Source: Verrucomicrobiota bacterium (GTDB taxonomy: Bacteria; Verrucomicrobiota; Verrucomicrobiia; JADLBR01). From it: a DNA stretch of 64,000 bases. Where the stretch lies: contig JAKQKQ010000064.1 of the NCBI GenBank assembly GCA_029560585.1, positions 1 through 64,000 of the forward strand, written 5' to 3'. A program made the translations under genes and the position numbers. Of the stretch, positions 1 through 64,000 are shown in pieces. The notes under the pieces are model-generated. The model had not been told where the DNA came from and ran no database searches. It saw only the letters and a program-made list of their open reading frames with translations. The stretch's first letter is position 1. Each line of letters opens with the position of its first letter.

Positions 1-203
1 GTGAAACATGCAGGCTCAAAGGAAAACCGCGCTCCGAAAAACCTGATCGTGGAGGGTCTGGGGCCACCGATCCGCGAAACACACTCTGCAACCGCGAAAA
101 GTCCCAGTCTTTGCCTGACCCCTCCCAATAAATGGCTTTCACGGCGCGGTTTTCCCAGAGCCCGGAATTTCACGGACTGACGGCCGTGAAATATCCGGGC
201 TAG
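1..203 (+). repeat. Palindromic dispersed element, copy A (left end cut by window edge)
   Basis: This stretch is clearly homologous, in the same orientation, to 51215-51417. Shared blocks include the GGAAAACCGCGC arm near position 21, the AATAAATGGCTTTCA block near 126 and the terminal hairpin GAATTTCACGG...CCGTGAAATATC at about 165-194. GGAAAACCGCGC near the left end pairs with GCGCGGTTTTCC near 143-155, so the element is a nested palindrome. No coding sequence is visible in it. The left hairpin that copy B shows must lie mostly outside the window. Confidence 0.85.
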
Positions 204-274
204 GAATAGGGATGCCAATGGCCGATCGATGGCTGCGGCGCCACTGGCGATGGCAGATCGCGAAATCGGCCGAA

Positions 275-1687
275 CTATTTCAAAACCCGCGGCGTCGGAC
301 TCTCCACCCTCCCGGCGGGTCTTTGGCCCTTGCCCTCCCGATCGAGATCGCCGAGCTCCTCGCGAGCGCGATCGGCGGCCTGGGACAGGCGGCGCACGAC
401 ATCGGGATGCCCGGTGGCCACGTCGTGCTCCTCCGCGATGTCGGCGTACAAGTCGTAGAGCGGGGTTGCAGCGGTCCCGGCCACGGCCTTGCCCAGCGTC
501 AGCTTCTGCTTGAGCGGCAGATAGAGTTTCCATCGCGCGTCTCGCACGGCCTGAAGCTGCTCCTTCTGGTAATAGAAGAAATACTCGTGCGGTGACCTCG
601 CTCCCGCCTCGCCCCGCAGCAGCGGACCCACATCGCGGCCATCGATGGTTCGGCCCTCCGGCAAAGCGGCGCCCGCCATTTTCGCAAAAGTCGGCATCAC
701 ATCCATCAGCGTCACCAGCTCCTCGCACACGCGCCCGCCCGACACGATCCCCGGCCCCCACGCGATCAATGGTATCCGCATGCCGCCCTCATCGGTCGTA
801 TAGCCCCAGCCCTTGAGTGGCGCGTTGCTGCCCTGCGGCGGATCGCGCCGCATCGCCCCATTGTCCGACGTGAACAAAACCACCGTCCGCTTCGCCAACC
901 CCAGCTCCCTCAATTCCCCCAGGATCTCGCCCGTCGACGAGTCCAGTTCCTCCACCGCATCGCCCCAGAGGCCGTTGGCCGACTTCCCGCGGAACCCCTC
1001 GCTCGCAAACGATTGCCCGGAACTCCCCGGGGTCGCGTGCGGCAAGTAGAGGAAAAATGGTCTCTCTCGATTGGCCCTGATGAATGCGATGGCCGCCTCG
1101 GTGTACCGGCGCGTCAGGGTGTTGCAATCCACGCCCGCCTCCACGACGCGACCGTCGCGCATCAGCGGGAGCGGCGGCCACGGCTTGCCCTTGCGCGGGA
1201 GCATGTCCTCGCTGTAGGGGATGCCGAAGTAGGAATCGAACCCCTGCCGCGTCGGCAGGAATGGGGGCTGATCTCCCAGATGCCATTTCCCAATGCACGT
1301 CGTCGCATAGCCCGCGCCCTTGAGAACCTCCGCGATCGTGACCTCGTCAGGATTCAGCCCCTTCGCGGAAACCGGCTGAAGCACCGCGTGGCCAACGTCG
1401 CTGATGTGCATGTTCAGTCGCCGCGGATAGCACCCCGTCATCAGCGCGGCGCGCGATGGCGTGCACACGCCGCTCGCCGAATAGCAGTGCGTGAACCTCA
1501 CGCCATCCGACGCCATCCGGTCCAGATTCGGCGTCCGGTGCAACCGTGAGCCGAAACACCCGATGTCACCGTAGCCCAGGTTGTCCGCCAGCAGGATGAT
1601 AAGGTTCGGCGTCCCGTCGCTCGCCGCAGCGCGTGTCATAACACCCATGAGAACTATGGCGCCCAGCATCCCAATGCGCAGGTTCAT
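275..1687 (-). CDS. Secreted S1-family sulfatase (arylsulfatase A-like)
   Basis: This 470-residue protein should cleave sulfate esters, probably from sulfated glycans, outside the cytoplasm. Residues 1-22 form a Sec signal peptide. The formylglycine signature is CTPSRAALMTG, with Cys75 as the residue to be oxidised. The metal site is seen in ADNLGYGD (Asp35; the second position is Asn36 where human arylsulfatase A has Asp), GKWHLG and FTSDNGA. A GGAAGG Shine-Dalgarno sequence precedes the ATG. The overall pattern is closest to arylsulfatase A/GALNS-type enzymes. The substrate cannot be read from sequence, but the divergent neighbours (uronate isomerase and reductase) suggest a sulfated, uronic-acid-containing glycan. 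Activity needs a formylglycine-generating enzyme, which is not in the window. Confidence 0.93.
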   Translation of the reverse strand: MNLRIGMLGAIVLMGVMTRAAASDGTPNLIILLADNLGYGDIGCFGSRLHRTPNLDRMASDGVRFTHCYSASGVCTPSRAALMTGCYPRRLNMHISDVGHAVLQPVSAKGLNPDEVTIAEVLKGAGYATTCIGKWHLGDQPPFLPTRQGFDSYFGIPYSEDMLPRKGKPWPPLPLMRDGRVVEAGVDCNTLTRRYTEAAIAFIRANRERPFFLYLPHATPGSSGQSFASEGFRGKSANGLWGDAVEELDSSTGEILGELRELGLAKRTVVLFTSDNGAMRRDPPQGSNAPLKGWGYTTDEGGMRIPLIAWGPGIVSGGRVCEELVTLMDVMPTFAKMAGAALPEGRTIDGRDVGPLLRGEAGARSPHEYFFYYQKEQLQAVRDARWKLYLPLKQKLTLGKAVAGTAATPLYDLYADIAEEHDVATGHPDVVRRLSQAADRAREELGDLDREGKGQRPAGRVESPTPRVLK

Positions 1688-1973
1688 GGTTCCTTCCTAG
1701 CCTGCCTGAGGTGTCTCGTCACGCGGCGATGCGTCACGTTCATCACTCGTAGCCCAGCCGATGACGGCGGGGACGGACGGGCTTGACCGACGCCGAAGGG
1801 CACAAGCCCTTCGCCACGTGCGTCCCTCGATGTGGCGAAGCCGCTTCCGGCTTCGGCGATGGCTCGGCTGGCCAACGCGTGCGGCCGCATGGGAGATTTT
1901 GTTTAGTTTCTCTACAAAATCCGCTTGCGTTCGCCTTGCGCTTTCCCTTCACTGCGGGCGACACTGGAGCGAG
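1688..1973. repeat. Divergent intergenic region with paired 8-bp hairpins
   Basis: The gap between the sulfatase and uxaC starts holds two hairpins of identical design: CGAAGGGC-acaa-GCCCTTCG at 1794-1813 and CGAAGCCG-cttc-CGGCTTCG at 1836-1855. Between them CCAC (1814-1817) and GTGG (1832-1835) can pair. The first hairpin recurs, with a different loop, at 19588-19607. These look like REP-type palindromes. The promoters of both genes must be here or just beside it, but I see no convincing -35/-10 pair. Confidence 0.6.
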
Positions 1974-3389
1974 ATGAAGAAGTTCCTGGGTGACGATTTT
2001 CTGTTGGAGAACAAGGTCGCGCGCGATCTGTACTACGGGCATGCCGCACGGATGCCGATCATCGACTTCCACTGTCACCTGCCTCCGGAAGACATCGCGA
2101 ACGACACCGTTTTCCGGAATCTGACGCACGTGTGGCTGGCGGGGGACCACTACAAGTGGCGGGCGCTGCGTTCGAACGGGATTCCCGAGCGACTGATCAC
2201 GGGCACCGGCACCGACGAGGAGAAGTTTCTCGCCTGGGCGCAGACGGTGCCGAGGACGCTTCGCAACCCGCTATATCATTGGACGCATCTGGAACTGCGC
2301 CGGTTTTTCGGCGTGAAGAAACTCCTGGATGCCGACAGCGCTCCTGGAATCTGGCGGCGGTGCAACGAGATGCTGGCCACCCCGGAATTCTCGGCCCGCA
2401 ACCTGCTTCGGAAGATGGACGTCCGCCTCGTGTGCACGACGGACGACCCCGCCGACAGCCTGCAGCACCACAGGCGCATCCGCGAGGAGGGTTTCGATAT
2501 TCAGGTGCTACCGACGTTCCGGCCGGATGCCGCGATGGCCGTCGACGATCCAGCGCAATGGAATGCCTATCTCGATCGGCTGGGCGATGCCGCCGACATC
2601 GACATCCGCAGCTACGACGCACTGGTTGGAGCGCTCGACCGACGCCACGCCTTCTTCCACGAGATGGGGGGCCGCCTCTCCGATCACGGTCTTGAGACCG
2701 TGCCCGCCGAAGATTTCACGGCCGCGCAGGTCAAGGAGGCCTTCACGAAATTGCGCGCGCGCCAATCCGTCTCGCCCGGAGAGATCGCCCGATTCCGATC
2801 GGCCCTGATGATCGAGATCGGCCGGATGAACCACGCCCGGGGCTGGACGATGCAGCTGCACATGGGCCCCATCCGCAACAATAGCACCCGCTCCTTCCAG
2901 AAACTGGGCCGCGATGCCGGCTTCGACTCGATCGGGGATGCCCCGCTCGCCCGGCCACTCGCAAAGTTCCTCGACGCGCTCGACCGGGACGACCGCCTTC
3001 CCAAGACCATCCTCTACAACATCAACCCCCGCGACAACTACCTGATGGGCACGATGATTGGGAATTTCCAGGACGGCACCGTGCCCGGCAAGATCCAGTG
3101 GGGTGCCTCCTGGTGGTTCCTCGACCAGAAAGAGGGCATCGCCTGGCATTTCAATGCCCTTTCCGCGCTCGGCCTGCTCTCGCGCTTCGTCGGCATGGTC
3201 ACCGACAGCCGCTCGTTCCTCAGCGGGCCGCGCCACGAGTACTTCCGGCGCATCCTCTGCAACCTCATCGGCACCGACGCCAAGCGCGGCGAACTGCCCC
3301 TCGACATGGGGATGCTGGGGGCACTCGTCAAAGATGTCTGCTTCAACAACGCGAAGGGATACTTCGGCTTTAACCTGAAAGGAGAATGA
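1974..3389 (+). CDS. uxaC: Uronate isomerase (D-glucuronate/D-galacturonate isomerase)
   Basis: This enzyme interconverts D-glucuronate and D-fructuronate, the first step of hexuronate catabolism in the cytoplasm. The start is the ATG at 1974, preceded by GGAG, giving 471 residues against 470 in E. coli UxaC. Reading further upstream would include non-coding palindromes. The protein shows the family's early metal-site motif DFHCHL near residue 24 and the conserved LDRDDRLPKTILYN segment near residue 330, on an amidohydrolase-like TIM barrel. The next gene starts 2 bp after its stop and encodes the next enzyme of the pathway, so the two form one transcription unit. Confidence 0.95.
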   Translation: MKKFLGDDFLLENKVARDLYYGHAARMPIIDFHCHLPPEDIANDTVFRNLTHVWLAGDHYKWRALRSNGIPERLITGTGTDEEKFLAWAQTVPRTLRNPLYHWTHLELRRFFGVKKLLDADSAPGIWRRCNEMLATPEFSARNLLRKMDVRLVCTTDDPADSLQHHRRIREEGFDIQVLPTFRPDAAMAVDDPAQWNAYLDRLGDAADIDIRSYDALVGALDRRHAFFHEMGGRLSDHGLETVPAEDFTAAQVKEAFTKLRARQSVSPGEIARFRSALMIEIGRMNHARGWTMQLHMGPIRNNSTRSFQKLGRDAGFDSIGDAPLARPLAKFLDALDRDDRLPKTILYNINPRDNYLMGTMIGNFQDGTVPGKIQWGASWWFLDQKEGIAWHFNALSALGLLSRFVGMVTDSRSFLSGPRHEYFRRILCNLIGTDAKRGELPLDMGMLGALVKDVCFNNAKGYFGFNLKGE

Positions 3390-3390
3390 C

Positions 3391-4233
3391 ATGAACGGAT
3401 TCGAAGATCTGCAGGGCAAGACTGCCGCCATGACCGGCGGCGCGGGCGTCATCGGCGGCGCATTCTGCCGGGCCATGTGCTCGGCCGGCATACGGCTCGC
3501 CATCTTGGATATCGACGGCGACCGCGCCCGCAAATCCGCCGAGGAGATCGCCTCCGATACCGGGGGCCTCTGCATAGGCATCACCGCCAACGTCCTGGAC
3601 CGCGCCTCGCTGGAATCCGCCAAGGCCGACATCAATGCCCGCTTCGGCCCCGTCGATTTCCTCATCAATGGCGCCGGCGGCAATCACCCCTCCGCCACCA
3701 CCGCCGTCGAGCAGATCACCCACGCCGATCTCGCGGACCTCTCGAAGACTTTCTTCGGGCTCGACCCCGATGGTTTCGACCGGGTCTTCGCCCTCAACTT
3801 CAAGGGCACCATCATGCCCACCATGGTCCTCGCGACCGACATGGCGTCCCGCGGCGGCGCGGTGGTGAACATTTCCTCGATGAACTCCTACCGCCCCCTG
3901 ACGCGCATCCCCGCCTATTCCGCAGCGAAGGCCGCGGTCAACAATTTCACGCAGTGGCTCGCCGTGCATCTCGCGCGCCTCAACATCCGCGTCAACGCCA
4001 TCGCGCCGGGCTTCTTCCTCACGAACCAGAACCGGTTCCTCCTCACCGACGAAAAGACGGGGGAACTCACCCCGCGCGGGCGGCGCATCATCGAGAGCAC
4101 CCCCATGGCCCGCTTCGGTGAGGTCGACGAGCTCGCGGGCACACTCCTGTATCTGCTCTCCGCCCAGTCCAAGTTCGTCACCGGGGTGGTCATCCCCATC
4201 GACGGCGGCTACAGCGCGTTCGGCGGAGTTTGA
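3391..4233 (+). CDS. SDR-family D-mannonate oxidoreductase (fructuronate reductase)
   Basis: A 280-residue classical short-chain dehydrogenase. The NAD(P) motif TGGAGVIGG is near residue 15, the NGAGG motif near 95, catalytic Ser in VNISSMNS, and the Tyr/Lys pair in AYSAAKAAV. The C-terminal GVVIPIDGGYSAF is typical of the family. Because it follows uxaC by 2 bp and matches the SDR type of D-mannonate oxidoreductase, it probably reduces D-fructuronate to D-mannonate, the second step of glucuronate use. This is not the long-chain UxuB family of E. coli. A mannonate dehydratase and KDG kinase would be needed downstream and are not in the window. Substrate assignment rests on context. Confidence 0.85.
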   Translation: MNGFEDLQGKTAAMTGGAGVIGGAFCRAMCSAGIRLAILDIDGDRARKSAEEIASDTGGLCIGITANVLDRASLESAKADINARFGPVDFLINGAGGNHPSATTAVEQITHADLADLSKTFFGLDPDGFDRVFALNFKGTIMPTMVLATDMASRGGAVVNISSMNSYRPLTRIPAYSAAKAAVNNFTQWLAVHLARLNIRVNAIAPGFFLTNQNRFLLTDEKTGELTPRGRRIIESTPMARFGEVDELAGTLLYLLSAQSKFVTGVVIPIDGGYSAFGGV

Positions 4234-4295
4234 CCCGAGATTACCCGCCGCGAAGCCGGCGCGCCCGCTGCGGCTCGCCGCAGGGGCTGGAGCGC

Positions 4296-5828
4296 TCAAG
4301 GCATCAATCGGTAGGCGCCGTCGGCACGGCGGCCCTCGATGCTGAGCGCGAGGGGCGGGGAAATGCCATCGGGGTCGACGATCCGCACCCAGAGCGCGCC
4401 GCCAGGAGGTGCCTGTTGGAAATGGTCGGTGTGCGTCGCGGCGGATTGACCAGTCGGAAGAACCGTTCGCAGGTCGAGGGTCGAATTCCCGCTCCAGAGC
4501 GTGCGTCCGGTTTCGTCCTCCAGCGCATAGCGGACCGTCCAGGCCTCATAGGTGGGGGTGAGGCCGATGTTGCTCCAGTCGGTCTGGACCTCCAGTTCTC
4601 CGCCGCGCCGCTTGACGCGCACCTCGGTGATCGCATAGCGGAAGCCGATGAGGGCGTACATGCTGTGGAAAGCGTGCAGCGCCTTCGGATCTTCGAGGAT
4701 CGAATAATCGGTGGGATTCGTGGCCGATTTCCCGGTGCTGACATTGCAGTTCCGGATCATAACCGGATGCAGGTAACGGACCTGTTCCAACAGGCCCCAG
4801 TACGGATGGAAGCCCTCTTTCGTCGGCCCCCATCGTCCCGGCTCGCCCACGAGCGGCGCGCTCTTCCATCGGTCGCGGAGCAGCTCGTACATCTTGACGC
4901 CGCCTTTCTCGTAACGGTTCCCCGCGTAGTAGATCGACTGGTAGCGTTTTTCATCGTCGCCCCAGTTGTCACGGAACGTCCCCGACAGGCCGACCCGGTT
5001 CCGGAGGGCCAGCAGATGAAAGTGGTAGTCCTTCAGCGGATCATAGGCCGGCGAAAACCGCATGCCGTTGGTGGGGACAACCAGCCGGATATCGGGGAAG
5101 TGCCTGGCGTAGGCATCGGCGATGCGGATCAGGTTGGCTGAGCCCGCCGGGATCAGCTGCTTGGGGTAGGCGCCTTCTCCCCAGAAGCCGAAATGCCGCA
5201 TCTCAATGCAACGGACCAGCTTCTTGCGGGGCACCGTCTTGCCGCCTGCCGCGATCGGCTGCTCCAGATAAGCCGCGAAGGCTTTCAGCAGCGCCTCATA
5301 GCGTTCGACGAAGTAGGGGTTCTCGAAGTTAGGCTCCCAGTGGTCAGTCTTGTTGAGCCACAGCGTGTTCACGGTGTCCTTGTGACCGCTTCGCTGCATC
5401 GCCTCATGCACATATGCCGGATAACAGCAGAATGCGCCGTCGATCTTCTGTCTCGTCCCCGCGTTGCTGGTCACAAAACAGCCGATGTTGAGTTTTTGCC
5501 CGTGCTTCAGGCACAGCTCAAAATGCCTGTCCATTTTTTCGAAATGGTATTCGCCCTCGCGGGTCTCATAAGCGTCCCAGCCCACCCGGATCATGGCGTT
5601 TGCCGAATGGTCGCTGACGCGCACCGCGTAGCGCACGAGATTCGTCACACCGTCGCTCGGTCCCCCGTTCCAGATCTCCGTTCCCGCCCCGGCATTCTGT
5701 ATCGCGCCTTGCTCAACACCGATGACCTTCGGCCTGAATGCCGCGGTCTCAGTAGGCTTCCCGTCGTTCAGCGCGCAGGAGGTGACCGTCAACACAGACG
5801 CCAAGATCGTCAGAACACCGATTCGCAT
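4296..5828 (-). CDS. Secreted lipoprotein, TIM-barrel glycosidase-like (DUF4832-type)
   Basis: I chose the ATG at 5828, which puts a lipoprotein signal peptide at the N-terminus: a hydrophobic run ends in VTSC, so Cys18 or so is lipidated. The protein has about 510 residues. The segment RVGWDAYETREGEYHFEKMD resembles the beta/alpha-barrel start of GH42/GH-A-like proteins, and the C-terminal third looks like the beta-sandwich of DUF4832 proteins. FGFWGEG near residue 215 may be an active-site strand. I cannot assign a substrate. It lies downstream of another glycosidase-like gene, and both carry the same 74-nt leader repeat upstream. Confidence 0.75.
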   Translation of the reverse strand: MRIGVLTILASVLTVTSCALNDGKPTETAAFRPKVIGVEQGAIQNAGAGTEIWNGGPSDGVTNLVRYAVRVSDHSANAMIRVGWDAYETREGEYHFEKMDRHFELCLKHGQKLNIGCFVTSNAGTRQKIDGAFCCYPAYVHEAMQRSGHKDTVNTLWLNKTDHWEPNFENPYFVERYEALLKAFAAYLEQPIAAGGKTVPRKKLVRCIEMRHFGFWGEGAYPKQLIPAGSANLIRIADAYARHFPDIRLVVPTNGMRFSPAYDPLKDYHFHLLALRNRVGLSGTFRDNWGDDEKRYQSIYYAGNRYEKGGVKMYELLRDRWKSAPLVGEPGRWGPTKEGFHPYWGLLEQVRYLHPVMIRNCNVSTGKSATNPTDYSILEDPKALHAFHSMYALIGFRYAITEVRVKRRGGELEVQTDWSNIGLTPTYEAWTVRYALEDETGRTLWSGNSTLDLRTVLPTGQSAATHTDHFQQAPPGGALWVRIVDPDGISPPLALSIEGRRADGAYRLMP

Positions 5829-5903
5829 GGGCGAAAACCGGATAGGGAATTGCCTTCGGCGGCCCTTTGGGCACAACCCGCCCCCGTCGCGCTCATGGGG
5901 GCC

Positions 5904-5977
5904 GCAAGTCCCGTCTGAAGCCGTCCCACCATGCGGATAGCGTAGCAGACGGGGCGCCGGGGGTCGAGCGGGGATGC
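5904..5977 (-). repeat. 74-nt leader repeat with hairpin, copy 1
   Basis: This segment matches 8107-8180 at about 67 of 74 positions in the same orientation. On the minus strand it forms a stem of CCCGTCTG-type arms around an unpaired loop of about 25 nt. In the other copy the corresponding arms are CCGCCTG/CAGGCGG, so one base pair has changed on both sides (C-G to T-A). It sits 76 bp upstream of the lipoprotein gene starting at 5828. Confidence 0.75.
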
Positions 5978-5999
5978 GCGCGAAGCCGAAGGTCGTCCC

Positions 6000-8081
6000 T
6001 CACGGCGTCAGGGGCGATTCAGATACGATGGTCAGCGGTTTTAGCGCCAGCGAGTGCTTTCCTTCACGGTTTACGATGGCTAGGCCGATGTCATAGGTGT
6101 CGGCTGCGCGGTATTGCGTCGTGCGCGGCTTGACGACGAGCCGGATCTCGCGTTTTTCGCCCGGCGCCCATGTTGCGATCCGCACGTCGGCGTCGCGAAT
6201 GTCCCGCAGATCGAAACCGAGATTGTCGACGAACCCGACAGGCCAAAGCCGCACGTCGTGAAAGGTCGCCGGCGAATGGTTGGTGGCCCGCAAGGTGACA
6301 GTCTGGCGGCTTCCGTAAGCCATTTGCGGGTCGCAAAGGACCTCGGCTTGGATGCGGTCGCCGCCCTTGCCCTCGCGGTCGTTGGGAAAGAAGACGGCGT
6401 GATGGGTTCCCCACTCGTCATATTTCTGGATCGGGCGCACTCGGTCGCCCCAACCGGCCGGCTTGTCGCGGTTGACCGGATTGCCTTCGGCATCGGCCAG
6501 GGTGAGAATCTTCGCGAAGTCTCGATAGGCCAGGACGCTGAAGGCATTCCAGAGCACTTCCGCGCGAGCCGTGTCCTTCAACTCAGGCCTGAAGTGCATG
6601 TATTCACTCATGTGCAGGTGCATCTTGCGCCCTGAGGATTGGACCATCGCGCGAACGTAGGACAGGTCGCCCGCGTATAGGTGAAATGCCACCCCGTCGG
6701 CGTAATCAAGAACACCCTCTGCAATCAGAGCTGGTAGCATCTTTCCCGCGTCGGCCACAAGGATCCTTGCTCCGGGATCGATGGGCTTGGCGACTTCGTA
6801 GAAGTTTTTGATCCACAGGGAATAGGCCCGATATCCACCGATCAGAGAATCCTGATCCGGCATATCGATCTCGTTCATGATCTCGTACGTGAGCCCCTTG
6901 CCCTTGAGCTTGGTGGCAAGCTGGGCAACGAACTCCCGCCACGTTTGCCAGGAATCCGGCGGATACAACCAGTGTCGGTCGCGAACATACGGCGGGCCGA
7001 AATACGGATCGCCCACGCCGTTGCGGTTGCCCGGATTGGCATAACGCCGGGAATCATCGCGGTCGGCCTGGGCGTTCGTGATCGCGCTGGTGTCATTGTT
7101 CTGGTGCAGCGGGTGAGACCAATCGGGCGATCCTCGCAGGCACAGTTGCACACGCAGTCCATAGTAGGCCAGATTATCTACCCCATCGCGGATTGTGTTC
7201 AGCGACGCATCGTAGTTGCCCGTACCCCCGTCCCGGTCGGAGTTCCAGATGATCACCTGGTGCTGATTGGACGGGTAATGGGCGTTCCGGTCGTTCCAGT
7301 AGGTGAAGACGCGGATTAGGTTGAACCCGGCGACCCGGAGCAGCTTGTGGGCACTGTCCATCAGCAGCTTGGATGCGTATCCGCCGGGCACTTCCGGTGC
7401 GTACTCGGGCTGAAACATAACGGCCGCCGCGCCCACGTCGTGAATCCCGTCCGCCGTCTCGAACGTGTTCCATTCTTGATCGGTGAAACCGGGGCCGCCA
7501 GGGGTGGCCATGGTGATGCGGACATCGCTCAACCATACGTCGCCCCGTGCATTCTCGAAGGAGAGGATCAACTCGGCGTTATTGTTGCCCGAGGCTAGAC
7601 GCCGGTGAGGATGGGCGCTGACGATGGCGCAGAGAGGCTTGCGGATGCAGGTGAAGCCGTCCACCGCCGCGTCGGCGCCGCCGAAATGTTCGAAGCCGAT
7701 TTCATAGGGGTCGTCGGGGTCAAGAATCCGCAGACGGACGCGGCATGTGCCGCTGGTGAGATGGGACTTCAGGCAGTAGTTGACGCTCCAGAACGCCAAG
7801 TCTTTCCCCTTCACCGCCTTGGTCGTTCGTGCGGTGGGGTTGATCGGAAAGGCTGGACTCCTGACCGAACCGCTTGCCCCAGCTGCACTGATCTTCAGCG
7901 AATCCGTGCCCTGCGGTCTGACCTGACCGTCGGTGGCCAGGCGGAGCCTCTCGTCGGTCGCGCGGTAGCCACCCCTGTTGACGGAGAAGTCGGGCATGTG
8001 CACGTCTTGGGCGTGGACAACGCCCGAGACGGCCAGAATGACGGATAGGAATTTGGTTCTGCAGCACTGCCGAACAGACAC
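6000..8081 (-). CDS. Secreted glycoside hydrolase, clan GH-A (GH39/GH5-like)
   Basis: The start is the GTG at 8081, which has a strong GGAGG upstream and is followed at once by a signal peptide ending near VVHA-QD. An open frame continues 85 codons further upstream, but that part only reads through intergenic repeats. The 693-residue protein has an N-terminal beta-sandwich (about 25-215, carbohydrate-binding-like), a TIM barrel with Glu404 in YEIMNEI (acid/base type) and Glu493 in HMSEYMH (nucleophile type), and a C-terminal beta domain. Arrangement and motifs fit a retaining glycosidase or endo-glycanase. Family and substrate are uncertain. Export is expected from the signal peptide. Confidence 0.8.
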   Translation of the reverse strand: MSVRQCCRTKFLSVILAVSGVVHAQDVHMPDFSVNRGGYRATDERLRLATDGQVRPQGTDSLKISAAGASGSVRSPAFPINPTARTTKAVKGKDLAFWSVNYCLKSHLTSGTCRVRLRILDPDDPYEIGFEHFGGADAAVDGFTCIRKPLCAIVSAHPHRRLASGNNNAELILSFENARGDVWLSDVRITMATPGGPGFTDQEWNTFETADGIHDVGAAAVMFQPEYAPEVPGGYASKLLMDSAHKLLRVAGFNLIRVFTYWNDRNAHYPSNQHQVIIWNSDRDGGTGNYDASLNTIRDGVDNLAYYGLRVQLCLRGSPDWSHPLHQNNDTSAITNAQADRDDSRRYANPGNRNGVGDPYFGPPYVRDRHWLYPPDSWQTWREFVAQLATKLKGKGLTYEIMNEIDMPDQDSLIGGYRAYSLWIKNFYEVAKPIDPGARILVADAGKMLPALIAEGVLDYADGVAFHLYAGDLSYVRAMVQSSGRKMHLHMSEYMHFRPELKDTARAEVLWNAFSVLAYRDFAKILTLADAEGNPVNRDKPAGWGDRVRPIQKYDEWGTHHAVFFPNDREGKGGDRIQAEVLCDPQMAYGSRQTVTLRATNHSPATFHDVRLWPVGFVDNLGFDLRDIRDADVRIATWAPGEKREIRLVVKPRTTQYRAADTYDIGLAIVNREGKHSLALKPLTIVSESPLTP

Positions 8082-8090
8082 GCCCCCCTC

Positions 8091-8123
8091 CGCCCTCCTG
8101 AGGGCTGCCAGCCCCGCCTGAAG
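8091..8123. repeat. 33-nt repeat (CGCCCTCC-GAGGGC type), copy 1
   Basis: This sequence recurs at 8661-8693 with a single difference. It contains the palindrome CCCTCcTGAGGG and the left arm (CAGCCCCGCCTG) of the 74-nt leader repeat. The first copy lies just upstream of the glycosidase start at 8081 and may provide the edge of its ribosome-binding region. The second lies upstream of the PHP-domain gene. Confidence 0.7.
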
Positions 8124-8180
8124 CCGTCCCACCATGCGGATGGCGTAGCAGGCGGGGTGCCAGGGGTCGAGCGGGGATGC
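8107..8180 (-). repeat. 74-nt leader repeat with hairpin, copy 2
   Basis: Second copy of the repeat at 5904-5977, about 90% identical. The stem CCCCGCCTG/CAGGCGGGG is perfect over 9 bp. It lies 26 bp upstream of the GTG start at 8081, on the same strand orientation relative to its gene as copy 1. A shared leader in front of two secreted glycan-related genes could be regulatory, or it could be a REP element that settled twice. Confidence 0.75.
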
Positions 8181-8181
8181 C

Positions 8182-8436
8182 GCCCCCAGATCATTGGCGG
8201 GGGGGTGTTGGCATCCCTGCCTGTCGGCAGGCAGGTAACGGCACACGCTGTTCACCAATGATTCGAGCACGACCACCGTCAGTTCGAGCGCCGCCAGCGC
8301 GACATGGGTTATCCCGACCGAGAACGAGTGGTACAAGACGGCGTACTATCAGCCCGCTGCAGACGGCGGGCATCCCTGAGAGGATTCACCTTGACGCGCC
8401 GGGTGCCCCCCCCCTGCTACCCATCCCGCCTTATTT
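8182..8436. repeat. Intergenic stretch with palindromes
   Basis: No gene is supported here. The stretch contains a perfect hairpin CTGCCTG-tcgg-CAGGCAG at about 8217-8235, a sequence type that is common as a dispersed repeat in many bacterial genomes, and a second hairpin GCCCGCT...GGCGGGC near 8348-8365. Open frames crossing it read through these repeats and look non-coding. Confidence 0.5.
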
Positions 8437-8616
8437 ATGAAACTAATACCTTTGTTTCTTGGTTTATTGCTCGCCGCCCCGATCGCCGGGGCGCAGGCCT
8501 ACGGCAACACGGGGTTCGATCTCACCATCTCCACAATCCCAGAACCCTCGACCGTGCTGGCTCTTGTCATGGCCGTTGCCGCTGGCGTCCCCGCGCTCCG
8601 GCGCCGCAGGCCATGA
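8437..8616 (+). CDS. Minimal PEP-CTERM protein (signal peptide plus sorting tail only)
   Basis: This 59-residue frame is too short for most gene finders but is convincing. Residues 1-20 form a signal peptide (MKLIPLF... ending GAQA), about 13 residues follow, then IPEPS at 34-38 begins a PEP-CTERM tail: a hydrophobic helix and the basic end RRRRP. Such tails direct exosortase/archaeosortase-dependent sorting and removal. Nearly all PEP-CTERM proteins carry a substantial passenger domain; here there is essentially none. It may be a remnant left by internal in-frame deletion, or a genuine minimal substrate. Repeats lie on both sides, which favours deletion. No exosortase is in the window. Confidence 0.8.
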   Translation: MKLIPLFLGLLLAAPIAGAQAYGNTGFDLTISTIPEPSTVLALVMAVAAGVPALRRRRP

Positions 8617-8660
8617 CGATCACGGCTAGGAAACTGCTTTCGGGCACGAGCCTCCCCCAT

Positions 8661-8693
8661 CGCCCTCCGGAGGGCTGCCAGCCCCGCCTGAAG
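8661..8693. repeat. 33-nt repeat (CGCCCTCC-GAGGGC type), copy 2
   Basis: Matches 8091-8123 except for one base in the CCCTCC(T/G)GAGGG palindrome. Unlike copy 1 it is not followed by the rest of the 74-nt leader. The flanking sequence to 8835 holds no gene that I can support. Confidence 0.7.
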
Positions 8694-8835
8694 TGTTGGA
8701 ATTGCCCGGCGTTGAAAACGCCTTCGCGCAGCTTGCGGTGGAGAGTGGAGACCAATTCTGCACCGCCATGGATCGCGCAAAATCCCATTGCGCTTTGACT
8801 TGTAGTTCTGCCGTTTGCACTTTCACTCTTGCACC

Positions 8836-9999
8836 ATGAAGCTCGCCCTCCTCTTGCTCCTCACACCCCTCCTCGCCCTCGCTTACTCGTCGGCCCCGGA
8901 CCGCGATCTCCCCGAGCCCGTCACCCGCGCGCGCACGGAGATCCGGATCCCGAATCCGACCGACCTCATCACCCTCAAGTGCGATTTCCACATCCACACC
9001 GTGTTCTCCGACGGCCTGGTCTGGCCGAGCGTCCGCGCCGACGAGGCGTGGCGCCAGGGCCTCGACGCCATCGCGATCACCGACCACCTCGAGTATCAGC
9101 CCCACAAGGACGACCTCCCCACCAACCACAACCGCTCCACCGACATCGCCCGGGGCACGGGCGAACCGATCGGCGTGATCGTGATCCGAGGCTCGGAAAT
9201 CACCCGCCAGATGCCCCCCGGCCATTTCAACGCGATCTTTCTGACGAACTGCAACGCCCTCTCGGTCAGCAACTGGACCGACGCCATCGCCGCCGCCCAC
9301 GCGCAGGACGCCTTCATCTTCTGGAACCACCCGGGCTGGGAACGGCAGGCGACCAACGGCATCGCCGTCTGGTACCCGGAACACACGCAGATCTACGAAT
9401 CCGGGATGATGCAAGGCATCGAGGTCGTCAACGGTCGCTCCTACTGCCCCGAGGCGCACCGATGGGCCATCGAGAAGAAACTGGCCATGATGAGCGACTC
9501 CGACATCCACGCCCCAATCAACATGGATTACCAGATCGACAACGGCGACCGGCGGCCGATGACCCTCGTCTTCGCCAAAGAGCGCACCCCCGAATCCATC
9601 AAGGAGGCCCTCCGCGATCGCCGCACCGCGGCCTACGCGGGCGGGTTTCTCGTTGGGGACGAACGATTCCTCAGGCCCATATTCGAGAAATCCATCCAGA
9701 TCAAGAACGCCAGCATCTCTATTCGCGGCAAGGGCCGCGCCCTCGTTCAAATAGCCAACGAGTCCAGCATCGACTTCCACCTCGCGCGCGCCGAGGAACT
9801 CCCCGATGTCGATATTCCAAAGGAGATCACGCTCCCCGCCGGCAAGACGGTGATCCTGGAAGTCAAGGGCACCGGCTCGGCGGCGACCGGCGAGAAACCG
9901 CTCGCCCTGCCCTATGCCGTCAGGAACCTCTTGATCGGCCCGGATCAAGCCCTGCCAGTCACGATCGATCTCACGGCCCGGTTTACGGAAAAACCCTAG
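8836..9999 (+). CDS. Secreted PHP-domain metal-dependent phosphoesterase-like protein
   Basis: The ATG at 8836 gives a clean signal peptide (MKLALLLLL...LALA) and a 387-residue protein; an ATG seven codons earlier would add residues that do not look like part of the signal. The PHP (polymerase and histidinol phosphatase) metal motifs are visible: DFHIHTVFSDG near residue 50, AITDHLEY near 85, RGSEIT near 123, WNHPGW near 170 and MSDSDIH near 223. The catalytic core is therefore intact and exported. The C-terminal about 110 residues form a beta-rich domain. Substrate is unknown; exported PHP proteins are common in planctomycete and verrucomicrobial genomes near sulfatase clusters. Confidence 0.85.
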   Translation: MKLALLLLLTPLLALAYSSAPDRDLPEPVTRARTEIRIPNPTDLITLKCDFHIHTVFSDGLVWPSVRADEAWRQGLDAIAITDHLEYQPHKDDLPTNHNRSTDIARGTGEPIGVIVIRGSEITRQMPPGHFNAIFLTNCNALSVSNWTDAIAAAHAQDAFIFWNHPGWERQATNGIAVWYPEHTQIYESGMMQGIEVVNGRSYCPEAHRWAIEKKLAMMSDSDIHAPINMDYQIDNGDRRPMTLVFAKERTPESIKEALRDRRTAAYAGGFLVGDERFLRPIFEKSIQIKNASISIRGKGRALVQIANESSIDFHLARAEELPDVDIPKEITLPAGKTVILEVKGTGSAATGEKPLALPYAVRNLLIGPDQALPVTIDLTARFTEKP

Positions 10000-10003
10000 C
10001 CTG

Positions 10004-10014
10004 CGATCAGGCCC
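10004..10014 (+). repeat. Target-site duplication, left side of MITE copy 1
   Basis: The 11-mer CGATCAGGCCC directly precedes the MITE and is repeated exactly at 10135-10145 directly after it. Confidence 0.9.
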
Positions 10015-10134
10015 GAATGGCGCTAAGTTAATTAAAGGACCTTTGGGATCGTGGCATGGGCATCCTGCCCATGGCCAGCGCCACGGCCAAGATGGCCGTG
10101 CCACTGACGCGACAAACTTAACTTAGCGCCATTC
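10015..10134. mobile_element. 120-bp MITE, copy 1
   Basis: The element has perfect 17-bp terminal inverted repeats, GAATGGCGCTAAGTTAA at the left and its complement at the right end. It is flanked by an exact 11-bp direct repeat. It encodes nothing. Its interior holds two hairpins, ATGGGC-atcct-GCCCAT and CACGGCC-aagat-GGCCGTG. A second copy, reversed, lies at 51964-52079 with its own different 11-bp duplication. Target duplications of 10-12 bp are typical of IS4/IS231-type elements, which suggests the family that may mobilise it, but no transposase is in the window. Confidence 0.93.
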
Positions 10135-10145
10135 CGATCAGGCCC
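10135..10145 (+). repeat. Target-site duplication, right side of MITE copy 1
   Basis: Exact repeat of CGATCAGGCCC found at 10004-10014. Confidence 0.9.
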
Positions 10146-10184
10146 CTATCATTACGCGCGGAATTCTCGAGCCAGCCCCGCCGA

Positions 10185-11549
10185 TCACCGCGACCAGGGC
10201 CACCAGCCCTTGGCCTTCTTCGGCGGTTTCGCCGACCCCGGGCCGCCACCGGAACCGCCTTGGCGCCCCCCACCATGGCGTCTCCGGCGCCTTTGCGACC
10301 CTCCTGCCCCCGCGGGTTTATCCCCGGGCACGGCACGCCGCTCCCCGCGCCCACCGTGACCCCCGCGACCGAAATCCCTGCGTCCCCCAAACCCCGGCTG
10401 CCGCGGCGGTGCGGCTGCCCCATAATCGAATCCCTCTGCGCGTTTGCGCACGACCCCCCGCCCGATAAACCGTTCCAGCGAACGCAGCGCCCCGTGATCC
10501 TCCGGCGTCACGAAACTGATCGCGTCGCCCACGGCATGCGCGCGGCCCGTCCGCCCTATCCGGTGGACGTAATCTTCCGGGTGCGGCGGAAAATCGAAAT
10601 TCACCACGTGCGAGATCCCATCCACGTCGATCCCCCGCGCCGCGATGTCGGTGGCCACGAGGACGCGCGCCGCACCCGACTTGAAATCCTTGAGCGCCCG
10701 CAGGCGCTGGCCCTGGGATTTGTTGGAATGCAGCGTCGCAGACGGCACGTTCATCTGGGACAGCCTCCGGGCGACACGGTCCGCGCCGTGCTTCGTGCGC
10801 GTGAACACCAGCACCATGTTCATTTGCGGGTCCTTGAGCAGGTGCGCGAGCAGCGCGGGCTTGAGGTGCATCGGCACCTCATAGACAAACTGGGTCACGG
10901 TCTCCGCCGGATTCGCACGCCTGCCGATCTGCACCAGCTTCGGGTTGCGGAGGAATTCCCGGGTGATGGATTCGATCTCCGACGAGAGGCTCGCCGAAAA
11001 GAGCATCGTCTGGCGATCCTTCGGCAGCGTTCGCACGATCTGCCGGATCTGCGGCAAGAAACCCATGTCCAGCATCCGGTCGGCCTCGTCGAGCACCAGG
11101 AACTCCAGACCAGAAAAATCTCCGTATCGCCGCCCCGTCAGGTCCAGCAGCCGCCCCGGCGTGGCGATCACGATGTCCGCGCCGGCCCGCAGTGCATCGA
11201 TCTGCGGCCGCTCTCCAACGCCTCCATAGACCGTGGCCATCCGCATCGAGACGTACTTGCCGTAGGCCCGCGCATTCTCGTCGATCTGCACCACAAGCTC
11301 CCGCGTCGGCGCCACCACCAGCGCCCGCGTCCCGCGCCTGGGCCCCGCGGCCGACCTGTCGAGCTTCACCAGCATCGGCAGCACGAATGCGGCCGTCTTT
11401 CCGGTTCCCGTCTGTGCGATGCCAATGAGATCATGCCCCGCCAAGATCAGCGGGATCGCCTCCTTCTGGATCGGCGTCGGCTCGGTATAGCCCGCGTCCC
11501 CGATCGCCTTCAGTATGTGGTTTCCCAGGCCCAGCGCTCGAAATGGCAT
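10185..11549 (-). CDS. DEAD-box ATP-dependent RNA helicase (RhlE-like)
   Basis: A 454-residue DEAD-box RNA helicase that should unwind RNA duplexes in the cytoplasm, for example in ribosome assembly or cold adaptation. Motifs in order: Q motif (YTEPTPIQ), AQTGTGKT, PTRELVVQ, TPGRLLDL, DEADRMLDMG, SAS (motif III, Ser in the third place rather than Thr), ARGIDVDGISHV and HRIGRTGRA. The last about 90 residues are rich in Gly and Arg, as in RhlE-type RNA-binding tails. I chose the ATG at 11549 (MPFRALGLG), which fits the family start; an earlier ATG six codons upstream is possible. Confidence 0.93.
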   Translation of the reverse strand: MPFRALGLGNHILKAIGDAGYTEPTPIQKEAIPLILAGHDLIGIAQTGTGKTAAFVLPMLVKLDRSAAGPRRGTRALVVAPTRELVVQIDENARAYGKYVSMRMATVYGGVGERPQIDALRAGADIVIATPGRLLDLTGRRYGDFSGLEFLVLDEADRMLDMGFLPQIRQIVRTLPKDRQTMLFSASLSSEIESITREFLRNPKLVQIGRRANPAETVTQFVYEVPMHLKPALLAHLLKDPQMNMVLVFTRTKHGADRVARRLSQMNVPSATLHSNKSQGQRLRALKDFKSGAARVLVATDIAARGIDVDGISHVVNFDFPPHPEDYVHRIGRTGRAHAVGDAISFVTPEDHGALRSLERFIGRGVVRKRAEGFDYGAAAPPRQPGFGGRRDFGRGGHGGRGERRAVPGDKPAGAGGSQRRRRRHGGGRQGGSGGGPGSAKPPKKAKGWWPWSR

Positions 11550-11645
11550 AGTTAAACATGATGGCACCCTATCTGCCTGATAGCACGCCTATTCGGCATC
11601 CTCTGGCCGCGAAGGACAGGGCTCTTGGTTATTCGACGGCAACCT

Positions 11646-11705
11646 GTTGGAGTTCAGCCTTTAGGCTGAATCGGGCAGGAAACAGGCTAAAGCCTGGACT
11701 CCAAC
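11646..11705. repeat. 60-bp nested palindrome (GTTGGAGT...ACTCCAAC type)
   Basis: Outer arms GTTGGAGT and ACTCCAAC enclose two inner palindromes, CAGCCTTTAGGCTG and CAGGCTAAAGCCTG. The design (outer stem, two inner hairpins) is the same as at 14888-14944. The adjacent minus-strand reading frame ends with a TAG inside this repeat. It looks like a REP/BIME-type intergenic element. Confidence 0.8.
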
Positions 11706-11940
11706 GGCTTCGGTCGAGCAAACCAAGAGTCCGGCATCCCGGCCGTCAGCCGGGCCAACTCCTCCTCCGCGCCCGGCAGCGACACCTTCGCTCGATCACC
11801 CCACTGCGCCAACCACCGCACCCACTCCCCCGCCCGGTCCGGCGAGGCGCCAAAATATCTTTCGGCGTACGCGCGCAGAACACCGTCCGCCACGTCACCG
11901 TCGCCAATTTCGCCACCGCCACAACCGTGGTCGTCTTCAT
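11687..11940 (-). pseudogene. Probable remnant of a secreted or glycan-related gene
   Basis: Two overlapping minus-strand frames share this stretch. The frame that starts at the ATG at 11940 has a good GGAGG ribosome-binding site and begins plausibly (MKTTTVVAVAKLATV) but soon becomes Arg/Gly/Cys-rich nonsense. The other frame (from about 11893) reads like real protein, with YAERYFGASPDRAGEW and WGDRAKVSLPGAEEELARL, and ends inside the palindrome at 11646-11705. This is what a gene left by deletion or frameshift would look like. The protein-like part may be the tail of a glycosidase-associated protein, but I do not recognise a family. Confidence 0.45.
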
Positions 11941-11964
11941 CTCACTTCCCTCCCTCGCGCATCG

Positions 11965-14727
11965 CTACTCCAGCCGGAAGTCATCCACAAAGAACGTCCC
12001 GGGCTTCGCCTCCGCGCCCGAGAATCCGCACCACGTGCACAGTTTGAAGTCGGGACTGCGAAAGGGGAGGCCGTCCCGCGCGATCATCTGCCCTCGGTCG
12101 GGCGTAAGGCGCAGCGCGTACGCCTTGGCCTTCCCCTCACCCTCCTCGAACTCGACTTCCACACGCACCCACTGCCCCGGCTCGCATTTTGCGATCGTCG
12201 TCCAACCGGGACCCCCGGAGCTCTGCACCACGCCATCCGGCAAGAACCTGACATGGGGCCCCGTCAGGTACTTCCCGTCGGATCGCGAGCCGCCGTGCCA
12301 ATCGCGCATCTCAAGGTCGATCGTCGCGGGCTGCGCTGCGTCATTCCGCACCGCGAAGCGCAACCGGACTTTTCCCGATCCCGGCTCCCGGCCCACGAAC
12401 CAGTGCGGCTTCCACGCGGTCGCGCCGGCGGCATCGCAGAACTTCGCGCATCGCCGCCCCTGCACGGGCGCCTCGTCCGTCACGCGCACCTCCGTCCCCC
12501 CGTCCTTCGGCAGCGCCTCAGCCGGCCGCTCACCCATGTCGTAATCCTCAAAATCTTCGACGATTGGCCCCCCTTCATCCATGGCGCTCGCGGGTGGCCG
12601 CTCCACCACCCGATGCTTGATCCCTCGCGGAAGATCCCGCCACAAGGGCGGCCCCTCCAAACCCACCCCACCCATCTCGATAGGCCGGAAGCCCAACTTC
12701 AGGGCCGGTGAATCCGGCCGCAGGCGGAAATCCCGTCGCCCCGGATCCACAAATCCCGGGTCCGCCACGATGCCCTCCCGATCGCGCCCCTGCTCTTGCC
12801 ATTCCGCGAACGCCTTTCCCGCAAAATCTGGCGCGGCGTTCGTCTCGCTCCAGTAGCAGTTCTTCTCCGCAGTGAACTTGCTGCCTTCTCTCCAGTTATT
12901 GCCGCCATACATCTTGGCATTCGCATTGCAAACAATGTTTCGCTCGAGGTGAACGTGGTTGCCATCCGGCTCATCGCTGGCATTTCGGATGAGCTGCGCG
13001 TCCCCCGAATACGCGAAGACGTTGTTGGCGACCACATCCCCGTATGGGTACGCGTAGTTGTGGACATGCAGACCTCCGTCCCGGGTATCGTAGACAATGT
13101 TGTCCTCCACCCGAATCTCGGAGCTTCCCGCATCCAGATAGATGCCCCATCCGCCATAACCCTCGCGCCCGCGCTCAAATCGCGTGATGTCGTGGATCAG
13201 GTTGTGGTGGAGCACGGTGCCAGGCGAAACCCCGAGCGTGTAGATCCCGCCGATGTCGTTGAGCACCCCGTTCCCAATGTGGTGAATGTGGTTGTAGGCG
13301 ACCTCGTTGTGGTGCGTGTGCGCCGGCGCCTTGCCCGTCCAGCTCCATCCCATGTGCACCCCCATCCAGCTGAGATCGCAGATTTCGTTGTGCGCGATCG
13401 TATTGTGGCTCGCGCTCCCGCCGAGGAACACCCCGCACCCCGCCCGGAAGATCAGCCCCCCGTCGTGGATGAAGTTGTTCTCCACCCGATTGTGCGCGGT
13501 CAGGTAAGTCGCGTTCGTGCTCTTTGGCGCCCCCTCAGAAAGATAGACGCCGCCCCCGCCCATGTCGTGAAAATGGCATTGGCGCACGACGTTGGATACG
13601 CAGCCCTCCCGCAGCGACACGCCGTGCTCGCCCAACCGCGCGAACTCGCACCCCTCGATGACCGAATGCCGGAGCCCCACGGCAAACAGCGCCCCCCGCT
13701 GCGTGTGCGCCCCCTGAACGCTGTGGGGATATCCCGGCGAAAGATCCGCATCGGCATGCTGGAAAGAAAGTCCCCTGAAGACCAGATGTTCAACGCCCGG
13801 CCCGGGCCCGACCTGCCCGACGATGCGGACGATGGGCGCCCCCACGCATGGCGCGATGACCTCCGCCCGCGCCATGTCTTCCCCGGCGACGGGATAGTAA
13901 TACAGGGTGCCCTTCGCGCAATCCAGGTACCATTCGCCCGGCGCATCGAGCGCCGCGCGCACGCCCTCGATGTAGTACCGGATCCTCGGGCCCAAGAAGA
14001 ATATCCCGGCCGGCCGCGCGAACGTTATCCGCCTCGCGTCCCGATCGATTCTCCCGATCCGATTGTATGAATTCACCCAGTTGTGGAAGAGCACGATGGT
14101 CGGATCATCGCCTTCGGCCATCGCGCCGACGTCGCCCTCGGCATACGTCATCGCGACGCACTCAGGCTGCCGGGCCTCGTTCATCTTGAGGCGTCGGGTA
14201 TAGGTGTACGCACCCTCGTCAGGTGTCCTGGCCCTCGGCCTCCGAACACCGTTCACGAAGAGCTGGTGGAAAGGGCGACCCGATTCGCGAACCCACGGCA
14301 AATCGGCCACCCACAGCCTCTGGTCGTGCTTGTGCCAACCGTCAATCACCGCACCCCCGCTGATGATCGGCCTTTCGCTTCCGTACGCCGCGTAGGTGAT
14401 CGGCCGACCCTCCGTCCCAGAGTCCTCGGGACCGAAATCCAGGGAGTTGGTTAAAGCATACCGCCCGCCGCGCAAGAGGACCGTCACCGGCTCCGAGAGG
14501 ACATTCGTACCAGCCCTGAGCGCGCGTGCCGCATCCCTGGCCCGCCCCAGAGTGGCAAAGGGCCCGTCCGTCTTGCCGGAATTCGGCGCAGGCATCCTGC
14601 CAGACCACGCGTCGTCACCATCCGTCGCGACGTAGAACACCAATCCCTGCGGTGGCTGCGGCTGCGCCGGGCCCATCGCGGCTACCGGCACCGCGAACAA
14701 AAGGGAAATCATTATCCAGACGGCCAT
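11965..14727 (-). CDS. Secreted right-handed beta-helix protein (polysaccharide lyase-like fold)
   Basis: The ATG at 14727 gives a signal peptide (MAVWIMISLLFAVPVAA) and a 920-residue exported protein; the frame is open 37 codons further up but that part lacks signal-peptide character. Residues about 20-60 carry the FYVATDGDDAWSGR start typical of secreted parallel beta-helix proteins. The central part has many short repeats of the type NxVxxNxIHxxG and HNxxxHNEI, which form the coils of a right-handed beta-helix. A C-terminal jelly-roll-like domain follows (about 745-920). Such proteins bind or cleave acidic polysaccharides, but catalytic residues cannot be assigned here. Confidence 0.85.
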   Translation of the reverse strand: MAVWIMISLLFAVPVAAMGPAQPQPPQGLVFYVATDGDDAWSGRMPAPNSGKTDGPFATLGRARDAARALRAGTNVLSEPVTVLLRGGRYALTNSLDFGPEDSGTEGRPITYAAYGSERPIISGGAVIDGWHKHDQRLWVADLPWVRESGRPFHQLFVNGVRRPRARTPDEGAYTYTRRLKMNEARQPECVAMTYAEGDVGAMAEGDDPTIVLFHNWVNSYNRIGRIDRDARRITFARPAGIFFLGPRIRYYIEGVRAALDAPGEWYLDCAKGTLYYYPVAGEDMARAEVIAPCVGAPIVRIVGQVGPGPGVEHLVFRGLSFQHADADLSPGYPHSVQGAHTQRGALFAVGLRHSVIEGCEFARLGEHGVSLREGCVSNVVRQCHFHDMGGGGVYLSEGAPKSTNATYLTAHNRVENNFIHDGGLIFRAGCGVFLGGSASHNTIAHNEICDLSWMGVHMGWSWTGKAPAHTHHNEVAYNHIHHIGNGVLNDIGGIYTLGVSPGTVLHHNLIHDITRFERGREGYGGWGIYLDAGSSEIRVEDNIVYDTRDGGLHVHNYAYPYGDVVANNVFAYSGDAQLIRNASDEPDGNHVHLERNIVCNANAKMYGGNNWREGSKFTAEKNCYWSETNAAPDFAGKAFAEWQEQGRDREGIVADPGFVDPGRRDFRLRPDSPALKLGFRPIEMGGVGLEGPPLWRDLPRGIKHRVVERPPASAMDEGGPIVEDFEDYDMGERPAEALPKDGGTEVRVTDEAPVQGRRCAKFCDAAGATAWKPHWFVGREPGSGKVRLRFAVRNDAAQPATIDLEMRDWHGGSRSDGKYLTGPHVRFLPDGVVQSSGGPGWTTIAKCEPGQWVRVEVEFEEGEGKAKAYALRLTPDRGQMIARDGLPFRSPDFKLCTWCGFSGAEAKPGTFFVDDFRLE

Positions 14728-15079
14728 CCCATATCGTCTACTCTGCCCCGCACAAACCGTCCACGCGAATCCCGACGGGCCGCACTCCCCGCGCTTGTCG
14801 AAGTCCGCTGTAGTCCAGTCCGTCCCCCAACCACTCATATCCTAGATTCCATGCCCTGCAGATGGGGTATCACCGAAAGTGGAAAATGTTGTAGGGCGGC
14901 TGTGTCAGCCGCCGACGCGCCGTCTCGCAGAGACGGCCTACAACGGAAATCCCCTATTCATTTCCGAGTCAGACCTCATGCCCGCCGACATGGGCACCAA
15001 CAGATACGAAAATGCCTCCTCCAACCGGCAAGAACCTCCCCGCGTGCCTGCGTCTCTGCGGGAGGATCCTATTTTCGAG
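14728..15079. repeat. Intergenic region with nested palindrome at 14888-14944
   Basis: No gene is supported in this 350-bp gap between two minus-strand genes. At 14888-14944 outer arms GTTGTAGG and CCTACAAC enclose the hairpins GGCGGCT-gtgtc-AGCCGCC and CCGTCTC-gca-GAGACGG. This type of TGTAGGGCGGCTG repeat is common between genes in planctomycete and verrucomicrobial genomes. The hairpins may also act as a transcription terminator region, though there is no T-run. Confidence 0.75.
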
Positions 15080-15763
15080 CTAGCGACCCCGCAGCAGCAA
15101 TCCGACAAGCGCCAGCGCATATCCCGTCTCCAGCGCCACCGCCAATGGCAACACCCCGAACGGCCGCCCCCTCCTCAGCAACTCGGCCAATGCTATGACC
15201 ACCGCGATGATCACCAGATCGATCCGGATGTCTGGGGCCCTCACCAGCGAGAAAAAAATCCCAACGCCCGCCACCAGCCCGCACCCGAGGAAGGCAAAAA
15301 ACGCGCCCAGGCCCATCGCCGCACCCAACGGATTGCGCGCCTGCCCCCAGATCAGCGAAAGCGATACCCCCGCAAAACCCGCGAAAAATGACGCGTGGCT
15401 GAACACCTCGTCCCAAAAAAATACCGTCTCCCGAAGACGGTCTCCCGCACCTCGGCCCAACACGTTGATCGGCTCATGGACCCCCATCGAAATGGCAACT
15501 AGGCAGATGGACACCGTGATGGCCAACAGCGGGCTCCACGAATCCCCCCGCCCGCGCTCCAGCAACCAGATCGCCATCACCATCAGCCCCGCCGACGCCG
15601 GGGTCACAAACAGCAGCGAGAATATCTCCCGCCAGCGCACGAACTCCCCCACCCCGACCCGGGTCGCCATCGCCGGAATCACCAGATTCAATCCCGCCAG
15701 CAGCGTCACCACCGCCTGCACAACGGTCAGCCACAGCAGAGGCCGGAGATAGCTTTCGCGCAT
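15080..15763 (-). CDS. Uncharacterised multi-pass membrane protein
   Basis: A 227-residue protein with about six or seven hydrophobic segments (approximately 8-32, 47-68, 76-95, 115-135, 143-175, 180-220), so it should reside in the cytoplasmic membrane. Short charged loops (RWREIFS, GRGAGDRLRE) separate them. I recognise no family motif. It follows the beta-helix gene on the same strand but with 350 bp between, and stands divergent from the sialate O-acetylesterase gene, so its role cannot be inferred from context. Confidence 0.7.
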   Translation of the reverse strand: MRESYLRPLLWLTVVQAVVTLLAGLNLVIPAMATRVGVGEFVRWREIFSLLFVTPASAGLMVMAIWLLERGRGDSWSPLLAITVSICLVAISMGVHEPINVLGRGAGDRLRETVFFWDEVFSHASFFAGFAGVSLSLIWGQARNPLGAAMGLGAFFAFLGCGLVAGVGIFFSLVRAPDIRIDLVIIAVVIALAELLRRGRPFGVLPLAVALETGYALALVGLLLRGR

Positions 15764-15869
15764 CGCCGGATCTCAGCAGACACCCATCAGAAAATCGAAT
15801 CAAACTCTCCAAATCCAAATGAACTTTTTGCTTGCGGTTGCGACCTCCGGGTTTTGAGATTCGCGTCCT

Positions 15870-17459
15870 ATGAATCGCCGCACCCTCGCAAACCTCCCCC
15901 TGGGCGCCGCCCTCGCCCTCCTGACCATTTCCACGGCCTCAGCCGAACTCCGCCTCCCTGCCATCATCGGGGATAACATGGTCCTCCAGCGCGATCAGGC
16001 CAACCGCATCTGGGGCTGGGACAACCCCGGCGCCACGGTCACGGTCGAAATCGCCAGCCAGAAGAAACAGGCCAAGGCCGACGCCAAGGGCAAATGGATC
16101 GTCACGCTCGATCCCCTCCCCGTCACGAAACCCGATGCCCAGCCGCTGGCGATGCGGGTCTCCGGCTCATCGATCCGCGAGTTGAAGAACATCCTCGTCG
16201 GCGAGGTCTGGCTCTGCTCGGGGCAGTCGAACATGGGATTCAATCTCGGCACCAACTATGACGCGGATCTCGAATCGCTCTCCTCCAAATTCCCCCGCCT
16301 GCGCCTGATCTCCGTGCCACAGATCGGAACCCAAGAACCCCAGGACGATTTCAAAGGTCAGTGGGAAGAGGCCACCAACCCCGAGGTCATCAAGCAGTTT
16401 ACCGCCGCGGGCTTTTTCTATGGCCGCCTGCTGCACCAGATCCTCGACGTGCCGGTGGGCCTCATCGACAACGCCTGGGGCGGCTCGTCCTGCGAGGCGT
16501 GGATCCGCCGCGACATCCTCGAGAATGACCCATCCTACAAGCCTCTCATGGACGATTGGCGCAACAGAGAGAAGACCTACAACCACGAGGCAGAGTTGGA
16601 GAAACACAAGGCCGCGATGGAGAAATGGAAGGTGCAGGCCGCAGCCGCCAAGGCCCAGGGCAAGACATCGCCGAAGCCACCGCGCGCCCCCACCAATGCC
16701 CTCACCGGACAGCACCGCCCCGGCAACCTTTATTGCGGCGTCCTCCACCCCACGATCGGCTATGGCATGCGGGGAGCCATCTGGTATCAGGGCGAATCCA
16801 ACGCCGGTCGCGCCTTCGAATACCGCCAGCTCTTCCCTCTCATGATCAAGCATTGGCGCGACGAGTGGAACCTCCCCGGCGCCGCGCATGACTTCCCCTT
16901 CTACTGGGTCCAGCTCGCCGATTACATGGCCGAGAAACCCGAACCCGGCGACAGCGGCTGGGCAGAACTCCGCGAGGCACAGACCCTGACAATGTCCAAA
17001 CTCCCGAACACCGGCCAGGCGGTCATCACCGACCTCGGCGAGGCCAAGGACATTCACCCCAGGAACAAGCGCGACGTCGCCGAACGCCTGGTCCGCTGGG
17101 CGCTGGTCAAGGACTACGGCCTCCAGCTCCCCTATCGCAGCCCCGAATTCAAGACCTTGAAGATCGAGGGCAACAAGGCTCGCGTCAGCTTCGATTATGT
17201 CGGTTCCGGGCTGAAGACCTTCGACGTCGACGAAGTCCGCGGCTTCGCCATCTGCGGCGAAGACAGGAAGTTCGCCTGGGCCAAGGCCAGCATCCTCAAC
17301 ACGAACACCGTCGAGGTCTGGTGCGACACCGTCGCAAAACCCGTCGCCGTCCGCTACGCCTGGGCCGACAACCCCGTCTGCAACCTCTTTAGCTCCGACG
17401 ATCTCCCGGTCACCCCCTTCCGCACCGACGACTTCCCCATGCTCACCCAACCCAAGTAG
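15870..17459 (+). CDS. Sialate O-acetylesterase-like secreted SGNH hydrolase
   Basis: A 529-residue exported esterase with a signal peptide at 1-25. The SGNH signature GEVWLCSGQSNM (catalytic Ser near residue 118) and the C-terminal DLGEAKDIHPRNK (Asp-x-x-His) are intact. IWYQGESNAGR is the conserved third block. Family members remove O-acetyl groups from sialic acids or from plant polysaccharides such as xylan. Residues about 228-275 are a Lys/Ala/Glu-rich charged insertion (NHEAELEKHKAAMEKWK), probably a helical arm, and unusual for the family. With the sulfatase and glycosidases of this region it fits breakdown of decorated glycans. Confidence 0.88.
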   Translation: MNRRTLANLPLGAALALLTISTASAELRLPAIIGDNMVLQRDQANRIWGWDNPGATVTVEIASQKKQAKADAKGKWIVTLDPLPVTKPDAQPLAMRVSGSSIRELKNILVGEVWLCSGQSNMGFNLGTNYDADLESLSSKFPRLRLISVPQIGTQEPQDDFKGQWEEATNPEVIKQFTAAGFFYGRLLHQILDVPVGLIDNAWGGSSCEAWIRRDILENDPSYKPLMDDWRNREKTYNHEAELEKHKAAMEKWKVQAAAAKAQGKTSPKPPRAPTNALTGQHRPGNLYCGVLHPTIGYGMRGAIWYQGESNAGRAFEYRQLFPLMIKHWRDEWNLPGAAHDFPFYWVQLADYMAEKPEPGDSGWAELREAQTLTMSKLPNTGQAVITDLGEAKDIHPRNKRDVAERLVRWALVKDYGLQLPYRSPEFKTLKIEGNKARVSFDYVGSGLKTFDVDEVRGFAICGEDRKFAWAKASILNTNTVEVWCDTVAKPVAVRYAWADNPVCNLFSSDDLPVTPFRTDDFPMLTQPK

Positions 17460-17520
17460 GTTGCTTGACGATAGCCGCGGACTGTGGCGGTGAGGGACGG
17501 ATCGCCCCCGGCGTCTCCCG

Positions 17521-17546
17521 TTCGCCCTGAGCCTGTCGAAGGGCGC
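17521..17546. repeat. Dispersed hairpin of the TTCGCCCTGAGCCTGTCGAA type
   Basis: The sequence TTCGCCCTGAGCCTGTCGAA followed by GGGCGC folds back on itself (TTCGCCCT against AAGGGCG). The same motif occurs as a scattered repeat in many unrelated bacterial genomes. It lies in the 255-bp gap before the TAT-exported isomerase-like gene. A second palindrome, GGCCGACG...CGTCGG near 17650-17668, is also present; no gene is supported in the gap. Confidence 0.55.
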
Positions 17547-17715
17547 CACGCATCCGCCCGTCCTCCGACCGCTCACAAGTTCACGCCCGAAACGAACGGG
17601 GTGATGGCTGTGCTGCGATACGCCACGTCCTCCCACATTCTCCACGGATGGCCGACGTGCGTCGGGAGGCCAAATACGCATTGCCGTCGCCACCCGCTTG
17701 GATCAGTATGATCGC

Positions 17716-18582
17716 ATGAGCTCGCTATCCCGCCGCAAATTCCTCGCTGCCGCAGGCCTCGGTACCCTGCTCCCGCTGCGCTCCCCCGCTGCCGCACCCA
17801 CGGCCGAAAAACTCGGGTGGGACCTCTGCGCCAGCATCTACACGTTCCGAGCGATTGGCCTGTACGAGGCGCTCGATCAGATCGTCGGCCTCGGCATCAG
17901 CCATATCGAGCCCGCCTTCTTCCTGAAGCTCGATTCCGCGCGCCCGGAGCTGAAGACGTGCGAATCGCTGACGCCCGAATTGCGCGAAGAACTCAAGGGC
18001 CGCCTCGCCAAGAAGGGCATTTCCATGACCAATTTCTACGCGAAGGTCGAGGCCGACCCCGCCGCGAATCGCGCGATCTTCGAGTACGCGAAGGAGATGG
18101 GCGTGCAAACCATCGTCGCGGAACCGCCGGCCGAGGCCCTGGATGGCGTCGAGGACCTCTGCGAGAGCTTCGCCATCAATCTCGCTATCCACAACCACCC
18201 CAACGACCGGCCCACATCAAAATACTGGAACCCCGACGCGTTCCTCGCCGCGGCAAAAAACCGCGGCCCCCGCATCGGCGCCTGCCCGGACACCGGGCAC
18301 TGGGTCCGCTCCGGCCTCGATCCCGTGGAGTGCCTCAAGAAACTCGAGGGCCATATCATCGAGGTCCACGCCAAGGACGTCGAGGAGATCGGCAACCCCA
18401 AGAGCCGAGACGTGCCCCTCGGTACGGGCAAGGCCAACTACGGCGCCATCCTTCGCGAACTTCACCGGCAGAAATTCAAGGGAACGCTCACGCTCGAATA
18501 CGAGCACCAGTCCCCCGCCCTCCTCGATGATCTGCGGGCCTGCATCGATTTCATCGAGAAGACCGCCGCCTCGATCGGCTAA
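17716..18582 (+). CDS. TAT-exported sugar phosphate isomerase/epimerase-like TIM-barrel protein
   Basis: The ATG at 17716 begins MSSLSRRKFLAAAGLG, a twin-arginine signal, so the folded protein is exported. It has 288 residues in the xylose-isomerase-like TIM-barrel superfamily. Probable metal ligands are Glu in IVAEPP, His/Asp in ACPDTGHW, His/Asp in EVHAKDV and Glu in TLEYEH. Exported members of this family are frequent in Planctomycetes and Verrucomicrobiota and sit with sugar oxidoreductases, but their reactions are mostly unknown. A similar TAT-exported gene follows 25 bp downstream, so the two are probably cotranscribed. Confidence 0.85.
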   Translation: MSSLSRRKFLAAAGLGTLLPLRSPAAAPTAEKLGWDLCASIYTFRAIGLYEALDQIVGLGISHIEPAFFLKLDSARPELKTCESLTPELREELKGRLAKKGISMTNFYAKVEADPAANRAIFEYAKEMGVQTIVAEPPAEALDGVEDLCESFAINLAIHNHPNDRPTSKYWNPDAFLAAAKNRGPRIGACPDTGHWVRSGLDPVECLKKLEGHIIEVHAKDVEEIGNPKSRDVPLGTGKANYGAILRELHRQKFKGTLTLEYEHQSPALLDDLRACIDFIEKTAASIG

Positions 18583-18607
18583 GACCACCCATCCGAAAAT
18601 CACGACC

Positions 18608-19558
18608 ATGACTCACAACACCCCACTCAACCGCCGCGATTTCCTAACCCTCTCCGCGGGGACCGCCGCCGCGCTCGCTATCGGGACCGATGCGGGGATG
18701 GCAGCCGCGGGCGCCGGCGCAACCGCCCCATCGAAACACGCGATCTCCTTCTTCTCCAAGCAGCTGCACTGGCTCCCCTGCAAAGATGCCATGGCGGCCG
18801 CCGCAGAGATCGGCCTCGATGGACTCGATCTCACCGTCCGGCCCAAGGGCCACGTGCTCCCCGAGCGCGCGGAAGAGGATCTCCCCAAAGCGGTCGAGGC
18901 CGCCAAGGCCAACGGCGTCCGCGTCGAAATGATCGTCACGGCCATCGGCAGCCCCGACGAACCGAACGCCGAAAAGATCCTCCGCACCGCCGCCAAACTC
19001 GGCGTGAAGCACTACCGGACCAACTGGTTCAAGTACGACAAGTCCGCGCCAGTCGAGAAGTCGCTCGCCGAAATAGAGGCTCGTCTACGCGCACTCGCCC
19101 AACTCAACAAGGACCTCGGCATCCGCGGCGCCGTCCAAAACCACGCCGGGGATTACTTCGGCGCGGCAATCTGGGACCTGTGGCATGTGCTGCGCAAGAT
19201 CGATTCCGAATGGATCGGAAGCCAATACGACATCCGCCACGCCACCGTCGAGGGCTTCCTCTGTTGGCCGCTTGGCCTCGCCGCAATCACGCCCCACATC
19301 CATACGCTCAATTTCAAGGACTTCGCCTTCATACAGAAGGATGGCAAAACCACCGTCGACAACGTCCCGCTCGGCACCGGCCTGGTCGATTACAAGCGAT
19401 TCGTCAAACTGCTCACGGGCCCTGCCGCATCGGCCCCCGTCAGCCTCCACTGCGAATATCTGCCCGAGAAAGCCCCGTCTGGCGGCTCCATGTCCCGCGA
19501 GGAAATCTTTGCCGCAATCAGGAAGGACCTCGCCACCCTGAAGGCGATGCTGGGCTGA
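18608..19558 (+). CDS. TAT-exported sugar phosphate isomerase/epimerase-like protein (second copy type)
   Basis: The ATG at 18608 gives MTHNTPLNRRDFLTLSAG, again a twin-arginine signal, and 316 residues in all. A longer open frame reaching back into the previous gene is only an out-of-frame reading of it. The protein belongs to the same TIM-barrel superfamily as its neighbour, but it is not a close copy: motif regions are AVQNHAGDYFG, SQYDIRHATVEG, HTLNFKDF and HCEYLPE. These supply the usual Glu/His/Asp metal ligands only in part, so its chemistry may differ. It was probably exported together with the preceding protein. Confidence 0.85.
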   Translation: MTHNTPLNRRDFLTLSAGTAAALAIGTDAGMAAAGAGATAPSKHAISFFSKQLHWLPCKDAMAAAAEIGLDGLDLTVRPKGHVLPERAEEDLPKAVEAAKANGVRVEMIVTAIGSPDEPNAEKILRTAAKLGVKHYRTNWFKYDKSAPVEKSLAEIEARLRALAQLNKDLGIRGAVQNHAGDYFGAAIWDLWHVLRKIDSEWIGSQYDIRHATVEGFLCWPLGLAAITPHIHTLNFKDFAFIQKDGKTTVDNVPLGTGLVDYKRFVKLLTGPAASAPVSLHCEYLPEKAPSGGSMSREEIFAAIRKDLATLKAMLG

Positions 19559-19587
19559 CTCGAAAATAGGGCGTATCGGTCGGGTAG

Positions 19588-19607
19588 CGAAGGGCTTGCG
19601 CCCTTCG
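19588..19607. repeat. Hairpin CGAAGGGC-ttgc-GCCCTTCG
   Basis: A perfect 8-bp stem with a 4-nt loop, 30 bp after the isomerase-like gene. The same stem, with loop ACAA, occurs at 1794-1813. There is no T-run, so it resembles a REP palindrome more than an intrinsic terminator, though it may still stop transcription between convergent frames. Confidence 0.65.
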
Positions 19608-19627
19608 GCGGCGGATGTCAGATGGGG

Positions 19628-20054
19628 TCAGTCATGGTTTTTTGTCTTTTCTCGGATGCGGGCCGCCAGCACCTTGAGCCGCCGCTCCGAGGCGGCACGG
19701 TGCCCGACCTGAGCCACGACCCGGCAGCAGTAGGAGCGATCTCCCATGCGCAGTAGCTGCCGGATCCAGTCCAGTCCGACCACCGTCTCGCTGCGGATGA
19801 GCCATCCGATGAGCCCCTTGCGCCAGTCGCCCTTCCTGAGATCTGCCAGTTCCGCCTCCGATAGCCCCAACTCCTCCAGGCCCGCCTCCAGCATCTGCCT
19901 CGCCCGGTCCAGCCCGTGGTCCCGCACCTCCCCGCCACGACAGCCGTCGGCCCTCCGCGCCATCCTGCCCGCAATGCGTCCACCCGCCAGTTTCAGCAAC
20001 CGCTCCCGGAAACCCTCCGCCCTTTGCGAGAGACACCACGGGCATTTTGCATAG
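19628..20054 (-). pseudogene. C-terminal remnant of a REP-associated tyrosine transposase (RAYT)
   Basis: One of three overlapping frames in this stretch reads as protein: KCPWCLSQRAEGFRERLLK... LEELGLSEAELADLRKGDW, then IGWLIRSETVVGLDWIRQLLRMGD. This matches my knowledge of the C-terminal helical region of Y1/HUH transposases associated with REP palindromes (the usual pattern is FRxELL ... LRxxTT..WIA.RL.MG). The HUH catalytic domain with its HxH motif and Tyr is absent, because the frame runs into the start of the divergent AsmA-like gene without an ATG. It is therefore a 5'-truncated relic. The family call comes from pattern recall, not from a search. Confidence 0.65.
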
Positions 20055-20063
20055 GCTGCAAGG

Positions 20064-22451
20064 ATGAGGCGCCTAGCCCAACGGCTGATCTGGTGTTTAC
20101 TCGGATCGCTGTCGCTGGCTCTCGCGACGTCCTGCGGTGTCGCGCTCTGGCTGGATCGGCGCCTCGCTGATCCGCGTCTCCCATCTCAAATTGGCGACCA
20201 GTTATCCCGTCTGTTGGGCGCCCAGGTGCAGATTGACTCCATCGACTTCGCATGGCCCGGATGGATCCAATGCAACACCGCGAAGGTCCGCCTGCACGGC
20301 GAACCGGATCCCCGACCGCCGCTCGCCGAGATCGCGGCACTGCGCCTGCTGGTTTCGCCTGCCAGCCTCTTGACCCGCCACCCGCGCATCGCGGTCGTCC
20401 GACTGGACAGGCCGAAGATCGCCCTCCGTCTCATGCCCAACGGCCAGTTGGCCCTGCCCGACAGCATCGGCAGCGCACCGATCCATCGCGCGGTCCCTCC
20501 CCTCTCCCGTGACGGTCCCGCCCCCGGCCTAACATCGCCGCCCCCGTTCCTCGCCAACTTCGACCACTTCGAGATCACCGACGGCGAGTTGTCCCTCAGC
20601 GAGGCCGATGGATCCCGATCATTCGCCGCCGCCGGATTGCGCGTGCGTGGCGGTCTGTCACTCGGTCGTTCCGGCGCCTTTGGCCATGGCCACATCAATG
20701 CCCGGGAGATCGTCCTGAAAAATGGCGTGCGGATCGATCATCTCGACTCGACCTTTGCCTCGACCAACGCCTCGGTCTGCCTGCCCGACCTCCGCGCGAG
20801 CGTGAACGGCGCGTCCCTGGACGCATCACTGCACACATCCCAGCGCGATGGGATACAGCGCTTTGCGTTCCACGGCCGCATACAGGACCTCACGCCCAGG
20901 GATCTCGAAAGATTTTTCATCCTCCCTGGCTGTTTTTCGTTCAAGCACGCCAACGGCGAACTCGAGGGCAGTGCCGAATTGGAGCGGCCCGAAGACCTCC
21001 TCGCCACGGGCTCCCTTGCATGCCGGGGCGCGAAGCTGTCCGCCAACACCCTCCTACGAACGGCGGGAATGCCGACCTCCTTTCCAGACTGGAACACGAT
21101 CGACCTCGGACAGATCCGGGGAAACATCTCCATCAGCAACAGCTGGGTCCATCTCGAACGTCTGGAAACAGCGGACGCGGAGGATGGTGTCGCGGCCTCC
21201 GGCCGCCTCACCTTCGGCCCCGCGCGGCAAAGCAGTGCGCAAATCAGCGCCACGATCCCGCTCGGAAAAGGTTCTGTCAGATGCGAATACCATCACGCTG
21301 GCAACACGAACGTGATGCCCTATGCCGCACAGATCTCGGTCGATAGGGTCAGCCTCCCCCTTCTGCTAAGGTCTTTCGACATCAAGTTCGCCCATGGAGA
21401 CCGCACCCTGCACGGACATGACTACGCGGCGGGGATTGTTTCGGCCTCGCTGTTGACCTGCGGCGACTTCGTCACTGCGGGCGAGTCCACCACCGGCACA
21501 GTGATGATCGCCGACGGCACAGTCGCGGGCCTGAGGCTCCTGAACGACCTTGGCGTGACCTGGGACGCACCGGAATTGAGGTCGGTCCGTTTCGGCCGTC
21601 TGTCAGGCAGCCTCGCCTCCTCGAATGGTACCCTCCGCGTTGAGAGTCTCGGCCCACGAGATCGCTCGGCACCGGCCCGGTTCGAGACGTCCTTCATCGC
21701 TGGCCCGAACGACAGGCTCGATGCGAAATTCATTCTCGAACTTCCCATCTGGGAGGGCCGGACAAACACCAAACTCACCCTGAGACCCGGTGGCCAAATT
21801 GGCCGAATGTTGAATCTTTCGATCAACGCCGAAAGCATCAACACGGCCCTGGCGCTCAAGTCGTTCCGCGCCGACCCGAGGCTCCTCGACGGCCGGGCCA
21901 GCTTCCGCTTCAGCGGAGAAAGTCCGGCGGCCGCCATGCAAGCGCTGCGCGGCGAGGGATCGATCGCGGTGCGACCCGCCAAGATTCAAGGGGCCAAGTT
22001 CCTCGCCGTCCTCGGTTCTCTCCTCGCGATGCCAGGCTTGGACAATCTGAACCTCGACTTCCTCCAATCCGACTTCACGGTGTCCGAACAGGCGCTCCGC
22101 TTCACCGAAATCCAGTCGGGCCCCAAGAACCGCACCCACCTCAACGGGAGCGGAACGGTAAGATTCAACGGCGCGATGGACATGAGAGGGCGCCTCATGC
22201 TCAACTCGGGGCTGCCCGGCATGATCTCCAAGACGATCGGGGTGATCGCCCTGAAACCCTCCGAGGGCATCGTGGCGGTGCCCTTCACGATCACGGGCCC
22301 CATCGACAATCCCAGGGTGAGAATCGACAGTGTCCGCACGGCGGGCGCCGTCACCTCGTCAGCCATCGATCACATCCCGCTGGTCAACCGCATCCCCCTT
22401 CTTTTCAGAAAAAGGAAACCCGAAGAACAAAAGGACAAGGGCGGACGCTGA
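20064..22451 (+). CDS. AsmA-like outer-membrane/periplasmic assembly protein
   Basis: A 795-residue protein with one N-terminal membrane helix (about 8-30) and a large periplasmic part rich in beta-strands. The start VALWLDRRLADPRLPSQIGD...AQVQIDSIDF is typical of AsmA/TamB-group proteins, and the C-terminal region (about 600-795) with GMISKTIGVIALKPSEGIVAVPFTITGPIDNP-like order matches the AsmA C-terminal domain. Proteins of this group form hydrophobic grooves and are thought to move lipids between membranes or help outer-membrane protein assembly. The ATG used here is the first in frame. The gene stands alone, 390 bp before the cobalamin riboswitch. Confidence 0.8.
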   Translation: MRRLAQRLIWCLLGSLSLALATSCGVALWLDRRLADPRLPSQIGDQLSRLLGAQVQIDSIDFAWPGWIQCNTAKVRLHGEPDPRPPLAEIAALRLLVSPASLLTRHPRIAVVRLDRPKIALRLMPNGQLALPDSIGSAPIHRAVPPLSRDGPAPGLTSPPPFLANFDHFEITDGELSLSEADGSRSFAAAGLRVRGGLSLGRSGAFGHGHINAREIVLKNGVRIDHLDSTFASTNASVCLPDLRASVNGASLDASLHTSQRDGIQRFAFHGRIQDLTPRDLERFFILPGCFSFKHANGELEGSAELERPEDLLATGSLACRGAKLSANTLLRTAGMPTSFPDWNTIDLGQIRGNISISNSWVHLERLETADAEDGVAASGRLTFGPARQSSAQISATIPLGKGSVRCEYHHAGNTNVMPYAAQISVDRVSLPLLLRSFDIKFAHGDRTLHGHDYAAGIVSASLLTCGDFVTAGESTTGTVMIADGTVAGLRLLNDLGVTWDAPELRSVRFGRLSGSLASSNGTLRVESLGPRDRSAPARFETSFIAGPNDRLDAKFILELPIWEGRTNTKLTLRPGGQIGRMLNLSINAESINTALALKSFRADPRLLDGRASFRFSGESPAAAMQALRGEGSIAVRPAKIQGAKFLAVLGSLLAMPGLDNLNLDFLQSDFTVSEQALRFTEIQSGPKNRTHLNGSGTVRFNGAMDMRGRLMLNSGLPGMISKTIGVIALKPSEGIVAVPFTITGPIDNPRVRIDSVRTAGAVTSSAIDHIPLVNRIPLLFRKRKPEEQKDKGGR

Positions 22452-22529
22452 CGCAACATAAACTCCCCTTGACTCCACCGCCCACCCCCATCAACCTAAC
22501 CTCCGGTTCTTTTATAGATCCGACCCGGC

Positions 22530-22715
22530 CCCGGCAAGCGATGCGGGTGACCGGGCGAAAAGATGGTCGCGGCGCCAGGGAATCCCGTGAGAATCGGGAA
22601 CAGTAGCGCTACGGTAACGGTCTACAGACTCCCACGATGCCAGTCTCCGGTCCAAATCCGGGGGTGAAGGCGGGAGCGAGGTTTGAGGCCCGAAGTCCGA
22701 ATATCTGCGCCGCGC
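22530..22715 (+). ncRNA. Cobalamin (AdoCbl) riboswitch
   Basis: The conserved core is recognisable in order: the CAGGGAATCCCGTGAGAATC block at about 22576-22595, the CGCTACGGTAAC block at about 22607-22618, and near the 3' end a B12 box reading AAGTCCGAATATCTGC at 22693-22708. It precedes btuB, the typical target, by about 130 nt. After the B12 box come hairpins CCGC-cagt-GCGG (about 22731-22742) and CTTCAT-cgcctca-ATGAAG (about 22755-22773). I see no T-run, so control at translation initiation is more likely than termination. Ligand-bound RNA should shut off the whole operon downstream. Confidence 0.92.
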
Positions 22716-22842
22716 CCTCTCATTCGTCTACCGCCAGTGCGGTGGGCGCAAAAACTTCATCGCCTCAATGAAGAATGAGGACCTCTGGATCTGACCTTCA
22801 ACGGTCCGCCCTCCTGGGGTTCTCTCAGAAAGGGAAGAACTC

Positions 22843-24999
22843 ATGACCGTTGGTTCCATTCACTCGGCCCCGGACCGATTCCGGGCTATCCGAAATACGC
22901 TCCACATCACGCTCGCGGCCCTCCTCACGTCGGCCGCATGGGCCCAAGAGCCGACCGGAATATCCCCGGCAACCGAAACCCCTGCCGACGCCGGCGCCAC
23001 AGAAGAACGCCGCGAGACCATCGTGGTGACCGCCACGCGCGCCGAGACGACGGATCGCCGCATCCCCAGTAATGTCACCGTGATCGGGGGTGAAGAGATT
23101 GCCGAGGGGGGCTACACTTCGCTGCCACAGGCCCTGGAAAAGAAGGCCGGCCTCCATTTCCGCAGCTTCTCCGACAACCCCAGTCAGGCCGAGGTCGACA
23201 TCCGCGGCTTTGGGGAGAACAGCCACGGGCGCGTCCTGGTCATGGTCAACGGGCGCAAGCTCAACCGCCCCGACATGGCCACGGTCAACTGGCTCCAGAT
23301 CCCCCTGCGGAATGTCGAGAAAGTGGAGGTCATCCGGGGCGCCAATACCGCCCTCTATGGCGACCACGCCGTCGGGGGCGTAATCAATGTCATCACCAAG
23401 CGCGGCAGCGAAAGACCCGAGTGCGAAGTCTCGGGCCAGATCGGCAGCTACGGCTATTACGACGCCGGCGCTTCCGCCAGCGGGCGCCTCGGCAAACTCG
23501 GCGCCTCCGCCTCGGTGGATGTCCAATCCTCCGACGGCTACCGGGAGCGCTCCGCCTACGACGCCACCTCTGCCACGCTCGGCCTAGAATACGCCGCCAC
23601 CGATTGGCTCACGGCCTACTTCGATGGCTCGGTCACGAAAAACGATTACGAGTTGCCCGGTGCCCTCACCGCCGAACAGATGCGCGAGGATCGCCGCCAG
23701 GCCATCAACCTCGAGGACGATGTCGCCGAACAACAGCTATATGCCGATTGGGGCCTGCGGTCCTCCTTCCTCGATGGCACCCACAAGTTCGACGCCGACT
23801 TCGCCTTCGCCCACCGCGACATCGAGGCAAACACCGCAAGCTGGTTGACCTGGACCGACCAGATCGTCGATACCTGGAGCATCTCGCCCAAGTATACCCT
23901 CGAGACGAATTTCGGAAGTTTCCACGAGCAACTCGTCGCCGGCGTCGATTGGAGCCGCGACGAGTTGGCCATCGACCGGTATAACGACCTGGACCGCACC
24001 CTCTGGCAGGGACAGGCCGACATCACGAGGGATTCCCTCGCGCCCTTCGTCAGAAACACCCTCAGCTACGGTAAATGGGCCTCCCTGAGTCTCGGTGGTC
24101 GCTGGGGCGAAAGCGAGATCACCGTCGAGACCGAGGACATGGGCACGCCCGGATTCCCGCCGTTCTTCCCGGGCATCCCCCACGTGCGCACCGAAGACAG
24201 CAAGACCCACCGCGAGTGCGCCTATCACATCGGCGCCACCGTGAACCCCATTGAGCAAGTGAAGGTCTTCGCAAAATACGACACCATCTACCGATTCCCA
24301 TTCACCGACGAGCAGGCCGTCTACGTCGGCTACGGGCTCAACAGCTTCAATTTCGACCTCGAGCCGGAGACCGGCGAGAGCCTCGAGGCCGGCCTTGAGG
24401 TGGAACCCTTCAACGGCGCATCCATCCAGCTCACCTGGTTCGAGATGAAGATGGAGGGCGAGATCGCCTGGGACGGCTACCGCAACGTCAACCTCGATGA
24501 CACGCTCCACACCGGGGTCGAGATCGCCGCCGACTACCGCTACCGCGACATCGCCCGGCTCTCCGTCAACTACACTTGGCTCGACGCCGAATTCGAGCGC
24601 GATTACCTCGGCGATCCGCTGCTGGGCGTTCCCAAGCACGACGCCGGCGACCGCATCCCGCTCGTCCCGGAACACAAGCTCACGGTCGCGGCCGAGGTCA
24701 ACGTGACCCGGGCGCTGGTGCTCTTGGGTGCCTACAACTACACGAGCGACATGCTGCTCGGCGGCGATGACGATAATGTCTACGCGCCCCTCGACGAGTA
24801 CACGACGGTGGACTTTGGGGTCCGGTACACCCACAAACTCCCCGGCGACAAGGTGGAAATCCAGGCCACCATTGGGGTGGATAATGTCTTCGACGAAGAA
24901 TATGCCCCGATGGGTTTCGCGTCCTCGTTCTATCCCGACGGCGTCTTCTATCCGGCCGTGGGTCGCACCTACAAGGCGGGGCTTTCGGTGAAGTTTTGA
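22843..24999 (+). CDS. btuB: TonB-dependent outer-membrane corrinoid receptor
   Basis: A 718-residue outer-membrane receptor with a signal peptide ending AAWA-QE, a TonB box (ETIVVTATR, about 58-66), a plug domain (to about 190, with EVIRGANTALYGDHAVGGVINVI-type order at its end) and a 22-strand barrel finishing in Phe (GLSVKF). An AAGGGAAG ribosome-binding site precedes the ATG. Context decides the substrate: a cobalamin riboswitch upstream and a cobamide import/remodelling operon downstream. It should take up cobamides, driven by the TonB protein encoded at the end of the same operon. Confidence 0.93.
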   Translation: MTVGSIHSAPDRFRAIRNTLHITLAALLTSAAWAQEPTGISPATETPADAGATEERRETIVVTATRAETTDRRIPSNVTVIGGEEIAEGGYTSLPQALEKKAGLHFRSFSDNPSQAEVDIRGFGENSHGRVLVMVNGRKLNRPDMATVNWLQIPLRNVEKVEVIRGANTALYGDHAVGGVINVITKRGSERPECEVSGQIGSYGYYDAGASASGRLGKLGASASVDVQSSDGYRERSAYDATSATLGLEYAATDWLTAYFDGSVTKNDYELPGALTAEQMREDRRQAINLEDDVAEQQLYADWGLRSSFLDGTHKFDADFAFAHRDIEANTASWLTWTDQIVDTWSISPKYTLETNFGSFHEQLVAGVDWSRDELAIDRYNDLDRTLWQGQADITRDSLAPFVRNTLSYGKWASLSLGGRWGESEITVETEDMGTPGFPPFFPGIPHVRTEDSKTHRECAYHIGATVNPIEQVKVFAKYDTIYRFPFTDEQAVYVGYGLNSFNFDLEPETGESLEAGLEVEPFNGASIQLTWFEMKMEGEIAWDGYRNVNLDDTLHTGVEIAADYRYRDIARLSVNYTWLDAEFERDYLGDPLLGVPKHDAGDRIPLVPEHKLTVAAEVNVTRALVLLGAYNYTSDMLLGGDDDNVYAPLDEYTTVDFGVRYTHKLPGDKVEIQATIGVDNVFDEEYAPMGFASSFYPDGVFYPAVGRTYKAGLSVKF

Positions 25000-25907
25000 G
25001 AGGGAACCAACATCGCGGTTGCGGGTGTCGTCCGGCAGCCACCGTTTGGCTGGCGCTGACCATCGTCGCCGTCGGGGGCTGTTCGCGCGCTGGCACGCCA
25101 CGCGCGCCAGCGGCGTCCGCTCCCCCGAAACGCGTGGTGTCGCTCGCGCCCAACATCACCGAAATCATCTATGCCGTGGGCGCGGGCAACCTGCTCGTCG
25201 GCAATACTCGCTACTGCAAGTTCCCGCCCGAGGCCCGATCCGTTCCCAAAATCGGGGGATACTATGATCCCAGCTACGAGCGGATCGTCGCGGCCCGGCC
25301 CGACCTCGTCATCCTGCTCCCCGAGCACATCGAGGCGCGCCAGAGGCTCGACGAGCTGGGCATCGCGTGGGCCGAGGTCCGCTGCGAGGGCCTCGATGGC
25401 CTCCTGGATTCCGTGGCGAAGATCGGCGCTATCTGTGGTCGGCCGGATGAGGGCTCGCGGGTCGCCTCCGCCATGAGGCGCACCATCGGTGAGATCCGCT
25501 CCCGGCCCAGGCACGGCCCGCCGCCGCGCGCCATCCTGTGCGTTGGCCGGGGCATGGGCGCGGGTGCTGTTTCGGAGGTCTATATCGCCGGACCAGACAC
25601 GTTCCACGGCACGCTCCTCACCGCGGCCGGTGGCACCAATGCCTATTCGGGCCGTCTTCGCTTCCCGCTGCTTTCGCAAGAGGGTATCCTCAGCCTGAAT
25701 CCCGAGGTAATCTTTGAGTTCGTGCCCGATCTTGCGGAGCAGACCATGTCCGAGGACGACATCAAGGCCGACTGGCGCCGGTTCCCCAGGGTCCCCGCCG
25801 TCGCCTCCGGCCGCATCCATGTCTTCGGCGGCGAGCACGTCGCGATCCCGGGGCCGCGCTGCATCGCGCTGCTCGATGCCATGCAGCGCGCCCTCTATCC
25901 GGAGTGA
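24996..25907 (+). CDS. btuF: Corrinoid ABC transporter substrate-binding lipoprotein
   Basis: The only usable start is TTG at 24996, which overlaps the btuB stop by 4 bp; no ATG or GTG lies before the signal region, so translational coupling is likely. A lipobox (AVGGC, Cys29) marks it as a lipoprotein of the inner or outer membrane. The mature protein has the class III periplasmic-binding fold, with KRVVSLAPNITEIIYAVGAG at the start of the first lobe and IGGYYDPSYERIVAARPDLV further on. Its position between btuB and the ATPase/permease genes indicates that it delivers cobamides to BtuCD. Confidence 0.92.
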   Translation: MRGNQHRGCGCRPAATVWLALTIVAVGGCSRAGTPRAPAASAPPKRVVSLAPNITEIIYAVGAGNLLVGNTRYCKFPPEARSVPKIGGYYDPSYERIVAARPDLVILLPEHIEARQRLDELGIAWAEVRCEGLDGLLDSVAKIGAICGRPDEGSRVASAMRRTIGEIRSRPRHGPPPRAILCVGRGMGAGAVSEVYIAGPDTFHGTLLTAAGGTNAYSGRLRFPLLSQEGILSLNPEVIFEFVPDLAEQTMSEDDIKADWRRFPRVPAVASGRIHVFGGEHVAIPGPRCIALLDAMQRALYPE

Positions 25908-25913
25908 TGCGAG

Positions 25914-26696
25914 ATGACCATCATCGAGACCAGGCAGCTCGGGTACCACATAGGCGATCGCCGGATCCTGGATGGCATCTCCTTCGCTGTCCGGCAGGGC
26001 GAATACCTTGCCGTGGTGGGCCCGAACGGGGCCGGCAAAACAACGCTCGTCCGGTGCCTCGGCCGCATCCTGCGCGACTGGACAGGCGAAGTCCTCCTGT
26101 CGGGTCGGTCCCTCCGCCGATACCGCCAGCGACAACTCGGCGCGCTCCTCAGCTACGTGCCGCAGGCGACCTACCGACCGCTCCCATTCACCGTCGAAGA
26201 ATTCGTGATGATGGGCCGGTATCCGCATCTCGCCGCATTCGGCCTCCCGCGCGCCAGCGACCGGGGCGCCGTCCAACTCGCCCTCGAGGCGACGGAGACC
26301 GGCCACCTGCGGCACAGGACCCTCGCGACGCTGAGCGGCGGCGAGCGCCAGATGGTGTTCCTGGCCGCCGCGCTCGCCCAGGCACCGCGCCTCCTGCTCC
26401 TTGACGAACCGTCAACCTTCCTCGACTACCGCCACCAGGCCCAGGTCAACCGCATCCTGCGTCAGGTCAATTCGTCCTCCGGCACCGCCATCATCACCGT
26501 CCACCACGACGTCAACCACGCCATCGACTGCGCGCACCGCGTCCTGGCACTCAAGGAAGGAAAGCTCTTCTTCTTGGGCGACACGGCCGACTTCCTAGAA
26601 CCCGGGCGGGCCGAGGCCCTCTACGACATCGGATTCTGCCGCTCGGCGAATACCCCGGGTGGGCGCGTGAGGCTGCTCCCGGAGGATCCGGCATGA
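25914..26696 (+). CDS. btuD: Corrinoid ABC transporter ATPase
   Basis: A 260-residue ABC ATPase of the FecE/BtuD type. Walker A is GPNGAGKTTL near residue 39, the signature LSGGERQMV near 141, Walker B LLLLDEPSTFLD near 160 and the H-loop in ITVHHD near 197. The gene begins 6 bp after btuF and its stop overlaps the start of btuC by 4 bp. It should form the cytoplasmic motor of the importer. Confidence 0.94.
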   Translation: MTIIETRQLGYHIGDRRILDGISFAVRQGEYLAVVGPNGAGKTTLVRCLGRILRDWTGEVLLSGRSLRRYRQRQLGALLSYVPQATYRPLPFTVEEFVMMGRYPHLAAFGLPRASDRGAVQLALEATETGHLRHRTLATLSGGERQMVFLAAALAQAPRLLLLDEPSTFLDYRHQAQVNRILRQVNSSSGTAIITVHHDVNHAIDCAHRVLALKEGKLFFLGDTADFLEPGRAEALYDIGFCRSANTPGGRVRLLPEDPA

Positions 26697-27691
26697 ACCG
26701 CAGGCTGCTGGTGCTGGTCTCCGTCGTGGCGTTCGCGGTCGCCGTGCTACTGCTGGCCCCGTGCGTGGGCGCACAATGGATCCCAATCTCCGCATTCTTC
26801 GACAACGTCGCCAGCCCCGAGGCCCTGATTCTCCGGGAAATTCGCATGCCCAGGGTCGCGGTCGCTTTCCTCGCTGGCGCGGCTCTCTCGATCAGCGGCA
26901 TGGCCTTCCAGGCCATGTTCCGCAATCCTCTGGCGACCCCCTTCACCCTCGGCGTCTCGGGTGGTGCCGCCCTCGGAACCGTGCTCTACCTGCGGTTTGC
27001 CGTGCCATTCATGTTTCTCGGCATTCCCGGCCAGTCCTGGTTCGGCTTTGCGGGTGCCGCGGCGGCGGCCGGGCTCGTGTATGCCCTGACCAGCCTGCGA
27101 CGAGGTTTCTCCCTCCTCACCCTCTTGCTCGCCGGCGTCGCCGTGAACTTCTTCGTCTCAAGCATCATCCTCTTCATTCAGTACCTGAGCGGGTTCGCGC
27201 AATCCTTCCTGATCATCCGCAGCCTCATGGGCTCGGTTGATGCCGTTGGCCCTCGCACCGTCTTCCAGCTGCTGCCGGTGATCGTCGCAGGCGGGGCCGC
27301 GCTGGTGCCCCTGGCGCACCCCATGAATCTCTTGCTCACCGGCGATGACATCGCGATGAGCCGCGGCGTGGACGTGCCCGCCATCCGGCGCACGATATTC
27401 ATCGCGGTCTCCCTCATGGTGGGCGGCGTCGTCTCCTTCTGCGGGCCCATCGGTTTCGTCGGACTCATGGTCCCGCACATCTGCCGCCTGCTCATCGGCC
27501 CGGACCACCGCTGGCTCCTGCCGACCAGTTTCATTTTTGGCGGCGCGTTCTTGGCCGCCTGCGATGCGGTCACCCGATCGATCGTACCGCCCGCCGAGAT
27601 CCCCGTCGGCATCATGACCGCCATGCTCGGCGGCCCCTTCTTCATATGGCTGCTGCTCCGAAGCGATCCCGTCTCACAGGAGAACCCATGA
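26693..27691 (+). CDS. btuC: Corrinoid ABC transporter permease (FecCD family)
   Basis: A 332-residue membrane protein with about ten hydrophobic segments. Family hallmarks include REIRMPRVAVAFLAGAALS near residue 50, FRNPLATPFTLGVSGGAALG near 80, and FCGPIGFVGLMVPHICRLL near 250, the last being the coupling region facing the ATPase. Both its ends overlap neighbours by 4 bp. It would carry cobamides across the cytoplasmic membrane together with BtuD and BtuF. Confidence 0.94.
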   Translation: MNRRLLVLVSVVAFAVAVLLLAPCVGAQWIPISAFFDNVASPEALILREIRMPRVAVAFLAGAALSISGMAFQAMFRNPLATPFTLGVSGGAALGTVLYLRFAVPFMFLGIPGQSWFGFAGAAAAAGLVYALTSLRRGFSLLTLLLAGVAVNFFVSSIILFIQYLSGFAQSFLIIRSLMGSVDAVGPRTVFQLLPVIVAGGAALVPLAHPMNLLLTGDDIAMSRGVDVPAIRRTIFIAVSLMVGGVVSFCGPIGFVGLMVPHICRLLIGPDHRWLLPTSFIFGGAFLAACDAVTRSIVPPAEIPVGIMTAMLGGPFFIWLLLRSDPVSQENP

Positions 27692-28515
27692 TCCCCCTCA
27701 AGGGCGCCTTCCCATTCCGTGTCGGAACCACGTCATATATCCGGCCCGCCGACATCCTTGAGAATGCCGAGTTCCTGAAGGACACCGTCGATGATATCGA
27801 GTTGGTCCTTTTCGAGTCCGACGAGATCTCGAACCTCCCGGATGCCGATACAGTCCGGCGGCTTGCCGCCATCGCGCGGGAGCAGGCACTGACGTACACG
27901 GTTCACCTCCCCCTCGATATCGATCCGGCCTCCCAGGATCCCGGCATCCGATCCCAATCCATCGCAAAGTGCCTCCGCATCATAGAGCTGGTGCTGCCGC
28001 TCAACCCGTTTGCCTACATCCTCCACCTCTACGCCCCGGGTGCCTCCCTTTTCTCGGAATCCGATCGTCGCTCTTGGCGCGCCCACGCAGGTGATTCGGT
28101 TTCGGCCCTGGTCCGCGAGTCCGCCGTGTCACCCCACCTCTTCGCGGTCGAGACTCTGGACTTCGAATTCACATTGGCCGAACCCGTTGTCAACGATCAT
28201 GGGTTGTCGATCTGCCTGGATGTTGGTCACCTGTGGCGCTGCGGGTTCCCGGTGGATGACCACCTGCAACGCTATCTCGGGCGCACGCGCGTCATGCACC
28301 TGCACGGTGTCCGGGACGGCAAGGATCACCTCGACCTGTCCGTCCTCGATCCCACCGCCCTGGCTGCCGTCACGACGGCGCTCGCCGCAGACTGCACAAC
28401 GCCACGGGTCCTCACGATCGAGGTATTCAGCGAACCCGACCTGGATCTCAGCCTTCGTGCGCTGGCGGCTGTCCGCGACGGCGCGCTTGCCGCAAGACCG
28501 GGAGAGGCATCATGA
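27688..28515 (+). CDS. cbiR: Cobamide remodelling phosphodiesterase
   Basis: The ATG at 27688 overlaps the btuC stop by 4 bp and has AGGAG upstream; the 275-residue product begins MIPLKGAFPFRVGTTSYIRP. It belongs to the AP-endonuclease-2/xylose-isomerase TIM-barrel superfamily and carries features I associate with CbiR, first described in Akkermansia muciniphila: DDIELVLFESDEISNLPD near residue 33, FAVETLDF, CLDVGHLW and MHLHGVRDGKDHLDL, which together supply Glu, Asp and His metal ligands. CbiR cuts the nucleotide loop of cobamides so that a new lower ligand can be attached. Its position between the importer and cobUTS supports exactly this role. Confidence 0.85.
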   Translation: MIPLKGAFPFRVGTTSYIRPADILENAEFLKDTVDDIELVLFESDEISNLPDADTVRRLAAIAREQALTYTVHLPLDIDPASQDPGIRSQSIAKCLRIIELVLPLNPFAYILHLYAPGASLFSESDRRSWRAHAGDSVSALVRESAVSPHLFAVETLDFEFTLAEPVVNDHGLSICLDVGHLWRCGFPVDDHLQRYLGRTRVMHLHGVRDGKDHLDLSVLDPTALAAVTTALAADCTTPRVLTIEVFSEPDLDLSLRALAAVRDGALAARPGEAS

Positions 28516-29054
28516 GCGACGGCCCGACGATCACCCTGATCACCGGCGGATGCCGCAGCGGCAAGAGTCGCCGCGCGCTCGAGATCGCCTCGTCCCACCC
28601 CAACCGGTTTTTCATTGCGACGGCCCAGCCCTGCGACGATGAAATGCGCGCGCGGATCGCGCTCCACCGCAGCGAGCGGGGCCCGGCTTTCGAGACCATC
28701 GAGGCACCGCTCGACCTCGCGAGCGCCCTGGCGACCATCCGCGACCCCGGCGCAGTCGCCGTCATCGATTGCCTCACGATCTGGCTCGGCAATCTCCTCC
28801 ACCACGGCCGTTTGACCAAGAACTCATGCGCGGAGATCGATGACCTGCTGGAAGCCCTGCGGCGTCCCCCCTGCCATGTGGTGCTGGTCACGAACGAGGT
28901 CGGCCTCGGCATCGTGCCCGAGTCCGCCCTCGGCCGCTCATTCCGAGACCGCGCCGGATGGCTCAACCAGAACGTCGCCGGACTCGCCCACCATGTGATC
29001 CTCATGGTCGCGGGCCTTCCGATCACCATCAAAGACGAGCGGCACGCCCCATGA
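28512..29054 (+). CDS. cobU: Adenosylcobinamide kinase / adenosylcobinamide-phosphate guanylyltransferase
   Basis: A 180-residue CobU-type protein that activates cobinamide (phosphate) to GDP-cobinamide. The P-loop GGCRSGKSRRA is at about 12-22 and the guanylylated His lies in RIALHRSERG near residue 55. VVLVTNEVGLGIVPESALGR is the family's most conserved block, and FRDRAGWLNQNVA follows it. Both ends overlap the neighbouring genes by 4 bp. The enzyme acts in the cytoplasm and prepares the product of CbiR or of cobinamide import for CobS. Confidence 0.95.
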   Translation: MSDGPTITLITGGCRSGKSRRALEIASSHPNRFFIATAQPCDDEMRARIALHRSERGPAFETIEAPLDLASALATIRDPGAVAVIDCLTIWLGNLLHHGRLTKNSCAEIDDLLEALRRPPCHVVLVTNEVGLGIVPESALGRSFRDRAGWLNQNVAGLAHHVILMVAGLPITIKDERHAP

Positions 29055-30121
29055 ACGAAACACTGCGCCAGATCATAGACTCGATTCAGCCCTTGCCCGA
29101 TGCACCACCGGAAACGGTCCTCACGCATCTTGACGACCTCACCAAGCCCCCCGGAAGCCTGGGCCGACTGGAAGAATTCGCCGCGCGCTTCTGCCTCATC
29201 CGCGGCACCGATGCGCCCGAGATGCCCAAAAAGGCGATATTCACATTCGCCGCAGACCACGGCGTGACGGAGGCGGGCGTCAGCGCCTACCCGAAGGAGG
29301 TCACCCGCCAGATGGTGCTCAACATGGCGTCGGGAGGCGCCGCCATCAACGTCCTGGCCCGCCACGCCGACGCCGAGTGCCGGGTCGTGGACGTGGGAGT
29401 CGATGCCGACTTCGGCCCCGTGCCCGGTGTCGTGCACCGCAAGGTCCGACGGGGAACCGCCAACCTCGCCATCGGCCCCGCAATGTCGCCGACCGAAGCA
29501 GAGGCGGCCATCGGGGTCGGCGCTTCGCTCGCCCTAGAGGCAGCGAACGACGGCTTCTCACTGCTCGGCACGGGCGAGATGGGCATCGGCAACACCACGC
29601 CTTCCGCCGCGCTATTCGCCGCCTTGCTGCCCGCCGATCCCGAGCGGGTCACGGGCCGCGGCACCGGCATTGACGACGGGCGGCTGCGCGCAAAAATTGA
29701 CGTCATCCGCCTCGGTCTCAATAATAATCGGAACCGCCTTGGCGATCCGCTGCTCGCGCTCGCGGCGGTCGGGGGCCTGGAGATCGCCGCCATATGCGGT
29801 CTCATCCTCGCCGCTGCGTCGCGCCGTATCCCGGTGATCGTCGATGGCTTTATCTCCTCGGCGGCAGCCCTCGTGGCGTTTCGCCTTCAGCCGAACGCCC
29901 GCGCCTACCTCTTCTTCAGCCACCTCTCCCATGAGGCGGGCCATCGAATCTTCCTCGATGCCATCGGCGCACGGCCCATGCTGGATCTCGACCTCCGGCT
30001 CGGCGAAGGAACGGGGGCCGCACTCGCCATGACCCTGATCGATGCGGGCATCCGAATCTATCGCGAGATGAACACGTTCTCCGGTGCCGGCGTCAGCCGC
30101 ACCCGCGCGGCAACCCCATGA
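29051..30121 (+). CDS. cobT: Nicotinate-nucleotide-dimethylbenzimidazole phosphoribosyltransferase
   Basis: The ATG at 29051 overlaps the cobU stop by 4 bp and gives a 356-residue CobT. It activates the lower-ligand base to its alpha-ribotide. Conserved segments are LTKPPGSLGRLEE near residue 30, FAADHGVTEAGVSAYP near 65, GTGEMGIGNTTPSAA near 175 and LRLGEGTGAALA near 315, whose Glu is the catalytic base. No base-synthesis gene (bluB or bza) is in the window, so the lower ligand may be acquired or made elsewhere. Confidence 0.96.
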   Translation: MNETLRQIIDSIQPLPDAPPETVLTHLDDLTKPPGSLGRLEEFAARFCLIRGTDAPEMPKKAIFTFAADHGVTEAGVSAYPKEVTRQMVLNMASGGAAINVLARHADAECRVVDVGVDADFGPVPGVVHRKVRRGTANLAIGPAMSPTEAEAAIGVGASLALEAANDGFSLLGTGEMGIGNTTPSAALFAALLPADPERVTGRGTGIDDGRLRAKIDVIRLGLNNNRNRLGDPLLALAAVGGLEIAAICGLILAAASRRIPVIVDGFISSAAALVAFRLQPNARAYLFFSHLSHEAGHRIFLDAIGARPMLDLDLRLGEGTGAALAMTLIDAGIRIYREMNTFSGAGVSRTRAATP

Positions 30122-30861
30122 GAGGCCTGCTTTCAGCCATACGGATCCTGACGGCCGTCCCGATCCCCGGACGGGATGCCGGATTCTCCGCGGCCGCCCT
30201 GCCCTGGTTCCCGGTTGTCGGCGCCGCGCTGGGCGCGACGTGCTGGGCCCTGGCCGTGGCTGTCGGCCCCCGTTGGCCCGAAGGCGCGGCGATCCTATCG
30301 GTCGTCCTCGGGGTCATCCTGACGGGCGGCCTCCACCTCGATGGCTTGGCCGACACTGCCGACGGCCTCGGTGGCGGCCGCGACAGGGAGAGGGCCCTCG
30401 CGATCATGAAGGACTCACGGACGGGAGCCTTCGGCGCCATCGCCATCACCCTGGCCCTCATCGCAAGGACCCTGGCAACCACGCGCCTGATCGTGTCGGG
30501 CGCCGCCGTCTGGCTAATCGCCTCGTCCGCCATCGGGCGTCTCATGCAGATCGACCTCATGGTGCGCCTCCCGTCTGCGAGACCGGACGGCACGGCCGCC
30601 GCGCTCGTAAACGGTGCCCGCTGGAGCCACTGGACCCTCGGCCTGATGTCCTGCGCCATCATCGCCCTGCCCCTGTGCGGGGCACCGGGCGCGGCCGCCC
30701 TCACCGGTGCCTTTTGTCTCAACTCTGCCATGGGTTCCTGGTTCAAGCGCCGCATCGGCGGTGTCACCGGAGACCTGCTCGGTGCCGCCAGCGAGATCTC
30801 CGAGACGTGCATGCTCCTCTGCGCGGCGTTCCTGGCCGAAAAGGTGGGACCACACCCATGA
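30118..30861 (+). CDS. cobS: Adenosylcobinamide-GDP ribazoletransferase (cobalamin synthase)
   Basis: A 247-residue polytopic membrane enzyme that joins GDP-cobinamide with alpha-ribazole (phosphate). The signature GLHLDGLADTADGLGGG is near residue 65-81, followed by RALAIMKDSRTGAFG, both diagnostic. Four or five further hydrophobic segments follow. It overlaps cobT and the following tonB gene by 4 bp each. No CobC phosphatase gene is seen beside it. Confidence 0.95.
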   Translation: MRGLLSAIRILTAVPIPGRDAGFSAAALPWFPVVGAALGATCWALAVAVGPRWPEGAAILSVVLGVILTGGLHLDGLADTADGLGGGRDRERALAIMKDSRTGAFGAIAITLALIARTLATTRLIVSGAAVWLIASSAIGRLMQIDLMVRLPSARPDGTAAALVNGARWSHWTLGLMSCAIIALPLCGAPGAAALTGAFCLNSAMGSWFKRRIGGVTGDLLGAASEISETCMLLCAAFLAEKVGPHP

Positions 30862-31631
30862 TCTTCGACAACAAGATCGAAGGGCTCCTCTCCGCCATCG
30901 CCGTGGGCGTCGCGAGCGGCGCCATCGGTTCCATCCTCACCCTGACCGATTACCACCCCCCCGTGGTCTGTTTTCAAATCGGCGACATCGGGATCGACCC
31001 TGGGCCCGGACTGGACACTCTCCCCACCCCTCCCCCCAAGCCGCCCAATCCCATCGGCTCCCGCATCACCCAGTGCATCCCCGCCCCGACGATAACCATC
31101 CGCATCGCCCCACCCCCCTCCCTAAAAGTCATCTCTATCGCATCGAATCCCGACCTCGAGGCCAGCATTGCGCTCTCCCCTTGCCCCAAAAGCAATCCAC
31201 CCCAAGTCCCGCCACCCACAACCAACAGCACCAACCTCGCCGAAAATCAGCCCACCACCGCCCCAATTCACGACCCCACCACCACCGCAATGGCCACCCC
31301 GTCCGAACGCGCCGGTTCCCCTTCGGGTGCCTCCCAAAACCATGGCGGTTCCCTTGGCGGTATCCGCGGCGCACAGCCCCTGGCCTCTATCTTCCCCACC
31401 TACCCCGAAATCTCTCGCCACAAGGGCGAAGAAGGTACTGTCGAACTCGCCTTCGTCGTCCTCCCCTCCGGTAAAACCGCCAACATCGTCCTCGCCCGCT
31501 CCAGCGGTTTCCCCCTCCTCGACGATGCCGCCATCCAAGCCGTTCGTCGCGCACGCTTCAAACCCGCCATCCAAAACGGTGTTCCAGTTAATTCTAAGTT
31601 ATTGCAGCCGTTTGACTTCCGACTGAGATAG
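30858..31631 (+). CDS. TonB-like energy-transducing protein dedicated to the cobamide operon
   Basis: The ATG at 30858 overlaps the cobS stop by 4 bp and gives 257 residues. Residues about 7-29 are the single membrane anchor (LLSAIAVGVASGAIGSIL), followed by a Pro/Thr/Ser/Asn-rich periplasmic spacer and a C-terminal TonB domain: IFPTYPEISRHKGEEGTVEL, then VLARSSGFPLLDDAAIQAVR. It should link the proton motive force to BtuB. exbB and exbD are not adjacent, so it must share these with another system. The spacer lacks the usual Glu-Pro/Lys-Pro repeats. Confidence 0.88.
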   Translation: MIFDNKIEGLLSAIAVGVASGAIGSILTLTDYHPPVVCFQIGDIGIDPGPGLDTLPTPPPKPPNPIGSRITQCIPAPTITIRIAPPPSLKVISIASNPDLEASIALSPCPKSNPPQVPPPTTNSTNLAENQPTTAPIHDPTTTAMATPSERAGSPSGASQNHGGSLGGIRGAQPLASIFPTYPEISRHKGEEGTVELAFVVLPSGKTANIVLARSSGFPLLDDAAIQAVRRARFKPAIQNGVPVNSKLLQPFDFRLR

Positions 31632-31685
31632 CCGCCCCTGCCCCAGAGGCTCCCCCCTCCCCCAAAACCAGCCATCACGTTGCTA
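31632..31685. other. Gap after the cobamide operon, no gene seen
   Basis: A short pyrimidine-rich stretch without a recognisable terminator hairpin. Transcription of the cobamide operon may continue into the region ahead of gatC. Confidence 0.3.
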
Positions 31686-31714
31686 TTGGAAAATCTCAAC
31701 CATACCAGTAAATT
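31686..31714 (+). promoter_or_regulatory. Candidate sigma-70-type promoter
   Basis: TTGGAA at 31686-31691 and TAAATT at 31709-31714 are separated by 17 bp and each match the consensus hexamers at four of six positions. They lie in the most AT-rich stretch of the window, upstream of a structured leader that ends in a terminator. Fit is moderate and untested. Confidence 0.35.
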
Positions 31715-31720
31715 TTCTCA

Positions 31721-31993
31721 TAAATTTAATGAATCTCGATGTTTGGGGTTGCAAGAACCGGGGAATCGATGTAACAGTTCAGCAGTTCTTTGATGGCTTG
31801 CTTTGCTTGTGTATAGGAAACGTTCCATGCGATGCATGCCAAGAAACAGTTTTTGATGATTTGCAGGCGCGGTCAGCACCTCCTACTCTCGTTCTTTCCC
31901 CCCCTATCCCAAAACCCGGAGTAGGAGTTCCTGATCCCAAGCACACGCTGGCCGCCCTGCATGGGCGGCCGCTTCGGCGGCCGCTTTTTTTTG
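31721..31993 (+). ncRNA. Structured leader or small RNA ahead of gatCAB, ending in a terminator
   Basis: The segment is AT-richer than all its surroundings and holds no convincing gene. It contains hairpins TCGAT...ATCGA around 31736-31765, GGAA-cg-TTCC near 31829-31838 and CTCCTACTC...GAGTAGGAG at about 31879-31928. Its 3' end has two overlapping stems: GGCCGCCC-tgcat-GGGCGGCC (31950-31970) and the terminator GCGGCCGC-ttcg-GCGGCCGC plus nine T (31965-31993). Only one can form at a time, which is the layout of an attenuator or riboswitch. No known riboswitch motif is recognised. It could also be a free-standing small RNA. Confidence 0.5.
31965..31993 (+). terminator. Intrinsic terminator
   Basis: A perfect 8-bp stem GCGGCCGC with loop TTCG is followed directly by nine T. 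It lies 148 bp upstream of the gatC start, so it would end the leader transcript or, if regulated, gate gatCAB expression. Confidence 0.88.
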
Positions 31994-32140
31994 TGCCTAT
32001 GGCTCTTGCTGCGTTGGATCGGGACATGCGCGGCGAGGAGGGTGCCCCTGTCGCAGGAGTGGCGCCGCGCTGGGGACGGTGATTGGCAAGCCTTCGGCTA
32101 TTGCCATGCCGGGGGTCCTCCTCTAATCGGTAGATTCACG

Positions 32141-32428
32141 ATGGGAACGGTCAATATCGACGTGGCGTACGTGGCCCACCTCGCGCGCCTGAAGGTGACC
32201 CAGGAGGAAGTGGAGGCATTCGGCGGCCAACTGGACGGCGTGTTGCGCCACATCGAAGCCCTGACGCGGTTGGATCTTGCGGGCATAGAGCCGACGGCGC
32301 ACGCCGCGCCCATCCACAATGTCTTCCGGGCCGACCAACCGCGCCCAAGCATCCCGCCGTCTGAGGCGCTTTCCAACGCCCCCCTTGCGGCCAACGACCT
32401 GTTCATCACACCAAAGATCGTCGAATGA
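32141..32428 (+). CDS. gatC: Aspartyl/glutamyl-tRNA amidotransferase subunit C
   Basis: The ATG at 32141 begins MGTVNIDVAYVAHLARLKV, the typical GatC start, giving 95 residues. LDLAGIEPTAHAAPIHNVFRAD is the usual extended linker that wraps the A and B subunits. Its stop overlaps gatA by 4 bp. GatCAB converts Glu-tRNA(Gln) and/or Asp-tRNA(Asn) to the amide form. An open frame continues further upstream but reads through the terminator region and is not coding. Confidence 0.94.
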   Translation: MGTVNIDVAYVAHLARLKVTQEEVEAFGGQLDGVLRHIEALTRLDLAGIEPTAHAAPIHNVFRADQPRPSIPPSEALSNAPLAANDLFITPKIVE

Positions 32429-33873
32429 ACTTGGCCCTTGAACCGATCTCCACATTGCGGGCGCGGTTGCGCGGCCGGGAGATCTGTCCGCGCGACATCC
32501 TCGCAGCGATCCGAGAGCGGGTCGAGGAGCTGAATCTGGCATTGAACGCGTATGTCCACCACGATTGGGATGCGGCCATGGCGGAAGCCGATCGGGCCGA
32601 CCTCTCGCTGCCTCTGGGCGGCATCCCGGTGGCGATAAAGGACGTGATCTCGGTCCGGGGCCAACCCTGCACATGCGGTTCCCGGATTCTCCAGGGTCAT
32701 GTGGCCCTATACGATGCCACCGTCATCGGGAACCTCCGCCGCTCGGGTGCCATCCCGGTCGGCAGATTGAACATGGACGAGTTCGCGATGGGCTCGTCGA
32801 ACGAGAACTCATTTTACGGCCCCTGCCGAAATCCCTGGGACACGTCCCGAGCACCCGGGGGCAGCAGTGGCGGCAGCGCGGCGGCGGTGGCGGCCGGGCT
32901 TGCCGTCGCCGCCCTCGGCAGCGACACGGGCGGCTCCATTCGCCAACCGGCGGCCTTCTGCGGTTGCGTCGGCCTGAAGCCGACCTACGGGCGCGTCTCG
33001 CGATATGGCCTCGTGGCCTTCGCGTCCTCGCTCGATCAGATCGGTCCGCTGACCCGCACCGTCGAGGATGCGGCCATCGTCCTCGGCGCGATCTCGGGGC
33101 ACGACCCGGCCGACTGTACCTCGGTGGACACGGGCGTTCCCGATTTCGCCGCTTCGCTGGGCGGGGGCGTCAGGGGGCTGCGCTTCGGGGTGCCCAAGGA
33201 GTACTTTATCCCGGGGATGGATCCAGCGGTCGAACGGGCCGTTCGCGCGGCGATCGACCACCTCGCCCACGAAGGCGCCGAGATCGTCGAGATCTCCCTA
33301 CCTCACACCGAGCATGCGATCGCCTCCTACTATATCATCGCGCCCGCCGAGGCCTCCTCGAACCTCGCGCGATTCGATGGGGTCCGATACGGCCACCGCG
33401 CCAAGGATGCGACCGATGTCATCGACTGCTATGCCAAGACCCGGCAGCAGGGCTTCGGCAAGGAGGTCAAACGCAGGATCCTGCTCGGCACCTACGTTTT
33501 GAGTTCCGGCTACTACGACGCCTACTACCTCAGGGCGCAGAAGGTCCGCACCCTGATGCGGCGCGACTTTGAACGGGCCTTCGAGACGTGCGACGCGATC
33601 CTGACCCCGACCGCGCCCTCTCCCGCATTCAAGCTGGGCGAAAAGCTGGATGACCCCATCAGCATGTACCTGGGCGACGTGTTCACGATCGCGGTGAACA
33701 TGGCCGGCATCTGCGGCATCTCGCTGCCCTGCGGTTTCACCGGGGGAGCGGGCGCGCGATTGCCCATCGGCCTCCAGATCATCGGCAAACCATTCGACGA
33801 GGCAACCATCCTTCGCGTCGCCCACCACTACGAACAGACCACGCCATGGCACCGCGAAAGACCCCCGCTTTGA
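32425..33873 (+). CDS. gatA: Aspartyl/glutamyl-tRNA amidotransferase subunit A (amidase)
   Basis: A 482-residue amidase-signature protein that hydrolyses glutamine and passes ammonia to GatB. The Ser-cis-Ser-Lys triad is visible: Lys in IPVAIKDVI near residue 73, Ser in GGSSGGSAAAV near 148 and the nucleophile Ser in GSDTGGSIRQPA near 173. Length and order match GatA, including EFAMGSSNENSFYG. It overlaps gatC by 4 bp and lies 16 bp before gatB. Confidence 0.97.
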   Translation: MNLALEPISTLRARLRGREICPRDILAAIRERVEELNLALNAYVHHDWDAAMAEADRADLSLPLGGIPVAIKDVISVRGQPCTCGSRILQGHVALYDATVIGNLRRSGAIPVGRLNMDEFAMGSSNENSFYGPCRNPWDTSRAPGGSSGGSAAAVAAGLAVAALGSDTGGSIRQPAAFCGCVGLKPTYGRVSRYGLVAFASSLDQIGPLTRTVEDAAIVLGAISGHDPADCTSVDTGVPDFAASLGGGVRGLRFGVPKEYFIPGMDPAVERAVRAAIDHLAHEGAEIVEISLPHTEHAIASYYIIAPAEASSNLARFDGVRYGHRAKDATDVIDCYAKTRQQGFGKEVKRRILLGTYVLSSGYYDAYYLRAQKVRTLMRRDFERAFETCDAILTPTAPSPAFKLGEKLDDPISMYLGDVFTIAVNMAGICGISLPCGFTGGAGARLPIGLQIIGKPFDEATILRVAHHYEQTTPWHRERPPL

Positions 33874-33889
33874 TCGGGCGCCCGAATCG

Positions 33890-35368
33890 ATGAGCCCCAT
33901 GAAAACCGACTACGAACCGGTCATCGGCCTCGAGGTCCACTGCCAGGTCCGGACGCGCAGCAAGATGTTCTGCGGGTGCCGCACCCAGTTTGGCGAAGCG
34001 CCGAACGCCCTCACCTGCCCCGTCTGCCTCGGCCATCCCGGCGTCCTGCCGGTCCCAAACCGCGAGGCCATCGTCCGCACCATCCAGACGGGCCTCCTGC
34101 TCAGCTGCGACATCGATGAATTCTGCAAGTTCGATCGGAAGAATTATTTTTATCCCGACATGCCGAAGAACTACCAGATCTCGCAGTACGACATGCCGCT
34201 CTGCCGCGGCGGCGGGGTCACCCTGGACCGTTTCTCCTTCCCCAAAGACGCCCAGGACTCCCCGTGCGCCGCCGCCCGCAAGCGGGTCCGCCTCACGCGC
34301 ATCCATCTCGAGGAGGATGTCGCCAAGTCCACCCACTTCGAGACGACCAGCGGCATAGATTTCAATCGTGCCGGCACGCCCCTCATGGAGATCGTCACCG
34401 AAGCCGACATCGCCTCCCCCGAAGAGGCCTTCGCCTTCCTGACCGCCCTCAGGCTCATGCTCGTCCAGGCCGGCGTCAGCGACGCCGACATGGAGAAAGG
34501 CCAGCTCCGCTGCGACTGCAATGTCAGCGTCCGCCCGCGCGGACAGCGCGCCTTTGGCACCAAGTGCGAGATCAAGAACATGAACAGCATCAGCGGCGTC
34601 CGGCGCGCGCTGGCATACGAGATTGAGCGACAGATCGAAGTCCTGGGGGCCGGTGGTCGGATCACCCAAGAGACCCGGCGCTGGGATGACGGTATCGGCC
34701 AGACGTCGACCATGCGCTCCAAGGAGGAGGTGCACGACTACCGCTACTTCCCCGACCCCGACCTCATGCCCATCAAGACGTCCGACGGGCTCCTCGACGA
34801 GGCCCGGACGCGACTGATCGAATTGCCCATCGACCGGGCAGACCGCTACACCCGCGCATTCGAGGTCACCGAATACGATGCGTCGGTCCTCGCCTCCGAC
34901 CTGGATATGGCGCTCTACTTCGAGCGCGCCTCGTCGGGCGCGTCCAATCCCAAGGGCATTGCCAATTACCTCCTGAATGACCTGCTCAGCGCCCTGACCT
35001 CATCCGGCAAGGTGATCGCCGACTGCCCCGTCCGGCCCGAGGCGCTCCGCGACCTCGTCAGCCTGATCGACGGCGGCAAGATCAACAGCAAGCAGGCCAA
35101 GGAGGTCTTCAAAGAGATGTTCGAAACCGGGGCGGCGCCGGCGGACATCGTCAAGTCCCGTGGCCTCGAGCAGGTGAGTGACACCGGCGCAATCGAGGCG
35201 CTCGCCCGCCAAGCGATCGACGCACACCCCGGCCCGGCGCAGGACTTCCTCGATGGCAAGGCCTCCGCCCTGAATTTCCTCACCGGCCAAGTCATGAAAC
35301 TCTCCAAGGGCAAGGCCAACCCCAAGCTCGCCTCCGATATCATCGAGCGCTTGCTGCGATCACGCTGA
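33890..35368 (+). CDS. gatB: Aspartyl/glutamyl-tRNA amidotransferase subunit B
   Basis: A 492-residue GatB. The kinase-like core starts with YEPVIGLEVHCQV; a zinc site is formed by FCGCRTQFG and TCPVCLGHPG; FNRAGTPLMEIVTEADI and KCEIKNMNSI are diagnostic. The C-terminal about 150 residues form the tRNA-binding YqeY-like helical domain. The ATG at 33890 is used; one three codons later (33899) is an equally plausible start. Together with gatC and gatA it makes a complete complex. Whether GlnRS or AsnRS is missing in this genome cannot be seen here. Confidence 0.96.
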   Translation: MSPMKTDYEPVIGLEVHCQVRTRSKMFCGCRTQFGEAPNALTCPVCLGHPGVLPVPNREAIVRTIQTGLLLSCDIDEFCKFDRKNYFYPDMPKNYQISQYDMPLCRGGGVTLDRFSFPKDAQDSPCAAARKRVRLTRIHLEEDVAKSTHFETTSGIDFNRAGTPLMEIVTEADIASPEEAFAFLTALRLMLVQAGVSDADMEKGQLRCDCNVSVRPRGQRAFGTKCEIKNMNSISGVRRALAYEIERQIEVLGAGGRITQETRRWDDGIGQTSTMRSKEEVHDYRYFPDPDLMPIKTSDGLLDEARTRLIELPIDRADRYTRAFEVTEYDASVLASDLDMALYFERASSGASNPKGIANYLLNDLLSALTSSGKVIADCPVRPEALRDLVSLIDGGKINSKQAKEVFKEMFETGAAPADIVKSRGLEQVSDTGAIEALARQAIDAHPGPAQDFLDGKASALNFLTGQVMKLSKGKANPKLASDIIERLLRSR

Positions 35369-35427
35369 CGATCGCGGCCGGGCGCGAGAAGTCCCACGCA
35401 CCATTCCACAGACCGCCCGAAAGCCCC

Positions 35428-36255
35428 ATGAGATACCTGACCATCACCATCATCGCCCTGGCGTCCCTCCCGTCCCTCCCCTGGGCCGCCCCCCCGGCTG
35501 CCGCCATCGAGCCGTCAAACGCAAAGGAGACCGCACAGAAAAAGACCGACACGGACGCCGCCACGGAAGAGAAATATCGGCGGTGGCGGGACGGGCTCCC
35601 CCAAGACGAACTGCGATGGGTGGAGACACTGGAACAGAATCTCGGTGCCTTCTACCTCCCCCGCTACAAGAGCGAAAAAGCCGCCGGTCGGATCTCCGCA
35701 TGGGATTTCGTCCGCGATGATGCGAAGCTCCCAAGGGTCCTTCTGATCGGCGACTCCGTCTCCCGTGGCTACACGCTCGATGTCAGGCGAGCGACCGCGG
35801 GAAAGGCCAACATCCACCGGGCGCCCGAGAACTGTGGCCCCACGGCCAACGGCATCAAGAAACTCGGCATCTGGTTGGGCGATGGCCATTGGGACCTCAT
35901 CCATTTCAACTTCGGCATCCACGATCGAAAAGCGCCGGCGGCCGATTACGAGAAACGCCTCCGGGAAATCGTCGCGCGCCTCAGGGCCACCAAAGCGAGA
36001 CTTCTCTGGGCCAGCTCGACGCCCTTGCCCGACTCCAAGGAATACTCGGACGCCGACATCGTCGAAAAGAATGCGATCGCCTCGAAAGTAATGTCGGAAG
36101 CGGGGGTGCCGACCGACGACCTGTACGCCTTCGCAAAACCACATCTCGCCGAGTGGCAGAATCCCGGCGATTGCCACTTCAATGCGAAGGGCTATGAGGC
36201 CCTCGGCGGCAGGGTCGCCGAGACGATCCTGGCCCATCTGACCAAATCGCGCTGA
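35428..36255 (+). CDS. Secreted SGNH/GDSL hydrolase-like protein
   Basis: A 275-residue exported protein with a signal peptide at about 1-25. The SGNH fold is indicated by LLIGDSVSRGY (catalytic Ser near residue 109), a glycine/asparagine block at DLIHFNFGIHD, and the C-terminal GDCHFNAKGYEALG, which provides Asp and His. Residues about 30-75 are charged and helical. The likely role is removal of acyl groups from glycans; the substrate is unknown. It follows gatB by 59 bp and is convergent with the next gene, so it may be cotranscribed with gatCAB by read-through. Confidence 0.82.
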   Translation: MRYLTITIIALASLPSLPWAAPPAAAIEPSNAKETAQKKTDTDAATEEKYRRWRDGLPQDELRWVETLEQNLGAFYLPRYKSEKAAGRISAWDFVRDDAKLPRVLLIGDSVSRGYTLDVRRATAGKANIHRAPENCGPTANGIKKLGIWLGDGHWDLIHFNFGIHDRKAPAADYEKRLREIVARLRATKARLLWASSTPLPDSKEYSDADIVEKNAIASKVMSEAGVPTDDLYAFAKPHLAEWQNPGDCHFNAKGYEALGGRVAETILAHLTKSR

Positions 36256-36267
36256 TCCTCCCGAACG

Positions 36268-36942
36268 CTATTCGAAGAAGATCATCCCCGCATCGCGGTG
36301 CTCGCCGCGCCTCGTCGCCGGATCACCGGCGTACTGCGAGAACGGCTCGGTCGACCTGCGCACGACGGCACCAGCGGCGACGAACGTCTCCTCCGAGAGT
36401 TCCGCGCGATCGGTCACCGTCGCATTCATCCCGATGAAACATAGCTCCGCGAGGCGCGCCTGGCCCCCGATGACGGCCCGTCCCGCGATATAGCAGTGTG
36501 AAGCCACCGTGGTGCCGGTGCCCACGTGCGCGCACGGGCACACGATCACGTTGGACCCAAGACGGCATTCTGGACCCAAGTGACTGCCCGGCCCAACGAC
36601 CACATTCTCGCCTATCACCAAATCCGGATACGTGACCGCCCTCGGGCTCACGAAAGAGCAAAGCCGGTAACCCATCTCCTTCGCCCGATCGAAAGTCGAC
36701 CGGCGATCCCTCATGCGCCGATAGCCGGTCAGAACCAGCATTTCGAAGTCCGACGGCGGATAATCCCGCCCCACAGCGGCAAACGTCGAGAGTCGATGGC
36801 CCAGGAACGATCCGGACTCGTGCGGGGCATCATCCGAGACAAAACCCACGATCTCGTGTCCCCCTCCACAGAGCGCCACCTCGGCGGAAACCCATCGCGC
36901 CATGCCGCCGGCCCCATAGACAACGACCCGCCGTTTCACCAT
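36268..36942 (-). CDS. NeuD/PglD-like left-handed beta-helix acyltransferase
   Basis: A 224-residue protein with an N-terminal nucleotide-fold segment VVVYGAGGMARW and a C-terminal hexapeptide-repeat helix (about 90-205: VIGENVVVGPGSHLGPE, VIVCPCAHVGTGTTV, HCYIAGRAVIGG). This is the NeuD/PglD family, which transfers acetyl or other acyl groups to amino or hydroxyl groups of sugars. It overlaps the fkbH-like gene by 7 bp as last gene of the operon, at the place where fkb/asm extender-unit clusters have an O-methyltransferase. I infer, without direct proof, that it uses the acyl group built on the operon's ACP. Confidence 0.82.
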   Translation of the reverse strand: MVKRRVVVYGAGGMARWVSAEVALCGGGHEIVGFVSDDAPHESGSFLGHRLSTFAAVGRDYPPSDFEMLVLTGYRRMRDRRSTFDRAKEMGYRLCSFVSPRAVTYPDLVIGENVVVGPGSHLGPECRLGSNVIVCPCAHVGTGTTVASHCYIAGRAVIGGQARLAELCFIGMNATVTDRAELSEETFVAAGAVVRRSTEPFSQYAGDPATRRGEHRDAGMIFFE

Positions 36943-38000
36943 GAACCTCCCTCCACAGTCAATCGCACATGCGCCGGGCAGGGACGAACCGTCTTGCCGT
37001 CATGAGCGAGAATCTCCATGCCGCCTTCGCGCGCCACTGCGGAGAACCCGGCAAACCTGAGAGTGATGTAGAGCGGACGATTCGATGCAGTCTCCTGGAA
37101 CTCCGCCTCGACCCTCTCGCCGCTCGCGACGGCTTCGCGCAATATCCAGTTTAGAAATACGGACGCGGTCCCGCGATTCATAACCCGGCACGAAACCAGA
37201 AACAGGAGGAGCCGCCGGACGGCACCGGCTGCGCGCAACAAGGCGACGCCTATCGTACCATAGTCGCCGAATCGATCCCGAAGCCCCGCAATCACCAACC
37301 GGTGGTCTGGCAGGGCGATGACCTTTTCGGCGAACGCCGAATCGAAGGGACGCCCGGCGCTGCTCATCCGATTTGCCCGATGGGCCAATTCCAGCACGCG
37401 CGCCAGATCCGATGGCCCCGCCGATCGGACCGACAACTCGAGGCCCAGCCACGCCAAGAACTCAGATCGCGACCCCACGAAACGCTCCCCGGCCTCCGCA
37501 CGGGCCAGTTCCGCCCGATAGCTGTGACGCCTGAGGCGCGCCGCGGGTGTCACCGGCGTCGCCGCGTGCAACCATGCGCGCGCCAGATCTTCCAGCGCCT
37601 CCGGAGCAAGGCAACGAACCTCCGCCAGGGCCGCGCCGACCTCCGCGCGCTCGTAGGGATCGTCATCGACAAGCACCAGCGCATCGAGTCCCACATTCAG
37701 GATACGTGCGATCTCCACCAATGATGCCGATTTGTCTCCCCAATGGATCTGAGGGTGCAGGAAATACTCGCCCAACCCGTGCCTCGCTAGGGCGGCTGCA
37801 GCGCCCGCGGCGTTGTTCCGGCTCGCGATAGATTGCAGGATTCCCGAGGCATCCAACGAACGGACTAGGGCGGCCCTGCCGGGAAAGAGGCGGATGTTCT
37901 CGCCTTCGGCGAGCGTTCCCTCCCAGAGCGTGCCGTCGAGATCCCACACGACACACTTCGGAGGTCGCGAGGCCACAGATGGGACGGCCCCTTCAGTCAC
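36936..38000 (-). CDS. FkbH-like HAD-IIIC phosphatase/glyceryl transferase
   Basis: The GTG at 38000 is chosen because it has a strong GGGAGGGGAGG ribosome-binding region and overlaps the preceding stop by 8 bp; a farther ATG at 38042 would overlap by 50 bp. The 354-residue product has an N-terminal HAD domain (VVWDLDGTLWEG, Asp20 and Asp22; SIASRNN; LVDDDPYERAEV) and a C-terminal GNAT-like domain with the family's FLVSCRVMNRG motif. FkbH proteins take 1,3-bisphosphoglycerate, remove phosphate and load the glyceryl group on a carrier protein. Such an ACP is encoded two genes upstream. Confidence 0.88.
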   Translation of the reverse strand: MTEGAVPSVASRPPKCVVWDLDGTLWEGTLAEGENIRLFPGRAALVRSLDASGILQSIASRNNAAGAAAALARHGLGEYFLHPQIHWGDKSASLVEIARILNVGLDALVLVDDDPYERAEVGAALAEVRCLAPEALEDLARAWLHAATPVTPAARLRRHSYRAELARAEAGERFVGSRSEFLAWLGLELSVRSAGPSDLARVLELAHRANRMSSAGRPFDSAFAEKVIALPDHRLVIAGLRDRFGDYGTIGVALLRAAGAVRRLLLFLVSCRVMNRGTASVFLNWILREAVASGERVEAEFQETASNRPLYITLRFAGFSAVAREGGMEILAHDGKTVRPCPAHVRLTVEGGSW

Positions 38001-39153
38001 GCCCCTCCCCTCCCGCCATTGCCAGGTATTCGTGAATCCCATGTCTGGCGATCACCAGCTCCAGCACTTCATTCGCGCCCTCGATGATCTCCATGACCTT
38101 CGCATCTCGAAAAAAACGCTCCACGATGTTGCCCTGCAGGCACCCCTCGCCACCGAAGATCTGCACCGCGTCCGCCGTGACCTCCCGCGCCACACCACTG
38201 GCGAAGTACTTTGCCAGCGCCGCCTCCGGGACGCTCCCCGGCGCACCGGCTTCGAGCGACGCCCCACACGCGCGGCACAGCAGTCCCGCCGCGCGCACTC
38301 CGGCGACCATTCGCGCAATCATCCGGCACACCAGCTGGTGCGATGACAATGACACACCGGACGCACTGGGTCTACCCGCGTGCTCGATGGCCGCATCCAA
38401 GCACGCCCGGGCCATCCCCAGGCACCCGCAGGCAATCGCGTAGCGCCCGAGCGCCAGCGCCGCCGGAAGCACGAACCGAAGTCCGGCCCGGACCCCGCCG
38501 ACCAATGCCTCTGGAGCCAGCCGACATCCCTCGAATGTCACCTCGCTAATGCCCACCGCCCTCGTTCCCAGCAGGGGTTCCATGGGGGACAGCGTCAACC
38601 CCGGCGTATCCCGCGGCACCAAAAACGCACCCGCCCCCTCCGCCGTCCGGGCGAACACGAGAAAGACGCCCGCCCGCAGACCGTTGGTCACCCAGCGCTT
38701 CTTCCCGTCCAACACGAAACGGTCCCCCTCCCGTCGCGCCACGGTCCGCATGGCGCTCACGTCGCTGCCCGCGCCCGACTCGGATAGCGCGAATGCCCCG
38801 ACGACTTCGCCGCGCGCGAGCCTGGATAACCACCGTTGCCTCTGCCCAACCTCACCCCACCTCCGCACGGCCACGGCCACCATGTCATGAGCGGTCACAG
38901 CGCAACGAAGGGACGAACATCCGCAACCCAATTCCTCGTGCAAGCGACCATACGCTACCATGTCCAGGCCGACTCCGCCCTCCGCCGGTTCGAGGAAAGA
39001 CGCGAGCCAGCCGCGTCGACCCAGTTCGGCCAAAATCCCCTCGGGGAGCATTCCCGCCCGATCCCAGTCAGATGCGGCCGACACCACTGCCGCCCGCACG
39101 AAACCACGCAGGCCCGCCAAGGCGCCCCCGCCATCGCATTCTTCGGCCATCAA
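37993..39153 (-). CDS. FkbI-like acyl-ACP dehydrogenase (acyl-CoA dehydrogenase family)
   Basis: A 386-residue flavoprotein of the acyl-CoA dehydrogenase family. FALSESGAGSDVSAMRT and KRWVTNG form the flavin site, YFASGVAREVTADAVQIFGGEGCL is the typical C-terminal block, and Glu in VMEIIEGANEV stands where the catalytic base is found. In fkb/asm clusters the matching enzyme oxidises the aldehyde form of glyceryl-ACP to hydroxymalonyl-ACP. It overlaps the ACP gene by 4 bp. Alone it could be read as a fatty-acid enzyme; only the gene order makes the FkbI role convincing. Confidence 0.85.
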   Translation of the reverse strand: MMAEECDGGGALAGLRGFVRAAVVSAASDWDRAGMLPEGILAELGRRGWLASFLEPAEGGVGLDMVAYGRLHEELGCGCSSLRCAVTAHDMVAVAVRRWGEVGQRQRWLSRLARGEVVGAFALSESGAGSDVSAMRTVARREGDRFVLDGKKRWVTNGLRAGVFLVFARTAEGAGAFLVPRDTPGLTLSPMEPLLGTRAVGISEVTFEGCRLAPEALVGGVRAGLRFVLPAALALGRYAIACGCLGMARACLDAAIEHAGRPSASGVSLSSHQLVCRMIARMVAGVRAAGLLCRACGASLEAGAPGSVPEAALAKYFASGVAREVTADAVQIFGGEGCLQGNIVERFFRDAKVMEIIEGANEVLELVIARHGIHEYLAMAGGEGRD

Positions 39154-39419
39154 TGCGCTACCCCCCGTTTCTTGCCAATAAACGCAGCCATCATCTCCAC
39201 GCTCCTGAAATTATCCAGATCCAGATCTCGATTCTCCACCTTGATGGCAAACTCGCGCTCGAGAAACAGGACCAGCTGGATCGCGAAGAGCGAGTCCACG
39301 TGCCCCAGATTGAATATGTCGTCACCGTCGCCGATCGGTTGGGCGATGAACCGTCGCAAGAATGCGCGGATCGCCGACCTGGGATCACAATCGCCCTCGA
39401 CAGCCCGCGTCATCCTCAC
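39150..39419 (-). CDS. Acyl carrier protein, FkbJ-like
   Basis: An 89-residue carrier protein. The phosphopantetheine attachment site is Ser43 in NLGHVDSLFAIQLV, with the usual hydrophobic helix before it (AIRAFLRRFIA) and FLEREFAIKVENRDL after it. GTG at 39419 overlaps the fkbK-like stop by 4 bp; ATG at 39413 is an alternative start. It is not the fatty-acid ACP, whose motif is GADSLD and whose gene sits with fab genes. In this operon it would carry glyceryl, then tartronaldehyde-like and hydroxymalonyl groups. Confidence 0.88.
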   Translation of the reverse strand: MRMTRAVEGDCDPRSAIRAFLRRFIAQPIGDGDDIFNLGHVDSLFAIQLVLFLEREFAIKVENRDLDLDNFRSVEMMAAFIGKKRGVAH

Positions 39420-40273
39420 AACTCCTGATATTCGTAGAACCCGCGACCCGACTTCCTCCCGAGCCTGCCGCCCGCCACCATCTCCACAAGCACTTCACAC
39501 GGCCGAAATTGCTCATCGCCCTCATATTCGTGAAGCACATCAAGGGTATCCACGACAGTGTCGAGCCCGATCAAATCGGCCGTCTCAAGAGGTCCGCTCC
39601 GATGACCAACACAGTCCTTGAAAAGTCGATCGACGGTCGACGCCGCACAATGCCCCGCCCGGGTCAGGCGCGCGGCATCATTGATGGCGGGCATCAGCAC
39701 CCGGTTGATGACGAAACCTGGACCATCGGGTGCCTCGATCACCCGCTTGCCGAGGAGTTGGAGGAATCGCATCGCAAGATCCCAGGTGGAATCAGACGTC
39801 GCCTGTCCGCGAATCACTTCGACGGAGTCCTTCCATTGCGCCGGATTCATGAAATGTAATCCGATGACCCGGTTTGGTCTCCGTGTCCACGTGGCAATCC
39901 TCTCGATCGGGATCGCAGATGTCGCAGTCGCCAGTATGGCATCCCCCGCACATAGGGCATCGATTTGGGAGTAAAGCGCCTCCTTGAGCCCGATCTTCTC
40001 CGGCACGCACTCGATCACGAATCGCGCATCCTTCAACGCGCCCGCGTCGGTTGTCGTCCCTATCCTGTCGCCCGGCGAAATAGCGTCGGCCATCGCGCGG
40101 CGCTGACTCAGGCGCAGCAGCCGCTCGTCGCGCGCGATTCTACCCCTGGCGCGATCCAGGGCGGATTCGAGCACGTCGATAAGAACGGTTCTCATGCCGG
40201 CGATGGCGATGCAGTGGGCGATGGCCGCCCCCATCGTCCCGGCACCCACGACATGCACTGTCTGAAAATCCAC
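39416..40273 (-). CDS. FkbK-like 3-hydroxyacyl-CoA dehydrogenase family protein
   Basis: A 285-residue NAD-dependent dehydrogenase. The Rossmann motif VVGAGTMGAAIAH is at about 8-20, FVIECVPE near 87 and VIGLHFMNPA near 136, the latter holding the catalytic His. The start is GTG at 40273, since the frame is closed upstream by a TGA. The ribosome-binding site is weak. In the fkb/asm pathway this enzyme oxidises the primary alcohol of glyceryl-ACP. As first gene of the operon it lies 10 bp behind a Fur-box-like palindrome. Confidence 0.87.
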   Translation of the reverse strand: MDFQTVHVVGAGTMGAAIAHCIAIAGMRTVLIDVLESALDRARGRIARDERLLRLSQRRAMADAISPGDRIGTTTDAGALKDARFVIECVPEKIGLKEALYSQIDALCAGDAILATATSAIPIERIATWTRRPNRVIGLHFMNPAQWKDSVEVIRGQATSDSTWDLAMRFLQLLGKRVIEAPDGPGFVINRVLMPAINDAARLTRAGHCAASTVDRLFKDCVGHRSGPLETADLIGLDTVVDTLDVLHEYEGDEQFRPCEVLVEMVAGGRLGRKSGRGFYEYQEL

Positions 40274-40282
40274 GGCACCAAA

Positions 40283-40297
40283 TGATAATGAGTATCA
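40283..40297 (-). promoter_or_regulatory. Fur-box-like operator
   Basis: The sequence TGATAATGAGTATCA is a 7-1-7 palindrome that differs from the classical Fur consensus TGATAATNATTATCA at one position. It lies directly upstream of the fkbK-like gene, which reads away from it on the minus strand, so a bound repressor would block that transcription. Fur control by iron (or a related Mur/Zur-type regulator) is inferred from the motif only. Confidence 0.6.
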
Positions 40298-40320
40298 TCC
40301 GAACGGCCAGACCATATGAA

Positions 40321-40713
40321 TCACCCACGGTCCTCAGGCCGAGGTATCGCCCGAAGGTGAAACTGCCCAACGACGATCTCGTGGACGCTCCTGGCGCCCT
40401 TTTTCGGGGATCGCCTGTGTTTGCGTTCCCGCAACTCCACCGCCTTCGCCTCATGGCGCGTCAGATGCCTCTGCCGGGCCTCCAATTCTTCCACCAGCAT
40501 CCGGCGCGCAAAAAACCGATTGAGCCCCTGGCTCTTCTCGCGGTGGCAACGCACGCGGATGCCAGAACGCAGATGCTCGAGCTCGACCCCCCGCCGCACG
40601 CCCCCACACCGGAAGAATGTCTCGCGAAGTTCGGCCTCGCAAACGCCCATCCGGGCGAGGCGGGCCATCAGTTCTTGCGCCTTGGCGGCGCTCACGGGGA
40701 ATGATGCGGCCAT
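40321..40713 (-). CDS. Release-factor-like protein without the GGQ loop
   Basis: A 130-residue protein of the RF-1 domain group. The second half of the domain is well kept: LEHLRSGIRVRCHREKSQGL, then NRFFARRMLVEELE, and a basic tail (ERKHRRSPKKG). The place where GGQ-containing family members have GSGPGGQxxNK reads FRCGGVRRGVELEH, so GGQ is missing and the loop is shortened. It can therefore hardly catalyse peptidyl-tRNA hydrolysis in the usual way. It starts 15 bp after the GH75-like gene and is probably cotranscribed with lpxD and others. Confidence 0.75.
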   Translation of the reverse strand: MAASFPVSAAKAQELMARLARMGVCEAELRETFFRCGGVRRGVELEHLRSGIRVRCHREKSQGLNRFFARRMLVEELEARQRHLTRHEAKAVELRERKHRRSPKKGARSVHEIVVGQFHLRAIPRPEDRG

Positions 40714-40728
40714 GAGAAATTGCCGCCG

Positions 40729-42309
40729 TTAACGCGCGGCCGGCGGCACCACTGGGGCGTTGGTCGTCACCGGCGCCGACGATGCGTTGGTCCGCGGCCC
40801 CCCCACAGCCGACGCCAACGCCGGGATGGCATTCGTCGTCGCTGCGGCCTGCATAGTGCCAGCGGTCCCGGCAACAACGTTCGTCATCGCTGGAGCGGGC
40901 GACGGCGGCGACCAGTCGTGCACCTCGCCCGCGAATCCCCCGATCTCCCCGAGCAACTTGAGACACCGCGCCCGGAGCCCCGGCAGATCGGGCGGGCCCG
41001 GCGGATCCATCGCAGTCCCCGGAAAAATGAGGTAGGTGATGCTCAGGTCGCTCACCGGCCTCCGATAGGGATCGGCCTTCGGATCGATGGCCCGCGCGAT
41101 CCTCAGCGATGCCTCCCCCGCTTTGTACGATGGCCCCGCATCCCCGATCAGCGCCGGATAGGCGCGGGTCCCCCGGACCACGACCACAAGATCCCCGATG
41201 CGGGGGGCAAAGGGCAGATCCGGATATCGCACCATGAACCCAGGGACGACCACGAAGGGATCCACGGTCGCCACCAAAAAGCTGTACCGTTCGAGGTCCA
41301 CGATCTCGCTGCGTAACTGTTCGATCGTCGCCCGCAACTGGCGGTTCCGTTCCACGCCCAGGCCACGGATCGCAAACTCGCGCTCGGCCTCGGCCAGGCG
41401 CCGTCTCCGGTCAGCAAGGAACGGGTTCGGATTGGCAGTGCGCCTCTTCCACCGATAGCTGGTGTACGGTTGAAAATTTGCGCTGACGGGATCGGCATCG
41501 CTCACGCGGTCGCCGTCGGAACCGTCGGCGACCACATCCATCTCGCCCTGCATCAACAGCGCCTTGCGACCCGTGCCGGGATCCTTCATCTCCAAGATCG
41601 TCTCGCAATCGTAAAAATTGTGGCGGGACACAAGCTGGTCGAGGCGGGCCACCTGATCGTGCAAGCACGCCACTTTCCTCTCATACAGGCCGTGAAAGAA
41701 GTCCGACACCTTTGCGGTCGCCATCAATCGCGCAAGGCCGGGCATGGCCGACGAAAGCCCCGGATTAAGACGGGCGAGCCCGGCAGCCGTATCGACTGGC
41801 GCTGGCACGTTGACCCGGACGTCCAAGGCCACCGCGTAACTGGGCTCAGAGTCTCTCTCCTTGGACGCCACCGCGCCTTGCTGCGTTTCGACCCGAGCCT
41901 CGAGCTGGATCCCGTTGAAAATCCGGGCTGTCTCCAACCGGGCGTACGGGATGTACCTCTGGGGCAATGGCGGCTCCGGCGGCGAAATGGGTGGCGAGGG
42001 CGGCCGCCTCGCGGCCACTGGCGCACCGCTCACCGCCTTCTTCGGGGGCAGAGGTGGCGCCCTCACCACCGGGATCACTCCCGTCGGAGATTCCGGCCGG
42101 CCCGTGGCATCCCGTGCCACTTCGGGAAAACTTAGGCCCGCCCGTGCACCGATCGCTCTCCTGAGCCGCCTCGCGCCTGGGGCCAACTCAGGCGAGAACA
42201 GAAACGCGATGGCCCCCACCATCAAAATCACGACCCCGATCACCAGCCAGCCACCGCACGCCCTTCGCGGCGGTGTTCTCTGCGGGGGGAGTGACCCGAC
42301 GTCACTCAT
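40729..42309 (-). CDS. Membrane-anchored GH75-like (fungal chitosanase-type) domain protein
   Basis: The ATG at 42309 overlaps the lpxD stop by 8 bp (ATGAGTGA) and gives 526 residues. A membrane helix at about 20-37 is followed by a Pro/Arg-rich linker and a large extracytoplasmic domain. The region about 245-465 recalls glycoside hydrolase family 75: EMDVVADGSDGD, QPYTSYRW, VDPFVVVPGFMV, ALIGDAGPSYKAGEASLRIA and SITYLIFPGT. The tail is Ala/Thr/Pro-rich. The family includes chitosanases. A cell-wall or lipopolysaccharide-linked role is possible from the lpxD context, but is not shown. Confidence 0.6.
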   Translation of the reverse strand: MSDVGSLPPQRTPPRRACGGWLVIGVVILMVGAIAFLFSPELAPGARRLRRAIGARAGLSFPEVARDATGRPESPTGVIPVVRAPPLPPKKAVSGAPVAARRPPSPPISPPEPPLPQRYIPYARLETARIFNGIQLEARVETQQGAVASKERDSEPSYAVALDVRVNVPAPVDTAAGLARLNPGLSSAMPGLARLMATAKVSDFFHGLYERKVACLHDQVARLDQLVSRHNFYDCETILEMKDPGTGRKALLMQGEMDVVADGSDGDRVSDADPVSANFQPYTSYRWKRRTANPNPFLADRRRRLAEAEREFAIRGLGVERNRQLRATIEQLRSEIVDLERYSFLVATVDPFVVVPGFMVRYPDLPFAPRIGDLVVVVRGTRAYPALIGDAGPSYKAGEASLRIARAIDPKADPYRRPVSDLSITYLIFPGTAMDPPGPPDLPGLRARCLKLLGEIGGFAGEVHDWSPPSPAPAMTNVVAGTAGTMQAAATTNAIPALASAVGGPRTNASSAPVTTNAPVVPPAAR

Positions 42310-43333
42310 CGGAGGCCGAAAGGCCGAGCCTCTCCTCAATGCGGCGAAGCCGCTTCAAAAGTTTGGGGAGGCGCCTCACCATCGCCTCCATCTTCTGCTC
42401 CTCTCGTATCGGCTGGGCGTGGTAACCGGCCACCGTCACGCGAGACGCCACGTCTTTGCCTACGCCAGCCTGCGCCGCCACGATCGCGCCGTCGCCGATG
42501 GCCACGTGCCCCGCGATCCCAGCCTGGCCCGCCAAGATCACGCGCTGCCCAAGCCGCGAGCTGCCCGAAATGCCCACCTGCGCGGCGATCAGGGAATTCT
42601 TGCCGACCACCACGTTGTGCGCGACCTGAACCAGGTTGTCGATCTTGGCCCCTTCCTGCACCCACGTCTGACCAAATCGCGCCCGGTCGATCGTGGCGTT
42701 CGCCCCGATCTCGACCCGATCGTCGATGCGCACCGTGCCGATCTGCGGGATCTTCTGTGCCTCTGCCGCGGAGAGATCAAATCCGAAGCCGTCCGCGCCT
42801 ATGACCGCGCCACAGTGGATGATCACCCGATTCCCGATGGTGACCCGCTCGCGGATGCTGACATTGGGATAGACGACGCAATCCTCGCCAATGGCACTGT
42901 CGTGTCCGACATAGCAATTGGCGCCGATGACAGTGCGCTTGCCGATCCGTGCGCCCGGCTCGATCACCGCCCCGGGTTGGATGCTCGCACCCTCCCCGAT
43001 CATCGCGCCCTCCGCAACGTGCGCCCCCGCGCAGATCCCCGGCTCGAATCGCACCGCCCGCGGCGCAAATTCCTCGCACACGCGCGCAAACGCCAAAGAC
43101 GGGTTATCCACGCGGATCAGCGCCGCCTCGGCGTTCGGGCGCACCATGTCACGCCCAATCAAGATCGCGCCCGCCCGGGAATCGCGCGCCGCGCGCGCAT
43201 ACAGCGGACTCGCCAAAAACGACATCTGCTCCGGCGCCGCATCCGAGAGGCCCGCCACCCCAGAGATCGGGAGTGCGGCATCCCCATCGATCACGCCACC
43301 CACCAGGGCAGCAAGCTCTCCGACCGTCTTCAC
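42302..43333 (-). CDS. lpxD: UDP-3-O-acylglucosamine N-acyltransferase
   Basis: GTG at 43333 yields VKTVGELAALVGGVIDGD, the normal N-terminus of LpxD, and a 343-residue protein; E. coli LpxD has 341. The longer open frame upstream only reads the Ala/Pro-rich end of the skp-like gene on another frame. The hexapeptide-repeat helix spans about 100-300 (EGAMIGEGASIQPGAVIEPG), with the catalytic His in QVAHNVVVGK, and a C-terminal helix follows. It adds the N-linked hydroxyacyl chain in lipid A synthesis, so the organism makes lipid A. Confidence 0.95.
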   Translation of the reverse strand: MKTVGELAALVGGVIDGDAALPISGVAGLSDAAPEQMSFLASPLYARAARDSRAGAILIGRDMVRPNAEAALIRVDNPSLAFARVCEEFAPRAVRFEPGICAGAHVAEGAMIGEGASIQPGAVIEPGARIGKRTVIGANCYVGHDSAIGEDCVVYPNVSIRERVTIGNRVIIHCGAVIGADGFGFDLSAAEAQKIPQIGTVRIDDRVEIGANATIDRARFGQTWVQEGAKIDNLVQVAHNVVVGKNSLIAAQVGISGSSRLGQRVILAGQAGIAGHVAIGDGAIVAAQAGVGKDVASRVTVAGYHAQPIREEQKMEAMVRRLPKLLKRLRRIEERLGLSASDE

Positions 43334-43364
43334 GTGGGCCGTTGTGAGTCGGCCTCCGAAAACT

Positions 43365-43979
43365 TCACCGTGGCGCCGCCGGGGCCGCGGGCGCCGCCGC
43401 GGGCGCCGCCGTGCCCTTGGGTCGACCCGCATTGAGCTGGTCAATCACTGCCTGGCTGAAATCCAGTTGCTCGTTGGCATACACCAGGAGCGGCGCGGCC
43501 GCCATGGATTGGCCGGTCCGATCAAACACCAGGGTGTACCCCTGCTGCTTGGCTATCGCCTGCACCGTGTCCGTAATCTCCTTCACGACCTCGTTGCGCA
43601 TCCTCAGCATCTGCTGCTGGATGTCGCCACGGCGCTGCCGGTCGAACTCCATGATCTCGCGCTCAAGGGCCAATAGTTCCTTGCCCTTCTCCTGAAGGAG
43701 CAAGTTCTTCTGCTGTTTGATGTCGGCGCTCAGCGCGGGATTGTTCGCCTCGTCACGAAGCTTCACGACCTCGTCCCGTCGCTTGGTGTAATCGTCGGTC
43801 TTGATCTTGCGGTCGTTGTTGTAGTTGTTCTGGAGGGTATTGACGGTGGCCTTGGCCTGCTCCGTCTTGTAGTATCCCTCGAAGATCTTGTTGAGATCGA
43901 CGGTGCAGATCTTCATCTGTGCTTGGGCCCCGGCCACCAGGCCGAGCGTGGCGCAAAGCGCGAGTGCGGTCCTTTTCAT
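43365..43979 (-). CDS. skp: Periplasmic chaperone Skp/OmpH
   Basis: The ATG at 43979 has GGAAGGA upstream and begins a signal peptide cleaved near AGAQA-QM. The 204-residue product has KICTVDLNKIFEGYYKTEQA near the N-terminus, long charged helices (about 50-145) that form the tentacles, and a C-terminal strand QGYTLVFDRTGQS. A Pro/Ala-rich tail is added at the end. It follows bamA by 34 bp and precedes lpxD, the usual order bamA-skp-lpxD. It guards unfolded outer-membrane proteins in the periplasm. Confidence 0.93.
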   Translation of the reverse strand: MKRTALALCATLGLVAGAQAQMKICTVDLNKIFEGYYKTEQAKATVNTLQNNYNNDRKIKTDDYTKRRDEVVKLRDEANNPALSADIKQQKNLLLQEKGKELLALEREIMEFDRQRRGDIQQQMLRMRNEVVKEITDTVQAIAKQQGYTLVFDRTGQSMAAAPLLVYANEQLDFSQAVIDQLNAGRPKGTAAPAAAPAAPAAPR

Positions 43980-44013
43980 GGATGCTGTCCTTCCTGTGCT
44001 TCTCTCGTTGATG

Positions 44014-46398
44014 TTAGAATTGGTATCCCACGTTAAAGTGGAACTGCCCGCCCCTGTCGTTGAACTCATCCGTGATGAGCGGGAAACCGTAATCCAGCCG
44101 CAGCGGGCCGATGGGCAGGTTTAACCGGACACCGAAGCCAGCGCCCAAAGCAAAGTTGTCCATCTCGTAGTTGAACGAACCCTCGTTGGCAAAACCGCCA
44201 TCGACGAAGAATGCACCCCGGATCCGCTCGATCACGGGGAACGTCACCTCCGCATTGCCATAGGCCATCGTGCCGCCACCAATGGGCACGCCATCATCGT
44301 CCTTCGGACCAACGTCGCGATAACGGAACCCTCGGATCGTGTTGGACCCGCCGACGAACAGCCGGTCGAAGATCGGCACACGATCGCTGTCGCCATAGGA
44401 CTCCACGACGGCGGAGGCCAACTGGAGCGAGAAGATCAGGTCGTGCGGCAGCAGGAAGAACTTCTGGGCCTCGAAACCAAACCGATAGATGTCGGTATCG
44501 CCGAAGAACGGCCCGCCGGCCAGTTCCGCAAATACGTCCACCTTGTGTCCCTTGCGGGTGAGGAAGACACTGTCGCGCGTATCGTGCGTCAGGCCGACCT
44601 CGACCGCGCTCCGCAGCCGCGTCCCCTCTTCCTCCTTGATGACGTCGGGCGCATCGTGCTCGACATTTACGATCCCGATCTGCTCGAAGCGGTACACCAC
44701 GCGGGCGCTCAGGAACTGGTTGAGCGACTTGCTCAGCCGGGTGCTGAACCCAAAGCGGTCCTCATCGTACAGCGTGCTCAGGTAGCTCGCCGTCCGGTAG
44801 AAGGCGTCGAAGCCCAGCGCCAGGCGCTGGTTGAGGAACCAGGGCTCGACAAACGAGATGATGTAGTCCTGCCGCTTGGCGCCAAACTGCAGCCGCACGC
44901 GGAACTTCTGCCCCGCGCCGGTGAACCCGGGCCAGTTCGCGATATCGAAATTGCCCTGCGACAGCTCCACGAAGCCCAGGATGCTGTCGATCGTCGAAAA
45001 CCCGGCGCCAAACGTGAACGAGCCCGTCCGCTGCTCCTCGACATTGACGACCATGTTCTTTCGGCTGGGGATGGCGGTGTCCTGGGGACTGACGTCGACC
45101 TTCGAGAAATAGTTGAGGTTCTGGAGCCGGCTCTTCGAGGCGTCGGCGCGCGTGGTGCTGTAGATGTCGCCCGGCGCCAGCGCGATCTCGCGGCGTATGA
45201 CCTTGTCCTTCGTCTTGTTGTTGCCCTGGATGATGATCCGCTCGACGAACACCTGCGGGCCCTCGGAGATGGCATAGCTCAGGTCCATGCGGCCGGACTC
45301 AGCCGCGGGCATCTGTTTGGTCGCGACATGCGAATCGATGTAGCCGTCCCCGCCGTACAGGTCGCGGACCCTCTCCACGTCCTCGTCCATGGTGAGCGGC
45401 GAGAACACGTCGTTCTCCTTCATCTTGAGACGCTTTCGGATCTGCTCCTCGGTGAACAGCGTCTGGCCGCTGATCTTCATCGAGCCCACCCGGTACTGGT
45501 TGCCCTCGGCAACATGGATGACGATGTCGACCGCATCCGCGCCCTCGGCCGGACGGAACTCCACGTTCTTGACCTCGAAGTCGATGTAGCCCTCGTTCTG
45601 GTAGAAGCGGCGCAGCTTGTGCATGTCCTCCTGGAACTCCTCGTCTTTGACGACGCCGGTCCCAAAAAGCCAGGAGAGCATGCCTCGCTTCTTGGTCTTG
45701 AAGATCGGCACGGACTGGCCCTGGCCCACGTACACCTTGGACTTGAGGAGCTTGGCGGCGGTGAACTTCTGGTTGCCCTCGAACTGGATGCTGCGCACGT
45801 GCCGCTTTTCGCCCTCGTCGATGTTGAAGGTCACGGTGGCCCGGCCCGTGCTTTCCGCCACGTCCGTGTTATAGGTGACCTTGGCGTCCTTGAAGCCGCG
45901 CTTCTGATAGAACTCCTGCAGTTTGCGCGCGTCCGCGGCTATCTGCTGCTCGTTGAGGTTCCCGCCCGCCTTCGTGGCGATCTCCTTGCGGAGGCGTTTC
46001 TCCTCCATCTTGGAAAACCCGGCCAAGATGACTTGCTTGACCATCGGCTTGGGCTGGACGATGACGACGACCTTGACGCCGTCGGTGACCGGCTCGTCAT
46101 AGATCCTGAGGTTGGTGAACAGGCCGGTGGCGTACAGATTCCGGACGTCCTCTTCGACGGTTGCCTTCGAGAAAGGCTGGCCGACGGTGGTTCTCATGTT
46201 GGAGCGGATCACGCTCTCGTTGACGGCCTTGGGGCCCGCGTACTCGACCTCGATCTCCCGGACGACCGGCCCGATGGCGCGGCTGTCCGACTGCGAGGGG
46301 GGCGGTACCAACTGCTGCGCGTCGGCCGACAGGGCAGTGCAAACGACCCACCCTGCGACCGCCGCCGTGCGGGCCGCCTTCACCCATGCGCTATGCAT
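44014..46398 (-). CDS. bamA: Outer-membrane protein assembly factor BamA
   Basis: The ATG at 46398 gives a signal peptide ending SADA-QQ and a 794-residue protein. Five POTRA domains span about 45-430, for example VREIEVEYAGPKAVNESVIR, KQVILAGFSKMEEKRLRKEI and VERIIIQGNNKTKDKVIRREI. The 16-strand barrel includes GGSNTIRGFRYRDVGP, the conserved RGF motif of loop 6, and ends in Phe (NVGYQF). It inserts beta-barrel proteins such as BtuB into the outer membrane. It is downstream of dnaB by 35 bp and begins the bamA-skp-lpxD set. Confidence 0.97.
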   Translation of the reverse strand: MHSAWVKAARTAAVAGWVVCTALSADAQQLVPPPSQSDSRAIGPVVREIEVEYAGPKAVNESVIRSNMRTTVGQPFSKATVEEDVRNLYATGLFTNLRIYDEPVTDGVKVVVIVQPKPMVKQVILAGFSKMEEKRLRKEIATKAGGNLNEQQIAADARKLQEFYQKRGFKDAKVTYNTDVAESTGRATVTFNIDEGEKRHVRSIQFEGNQKFTAAKLLKSKVYVGQGQSVPIFKTKKRGMLSWLFGTGVVKDEEFQEDMHKLRRFYQNEGYIDFEVKNVEFRPAEGADAVDIVIHVAEGNQYRVGSMKISGQTLFTEEQIRKRLKMKENDVFSPLTMDEDVERVRDLYGGDGYIDSHVATKQMPAAESGRMDLSYAISEGPQVFVERIIIQGNNKTKDKVIRREIALAPGDIYSTTRADASKSRLQNLNYFSKVDVSPQDTAIPSRKNMVVNVEEQRTGSFTFGAGFSTIDSILGFVELSQGNFDIANWPGFTGAGQKFRVRLQFGAKRQDYIISFVEPWFLNQRLALGFDAFYRTASYLSTLYDEDRFGFSTRLSKSLNQFLSARVVYRFEQIGIVNVEHDAPDVIKEEEGTRLRSAVEVGLTHDTRDSVFLTRKGHKVDVFAELAGGPFFGDTDIYRFGFEAQKFFLLPHDLIFSLQLASAVVESYGDSDRVPIFDRLFVGGSNTIRGFRYRDVGPKDDDGVPIGGGTMAYGNAEVTFPVIERIRGAFFVDGGFANEGSFNYEMDNFALGAGFGVRLNLPIGPLRLDYGFPLITDEFNDRGGQFHFNVGYQF

Positions 46399-46433
46399 AC
46401 GACAATCCCTTACCTTTCTGGCTTCCAAACTCC

Positions 46434-47885
46434 TCAGTCTGGCCCGGGTTCGGCATCCCTCGTCCGGGCTCGAGTCTCAAATCTGGTTAGCTGCTTAAGA
46501 AACGTCAAATCAATTTTTTGCGTCGGCCCGTTGCGGTGTTTCTGGATGTCGAGCACGGCCTCGCCGACGGGGGATGGGTCCTCTCCGGCATCCCCCTCCC
46601 GGTATAGGTCGGGCCGGAAGAGCATCCCGACCAGATCGGCGTCCTGCTCGATGGCCCCGGACTCGCGCAAGTCGGAGAGGCGGGGTTGGCCACCGCGTTC
46701 GTCGGGCTTGCGGTTGAGCTGGCAGAGGACGATCACCGGAAGCGACAGTTCCTTCGCCAGGCCCTTGATGGAGCCGGAGATCTGGGCGACCTCGGTCTGT
46801 CGGCTTTCGTAGGGCTGCGAAGTGCCCGGCTGAAGCAACTGGAGGTAATCGATGATGATCAGGTCCAGCCCGTGCCGCCGCTGGAGCCGGCGCGCTTTTG
46901 TGCGGACCTGCTGCATCGTGATGCCGACGCTGTCGTCGATGAGGATATCGGACTTCATCAGGTCGTCGGTGACCTGGGCGAGCCGATGAAACTGCTGTTC
47001 GTTCACGAAACCCCTCCTGATGGTGGAGAGATCGATCCGGGCGCGCGAGGCCAGCAGGCGGAGCATCAGTTGCTCGGCGGTCATCTCCAGCGAGAAGATG
47101 CCGACCTTGCGGCGGGCCTCGACGGCGGCGTGCTCGGCGATGTTCAGTGCGAAGGAGGTCTTGCCGACGCCGGGCCGCGCGGCGAATACGATCATTTCCC
47201 CCGGGTTCAGTCCACCCGTCAGGTTGTCGAAGTCCTTGAATCCGGTCGGGACACCGGAGAGGGGGTCGCCCGCCTTGCGCCTCTCCACCCTCTCCTCGAT
47301 GGTCTTCATCACGGGCACCGCGAGTTCGCGCGTCGACCGGGCCTCCCTCGAGATGTTGTCGGAGGAGATCTGGAAGAATGCCTCCTGCGCCATTTCGAGC
47401 ACGGGCGCGGGTTCCTCCGGTGCCTCGTGCACCGCATGGACGATCTCGGCGCACGACTGCACCGCGCGGCGAAGGAGGTACTTGTTCCGGACCAGGCCGA
47501 TGTAGCTGAAGATGTGCGCTGGGGTGGGAACCTCGGTGACCAGCTCGGCGATATAGCCATCGCCCCCAACGCGCTCCAGCAGGCTGCGATCCTCCAGCCA
47601 CTGGCGCAACGTCAGCAGGTCCAGCTGGACACCGCGGTCGAGGATGTCCTTGATGCCGCGAAAAATGTCCTGGTTCCGGGGATCAAAAAAGGCCTCGTCG
47701 ATGAGCTTCTCGCGGGCCTCGTCGGCGGCCTCGCGAGGCGATAGGAGCATGGAGCCGAGGACCCCTTTTTCGGCCTCGAGGCTATGTGGGACGGGCCAAG
47801 TGCGAGGCATTTCAGCCCGTGCCGCGGCCCGTCGATTTGCCGCGGCCTGGCCCTTCTGCTGCCCCTTCGCTGTCGCGTCTGCCAC
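46434..47885 (-). CDS. dnaB: Replicative DNA helicase DnaB
   Basis: A 483-residue hexameric helicase that unwinds DNA ahead of the replication fork. The N-terminal domain is seen from PHSLEAEKGVLGSMLLSP to about residue 150; the C-terminal RecA-like ATPase has Walker A FAARPGVGKTSFALN near 245, LIIIDYLQLL (Walker B) near 345 and QLNRKPDERGGQPRLSDLRESGAIEQ-like order near 393. The first about 25 residues are a charged Ala/Lys/Arg extension. No intein is present. It lies 33 bp after rplI. Confidence 0.97.
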   Translation of the reverse strand: MADATAKGQQKGQAAANRRAAARAEMPRTWPVPHSLEAEKGVLGSMLLSPREAADEAREKLIDEAFFDPRNQDIFRGIKDILDRGVQLDLLTLRQWLEDRSLLERVGGDGYIAELVTEVPTPAHIFSYIGLVRNKYLLRRAVQSCAEIVHAVHEAPEEPAPVLEMAQEAFFQISSDNISREARSTRELAVPVMKTIEERVERRKAGDPLSGVPTGFKDFDNLTGGLNPGEMIVFAARPGVGKTSFALNIAEHAAVEARRKVGIFSLEMTAEQLMLRLLASRARIDLSTIRRGFVNEQQFHRLAQVTDDLMKSDILIDDSVGITMQQVRTKARRLQRRHGLDLIIIDYLQLLQPGTSQPYESRQTEVAQISGSIKGLAKELSLPVIVLCQLNRKPDERGGQPRLSDLRESGAIEQDADLVGMLFRPDLYREGDAGEDPSPVGEAVLDIQKHRNGPTQKIDLTFLKQLTRFETRARTRDAEPGPD

Positions 47886-47918
47886 CCCGCTTCCCCCGCC
47901 AACAGAGTCCTAGCCGGG

Positions 47919-48545
47919 TCAGTGGCCCTTGGCCTTGCCACTCTTGCCGCCCTTGGCGGGCGCCTTGCCAGAATCCTTGGCCTTCTTTTCCTTCTCTTTC
48001 TCCTTGCCCTTCTCTTCGAGAGCCTCGCCCTTCCGTGGCCGCTTGGCGACCTTGCGCCCCTTGGCCTCGTGCTCCGCCTCCTCGCCCTCGGCCCTCTTGA
48101 TCTCGAGAACGACGCGCAGCGTGGCCTTGACGTCGGGATGGAGGTTGATCTCGATCTCGTGCTCCCCGGTCGTCTTGATCGGATGGGGCAGCTTCAGCTT
48201 CTTGCGGTCGATGTGCACATTCTCCTTGGCCAGGCGATCTACGATGTCGTGGGCGGTGACCGAACCAAAGACCCTCTCCCCCTCACCGCCCGCGGCCATC
48301 TGGAAGGTGAGCGTCATCCGGTTGATGCGCGTGGCCAGGGTGTTCGCCTCGTTGAGCTCGCGGGCCTCGCGCTCGGCGCGCGCCTGCTTGAGCTTCTCGA
48401 CCTGGTGCTTGAAGGCCGCGGTCGCCGGCATCGCGAGCCCCTTCGGGATCAGGTAATTCCGCGCGTAGCCGGGGCGGACCTTCACCATGTCGGCCTCGGC
48501 CCCCAGGCCCTCCACCTTCGCTTTTAAGATTATCTCGGTATGCAT
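47919..48545 (-). CDS. rplI: Ribosomal protein bL9 with long basic tail
   Basis: A 208-residue bL9, about 60 longer than usual. The N-terminal RNA-binding domain shows VEGLGAEADMVKVRPGYARN and YLIPKGLAMPAT; the C-terminal domain ends near residue 150 with HPDVKATLRVVLEI. The extra tail is almost only Lys, Glu, Gly and Ala (KGEALEEKGKEKEKEKK and so on). Such tails occur in several PVC ribosomal proteins. The neighbours are ssb upstream and dnaB downstream. The S18 gene that often lies between ssb and rplI is absent. Confidence 0.95.
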   Translation of the reverse strand: MHTEIILKAKVEGLGAEADMVKVRPGYARNYLIPKGLAMPATAAFKHQVEKLKQARAEREARELNEANTLATRINRMTLTFQMAAGGEGERVFGSVTAHDIVDRLAKENVHIDRKKLKLPHPIKTTGEHEIEINLHPDVKATLRVVLEIKRAEGEEAEHEAKGRKVAKRPRKGEALEEKGKEKEKEKKAKDSGKAPAKGGKSGKAKGH

Positions 48546-48579
48546 CGTCTCGTGCTCCTATTGCTTCCACTCACCCGCG

Positions 48580-49026
48580 CTAGAAGGGGATGTCGTCTTC
48601 CTCGTGGCCATGCTCCTCGGCGGGTGCTGGCGCCTGGGCGCGCGGCGCCCCCTGACCTTCGGCGGCTGGCGCCGCGCCCTTGCCCTCGCTCGCCTTGCCT
48701 CGGCCCAAGAACTGGACTCGCTCGGCGCGCACCCGCAATCGGCTGCGCTTTTGGCCGTCCTTGTCCTCCCACTGATCCAGCTGTAGGCGCCCTTCCACGA
48801 ACACGGGCGATCCTTTCGAAAGGTATTGGCCGCAGGTCTCCGCCTGCCGGCCCCATGTCACCACGTCCACGTAGACGACCTCCTCGCGATCGCTGCCGTC
48901 CTGCGTGCGATAGGTCATATTGATCGCCATGCTGATGTCGGCGACCGCGGTCCCCTTGGGAGTGTACCTCACCTCGGGATCCCGCGTGAGGTTGCCCATC
49001 AGAAAGACTCTGTTGAGAGAGGCCAT
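48580..49026 (-). CDS. ssb: Single-stranded DNA-binding protein
   Basis: The ATG at 49026 (MASLNRVFLMGNLTRDPEVR) with GGATGGGA upstream gives 148 residues. The OB fold covers about 1-105 (VVYVDVVTWGRQAETCGQYL, SRLRVRAERVQFL), followed by an Ala/Pro/Gly linker and the acidic tip EEDDIPF that recruits partner proteins. The gene lies 10 bp after rpsF, a common arrangement. Confidence 0.96.
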   Translation of the reverse strand: MASLNRVFLMGNLTRDPEVRYTPKGTAVADISMAINMTYRTQDGSDREEVVYVDVVTWGRQAETCGQYLSKGSPVFVEGRLQLDQWEDKDGQKRSRLRVRAERVQFLGRGKASEGKGAAPAAEGQGAPRAQAPAPAEEHGHEEDDIPF

Positions 49027-49036
49027 CGTCCCATCC

Positions 49037-49375
49037 TCACTCGGCGGGTGCGGCCCCCTTGGCGCCGCCCGCAAACCGTCCGGCGGCCTTGACGTTGACG
49101 TAGAACTGGCGGAACACCTCCGTGTCAAACGCCAGCTTCGGGCGGATCTTGTCGATGGCGTCCGGCGGGGCGGAGAACTGGATGTTGACGAAAAAGCCGC
49201 TGTCCAATTTGCCGGACACGCGCTCGAAACGGTGACGGTCCATCTTCTGCACGCCGCGGACAACGCCGCCCGCCTCGCGGATCTCCGCCTCGATCCGCTC
49301 GATGATGTCGGTGACGCCCTCGTCCTTGCCGCGGGTGTCCAGTATGAAAAGTGCCTCGTATTCTTTGATCGCCAT
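49037..49375 (-). CDS. rpsF: Ribosomal protein bS6
   Basis: The ATG at 49375 starts MAIKEYEALFILDTRGKDE, the normal N-terminus; the frame is open ten codons further but those are not conserved. The 112-residue product ends in an Ala/Gly-rich tail. Normal partners in the 30S platform are S18 (not encoded here) and S15. Pth precedes it and ssb follows. Confidence 0.93.
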   Translation of the reverse strand: MAIKEYEALFILDTRGKDEGVTDIIERIEAEIREAGGVVRGVQKMDRHRFERVSGKLDSGFFVNIQFSAPPDAIDKIRPKLAFDTEVFRQFYVNVKAAGRFAGGAKGAAPAE

Positions 49376-49431
49376 GTTCTCTATCTCAGGTGCCGTGGGT
49401 GCCATTGTTCTGTAGAACGAGGGCGGCCGCG

Positions 49432-50040
49432 TCAGATGCGCCCGCCCCCCGTGTCATTCCTCCGATTAAATTCGTTCATCGCCGCAGTCAATCCCAAGGT
49501 GCAGGCCATCTCGATGGCCCGCGATCCCCGGTCGATCATGTCCTCCACCATGGGGCTCTCCTCTGGGCGAAATCGATCCAGGACGAAGTCGGCGAGAGCG
49601 CCGTCCTGGCGGGGCGCCCCGACGCCACAGCGCATGCGCGGGTATTCGCGGGTGCCAAACCTCTCCTCGATAGACTCGAGCCCATTGTGGCCGCCCGAGC
49701 TGCCGTTCTTCCTGACGCGCAGCTGCCCGACGGGCAAGGCGACGTCGTCGAGGACCACCAGGATCTCCTCCGGATTGAACCCCCGGTCGCGGCAGAACGC
49801 CTGGAGCGCATCGCCCGAGTGGTTCATATAGGTCCGCGGCTTGAGCAGCCACACCGGGACTCGAGGTCCCTCCGCCGGACCGAAATTCGTCTCCGCGACG
49901 GCCGCCTTGCACCAGCGCTGCTCGCGCCAGAGCGCACCCCTCCTGCCGGCGACGCAGTCCAATATGGCATAGCCGATGTTGTGGCGCGTCTCATCATACT
50001 CCGCGCCAGGATTTCCAAGACCCGCCACCACACGCACCAC
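49432..50040 (-). CDS. pth: Peptidyl-tRNA hydrolase
   Basis: A 202-residue Pth that recycles peptidyl-tRNA. VVAGLGNPGAEYDETRHNIG carries the catalytic His20; LKPRTYMNHSG and VLDDVALPVGQLRVR carry further active-site Asn and Asp; GSSGGHNGLESI is the conserved loop. Start is GTG at 50040, with a second GTG next to it. It lies between rplY and rpsF on the same strand, the common bacterial order rplY-pth. Confidence 0.96.
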   Translation of the reverse strand: MVRVVAGLGNPGAEYDETRHNIGYAILDCVAGRRGALWREQRWCKAAVAETNFGPAEGPRVPVWLLKPRTYMNHSGDALQAFCRDRGFNPEEILVVLDDVALPVGQLRVRKNGSSGGHNGLESIEERFGTREYPRMRCGVGAPRQDGALADFVLDRFRPEESPMVEDMIDRGSRAIEMACTLGLTAAMNEFNRRNDTGGGRI

Positions 50041-50070
50041 CCGTCAAATCCCTCCGTGCCCCGATTGGGA

Positions 50071-50790
50071 TCAACCCTTGCCCTTGCCCTTGCCCTTGCC
50101 CTCGGAAGCGGGGGCGGGGGCGGGTTCTGCTGCTGCGGGAGCCGCCGCGCCCTCGGCGGCCGGCGCTGCCCCTTCTGCTCCCTCCGGTGCCGCCTCCGCC
50201 GGGGTCTCGGCCTCGGCCACCGTCGGCGCCGCCACCGCAAACGCCACCACGTCGCCGGCGTTCAGCACCGTGACGCCCGCGGGCACCGCGATATCCTTCA
50301 CGTGGATGCTCTGGCCCACGTTCAGGCCGGAGACATCCACCTCGATGACATCCGGCAGATCCTTGGGCAGGCACTCGACATGCAGGTCGCGCAGGATGTT
50401 CTCCAGGATGCCTCCAAACGTCTTCACGCCGATCGGTTCGCCGATGCCCCGGAGGGGGACATGCGCCTTCAGCATCTCGTCGATCGCAATCTCGTGGAGA
50501 TCGACATGCAGGATCCTGCCGGTGATCGGATCGTGCTGCACGTGCTGCACGAAGGCCGTCGTCTTGCCCTTCTTGTCGCCCAGATCCATCTCGAGATCCA
50601 GCAGCACGTTCTCGCTCGCCGTGCCGTGGATCGCCACGTTCAGTTCCTTTTCGCCCACCTCCAGGGAGACGGATGCGGTGCGCTTCCCATACAGCACGGC
50701 GGGGACGCGCCCACCGCGCCGGAGCCTGCCCACGGGCCCCCGGCCCGTCGCCGCCCTCGCGTATACCTTCAGATCAATCGCCTTCGCCAT
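50071..50790 (-). CDS. rplY: Ribosomal protein bL25 (CTC form) with GK-repeat tail
   Basis: The ATG at 50790 begins MAKAIDLKVYARAATGRGP and gives 239 residues. The 5S-rRNA-binding domain (about 1-95, with VPAVLYGKRTA) is followed by the TL5/CTC domain (to about 190, LRDLHVECLPKDLPDVIEVD). The tail is Ala/Pro/Glu-rich and ends in Gly-Lys repeats encoded by a tandem hexamer (CTTGCC on the plus strand) at 50074-50100. It is the first gene of the long minus-strand run. Confidence 0.94.
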   Translation of the reverse strand: MAKAIDLKVYARAATGRGPVGRLRRGGRVPAVLYGKRTASVSLEVGEKELNVAIHGTASENVLLDLEMDLGDKKGKTTAFVQHVQHDPITGRILHVDLHEIAIDEMLKAHVPLRGIGEPIGVKTFGGILENILRDLHVECLPKDLPDVIEVDVSGLNVGQSIHVKDIAVPAGVTVLNAGDVVAFAVAAPTVAEAETPAEAAPEGAEGAAPAAEGAAAPAAAEPAPAPASEGKGKGKGKG

Positions 50791-50964
50791 ATGCGCTCCA
50801 GAGTTCCAGATACCTTTAGCCCCGGCCAGACGAGCCGGGGCAAACCGGTAAAGAAAAGCATTCCCACCCCCCGCGTCAACACCGAAATCCAGGGTGGCCA
50901 GGATTGGGCTCAACCACCCCTTCCGCGCTCTGGCATATGGGCCAATAGCGTGCAGTATTTGCCC

Positions 50965-51192
50965 ATGCGCGTGATGGAATTATCCTGCAAGCTCAACGGC
51001 ATCATCTTCCGGGCCCAGCTCCGGCGCCTCACGCGACTGGATCTTGAGATGGCTGACCGCTGGACGATGGCGCGGATACGGGAGGGTCACCCCGACTGGT
51101 CGGAGGAGCGTATCATGGGCCACTTTCACGCACTCGCGCACATCCCAGTCCGCGCGATCGACGAATGGTCGCGGCGCTTCGGCCTCGATTAG
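50965..51192 (+). CDS. Small protein of unknown function, stop codon inside repeat element
   Basis: A 75-residue frame beginning MRVMELSCKLNGIIFRAQLR and ending DEWSRRFGLD. Composition is protein-like (charged helices, few rare residues) but I recognise no family, and no ribosome-binding site is visible. The TAG stop is part of the TTAG at the left end of the 229-bp element, so the gene may have been cut short by insertion. It is divergent from rplY and convergent with the next gene. Confidence 0.45.
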   Translation: MRVMELSCKLNGIIFRAQLRRLTRLDLEMADRWTMARIREGHPDWSEERIMGHFHALAHIPVRAIDEWSRRFGLD

Positions 51193-51417
51193 CCTGCATA
51201 TTTCACGCTTCCGTGTGAAATATGCAGGCTCAAAGGAAAACCGCGCTCCGAAGAACGCGACTTTGAAGGGTCTGGGACCACTGGTCCGCGAAACACACTC
51301 CGCAACCGAGGAAAAACCCACTCTTTGCCTGACCTTACCCAATAAATGGCTTTCATGGCGCGGTTTTCCCAGAGCCCGGAATTTCACAGCCGGCAGGCTG
51401 TGAAATATCCGGGTTAG
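51189..51417. repeat. 229-bp nested-palindrome element, copy B
   Basis: The element begins and ends with TTAG. Its left end is a perfect 16-bp hairpin (AGCCTGCATATTTCAC...GTGAAATATGCAGGCT, 51191-51230). Its right end is a second hairpin (CCCGGAATTTCACAGCC...GGCTGTGAAATATCCGGG). Inside these, GGAAAACCGCGC and GCGCGGTTTTCC pair. The outermost 14 bp (CCTGCATATTTCAC against CCCGGATATTTCAC read inwards) match at 12 positions, so they can also be seen as terminal inverted repeats with TTAG as a 4-bp target duplication. Copy A is at 1-203. It could be a MITE or a REP-type doublet. Confidence 0.88.
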
Positions 51418-51806
51418 CCGGCCTTGTCCGCGTCGGCCGAGGTGACCCAGAGCATCCTCCCGCGTTTCGTCTCCTCGATGCGAAAATCGACGACCATGCG
51501 CCTATCATCGCCGTAGCGCCGCCTGCGGAGATCGACCAGCTCGTGCAGCCGGCCGGCAAAAAATGGGTCGTCGCCCCGATTGGCGCGTTCGCGCATCCGC
51601 CAAAGGACCTCCCCCTGCCGATCATCCGGAAGCAGCGCCACATTCCACAGCACCACCGCGAGCTCCACCGACTGCCCGAACTCCTCCTCGGTCGCATCCT
51701 CGGGGACGATCTCGCCCACGAACTCCATCAGCACCTCGGAGAGTTTTCGCTCCTGCCCGGACTGACCCGTGCCCACCTCAGTCTTGCGCTCACGTCTTCG
51801 CGTCAT
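51414..51806 (-). CDS. Conserved-looking protein of unknown function
   Basis: A 130-residue frame with protein-like composition: KLSEVLMEFVGEIVPEDATE, VELAVVLWNVALLPDDRQGE and VDFRIEETKRGRMLWVTSAD. It appears soluble and mixed alpha/beta. I do not recognise the family. Its TAA stop is supplied by the right end (TTAG) of the 229-bp element, as with the convergent small gene on the other side, so the original C-terminus may be altered. Confidence 0.6.
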   Translation of the reverse strand: MTRRRERKTEVGTGQSGQERKLSEVLMEFVGEIVPEDATEEEFGQSVELAVVLWNVALLPDDRQGEVLWRMRERANRGDDPFFAGRLHELVDLRRRRYGDDRRMVVDFRIEETKRGRMLWVTSADADKAG

Positions 51807-51952
51807 CCTACCATTGTAGCAGGCCTCGCCCCCGGGACGCCATAATTCCTGCGGCCAAACGATGGGCGTCCCGCGGCGCTGCCCTGCTTCAGTTCTGCGT
51901 GCCGCCCGTGCCGGGGGGCGGTGGCCACACCTCGTTCGGAAGCCCCGAATGG
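51807..51952. other. Intergenic stretch, no feature seen
   Basis: Between the hypothetical gene and MITE copy 2 I see no gene and no clear palindrome. Confidence 0.3.
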
Positions 51953-51963
51953 AGAACTGACCC
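51953..51963 (+). repeat. Target-site duplication, left side of MITE copy 2
   Basis: AGAACTGACCC directly precedes the MITE and is repeated exactly at 52080-52090. Confidence 0.9.
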
Positions 51964-52079
51964 GAATGGCGCTAAGTTAAGCCTGTCGCGACAGGTGCAC
52001 GGCCATCTTGGCCGTGGGGCTGGCCATGGGCAGGATGCCCATGCCATGATCCCAAATGTCCCTTAACTTAGCGCCATTC
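51964..52079. mobile_element. 116-bp MITE, copy 2 (reverse orientation to copy 1)
   Basis: Same 17-bp perfect terminal inverted repeats as at 10015-10134. Read on the minus strand it follows copy 1 through the whole interior, with a few substitutions and a small length difference. Near its left end a palindrome CCTGTCGCGACAGG is complete here but degraded in copy 1 (CACTGACGCGACAAA). An exact, different 11-bp duplication flanks it, which shows independent insertion. Confidence 0.93.
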
Positions 52080-52090
52080 AGAACTGACCC
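52080..52090 (+). repeat. Target-site duplication, right side of MITE copy 2
   Basis: Exact repeat of AGAACTGACCC at 51953-51963, lying just before the stop codon region of the TPR gene that ends at 52097. Confidence 0.9.
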
Positions 52091-52096
52091 GGTCGC

Positions 52097-54079
52097 TCAC
52101 TTCAGGAGCTTCTCGAGTTCCGGGTCCTGGGGAAGGCCGAGCTGGGTGGCGGATTTATAGTGGCGCCGGGCCATTTCCTTCGCCGGCGGGTTCTGGGTGG
52201 CGTAGATAACCGCGAGGTTGAAATGGGCGTCCCCATAGTTGGGGTTGAGTTCGATGGCCTTGCGGACCTCTTGTTCGGCGACCTGCTGCCAGCCCTTGCG
52301 GGAACAGGCGATGCCGAGATAGTTGTGGGTCTGGGGATCATTCGGGTCGAGGGTGGCGGCGCGGGTCAGGGTGCTGACGGCCTCATCGAAACGGGCGGTC
52401 ATATAAAAAACAATGCCGAGGATGGAATGCGAAAATCCATCATTCGGCGCCACTTTGATGGCGCGCTGGAGAGCCTCCTCGGCATCCTTGAATTTGCCCT
52501 GCTGGAATCGGACGACGCCGAGGTTGGAGAGGGCATAGAGGTTCTCCGGATATCGCGCGAGGATCTGCCGGTACTGCTCGGCGGCCGCATCGTAATTGCC
52601 CTTGTCAAAGAAGAGGCGCGCCTGCTTGGCGATGGGGGCCATGTCGGGCGGGACCGAGTCGGTGACCTTGGCCTTCTCGGGTTTCGGGGCGGTGCCGTCC
52701 AGCGGCTCGGCGATGGCGGCGCCCTCGGCCCCCGAGGGCGGAACCGTGAGCCGCAGCATGGCGATCTCGTTGGCGGAAAGCTCCACGAGCGGCGAGGCGA
52801 GGATATCGATCTGTTTGGCGAGCACGTCAGACTGGATCTCGAGGTTCTTGAGTTCCTCGAACGCGAGTTTCTTGGCGGCCTCGCGGCGCGCCTGCTCCTT
52901 GAGCTGGCGGTCGACGACGGCGCGCAGGACCTCGTTCTCCTCCATGAGGCGGGAGGTCTCGGGTGATGCGCCCGCGACCTTGGCCTTGGACTCCGACTCC
53001 GCGAGCTTGGCCTGCATGGCCTCGAGCTGCTGCTTCAGGCCGCGCGTCGTCTCCTCATAGACCTTGTTCTCCTGCTGTGCCCGGGCCAGCTGCTCCTTGG
53101 TGGCATCAAGCTGGGCCTGCAGAGATTTCACGGCGTTCTGCGCATCGGAACTCTTGAGTGCCGCGATCTGTGCCTCGGCGTCCTGGAGCTTGGTCTTCAG
53201 GTCGGCGTTATCCTTCATCAGGCCGGCCACGCGCTTGTCCTCCTTGTCTTTGGCGGCCTGGAGCTCCGAGGATGCCTGGTCGAGCCTGGTGCGGATGTCA
53301 TCGCGCTCGGCGAGGGCAGTTTTCAACTGCTTGTGGGTCTCGCCCAATTCGGCCTTGGCGCGCTCCAGATCGGTCTGGGTGCGCTGGAGTTGTCCGGAGA
53401 GTTCGGCGACCTTCTGGCTCAGGTCACCGGTGCTAGGTGCGGCGACGGTGGCTGCGGCGCCAGGCAGTGCAGCGGGCGGCGCGACGACCTCGGGCATTGT
53501 CGTCGCCACCTGGGGCGGCCGCTCGCGCTTGGTCTCTGGCACGGATACCACCTGGGATTCCGGTTGCTTCGGGGCAGGCAGGATCTGGGGCCTGGGTTGC
53601 GGCCCTGGAGTTGGCGGGGTCGTGTCGATCATCGGTTGCGGGGGCGCCACCGGGATCGGCGCTTGGGCGGATTCCCGCGCGGGCAACGGTTCCTCGCCCG
53701 GGCGCGGGAGGCGGGTCGGCGGAGGCCCGCCTGCGGCGGGGGTCGTCGCCACCGGGGCGGCCGCACCAGTCGCACCGCGTTTCGCATCGGCCTCGCCCTT
53801 CAGGTTCGCGATCTGGTCCGAACAATACCGCACGCGGTAGCGCACTAGGTCCTGGCGCCAATCCGGATGGTCGCGCGAGATGGTCTGGAGCCGTTCCAGG
53901 GCCTCCTTGAACTTGTCGTGGGCTTCAACAACCTTGCCCTCGGAGCGCATTTTGTCGGCCTCTTGAATCTGGAAGTAGCATTGGAGGTACTGCTCTGCAG
54001 GCTCGGTCTGCCCAAACGCCCCGACGTGGGTGACGAGAACTGCGGCCGCGAGTATCGTGCGTAAAGGTCGGAACATCAT
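52097..54079 (-). CDS. Exported coiled-coil/TPR protein (paralogue 1)
   Basis: A 660-residue protein with a signal peptide ending VGAFG-QT. The layout is: N-terminal helical module (about 25-100, YLQCYFQIQEADKMRSEGK), Pro-rich linker (about 110-225), long coiled coil (about 230-420) and three or four TPR repeats at the C-terminus (about 500-650: LFFDKGNYDAAAEQYRQILA, YALSNLGVVRFQQGKFKDAE). The upstream gene has the same layout and similar TPRs, so they are tandem paralogues. The role is probably structural, as a periplasmic scaffold. No enzymatic motif is seen. Confidence 0.85.
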   Translation of the reverse strand: MMFRPLRTILAAAVLVTHVGAFGQTEPAEQYLQCYFQIQEADKMRSEGKVVEAHDKFKEALERLQTISRDHPDWRQDLVRYRVRYCSDQIANLKGEADAKRGATGAAAPVATTPAAGGPPPTRLPRPGEEPLPARESAQAPIPVAPPQPMIDTTPPTPGPQPRPQILPAPKQPESQVVSVPETKRERPPQVATTMPEVVAPPAALPGAAATVAAPSTGDLSQKVAELSGQLQRTQTDLERAKAELGETHKQLKTALAERDDIRTRLDQASSELQAAKDKEDKRVAGLMKDNADLKTKLQDAEAQIAALKSSDAQNAVKSLQAQLDATKEQLARAQQENKVYEETTRGLKQQLEAMQAKLAESESKAKVAGASPETSRLMEENEVLRAVVDRQLKEQARREAAKKLAFEELKNLEIQSDVLAKQIDILASPLVELSANEIAMLRLTVPPSGAEGAAIAEPLDGTAPKPEKAKVTDSVPPDMAPIAKQARLFFDKGNYDAAAEQYRQILARYPENLYALSNLGVVRFQQGKFKDAEEALQRAIKVAPNDGFSHSILGIVFYMTARFDEAVSTLTRAATLDPNDPQTHNYLGIACSRKGWQQVAEQEVRKAIELNPNYGDAHFNLAVIYATQNPPAKEMARRHYKSATQLGLPQDPELEKLLK

Positions 54080-54138
54080 GCCCTAATCTTTGAATTGTAA
54101 GGGATCGGGAGACGGAATGCAACCGGAGGCCGCGCCCA

Positions 54139-56646
54139 TCACATGTTGGGATCGAGGGCACGGGCGCGCGCCATGGCGCGCTCGGCCTCCGTCGCCAGGC
54201 CCTTCGCCTTATAGGTCAGGCCAAGGTATTTCTGGGTCCGTGCGTCTTTGGGGTTGAGTTGCTCGGCCTTCTGCAACATGGCGAGCGCCTCGTCGTAGCG
54301 CTCGTCGAGAAAATAGACGATTCCCAGGATCGAGTGCGAGAAATCATCGTCCGGCAGGATTTCGATAGCCTGCTTCAGATAGATCTCGGCCTCGTTGAGT
54401 TTCCGCTGCTGGAATCGGACGACCGCCAGATTCGAGAGAGCGTAGACATTCTTGGGGTATCGCGCGATCACCTGCTCGTACTTCGCGGCCGCCTCATCGT
54501 ACATGCCCCTGCCAAAAAGCTGCCCCGCCTCATCGACGACCGCCTGCATATCAGGGGGGATCGCGACCGGCGAGGCCCCACCGGCGGCGGCCTTCTTGTC
54601 GGCGGCGGCAGCCTTCGGTTGCTGCGCGGGCACCGGCGTGGTGGCAGGCTCGGCGGCTGGGGCGGCCACGGTGGCATCCTTCGGCTGCGACCCAACAATG
54701 GCCGGCGCATTGGGCGTCGGCTCCATGGTTGCCGGGGCCAGGGGTGGTGCCGGAGTTGGGACCGCTGCCGGGGCGGGGGTTGGCATTGGAAGCGACTCCA
54801 CCGTAGGCACTTGTGGAGCTGTTGGTGCGGGTTCCACCACCATTGGTGCAGCGGTATCAGGTCCGATGATCATCGGCACGGGACCCGGAGCGGCAGTCGG
54901 TGCGGGCGCCGGGGCCTCGGGCAGAGGCGTGACAGCCTGCGGCATGGCTTCGGGTTGCGGCGCGGGTGCGGGGGCAGTCGGCGCGGGCGCAGGAGCCTCG
55001 GGCGGAGGCGCGACAGCCTGCGGCATGGCTTCAGGTTGCGGCGCGGGTGCAGGGGCAGCGGGCGCGGGCATTTCAGCCGGGGGCGTCGTCGTCGGAATCT
55101 GGGGAAAAGCCTTGCCGGCGATCACCGGCATCGGTTCGCCCGTTACGGGAGGGACCGGGGGAACGGTCGCCATGGGTTCGGGCACGGGTAACGCATTCGG
55201 ATCGATCATTGCGGGCACGGGTGCTGGCGCCATGTCTTGTGCCAGGGCGGGCCCCGGGATCGCAGGGGGAGCGGCGGGCGGGCTCGGCGCCGCTTCCGGC
55301 ACCGGCGTCGGCATCGCGGGCGGAGCAACCTCGGGTGGGGCCGCGACCGGCAGGGCCGCAACGAGCGCATTGGTCGGCATCGTTTCAGACGGTGCTGGGA
55401 TCGCCGGCATTTCGATACGGGCGCCACCCCGCGCATCTGGCACCGGTTCGGCGGCCGCCGCGGGCGGAGGGGGTGCCGGGGGTTGCGGCGTGGGCGCCGC
55501 AGGCTGTGCCGGGGGCGTGGTGGGAACTGCCCCGATGACGCCCTGTTCTTCCGGGGTCAACGGCATCGAAGCGTCCGCCAGCAAAGCTATCGTCTCCTCG
55601 AGGCCCGCGGGTTTCACCTCCATCTGGCGGATGGCCTCCAACAATTGCCTGCCGATGTCGGCCCGCCTGCTGTGCTCCGCGAGCTGGCGCTGCGCGACCG
55701 ATCGCAGCATCGCGTTTTCCTGGCGCAGGGCATCGGGATTCGTTTCCCCCTCCAGGCGAACCGATTTCTTCTGGAGCTCCTTGAGCTGCGTCTGGAGCTG
55801 CGCGACCTGGGCTGCGTACCCCTCCTTCTCTTGCCGGGCGGCGTCCAGCGCCTTCCGCGCGTCCTCCACTTTGGACCGCATCTCCGAGAACGCCTGTTCC
55901 ATCTGCGCGCTGGCCGACTGCCTCTCGTTGATCTGATTCTCGAGGCCGCGCAGTTTCTCCTGCAATACGCGATTCTCCGCAGAAATCGCCTCCATCTTGG
56001 CGGGATCACTGGTGCCCTGGGCCTGTTTCGACATCCGGTCCAACTCTACGATGCGATTCTCCATGTCGGCCCGCTCTTTGCGGATCTCGTCGAGCTGCGC
56101 CTTGGCCAGATCCAGCTCGCTCTTCGTGAGATCCAGCTCCCGCTTCAGTCCGTCGGCGTATTGTCGCACCTGCGCCAGCTCCGCCTCGTTGCGCGGCGTC
56201 GGCAATGCCGCCGCGCCCGGCGCCAGACTCGCGCCGGGAAGCGGGGCTGCCGACGGCGCACCCGGCAACGGCTCGGGCGCCGGCAGGTTCTGGAACATCG
56301 GCGGGGGCGGACCCCCCAGATTGGGCACCGACTCGGGAAAATTGCTTCGCTGCCGTTTCGCCAGCGGCTCCAGCTCCTTCATTTTACCGCGGCAGAACTT
56401 CAGGCGAAAATCGACGACATCCTGCTTCCACCCGGGCGAGGATCGGGCGAGGTCCTCTAGGAGCGTCAGGGCAGTGCCGTAACCGTTGTACGCTGCAACG
56501 ACATCCCCCTGCTTCTCAAATCCCTCGGCCTCCCGCAATTTGAAAAAAAACTCGACGTATTGGTCTTCGGGCGTTGTCTGCGCCGGCAGCGGCGCCGCCA
56601 GCGCCACCGCCGCCACCGCCAGCACGATCTGAGACCAGTGACGCAT
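54139..56646 (-). CDS. Exported coiled-coil/TPR protein (paralogue 2) with Pro/Ala repeats
   Basis: The ATG at 56646 starts MRHWSQIVLAVAAVALAAPLPA, a signal peptide, and gives 835 residues. Layout equals paralogue 1: helical module (YVEFFFKLREAEGFEKQGDV), short linker, coiled coil (about 160-340), then a Pro/Ala-rich region of about 300 residues and C-terminal TPRs (QLFGRGMYDEAAAKYEQVIA, YALSNLAVVRFQQRKLNEAE). The Pro/Ala region includes two 27-residue tandem units (QPEAMPQAV core) encoded by an 81-bp DNA repeat. It lies 50 bp after gmhA. Function unknown; an elongated periplasm-spanning or envelope scaffold is plausible. Confidence 0.85.
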   Translation of the reverse strand: MRHWSQIVLAVAAVALAAPLPAQTTPEDQYVEFFFKLREAEGFEKQGDVVAAYNGYGTALTLLEDLARSSPGWKQDVVDFRLKFCRGKMKELEPLAKRQRSNFPESVPNLGGPPPPMFQNLPAPEPLPGAPSAAPLPGASLAPGAAALPTPRNEAELAQVRQYADGLKRELDLTKSELDLAKAQLDEIRKERADMENRIVELDRMSKQAQGTSDPAKMEAISAENRVLQEKLRGLENQINERQSASAQMEQAFSEMRSKVEDARKALDAARQEKEGYAAQVAQLQTQLKELQKKSVRLEGETNPDALRQENAMLRSVAQRQLAEHSRRADIGRQLLEAIRQMEVKPAGLEETIALLADASMPLTPEEQGVIGAVPTTPPAQPAAPTPQPPAPPPPAAAAEPVPDARGGARIEMPAIPAPSETMPTNALVAALPVAAPPEVAPPAMPTPVPEAAPSPPAAPPAIPGPALAQDMAPAPVPAMIDPNALPVPEPMATVPPVPPVTGEPMPVIAGKAFPQIPTTTPPAEMPAPAAPAPAPQPEAMPQAVAPPPEAPAPAPTAPAPAPQPEAMPQAVTPLPEAPAPAPTAAPGPVPMIIGPDTAAPMVVEPAPTAPQVPTVESLPMPTPAPAAVPTPAPPLAPATMEPTPNAPAIVGSQPKDATVAAPAAEPATTPVPAQQPKAAAADKKAAAGGASPVAIPPDMQAVVDEAGQLFGRGMYDEAAAKYEQVIARYPKNVYALSNLAVVRFQQRKLNEAEIYLKQAIEILPDDDFSHSILGIVYFLDERYDEALAMLQKAEQLNPKDARTQKYLGLTYKAKGLATEAERAMARARALDPNM
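54895..55070 (-). repeat. 81-bp tandem coding repeat (two units)
   Basis: The block around GACAGCCTGCGGCATGGCTT at 54931-54950 recurs 81 bp later at 55012-55031 with few changes. It keeps the reading frame and encodes 27-residue units. Such repeats can change copy number by slippage. Confidence 0.8.
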
Positions 56647-56696
56647 CGGAAGCCGCAGGTTAAACCACTTAACTTGTCGGCCCGGTGGCCCCGCAG

Positions 56697-57260
56697 TCAA
56701 GCGAGGAAAGCTGCCTCGACCGCCTCCAGGACCGCGTGGAGAATGAACCCGTGAACCTCTTGGATCCGGGCGGAATTGCGGCTTGGGACAAGGATCGGTA
56801 TCTCGGCGAGTGATCGCGCGGCGCCCCCATCGCCGCCGCCCAGAAGGATGGCGCGCACCCCGATCCCCCCGGCCGCCTCCAGGGCGCGCAAGACGCTGGG
56901 TGAATTCCCGCTGGTGGAGAACGCGAACAGGGCATCGCCCCGACGGGCCAGGGCACGGAGCGGCCGGGCAAAGACGTCATCGTAGCCGAAGTCGTTGGCG
57001 ATGCAGGTGAGGGAGGGCGCATCCGCCGAAAGGCAGATCGCCGGGAGCGGCCGACGGTTCGACCGGTAGCGGCCGACGCACTCCTCGACGAGGTGCATGG
57101 CATCGGCGCAACTGCCCCCGTTGCCACAGGCGAAGAGGGTGCCGCCGGCGCGCAGGGTTTCCACGGCTATCGCCGCGGCCCGCTCGATCGCCGGGGCCAG
57201 GGCCGCGCTGGCCGCGAAGACCCGCGCCGCCTCGTCCAGCTGTTCGGATACGGTTGCCAT
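56697..57260 (-). CDS. gmhA: Phosphoheptose isomerase (SIS domain)
   Basis: The ATG at 57260 gives 187 residues, the usual length; the frame is open further up but without conservation. The SIS fold shows FACGNGGSCADAMHLVEECVGRY near residue 45, LTCIANDFGYDDVFARPL near 85, FSTSGNSPSVLRAL near 115 and the C-terminal Glu/His in ARIQEVHGF. GmhA turns sedoheptulose 7-phosphate into heptose 7-phosphate for lipopolysaccharide core. The related DiaA is less likely, since active-site Glu and His are kept. It is divergent from the LptF/LptG gene with 38 bp between. Confidence 0.88.
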   Translation of the reverse strand: MATVSEQLDEAARVFAASAALAPAIERAAAIAVETLRAGGTLFACGNGGSCADAMHLVEECVGRYRSNRRPLPAICLSADAPSLTCIANDFGYDDVFARPLRALARRGDALFAFSTSGNSPSVLRALEAAGGIGVRAILLGGGDGGAARSLAEIPILVPSRNSARIQEVHGFILHAVLEAVEAAFLA

Positions 57261-57298
57261 CTGATCGGTTCCCGTTACCCTAGCAGTGATCGTCACCG

Positions 57299-58507
57299 AT
57301 GAGAACCCTGTTTGCATACATTTTTCGCGAGACACTCGTCCCCCTGATGGCGTGCACGGGGGCCTTCGTTTTCCTATGGGTCATCTATGACATGTTCGAC
57401 AATTTCGGCGATTTCGTGCAGGCCCACGCCGACGCCGGGAAGATTTTCGAATTCTACTGGCAGCAGGTGCCCCGCGCCATAGCGATCGGGCTGCCGATCG
57501 CCACGTTGCTGGCCGCCCTGTACTGCCTGCTGACGATGTCGCGCAACAGCGAGATAACCGCGATGCTCGCATGCGGGATCAGCCCGTGGCAGATCGGGGC
57601 GCCCATCATCGCGATCGGGGGCCTGGCCACGCTACTCCAGACCTGGCTCAACTGGGAGTGGAGCCCCCAGGCGGTGCGCAACCGCGAGGCGATCGTCGAG
57701 GAGTTCCGCGAGATGAGGGAGATCGCCAAGGAGAAACGCGAGCAGCGCGCGTGGCAGCGGCAGACCGTCCAGCTCAAGGCCGTCGTCTATCGCAGCAAGG
57801 ACACCCGCCGCCTGTGGTTCATCTACCAGTCGGCGATGTCCAAATGGACGCTCAACGAGGTGGAGATCATCCAGCTCTCGCCGGAGGGCGTCGACCTCTG
57901 GAAGATCTACGCGCGCTCCGCCACGTGGGACGGGCGCACGTGGCGATTCAGGAATGCCATGCGGGTCGAGTACGACCCCGGAGGCAACGCGGTCAGCCGC
58001 AAGGAGCAGGAGTACTTCTCGGAACCCGCCCTCACCGAGACATTCGAGCAGGTGACCAGCACGGTGCGCGCACCGGACGTGCTCAGCGTGCCCGAACTGT
58101 TGAGGCGCATCCACGAGAACCTCGATCTCGGCGAGGCGCGCCTGGCCCCTTTCCGGACGTATCTGTTCTACCGCGTGACGGTTGGCCTAAGCTGCCTCGC
58201 CGCGGTGTTCATGGCCCTCCCCTTCGCGATCACCGCATCGCGCCGCAATCTCTTCGGGGGATTCGGCAAGGCGATGGTCATGTACCTGTCATTCTTCACG
58301 ATCATGCATTTCTGCGTGGCGCTCGGCAAAGGCAACCAGATCCCGCCCTATGTGGCGGGCAGCGGCCCCCTGGCATTCTTCTTCGTGCTCGGCGTGGCGA
58401 TGTTCTGTTCCAGGGCGGCAGGCTGGGAACCCATGGTCCGCCTGACCCAGCTGGTCCGCCGCCTGACCGGTCGCGGGCGCCGTGCCGGGGGTGCCACCTC
58501 CGCCTGA
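57299..58507 (+). CDS. LptF/LptG family lipopolysaccharide export permease
   Basis: A 402-residue YjgP/YjgQ-type protein with three N-terminal and three C-terminal membrane segments around a periplasmic beta-jellyroll domain (about 135-265). The N-terminus FAYIFRETLVPLMACTGAFV and LTMSRNSEITAMLACGISPW near residue 80 are characteristic. It works with LptB to lift lipopolysaccharide off the inner membrane. Whether it is the F or the G subunit cannot be told from one copy. Its location opposite gmhA fits lipopolysaccharide biogenesis. Confidence 0.92.
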   Translation: MRTLFAYIFRETLVPLMACTGAFVFLWVIYDMFDNFGDFVQAHADAGKIFEFYWQQVPRAIAIGLPIATLLAALYCLLTMSRNSEITAMLACGISPWQIGAPIIAIGGLATLLQTWLNWEWSPQAVRNREAIVEEFREMREIAKEKREQRAWQRQTVQLKAVVYRSKDTRRLWFIYQSAMSKWTLNEVEIIQLSPEGVDLWKIYARSATWDGRTWRFRNAMRVEYDPGGNAVSRKEQEYFSEPALTETFEQVTSTVRAPDVLSVPELLRRIHENLDLGEARLAPFRTYLFYRVTVGLSCLAAVFMALPFAITASRRNLFGGFGKAMVMYLSFFTIMHFCVALGKGNQIPPYVAGSGPLAFFFVLGVAMFCSRAAGWEPMVRLTQLVRRLTGRGRRAGGATSA

Positions 58508-58570
58508 GAAACGTCGCGCGCGCTCGAATCGGGGTTGAATTTTTGACCTGGGCACATACGGTCTTATATC

Positions 58571-59278
58571 GTGAGTGGAGATCCCATCCCCGGCCCGTCC
58601 GGCGAACCCACGCCCGGGCATAAGGCAGCCGGGGGCGAGTTCGATCTCCCTGGCTTGTCCGGCGCGCCCCCGCCGGGGGTGTCGCGGCCGCGACGCCCAC
58701 AGGTGATCGACCTCACGAAGTGGGACACCACCGAGGAAGAACCCGCCAAACCTGCCGGCCCCGGCCCGGCGCGCACCGCCGCCCCCCGATCCGCCGGAAA
58801 GCCGACCGGGGGACCCATCCCATCCATCCGGCCCAGCGGCACCCCGGACTATAGGCGCAACGTCCAGCGCCAGGTCCGGGAACAGCGCGCCGTCGGCTCA
58901 ATCCTCGGAATTGTCGTCACCCTCATAGCCCTGATCCTGCTGGCGGGCCTGGGTTTCGCGGGCTATGGCGCCTACATCCTCTCCCAGGATCTCGGCGCCC
59001 AGAAGGTCTCCACATCGCAGATGCGCTCCGCGCTGCGCGGCGACATCGACCAGTTGCAGGCGACCTTGGACAAGGCCCGCAAGGACCTCAGGATCATACA
59101 GGACGCGCTCATCGACCAGCAGGAGGACACCGCCCGGCTGGCGGATTCCGTGGGCTTCCGGCTCGACAAGCTGCAGGACGCCGTGAACGAAGAACAGCGC
59201 GCGAGGCAATCGGAGACGCTCTTACTTCGGAGGCGCGCCTCCGAGCTCGAGCAGAGGATCGGCGAGCAGAGGCGCTGA
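58571..59278 (+). CDS. Single-pass membrane protein with coiled coil, unknown function
   Basis: A 235-residue protein: Pro/Gly-rich cytoplasmic part (1-105), one membrane helix (about 108-135, GSILGIVVTLIALILLAGLG) and a coiled coil (about 150-235). The start is GTG at 58571. A promoter-like pair, TTGACC at 58543-58548 and TATATC at 58565-58570, abuts this codon, so if it is active the message would be nearly leaderless or the true start is internal. The next gene begins 2 bp after the stop, so the pair is cotranscribed. Confidence 0.65.
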   Translation: MSGDPIPGPSGEPTPGHKAAGGEFDLPGLSGAPPPGVSRPRRPQVIDLTKWDTTEEEPAKPAGPGPARTAAPRSAGKPTGGPIPSIRPSGTPDYRRNVQRQVREQRAVGSILGIVVTLIALILLAGLGFAGYGAYILSQDLGAQKVSTSQMRSALRGDIDQLQATLDKARKDLRIIQDALIDQQEDTARLADSVGFRLDKLQDAVNEEQRARQSETLLLRRRASELEQRIGEQRR

Positions 59279-59280
59279 CC

Positions 59281-59781
59281 ATGTCGTCCGTCAGCATCGA
59301 GCTGAGGCGGATCGTGGCCGAGTGGCGCCACAGGGCCCAGCGCATCCGCGAGATACTCAATCCGCCGGTCTGGTCGGCCGCCGACTGGAGGGTCTTCGCG
59401 TGCTCCCTGGCCATCCTCGTGCAGAAGCATGGCGAGCACTGGGAGGATGAAGACCGCGCGGTCTGGGACATCCGCTGGTCGATCCGCGAGGGCGGCGAAC
59501 TCATCTGTCAGGTCGAGCAGGTGGCGGGCGAGTCGGTCTCGGTGATGGTGGCCCAGCAGGGCGGTTTTGCGGGCGACGACAGCTACACGTGGCTCTGGGT
59601 CGAGTTCGACCGCAACGGCGAGTTCGTGCGGGAACCCTATTGGGTCGATGGCACGTGGAAGGACGCCCTGGTGGCGCTCCTGCTGCCCTACTCCATGCGC
59701 GCGGGGTTCTACCTCGAGGACCGGCGCCCTTCGCCGCGCTTTGCCCTGGGCGATTCCGAATCGCCGCCGATCGCGGCCTGA
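59281..59781 (+). CDS. Uncharacterised cytoplasmic protein
   Basis: A 166-residue protein without signal or membrane segment. It is rich in Trp and acidic residues in the middle (GEHWEDEDRAVWDIRWSIRE, YTWLWVEFDRNGEFVREPYW). No motif is recognised. It follows the coiled-coil membrane protein by 2 bp, suggesting joint function. Confidence 0.65.
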   Translation: MSSVSIELRRIVAEWRHRAQRIREILNPPVWSAADWRVFACSLAILVQKHGEHWEDEDRAVWDIRWSIREGGELICQVEQVAGESVSVMVAQQGGFAGDDSYTWLWVEFDRNGEFVREPYWVDGTWKDALVALLLPYSMRAGFYLEDRRPSPRFALGDSESPPIAA

Positions 59782-60025
59782 GTCCGCCGGGAGAGACGTC
59801 GGCCCCGGCGTCCGCGTTCCACCAGCCCGCGCGGCACCTGGGCCAACCCGGCCCGCGAGGCCTCGGGCCCTCCCCAAGATTCCCGCATGGCGCGCCCAAG
59901 ATCTTGATGCCTGCCCGTGTCAGGCGGCATTCGGATACCGAACGCAGCCGTTGTGTGGGTTTATCAACGGGTGCCAGGGATCTTTCGAACCTAGGCCGAC
60001 GGATTCCTCTGGCGGTGGGGAGCGG
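59782..60025. other. Convergent intergenic region, no gene seen
   Basis: The 244-bp gap lies between two convergent genes. Only a weak hairpin GCCTG...CAGGC near 59910-59926 is visible, and no T-run follows, so no confident terminator can be named. Confidence 0.35.
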
Positions 60026-60589
60026 TTATGATTCCCCCGCCGGCCCGCATTTCCATCGGCGTATCAAGTCATGTTCCACGCCGAGGTGGTCCAGCACGCG
60101 CGCGACGAGCGTATCCACGAGGTCCCCGATAGTCTGCGGGTTGCCATAGAACGATGGCATGGCGGGGATGAGCGTGGCGCCCGCCTCGATCAGGGTCACC
60201 GTGTTTCGCGCGTGCACGAGGTTCCAGGGTGTCTCGCGGGGCACGAGGATCAACTTGCGGCGCTCCTTGAGGAACACGTCGGCCGCGCGGGTGATGGCGC
60301 TGTCGGAATACCCGTAGGCGATCCGGGCAAGGGTCCCCATCGAGCAGGGGATCACCACCATCGCATCATAGGGGGCCGAACCACTCGCGAATGGCACCTG
60401 CATGCTCCGGTCCCGATGTTTCGTGAAATTCCCCGGCAGCCGCAGTTCGCCGATCTCCCCGGCGATCACCTCATGGGCGTGGTTGCTCAACACGACGTCC
60501 GCCTGATGACCCCCGTCGGCCAAGCAGTCAATGAGCCGCTGTGCGTAGAGCGCGCCACTGGCCCCGGTGATGGCGACGACGAATCTCAT
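60026..60589 (-). CDS. ubiX: Flavin prenyltransferase UbiX
   Basis: The ATG at 60589 begins MRFVVAITGASGALYAQRLI and gives 187 residues, the usual length. GASGA binds the flavin phosphate; VVIPCSMGTLARIAYGYSD and LVPRETPWNLVHARN are conserved active-site blocks. UbiX makes prenylated FMN for UbiD-type decarboxylases in quinone or aromatic acid metabolism. The frame upstream of this ATG is only an antisense reading of hemC. It lies 22 bp after hemC, so it is probably part of the haem operon. Confidence 0.95.
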   Translation of the reverse strand: MRFVVAITGASGALYAQRLIDCLADGGHQADVVLSNHAHEVIAGEIGELRLPGNFTKHRDRSMQVPFASGSAPYDAMVVIPCSMGTLARIAYGYSDSAITRAADVFLKERRKLILVPRETPWNLVHARNTVTLIEAGATLIPAMPSFYGNPQTIGDLVDTLVARVLDHLGVEHDLIRRWKCGPAGES

Positions 60590-60611
60590 CAGGATATGCC
60601 GACGATCAGAT

Positions 60612-61529
60612 TCAACCCGCGCCCCCCGCGATGACATCTCGCCCGAGCGCCTCCGCCCGCGCCTCCGCCTCGGTGCTGGCCCATCGTTTGGAAAACTCCC
60701 GAAGGACCCCGCCCTCCTGGTACAGGCGCGCGTCGAACGCGATGCGGCCACCGGCGCCCGTCGCCAGGGCCCCGAGCGGAATCCCGCACCCGCCGCCAAT
60801 CCCCCGCAAGAATGCCCGCTCCGTCGATGCCGCGATCCGAGTGGGCGGATGATCCAGCGCACCGACCAGCGCCGCCACCCGCCCATCACCCGCGCGGACC
60901 TGCACCGCCAGGGCACCCTGCCCCGGGGCCGGTAACATCTCGTCGAACGGGATCGGCGCCATGAAGAGCCCCGTGAGATCGGGGCGCAGGCGCCCGATGC
61001 CCGCCTCGGCCAAAACGATCGCGCACCAGTCGGCGTTTTCGCGCAGCTTCCTGATCCGGGTATCCACGTTGCCCCGAATTGGGACGACCGTGGCGTCGGG
61101 CCGCACCCGAAGGATCTCGAGCCTGCGCCTGGGGCTGCCGGTCGCGATCACGGGCCCGGCCGCCAACTCCCGCAATGACCCCGGTCCCCGCGTGACCAGG
61201 ACGTCGTGCGCCGAGGCGCGCTCCGGCACCGCCGCGACCACGAGGCCGGGCGGATCATCGACCGGAAGATCCTTCAGGCTGTGCACTGCCAGATCGATCG
61301 TCCCCCGGAGAAGCTCTCGCTCGAGTTCCGCCGTGAAGAGGCCCTTGGGCAACGCCTCTACCGTCGCATCCCCGGCGCGGCGCTGGAGTCGGTCGCCCTG
61401 GGTGCGGATCACCTTGAGTTCGACGCGGAGCCCCGGGTGGGCCCTGGCCAACTCATCGGCCACCCAGCGGGATTGCGTCAGCGCAAGGCCGCTGCCCCGG
61501 GTCCCCAGTACGAGTGACTCAGTGCCCAT
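60612..61529 (-). CDS. hemC: Porphobilinogen deaminase (hydroxymethylbilane synthase)
   Basis: A 305-residue HemC. LGTRGSGLALTQSRWVADEL is the N-terminal signature, VHSLKDLPVDD holds the catalytic Asp, TGSPRRRLEILRVRPD binds substrate, and the dipyrromethane cofactor Cys lies in IGGGCGIPLGA near residue 240. The usual motif is GGCQVPIG; here GIPLG replaces it, a known variation. It lies 6 bp after hemA. Confidence 0.95.
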   Translation of the reverse strand: MGTESLVLGTRGSGLALTQSRWVADELARAHPGLRVELKVIRTQGDRLQRRAGDATVEALPKGLFTAELERELLRGTIDLAVHSLKDLPVDDPPGLVVAAVPERASAHDVLVTRGPGSLRELAAGPVIATGSPRRRLEILRVRPDATVVPIRGNVDTRIRKLRENADWCAIVLAEAGIGRLRPDLTGLFMAPIPFDEMLPAPGQGALAVQVRAGDGRVAALVGALDHPPTRIAASTERAFLRGIGGGCGIPLGALATGAGGRIAFDARLYQEGGVLREFSKRWASTEAEARAEALGRDVIAGGAG

Positions 61530-61535
61530 CGTCCC

Positions 61536-62600
61536 TCACTCCCGGGGTGGTCCGCCCGCCATGCCCCCCTCGCTCCGGCGGCGCTCGGCCTCCCGCCACG
61601 AGACAAACTCGTTCGCGTGCCGCTCCAAGATCGCCTCGGCGGTCGTGATCGCCCCCTGGCGATCGGCCAGGTGCTGGTCCGCGATGCCCTGGAGATCGTC
61701 CACGTTGTAAAGGTACACCCCGTCGTGCCGCGCGAGGCCCGGATCGATGCCCCGCGGCACAGACAGATCGATGAGGAACAGCGATCGGCGCCCCCGCCGC
61801 TTCAGTACCTCGCCCAGCTCGTCCTCCCTGACCACCGCCTGCTCCGCGGCGGTCGCCGCAACGACGATGTCCGCGAAGAGCAGCTCCCATCGCCACTCTG
61901 ACAGCGGCACCGCCGCCCCCCCGAGGCGGTCGGCCAACTCCACGGCCCGCTCGAACGTCCGGTTCGTCACGACCAGCCCTTGCAGCCCGCGCGAGAACAT
62001 GGCCCGCGCCGTCTTCTCGCCGGTGTCCCCTGCCCCGATCAGCACGACCCGGCATTCCCCCAGCGACCCGAAGATCTTCTCGGCGAGTTCCACCGCCACG
62101 GCCGCCACGGACACCCCGCCGCGCGTCACCTCCGTCTTGTGCCGCACCTCCTTCGCCGCACGAAAGGCCGACTGGAACAGCCGGTGCAACACCTTGCTGA
62201 CGGTGCCCAAGCGGTGCGCCTCGCCATAGGCCTGCTTCATCTGCCCCAGGATCTCGGTCTCCCCGATCACCATCGACTCCAGCCCGGACGCAACGCGGAA
62301 GAGGTGCTCGACCACCTCCCGGCCCACGAGCGAGCGCAGCTGCCCGATCTCGTGGGGCGACGGGCGCTTCAGGAATTCGAATAGCTCCCCGAGCAGTTGG
62401 CGGAAATCGATCGCCGGATCCGCCACCGCGTAGAACTCGGCGCGGTTGCAGGTGGAGAGGATCGCGGTGCCAGAGATGCCATTCCTCTCGCGCAGCCAAA
62501 CCAGTGCCCTCTCCACCTCGCCGGGGGATAGGGCCAGCCGTTCCCGCACGCTCACGTGGGCGTCGTGGTGACTGATGCCGAGGCAGACCAATTCCCTCAT
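61536..62600 (-). CDS. hemA: Glutamyl-tRNA reductase
   Basis: The ATG at 62600 begins MRELVCLGISHHDAHVSVRE and gives 354 residues, somewhat shorter than the roughly 420 of E. coli because the C-terminal dimerisation helices are mostly lacking. The nucleophile is Cys51 in AILSTCNRAEFYA. SGLESMVIGETEILGQMKQAY is diagnostic, and the NADPH domain has VVLIGAGDTGEKTA. It starts tetrapyrrole synthesis from glutamyl-tRNA. It lies 4 bp after the ccsA/hemX-like gene. Confidence 0.95.
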   Translation of the reverse strand: MRELVCLGISHHDAHVSVRERLALSPGEVERALVWLRERNGISGTAILSTCNRAEFYAVADPAIDFRQLLGELFEFLKRPSPHEIGQLRSLVGREVVEHLFRVASGLESMVIGETEILGQMKQAYGEAHRLGTVSKVLHRLFQSAFRAAKEVRHKTEVTRGGVSVAAVAVELAEKIFGSLGECRVVLIGAGDTGEKTARAMFSRGLQGLVVTNRTFERAVELADRLGGAAVPLSEWRWELLFADIVVAATAAEQAVVREDELGEVLKRRGRRSLFLIDLSVPRGIDPGLARHDGVYLYNVDDLQGIADQHLADRQGAITTAEAILERHANEFVSWREAERRRSEGGMAGGPPRE

Positions 62601-62604
62601 CGCG

Positions 62605-63402
62605 TCAGGGACCGTGGCCCATCCCGCCCCGGGCAAAGCTGAGGGTCCAGAACGACAGGATCATCGCCGCGAAAAGGAGCGACGACAGCAGCGCCGTCCG
62701 GCGCCCGCTGATCCGGTTCGCGGCGCTGGCGGCCAACAGCGCGGCGTACAGCACCCACATCACGAAAAAACAGGCGGTCTTGGCATGGTTTGGCCCGCCC
62801 GGCGTGAAGAAACCCGACGCGATCCCAACGGTCATCAGGCCGAGCCCGTACAGCATCAGGTCCCGGTTCACGCGCGCCAGATCGTGGAGCGGCGGCAGAT
62901 TCTCGAACCACGCCTGAAGCCGTTTCGTCCGGATGCAGTGATCGTGGATCAGATAGAACAGGCCGGTCACGCAAGCCAGGCCCAGGGCCCCGTACGCCAA
63001 CAGGCTGCTGGAGGCATGAAACTCCACGGCGGCCGAAATCTCTCCCTTGGACGGCCCACCGCCGGGAGGGATGGCCAGGGACACCAGCAGCAGCAGAACA
63101 ACCATGGGGGCCGTCAGAACCCCCGGTATCGTGAACCGATAGACCGGCCCCACCAGCACGTACGCCACGGCCAGAGACCAGGCCACAAAAACCATGATGT
63201 CGCCATAGGTCGTCACCGGGCACCGCCCCACCTCCCGGCCCCGGATCATCAGATACCATGTGTGGAGCCCCAGCGCCCCCACGAAGGCGGCAAACTGCAC
63301 GACGCCGGGCCGAAACAGCCGCGACCGCATCCGGTAGAGGCCCATCGCGGCGGCGGCGGCATAGGCGACTGCGCACCCCCAGTAAACGACACCGCCGCTC
63401 AT
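62605..63402 (-). CDS. CcsA/HemX-like cytochrome c assembly membrane protein
   Basis: A 265-residue protein with eight hydrophobic segments. Blocks such as CPVTTYGDIMVFVAWSLAVA and FHASSSLLAYGALGLACVTG (with His ahead of the segment) and GLMTVGIASGFF match the CcsA/HemX family, which handles haem for cytochrome c maturation. In Gram-positive relatives HemX sits next to hemA as here. A second, slightly offset frame over the same bases (to 63376) is a shadow with poor composition. Confidence 0.85.
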   Translation of the reverse strand: MSGGVVYWGCAVAYAAAAAMGLYRMRSRLFRPGVVQFAAFVGALGLHTWYLMIRGREVGRCPVTTYGDIMVFVAWSLAVAYVLVGPVYRFTIPGVLTAPMVVLLLLVSLAIPPGGGPSKGEISAAVEFHASSSLLAYGALGLACVTGLFYLIHDHCIRTKRLQAWFENLPPLHDLARVNRDLMLYGLGLMTVGIASGFFTPGGPNHAKTACFFVMWVLYAALLAASAANRISGRRTALLSSLLFAAMILSFWTLSFARGGMGHGP

Positions 63403-63439
63403 GATACCATCGCGACCTCCGGCGCCCGGCCCACCCGTC

Positions 63440-64000
63440 TCACCGTCCCTGGCCCCGAGGCGGCGGCACCGTGCGCGCCGACTGGTACGCCATCGCCGTG
63501 GCCGTGCCCGGCACCACGACCGGTGCCGCTTTCGGCACCGGCGCCACCTTGGGCGCCTCTTTTGCCCCCGACATCATCTGGCGAGAGACCGGCGCCGTCT
63601 TGCCCCGCTCCCGCTCCTTCTCCATCTTCGCCTTCGCGATGACCTCGCGGGAATCCAGGGTCACGAAATACGCCTCGCACGCATGCTCGATCAATTTCTC
63701 GTTCACCTGAAGCGGCACCCCCGTGAACCGGCAGATGTCGTCGATGTGGTCGAGCACGTCGCGCGCATAGCAAGCGCGCAGCGGCTTGCCGCGCGGGAAG
63801 ACCTGTCGGTACAGGAGATAATCCACCATCTTGGGGTCAGCCGTCAGGCCGCGCGACCGGCACTGCATGTCCCAGATGCGCTTAAAATTATCCACGGTCG
63901 GGCTCAGGATGGGGATCTTGTATCGTATGCGCCGCAGAAACGCCTCATCGACGAGGTCCTTCGGCTCGAGGTTCGTCGAGAAGATGATGATGGCATCGAA
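63440..64000 (-). CDS. AAA+ ATPase, C-terminal part (gene continues beyond the window)
   Basis: The frame is open to the window edge, so the 5' part is missing. The visible 186 residues begin FDAIIIFSTNLEPKDLVDEA, that is Walker-B-following strand and sensor 1 (Asn in STN), then FLRRIRYKIP with the arginine-finger Arg pair. A lid domain follows (RGKPLRACYARDVLDHIDDI). The end is a low-complexity Ala/Pro/Val tail. The ATPase type cannot be fixed without its Walker A part. A GTG at 63895 gives a shorter open frame but is clearly internal. Confidence 0.75.
   Translation of the reverse strand, partial: FDAIIIFSTNLEPKDLVDEAFLRRIRYKIPILSPTVDNFKRIWDMQCRSRGLTADPKMVDYLLYRQVFPRGKPLRACYARDVLDHIDDICRFTGVPLQVNEKLIEHACEAYFVTLDSREVIAKAKMEKERERGKTAPVSRQMMSGAKEAPKVAPVPKAAPVVVPGTATAMAYQSARTVPPPRGQGR

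Follow-up and report, generated by a model that had tools for sequence, protein, structure and literature searches.

The window, a stretch of 64,000 nucleotides, contains a short folded repeat between the ends of two convergent genes (8815-9999 and 10185-11567). Its terminal inverted repeat (ITR), GAATGGCGCTAAGTTAA, has 4 matches in the window, compared to 0.06 expected from shuffling. Two copies of the element were delimited, with the following features.

10015-10134, + strand: MITE copy 1, probable non-autonomous IS4-subgroup element, 120 bp, placed from ITR matches, genome copies and the consensus
10015-10031, + strand: left ITR of copy 1, perfect, 17 bp, GAATGGCGCTAAGTTAA
10118-10134, - strand: right ITR of copy 1, perfect, 17 bp, GAATGGCGCTAAGTTAA
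10004-10014, + strand: left target-site duplication (TSD) of copy 1, CGATCAGGCCC, agreeing with the palindromic target consensus at 7/9 positions
10135-10145, + strand: right TSD of copy 1, CGATCAGGCCC, exact 11-bp direct repeat
10051-10073, + strand: interior hairpin 1 of copy 1, GTGGCATGGGCATCCTGCCCATG, common to host mosaic REP-type repeats
10082-10104, + strand: interior hairpin 2 of copy 1, CACGGCCAAGATGGCCGTGCCAC, in MITE copies only, at up to 2 mismatches
51964-52079, - strand: MITE copy 2, 116 bp, placed from ITR matches, with its own exact TSD
51953-51963, + strand: left TSD of copy 2, AGAACTGACCC, exact, 11 bp
52080-52090, + strand: right TSD of copy 2, AGAACTGACCC, exact, 11 bp

An earlier note on this DNA had described copy 1 as having perfect 17-bp ITRs, an exact 11-bp flanking duplication and an interior of two hairpins. 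All three were recovered, the hairpin stems being CATGGGCATCCTGCCCATG at 10055-10073 and CACGGCCAAGATGGCCGTG at 10082-10100. The span given for it, 10004-10145, takes in both TSDs, and the element proper is reduced to 10015-10134. Copy 2, with ITRs at 51964-51980 and 52063-52079, was likewise where it had been placed, 41.8 kb off and in opposite orientation, as the ITR matches bear out. Just outside the window, the same contig has a third copy (C240:67278-67392). Folded entirely as single-stranded DNA, copy 1 gave -39.3 kcal/mol (z = -8), and when the interior alone was folded as RNA, the two hairpins preferred pairing with each other. Elsewhere in the window, positions 51355-51440 match a high-copy dispersed repeat of a genome of the same genus, often close to contig ends.

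Copies and target sites in the host genome

The assembly of the host genome, a 7.06-Mb draft of 336 contigs that is 95.7% complete, was searched for further copies (genome G000). At up to 2 mismatches the ITR was matched 35 times, compared to 2 for the reversed pattern, and about 21 copies of the MITE could be recognised, with both ends present in 16; the search for recurring ITRs that had been proposed was therefore positive. These copies are 78-93% identical to copy 1, and they diverge by 0.9-5.2% from a consensus of 116 bp. Copy 1 itself differs from this consensus by 6 substitutions over the 116 positions and by a 4-bp insertion beside the left ITR, so that it appears, despite its perfect TSD, to be an older or a side-branch member of the family. 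The earlier suggestion of a recent transposition holds only moderately for copy 1, which has an intact duplication and is among the more diverged copies.

TSDs were exact in 6 of the 14 short copies having two ends in this genome (11 bp in five, 12 bp in one), and 5 others carried one mismatch. The copies on contigs C72 and C146 were found inside one dispersed host repeat, CGAAAAYTCAGACACCGAATCGTAGGAGCCTGC, which is uninterrupted at 88 other places of the same genome (up to 3 mismatches). At these 88 paralogous empty sites the 11-mer that would be duplicated is present once, which directly shows that insertion was accompanied by duplication of the 11/12-mer. The empty sites that the earlier note had recommended looking for were therefore obtained, on sibling copies. 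Another ITR, on contig C63, adjoins the same target. The interrupted repeat is of the GTAG type and, with its 88 matches, is a repeated landing site of the MITE (uninterrupted examples are C2:73318-73350 and C43:54630-54662). For copies 1 and 2, a clean orthologous empty site was sought in a genome of the same genus (G001) and none was found, the intergenic regions differing throughout. Between the orthologues of the genes that flank copy 1 the MITE is absent, and because the whole intergenic sequence is different there, this comparison is only consistent with insertion and is not decisive.

The target preference was derived from 44 distinct duplications, taken from this genome and from other lineages, with both orientations pooled. 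It is palindromic, GGGNCWGNCCC. As written, the duplications agreed on average with 5.9 of the 9 fixed positions, compared to 3.0 when shuffled (maximum of 3.6 among 2000 shuffles).

Several structural variants were seen. In two copies (L041, C295:152805, and L043, C244:138), the right ITR has lost its outer part at the same position (CTTAACYTAGC), and the break point is the start of another palindromic mosaic (CCTGCATATTTCACGC... / CCGGATATTTCACAG...). A second type of MITE has the same ITRs and another core, GGGAGGGCCCGCGGCCTCGCGGGCC (L019, C295:162607-162971, and also contigs C110 and C194 of G001). Three loci, L079, L138 and L141, are tandem MITE arrays, in which adjacent copies have one 11-bp duplication in common.

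Full-length elements with the same ends

An exact scan for the ITR over the genomes of 84,980 species returned at least 102 stretches, from Verrucomicrobiota, Lentisphaerota, Gammaproteobacteria, Cyanobacteria, Acidobacteriota and others. No match was obtained for carriage of the ITR element on plasmids, and only two matches to the exact ITR were found in the entire collection of viral contigs. In two of the stretches, from other genomes, both ITRs were found 1.55 kb apart, enclosing one transposase ORF. These elements, L106 (1552 bp) and L136 (1558 bp), have 17-bp ends identical to those of the MITE and exact 11-bp TSDs (GGGACAGACCA and GGGGCAGAGCC, respectively), and their single ORFs encode 488 and 489 aa.

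Both transposases match PF01609 (DDE_Tnp_1) and score 210 bits against the IS4 family profile NF033592 (cut-off 115). A YREK motif of the form Y(2)R(3)E(6)K, YFQRWDVELFFRDIK, is present in both, and the D(60-110)D(100-150)E spacing is observed, with D156, D232 and E349 of P0001 assigned by eye. We compared the elements with the ends, element size, TSD length and YREK motif of subgroup IS4 (Table 1 of De Palmenaer et al. 2008, PMC2266710). GAATGGCGCTAAGTTAA fits the end pattern -AATR--------WTW----, the 11-bp duplications (once 12 bp in the host genome) fall within 10-13 bp, and L106 and L136, with their single ORF, lie within 1400-1650 bp. These transposases belong to the IS4 family, where the profile match places them, and they carry the tested hallmarks of subgroup IS4. 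The parent of the MITE, for which a search had been advised, was in this way identified at the level of its class, from full-length IS4-family elements of other genomes.

The same-genus genome G001 has, on contig C366, a decayed transposase of the same clade, with an internal stop codon, which ends less than 20 bp from an exact ITR and is 55% identical to that of L154 over the matched part. No transposase of the L106/L136 clade was found in the host's own assembly by single-sequence and profile searches. Six PF01609 transposase matches of that assembly were considered as possible parents, and none had the MITE ITRs in its locus at up to 3 mismatches. As the assembly is an incomplete draft in 336 contigs, a multi-copy IS could have dropped out of it.

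The palindromic core and other readings of the element

The two interior hairpins differ in their distribution. Hairpin 1 and its flank are also present some 20 times away from the MITE, as part of an extended mosaic of host palindromes that lacks the ITRs, and hairpin 2 is confined in this genome to MITE copies (up to 2 mismatches). The core, two REP-like hairpins with no coding role, may stem from the host repeat pool. The peptide HGQDAHAT, which arises when such hairpins are spuriously translated, was searched for in the literature, and no paper was found.

Presence of hairpin 1 in ITR-free mosaics, together with a core made of two facing REP-like hairpins and with six Y1_Tnp matches encoded in the genome, would suit a REPIN or a unit of REP mosaic that owes its movement to a RAYT (a Y1 tyrosine transposase), the ITRs then being the mere outer arms of a long hairpin. 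Transposition by Y1 enzymes proceeds without target duplication, as is established for IS200/IS605, whereas the MITE copies have 11-bp TSDs, and IS4-family elements have the very same ends. Moreover, the loci of the six Y1_Tnp matches yielded neither interior hairpin in full, and the hairpin tag is GTGG instead of GTAG. With these TSDs and no linkage to a RAYT, we discarded this origin for the unit as a whole, and consider it very improbable. We give slightly less credit still to the idea that copy 1 is chiefly a structured RNA or regulatory element of the host, such as a bidirectional terminator, rather than a mobile one. Its position between convergent gene ends and its folded interior are what one would expect of such an element, but it contains no T-run terminator and no promoter match, the gene context of copy 2 differs, and the insertion sites follow the target motif and include dispersed repeats. 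Copy 1 may have been co-opted later by the host.

MITEs with the same ends in other lineages have quite different cores, many of them strongly folded. The 2.8-Mb genome of L142 contains 93 matches to the core hairpin of its MITE, and three control genomes contain none. Samples from two further genomes showed the core of their own MITE again without ITRs, at 6 places in 400 kb and at 5 in 77 kb, compared to 0-1 for shuffled cores and 0 for the cores of other lineages. A third sampled genome had its own core in one place only, and a fourth showed no excess over shuffles. The count of 12 in the sample from the window's own genome is biased, as regions were picked partly for known repeats. In at least three other lineages, therefore, MITEs with these ends also contain a dispersed repeat of their host, and the samples support uptake of REPs for a few lineages rather than for such MITEs in general. 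That MITEs of this IS4 clade repeatedly and independently captured REP-type palindromes of their hosts as core in unrelated phyla, a DDE transposase thereby spreading REPs, is a tentative proposal to which we give somewhat less than even odds. If true, two non-autonomous repeat systems would be joined in the element as a chimera, and if the pattern is general, it provides a route other than RAYT for copying REP palindromes to new places.

Proposed movement and comparison with known systems

Copy 1 is short and non-coding, and has terminal inverted repeats, TSDs and multiple copies. Our favoured reading, at a probability of about 95%, is that of a MITE whose movement an IS4-subgroup transposase would drive in trans, through ends shared with full-length IS. 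The earlier claim of a transposed non-autonomous element is upheld by the recurrent ITRs, the TSDs, the paralogous empty sites and the ends shared with IS4 elements. What was observed is that the element is repeated, that its target is duplicated, that paralogous sites without it exist, and that full-length elements coding for an IS4-family transposase have identical ends. The same-ended autonomous partner is seen in other genomes (L106, L136), in decayed form in the same genus, and not in the own assembly; because of this last point the mobilising enzyme has to be deduced. We infer that the mover is an IS4-subgroup transposase, that it works by cut-and-paste, the known chemistry of the IS4 family, and that autonomous copies have not persisted. 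An autonomous element, of which the assembly searches found none, would have provided the transposase in trans; this enzyme would recognise the 17-18-bp ends of the MITE, excise it, and paste it into a GGGNCWGNCCC-like target of 11 bp (sometimes 12 bp), which would be duplicated upon insertion.

This reading gives an identity to a repeat family that would otherwise be left as unexplained hairpins or spurious ORFs dispersed over Verrucomicrobiota and many other genomes, and GAATGGCGCTAAGTTAA, together with GGGNCWGNCCC-like 11-bp duplications, makes a simple probe for relatives. The kind of element is already known; what is added here is the end sequence, the parent class and the target motif, along with the core of REP-like hairpins. 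As MITEs go it is ordinary, and slightly unusual only for the host-style hairpin repeats in its core.

Among known systems, the IS231/MIC231 cassettes of the IS4 family are also non-autonomous derivatives moved in trans. IS231A prefers 11-bp GGG-N5-CCC targets, which seem to resemble the palindrome GGGNCWGNCCC of the MITE. The ends of IS231 start with CAT (PMC2266710, Table 1), whereas those of the MITE start with GAATG. Subgroup IS4 (PMC2266710) shares with the MITE and its partners the end pattern, duplication length, partner size and YREK motif, and differs from the window copy, which has 120 bp, no transposase and a REP-like core. REPINs with their RAYTs and GTAG-tagged REPs (PMC3116915, PMC3733652) have in common with it paired facing short hairpins, intergenic dispersal and host Y1 transposases, but DDE-type ITRs and TSDs surround the hairpins of the MITE, whose tag is GTGG. 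The MITE paper on Thiomargarita hupL reports 10-bp repeats and names no IS4 parent. Nezha, MITEAba12, Bcr1 and other bacterial MITEs (reviewed in PMC10969869) are similar in size, absence of coding sequence, ITRs with TSDs and multiple copies; they differ in names and hosts, the comparison covering these general features.
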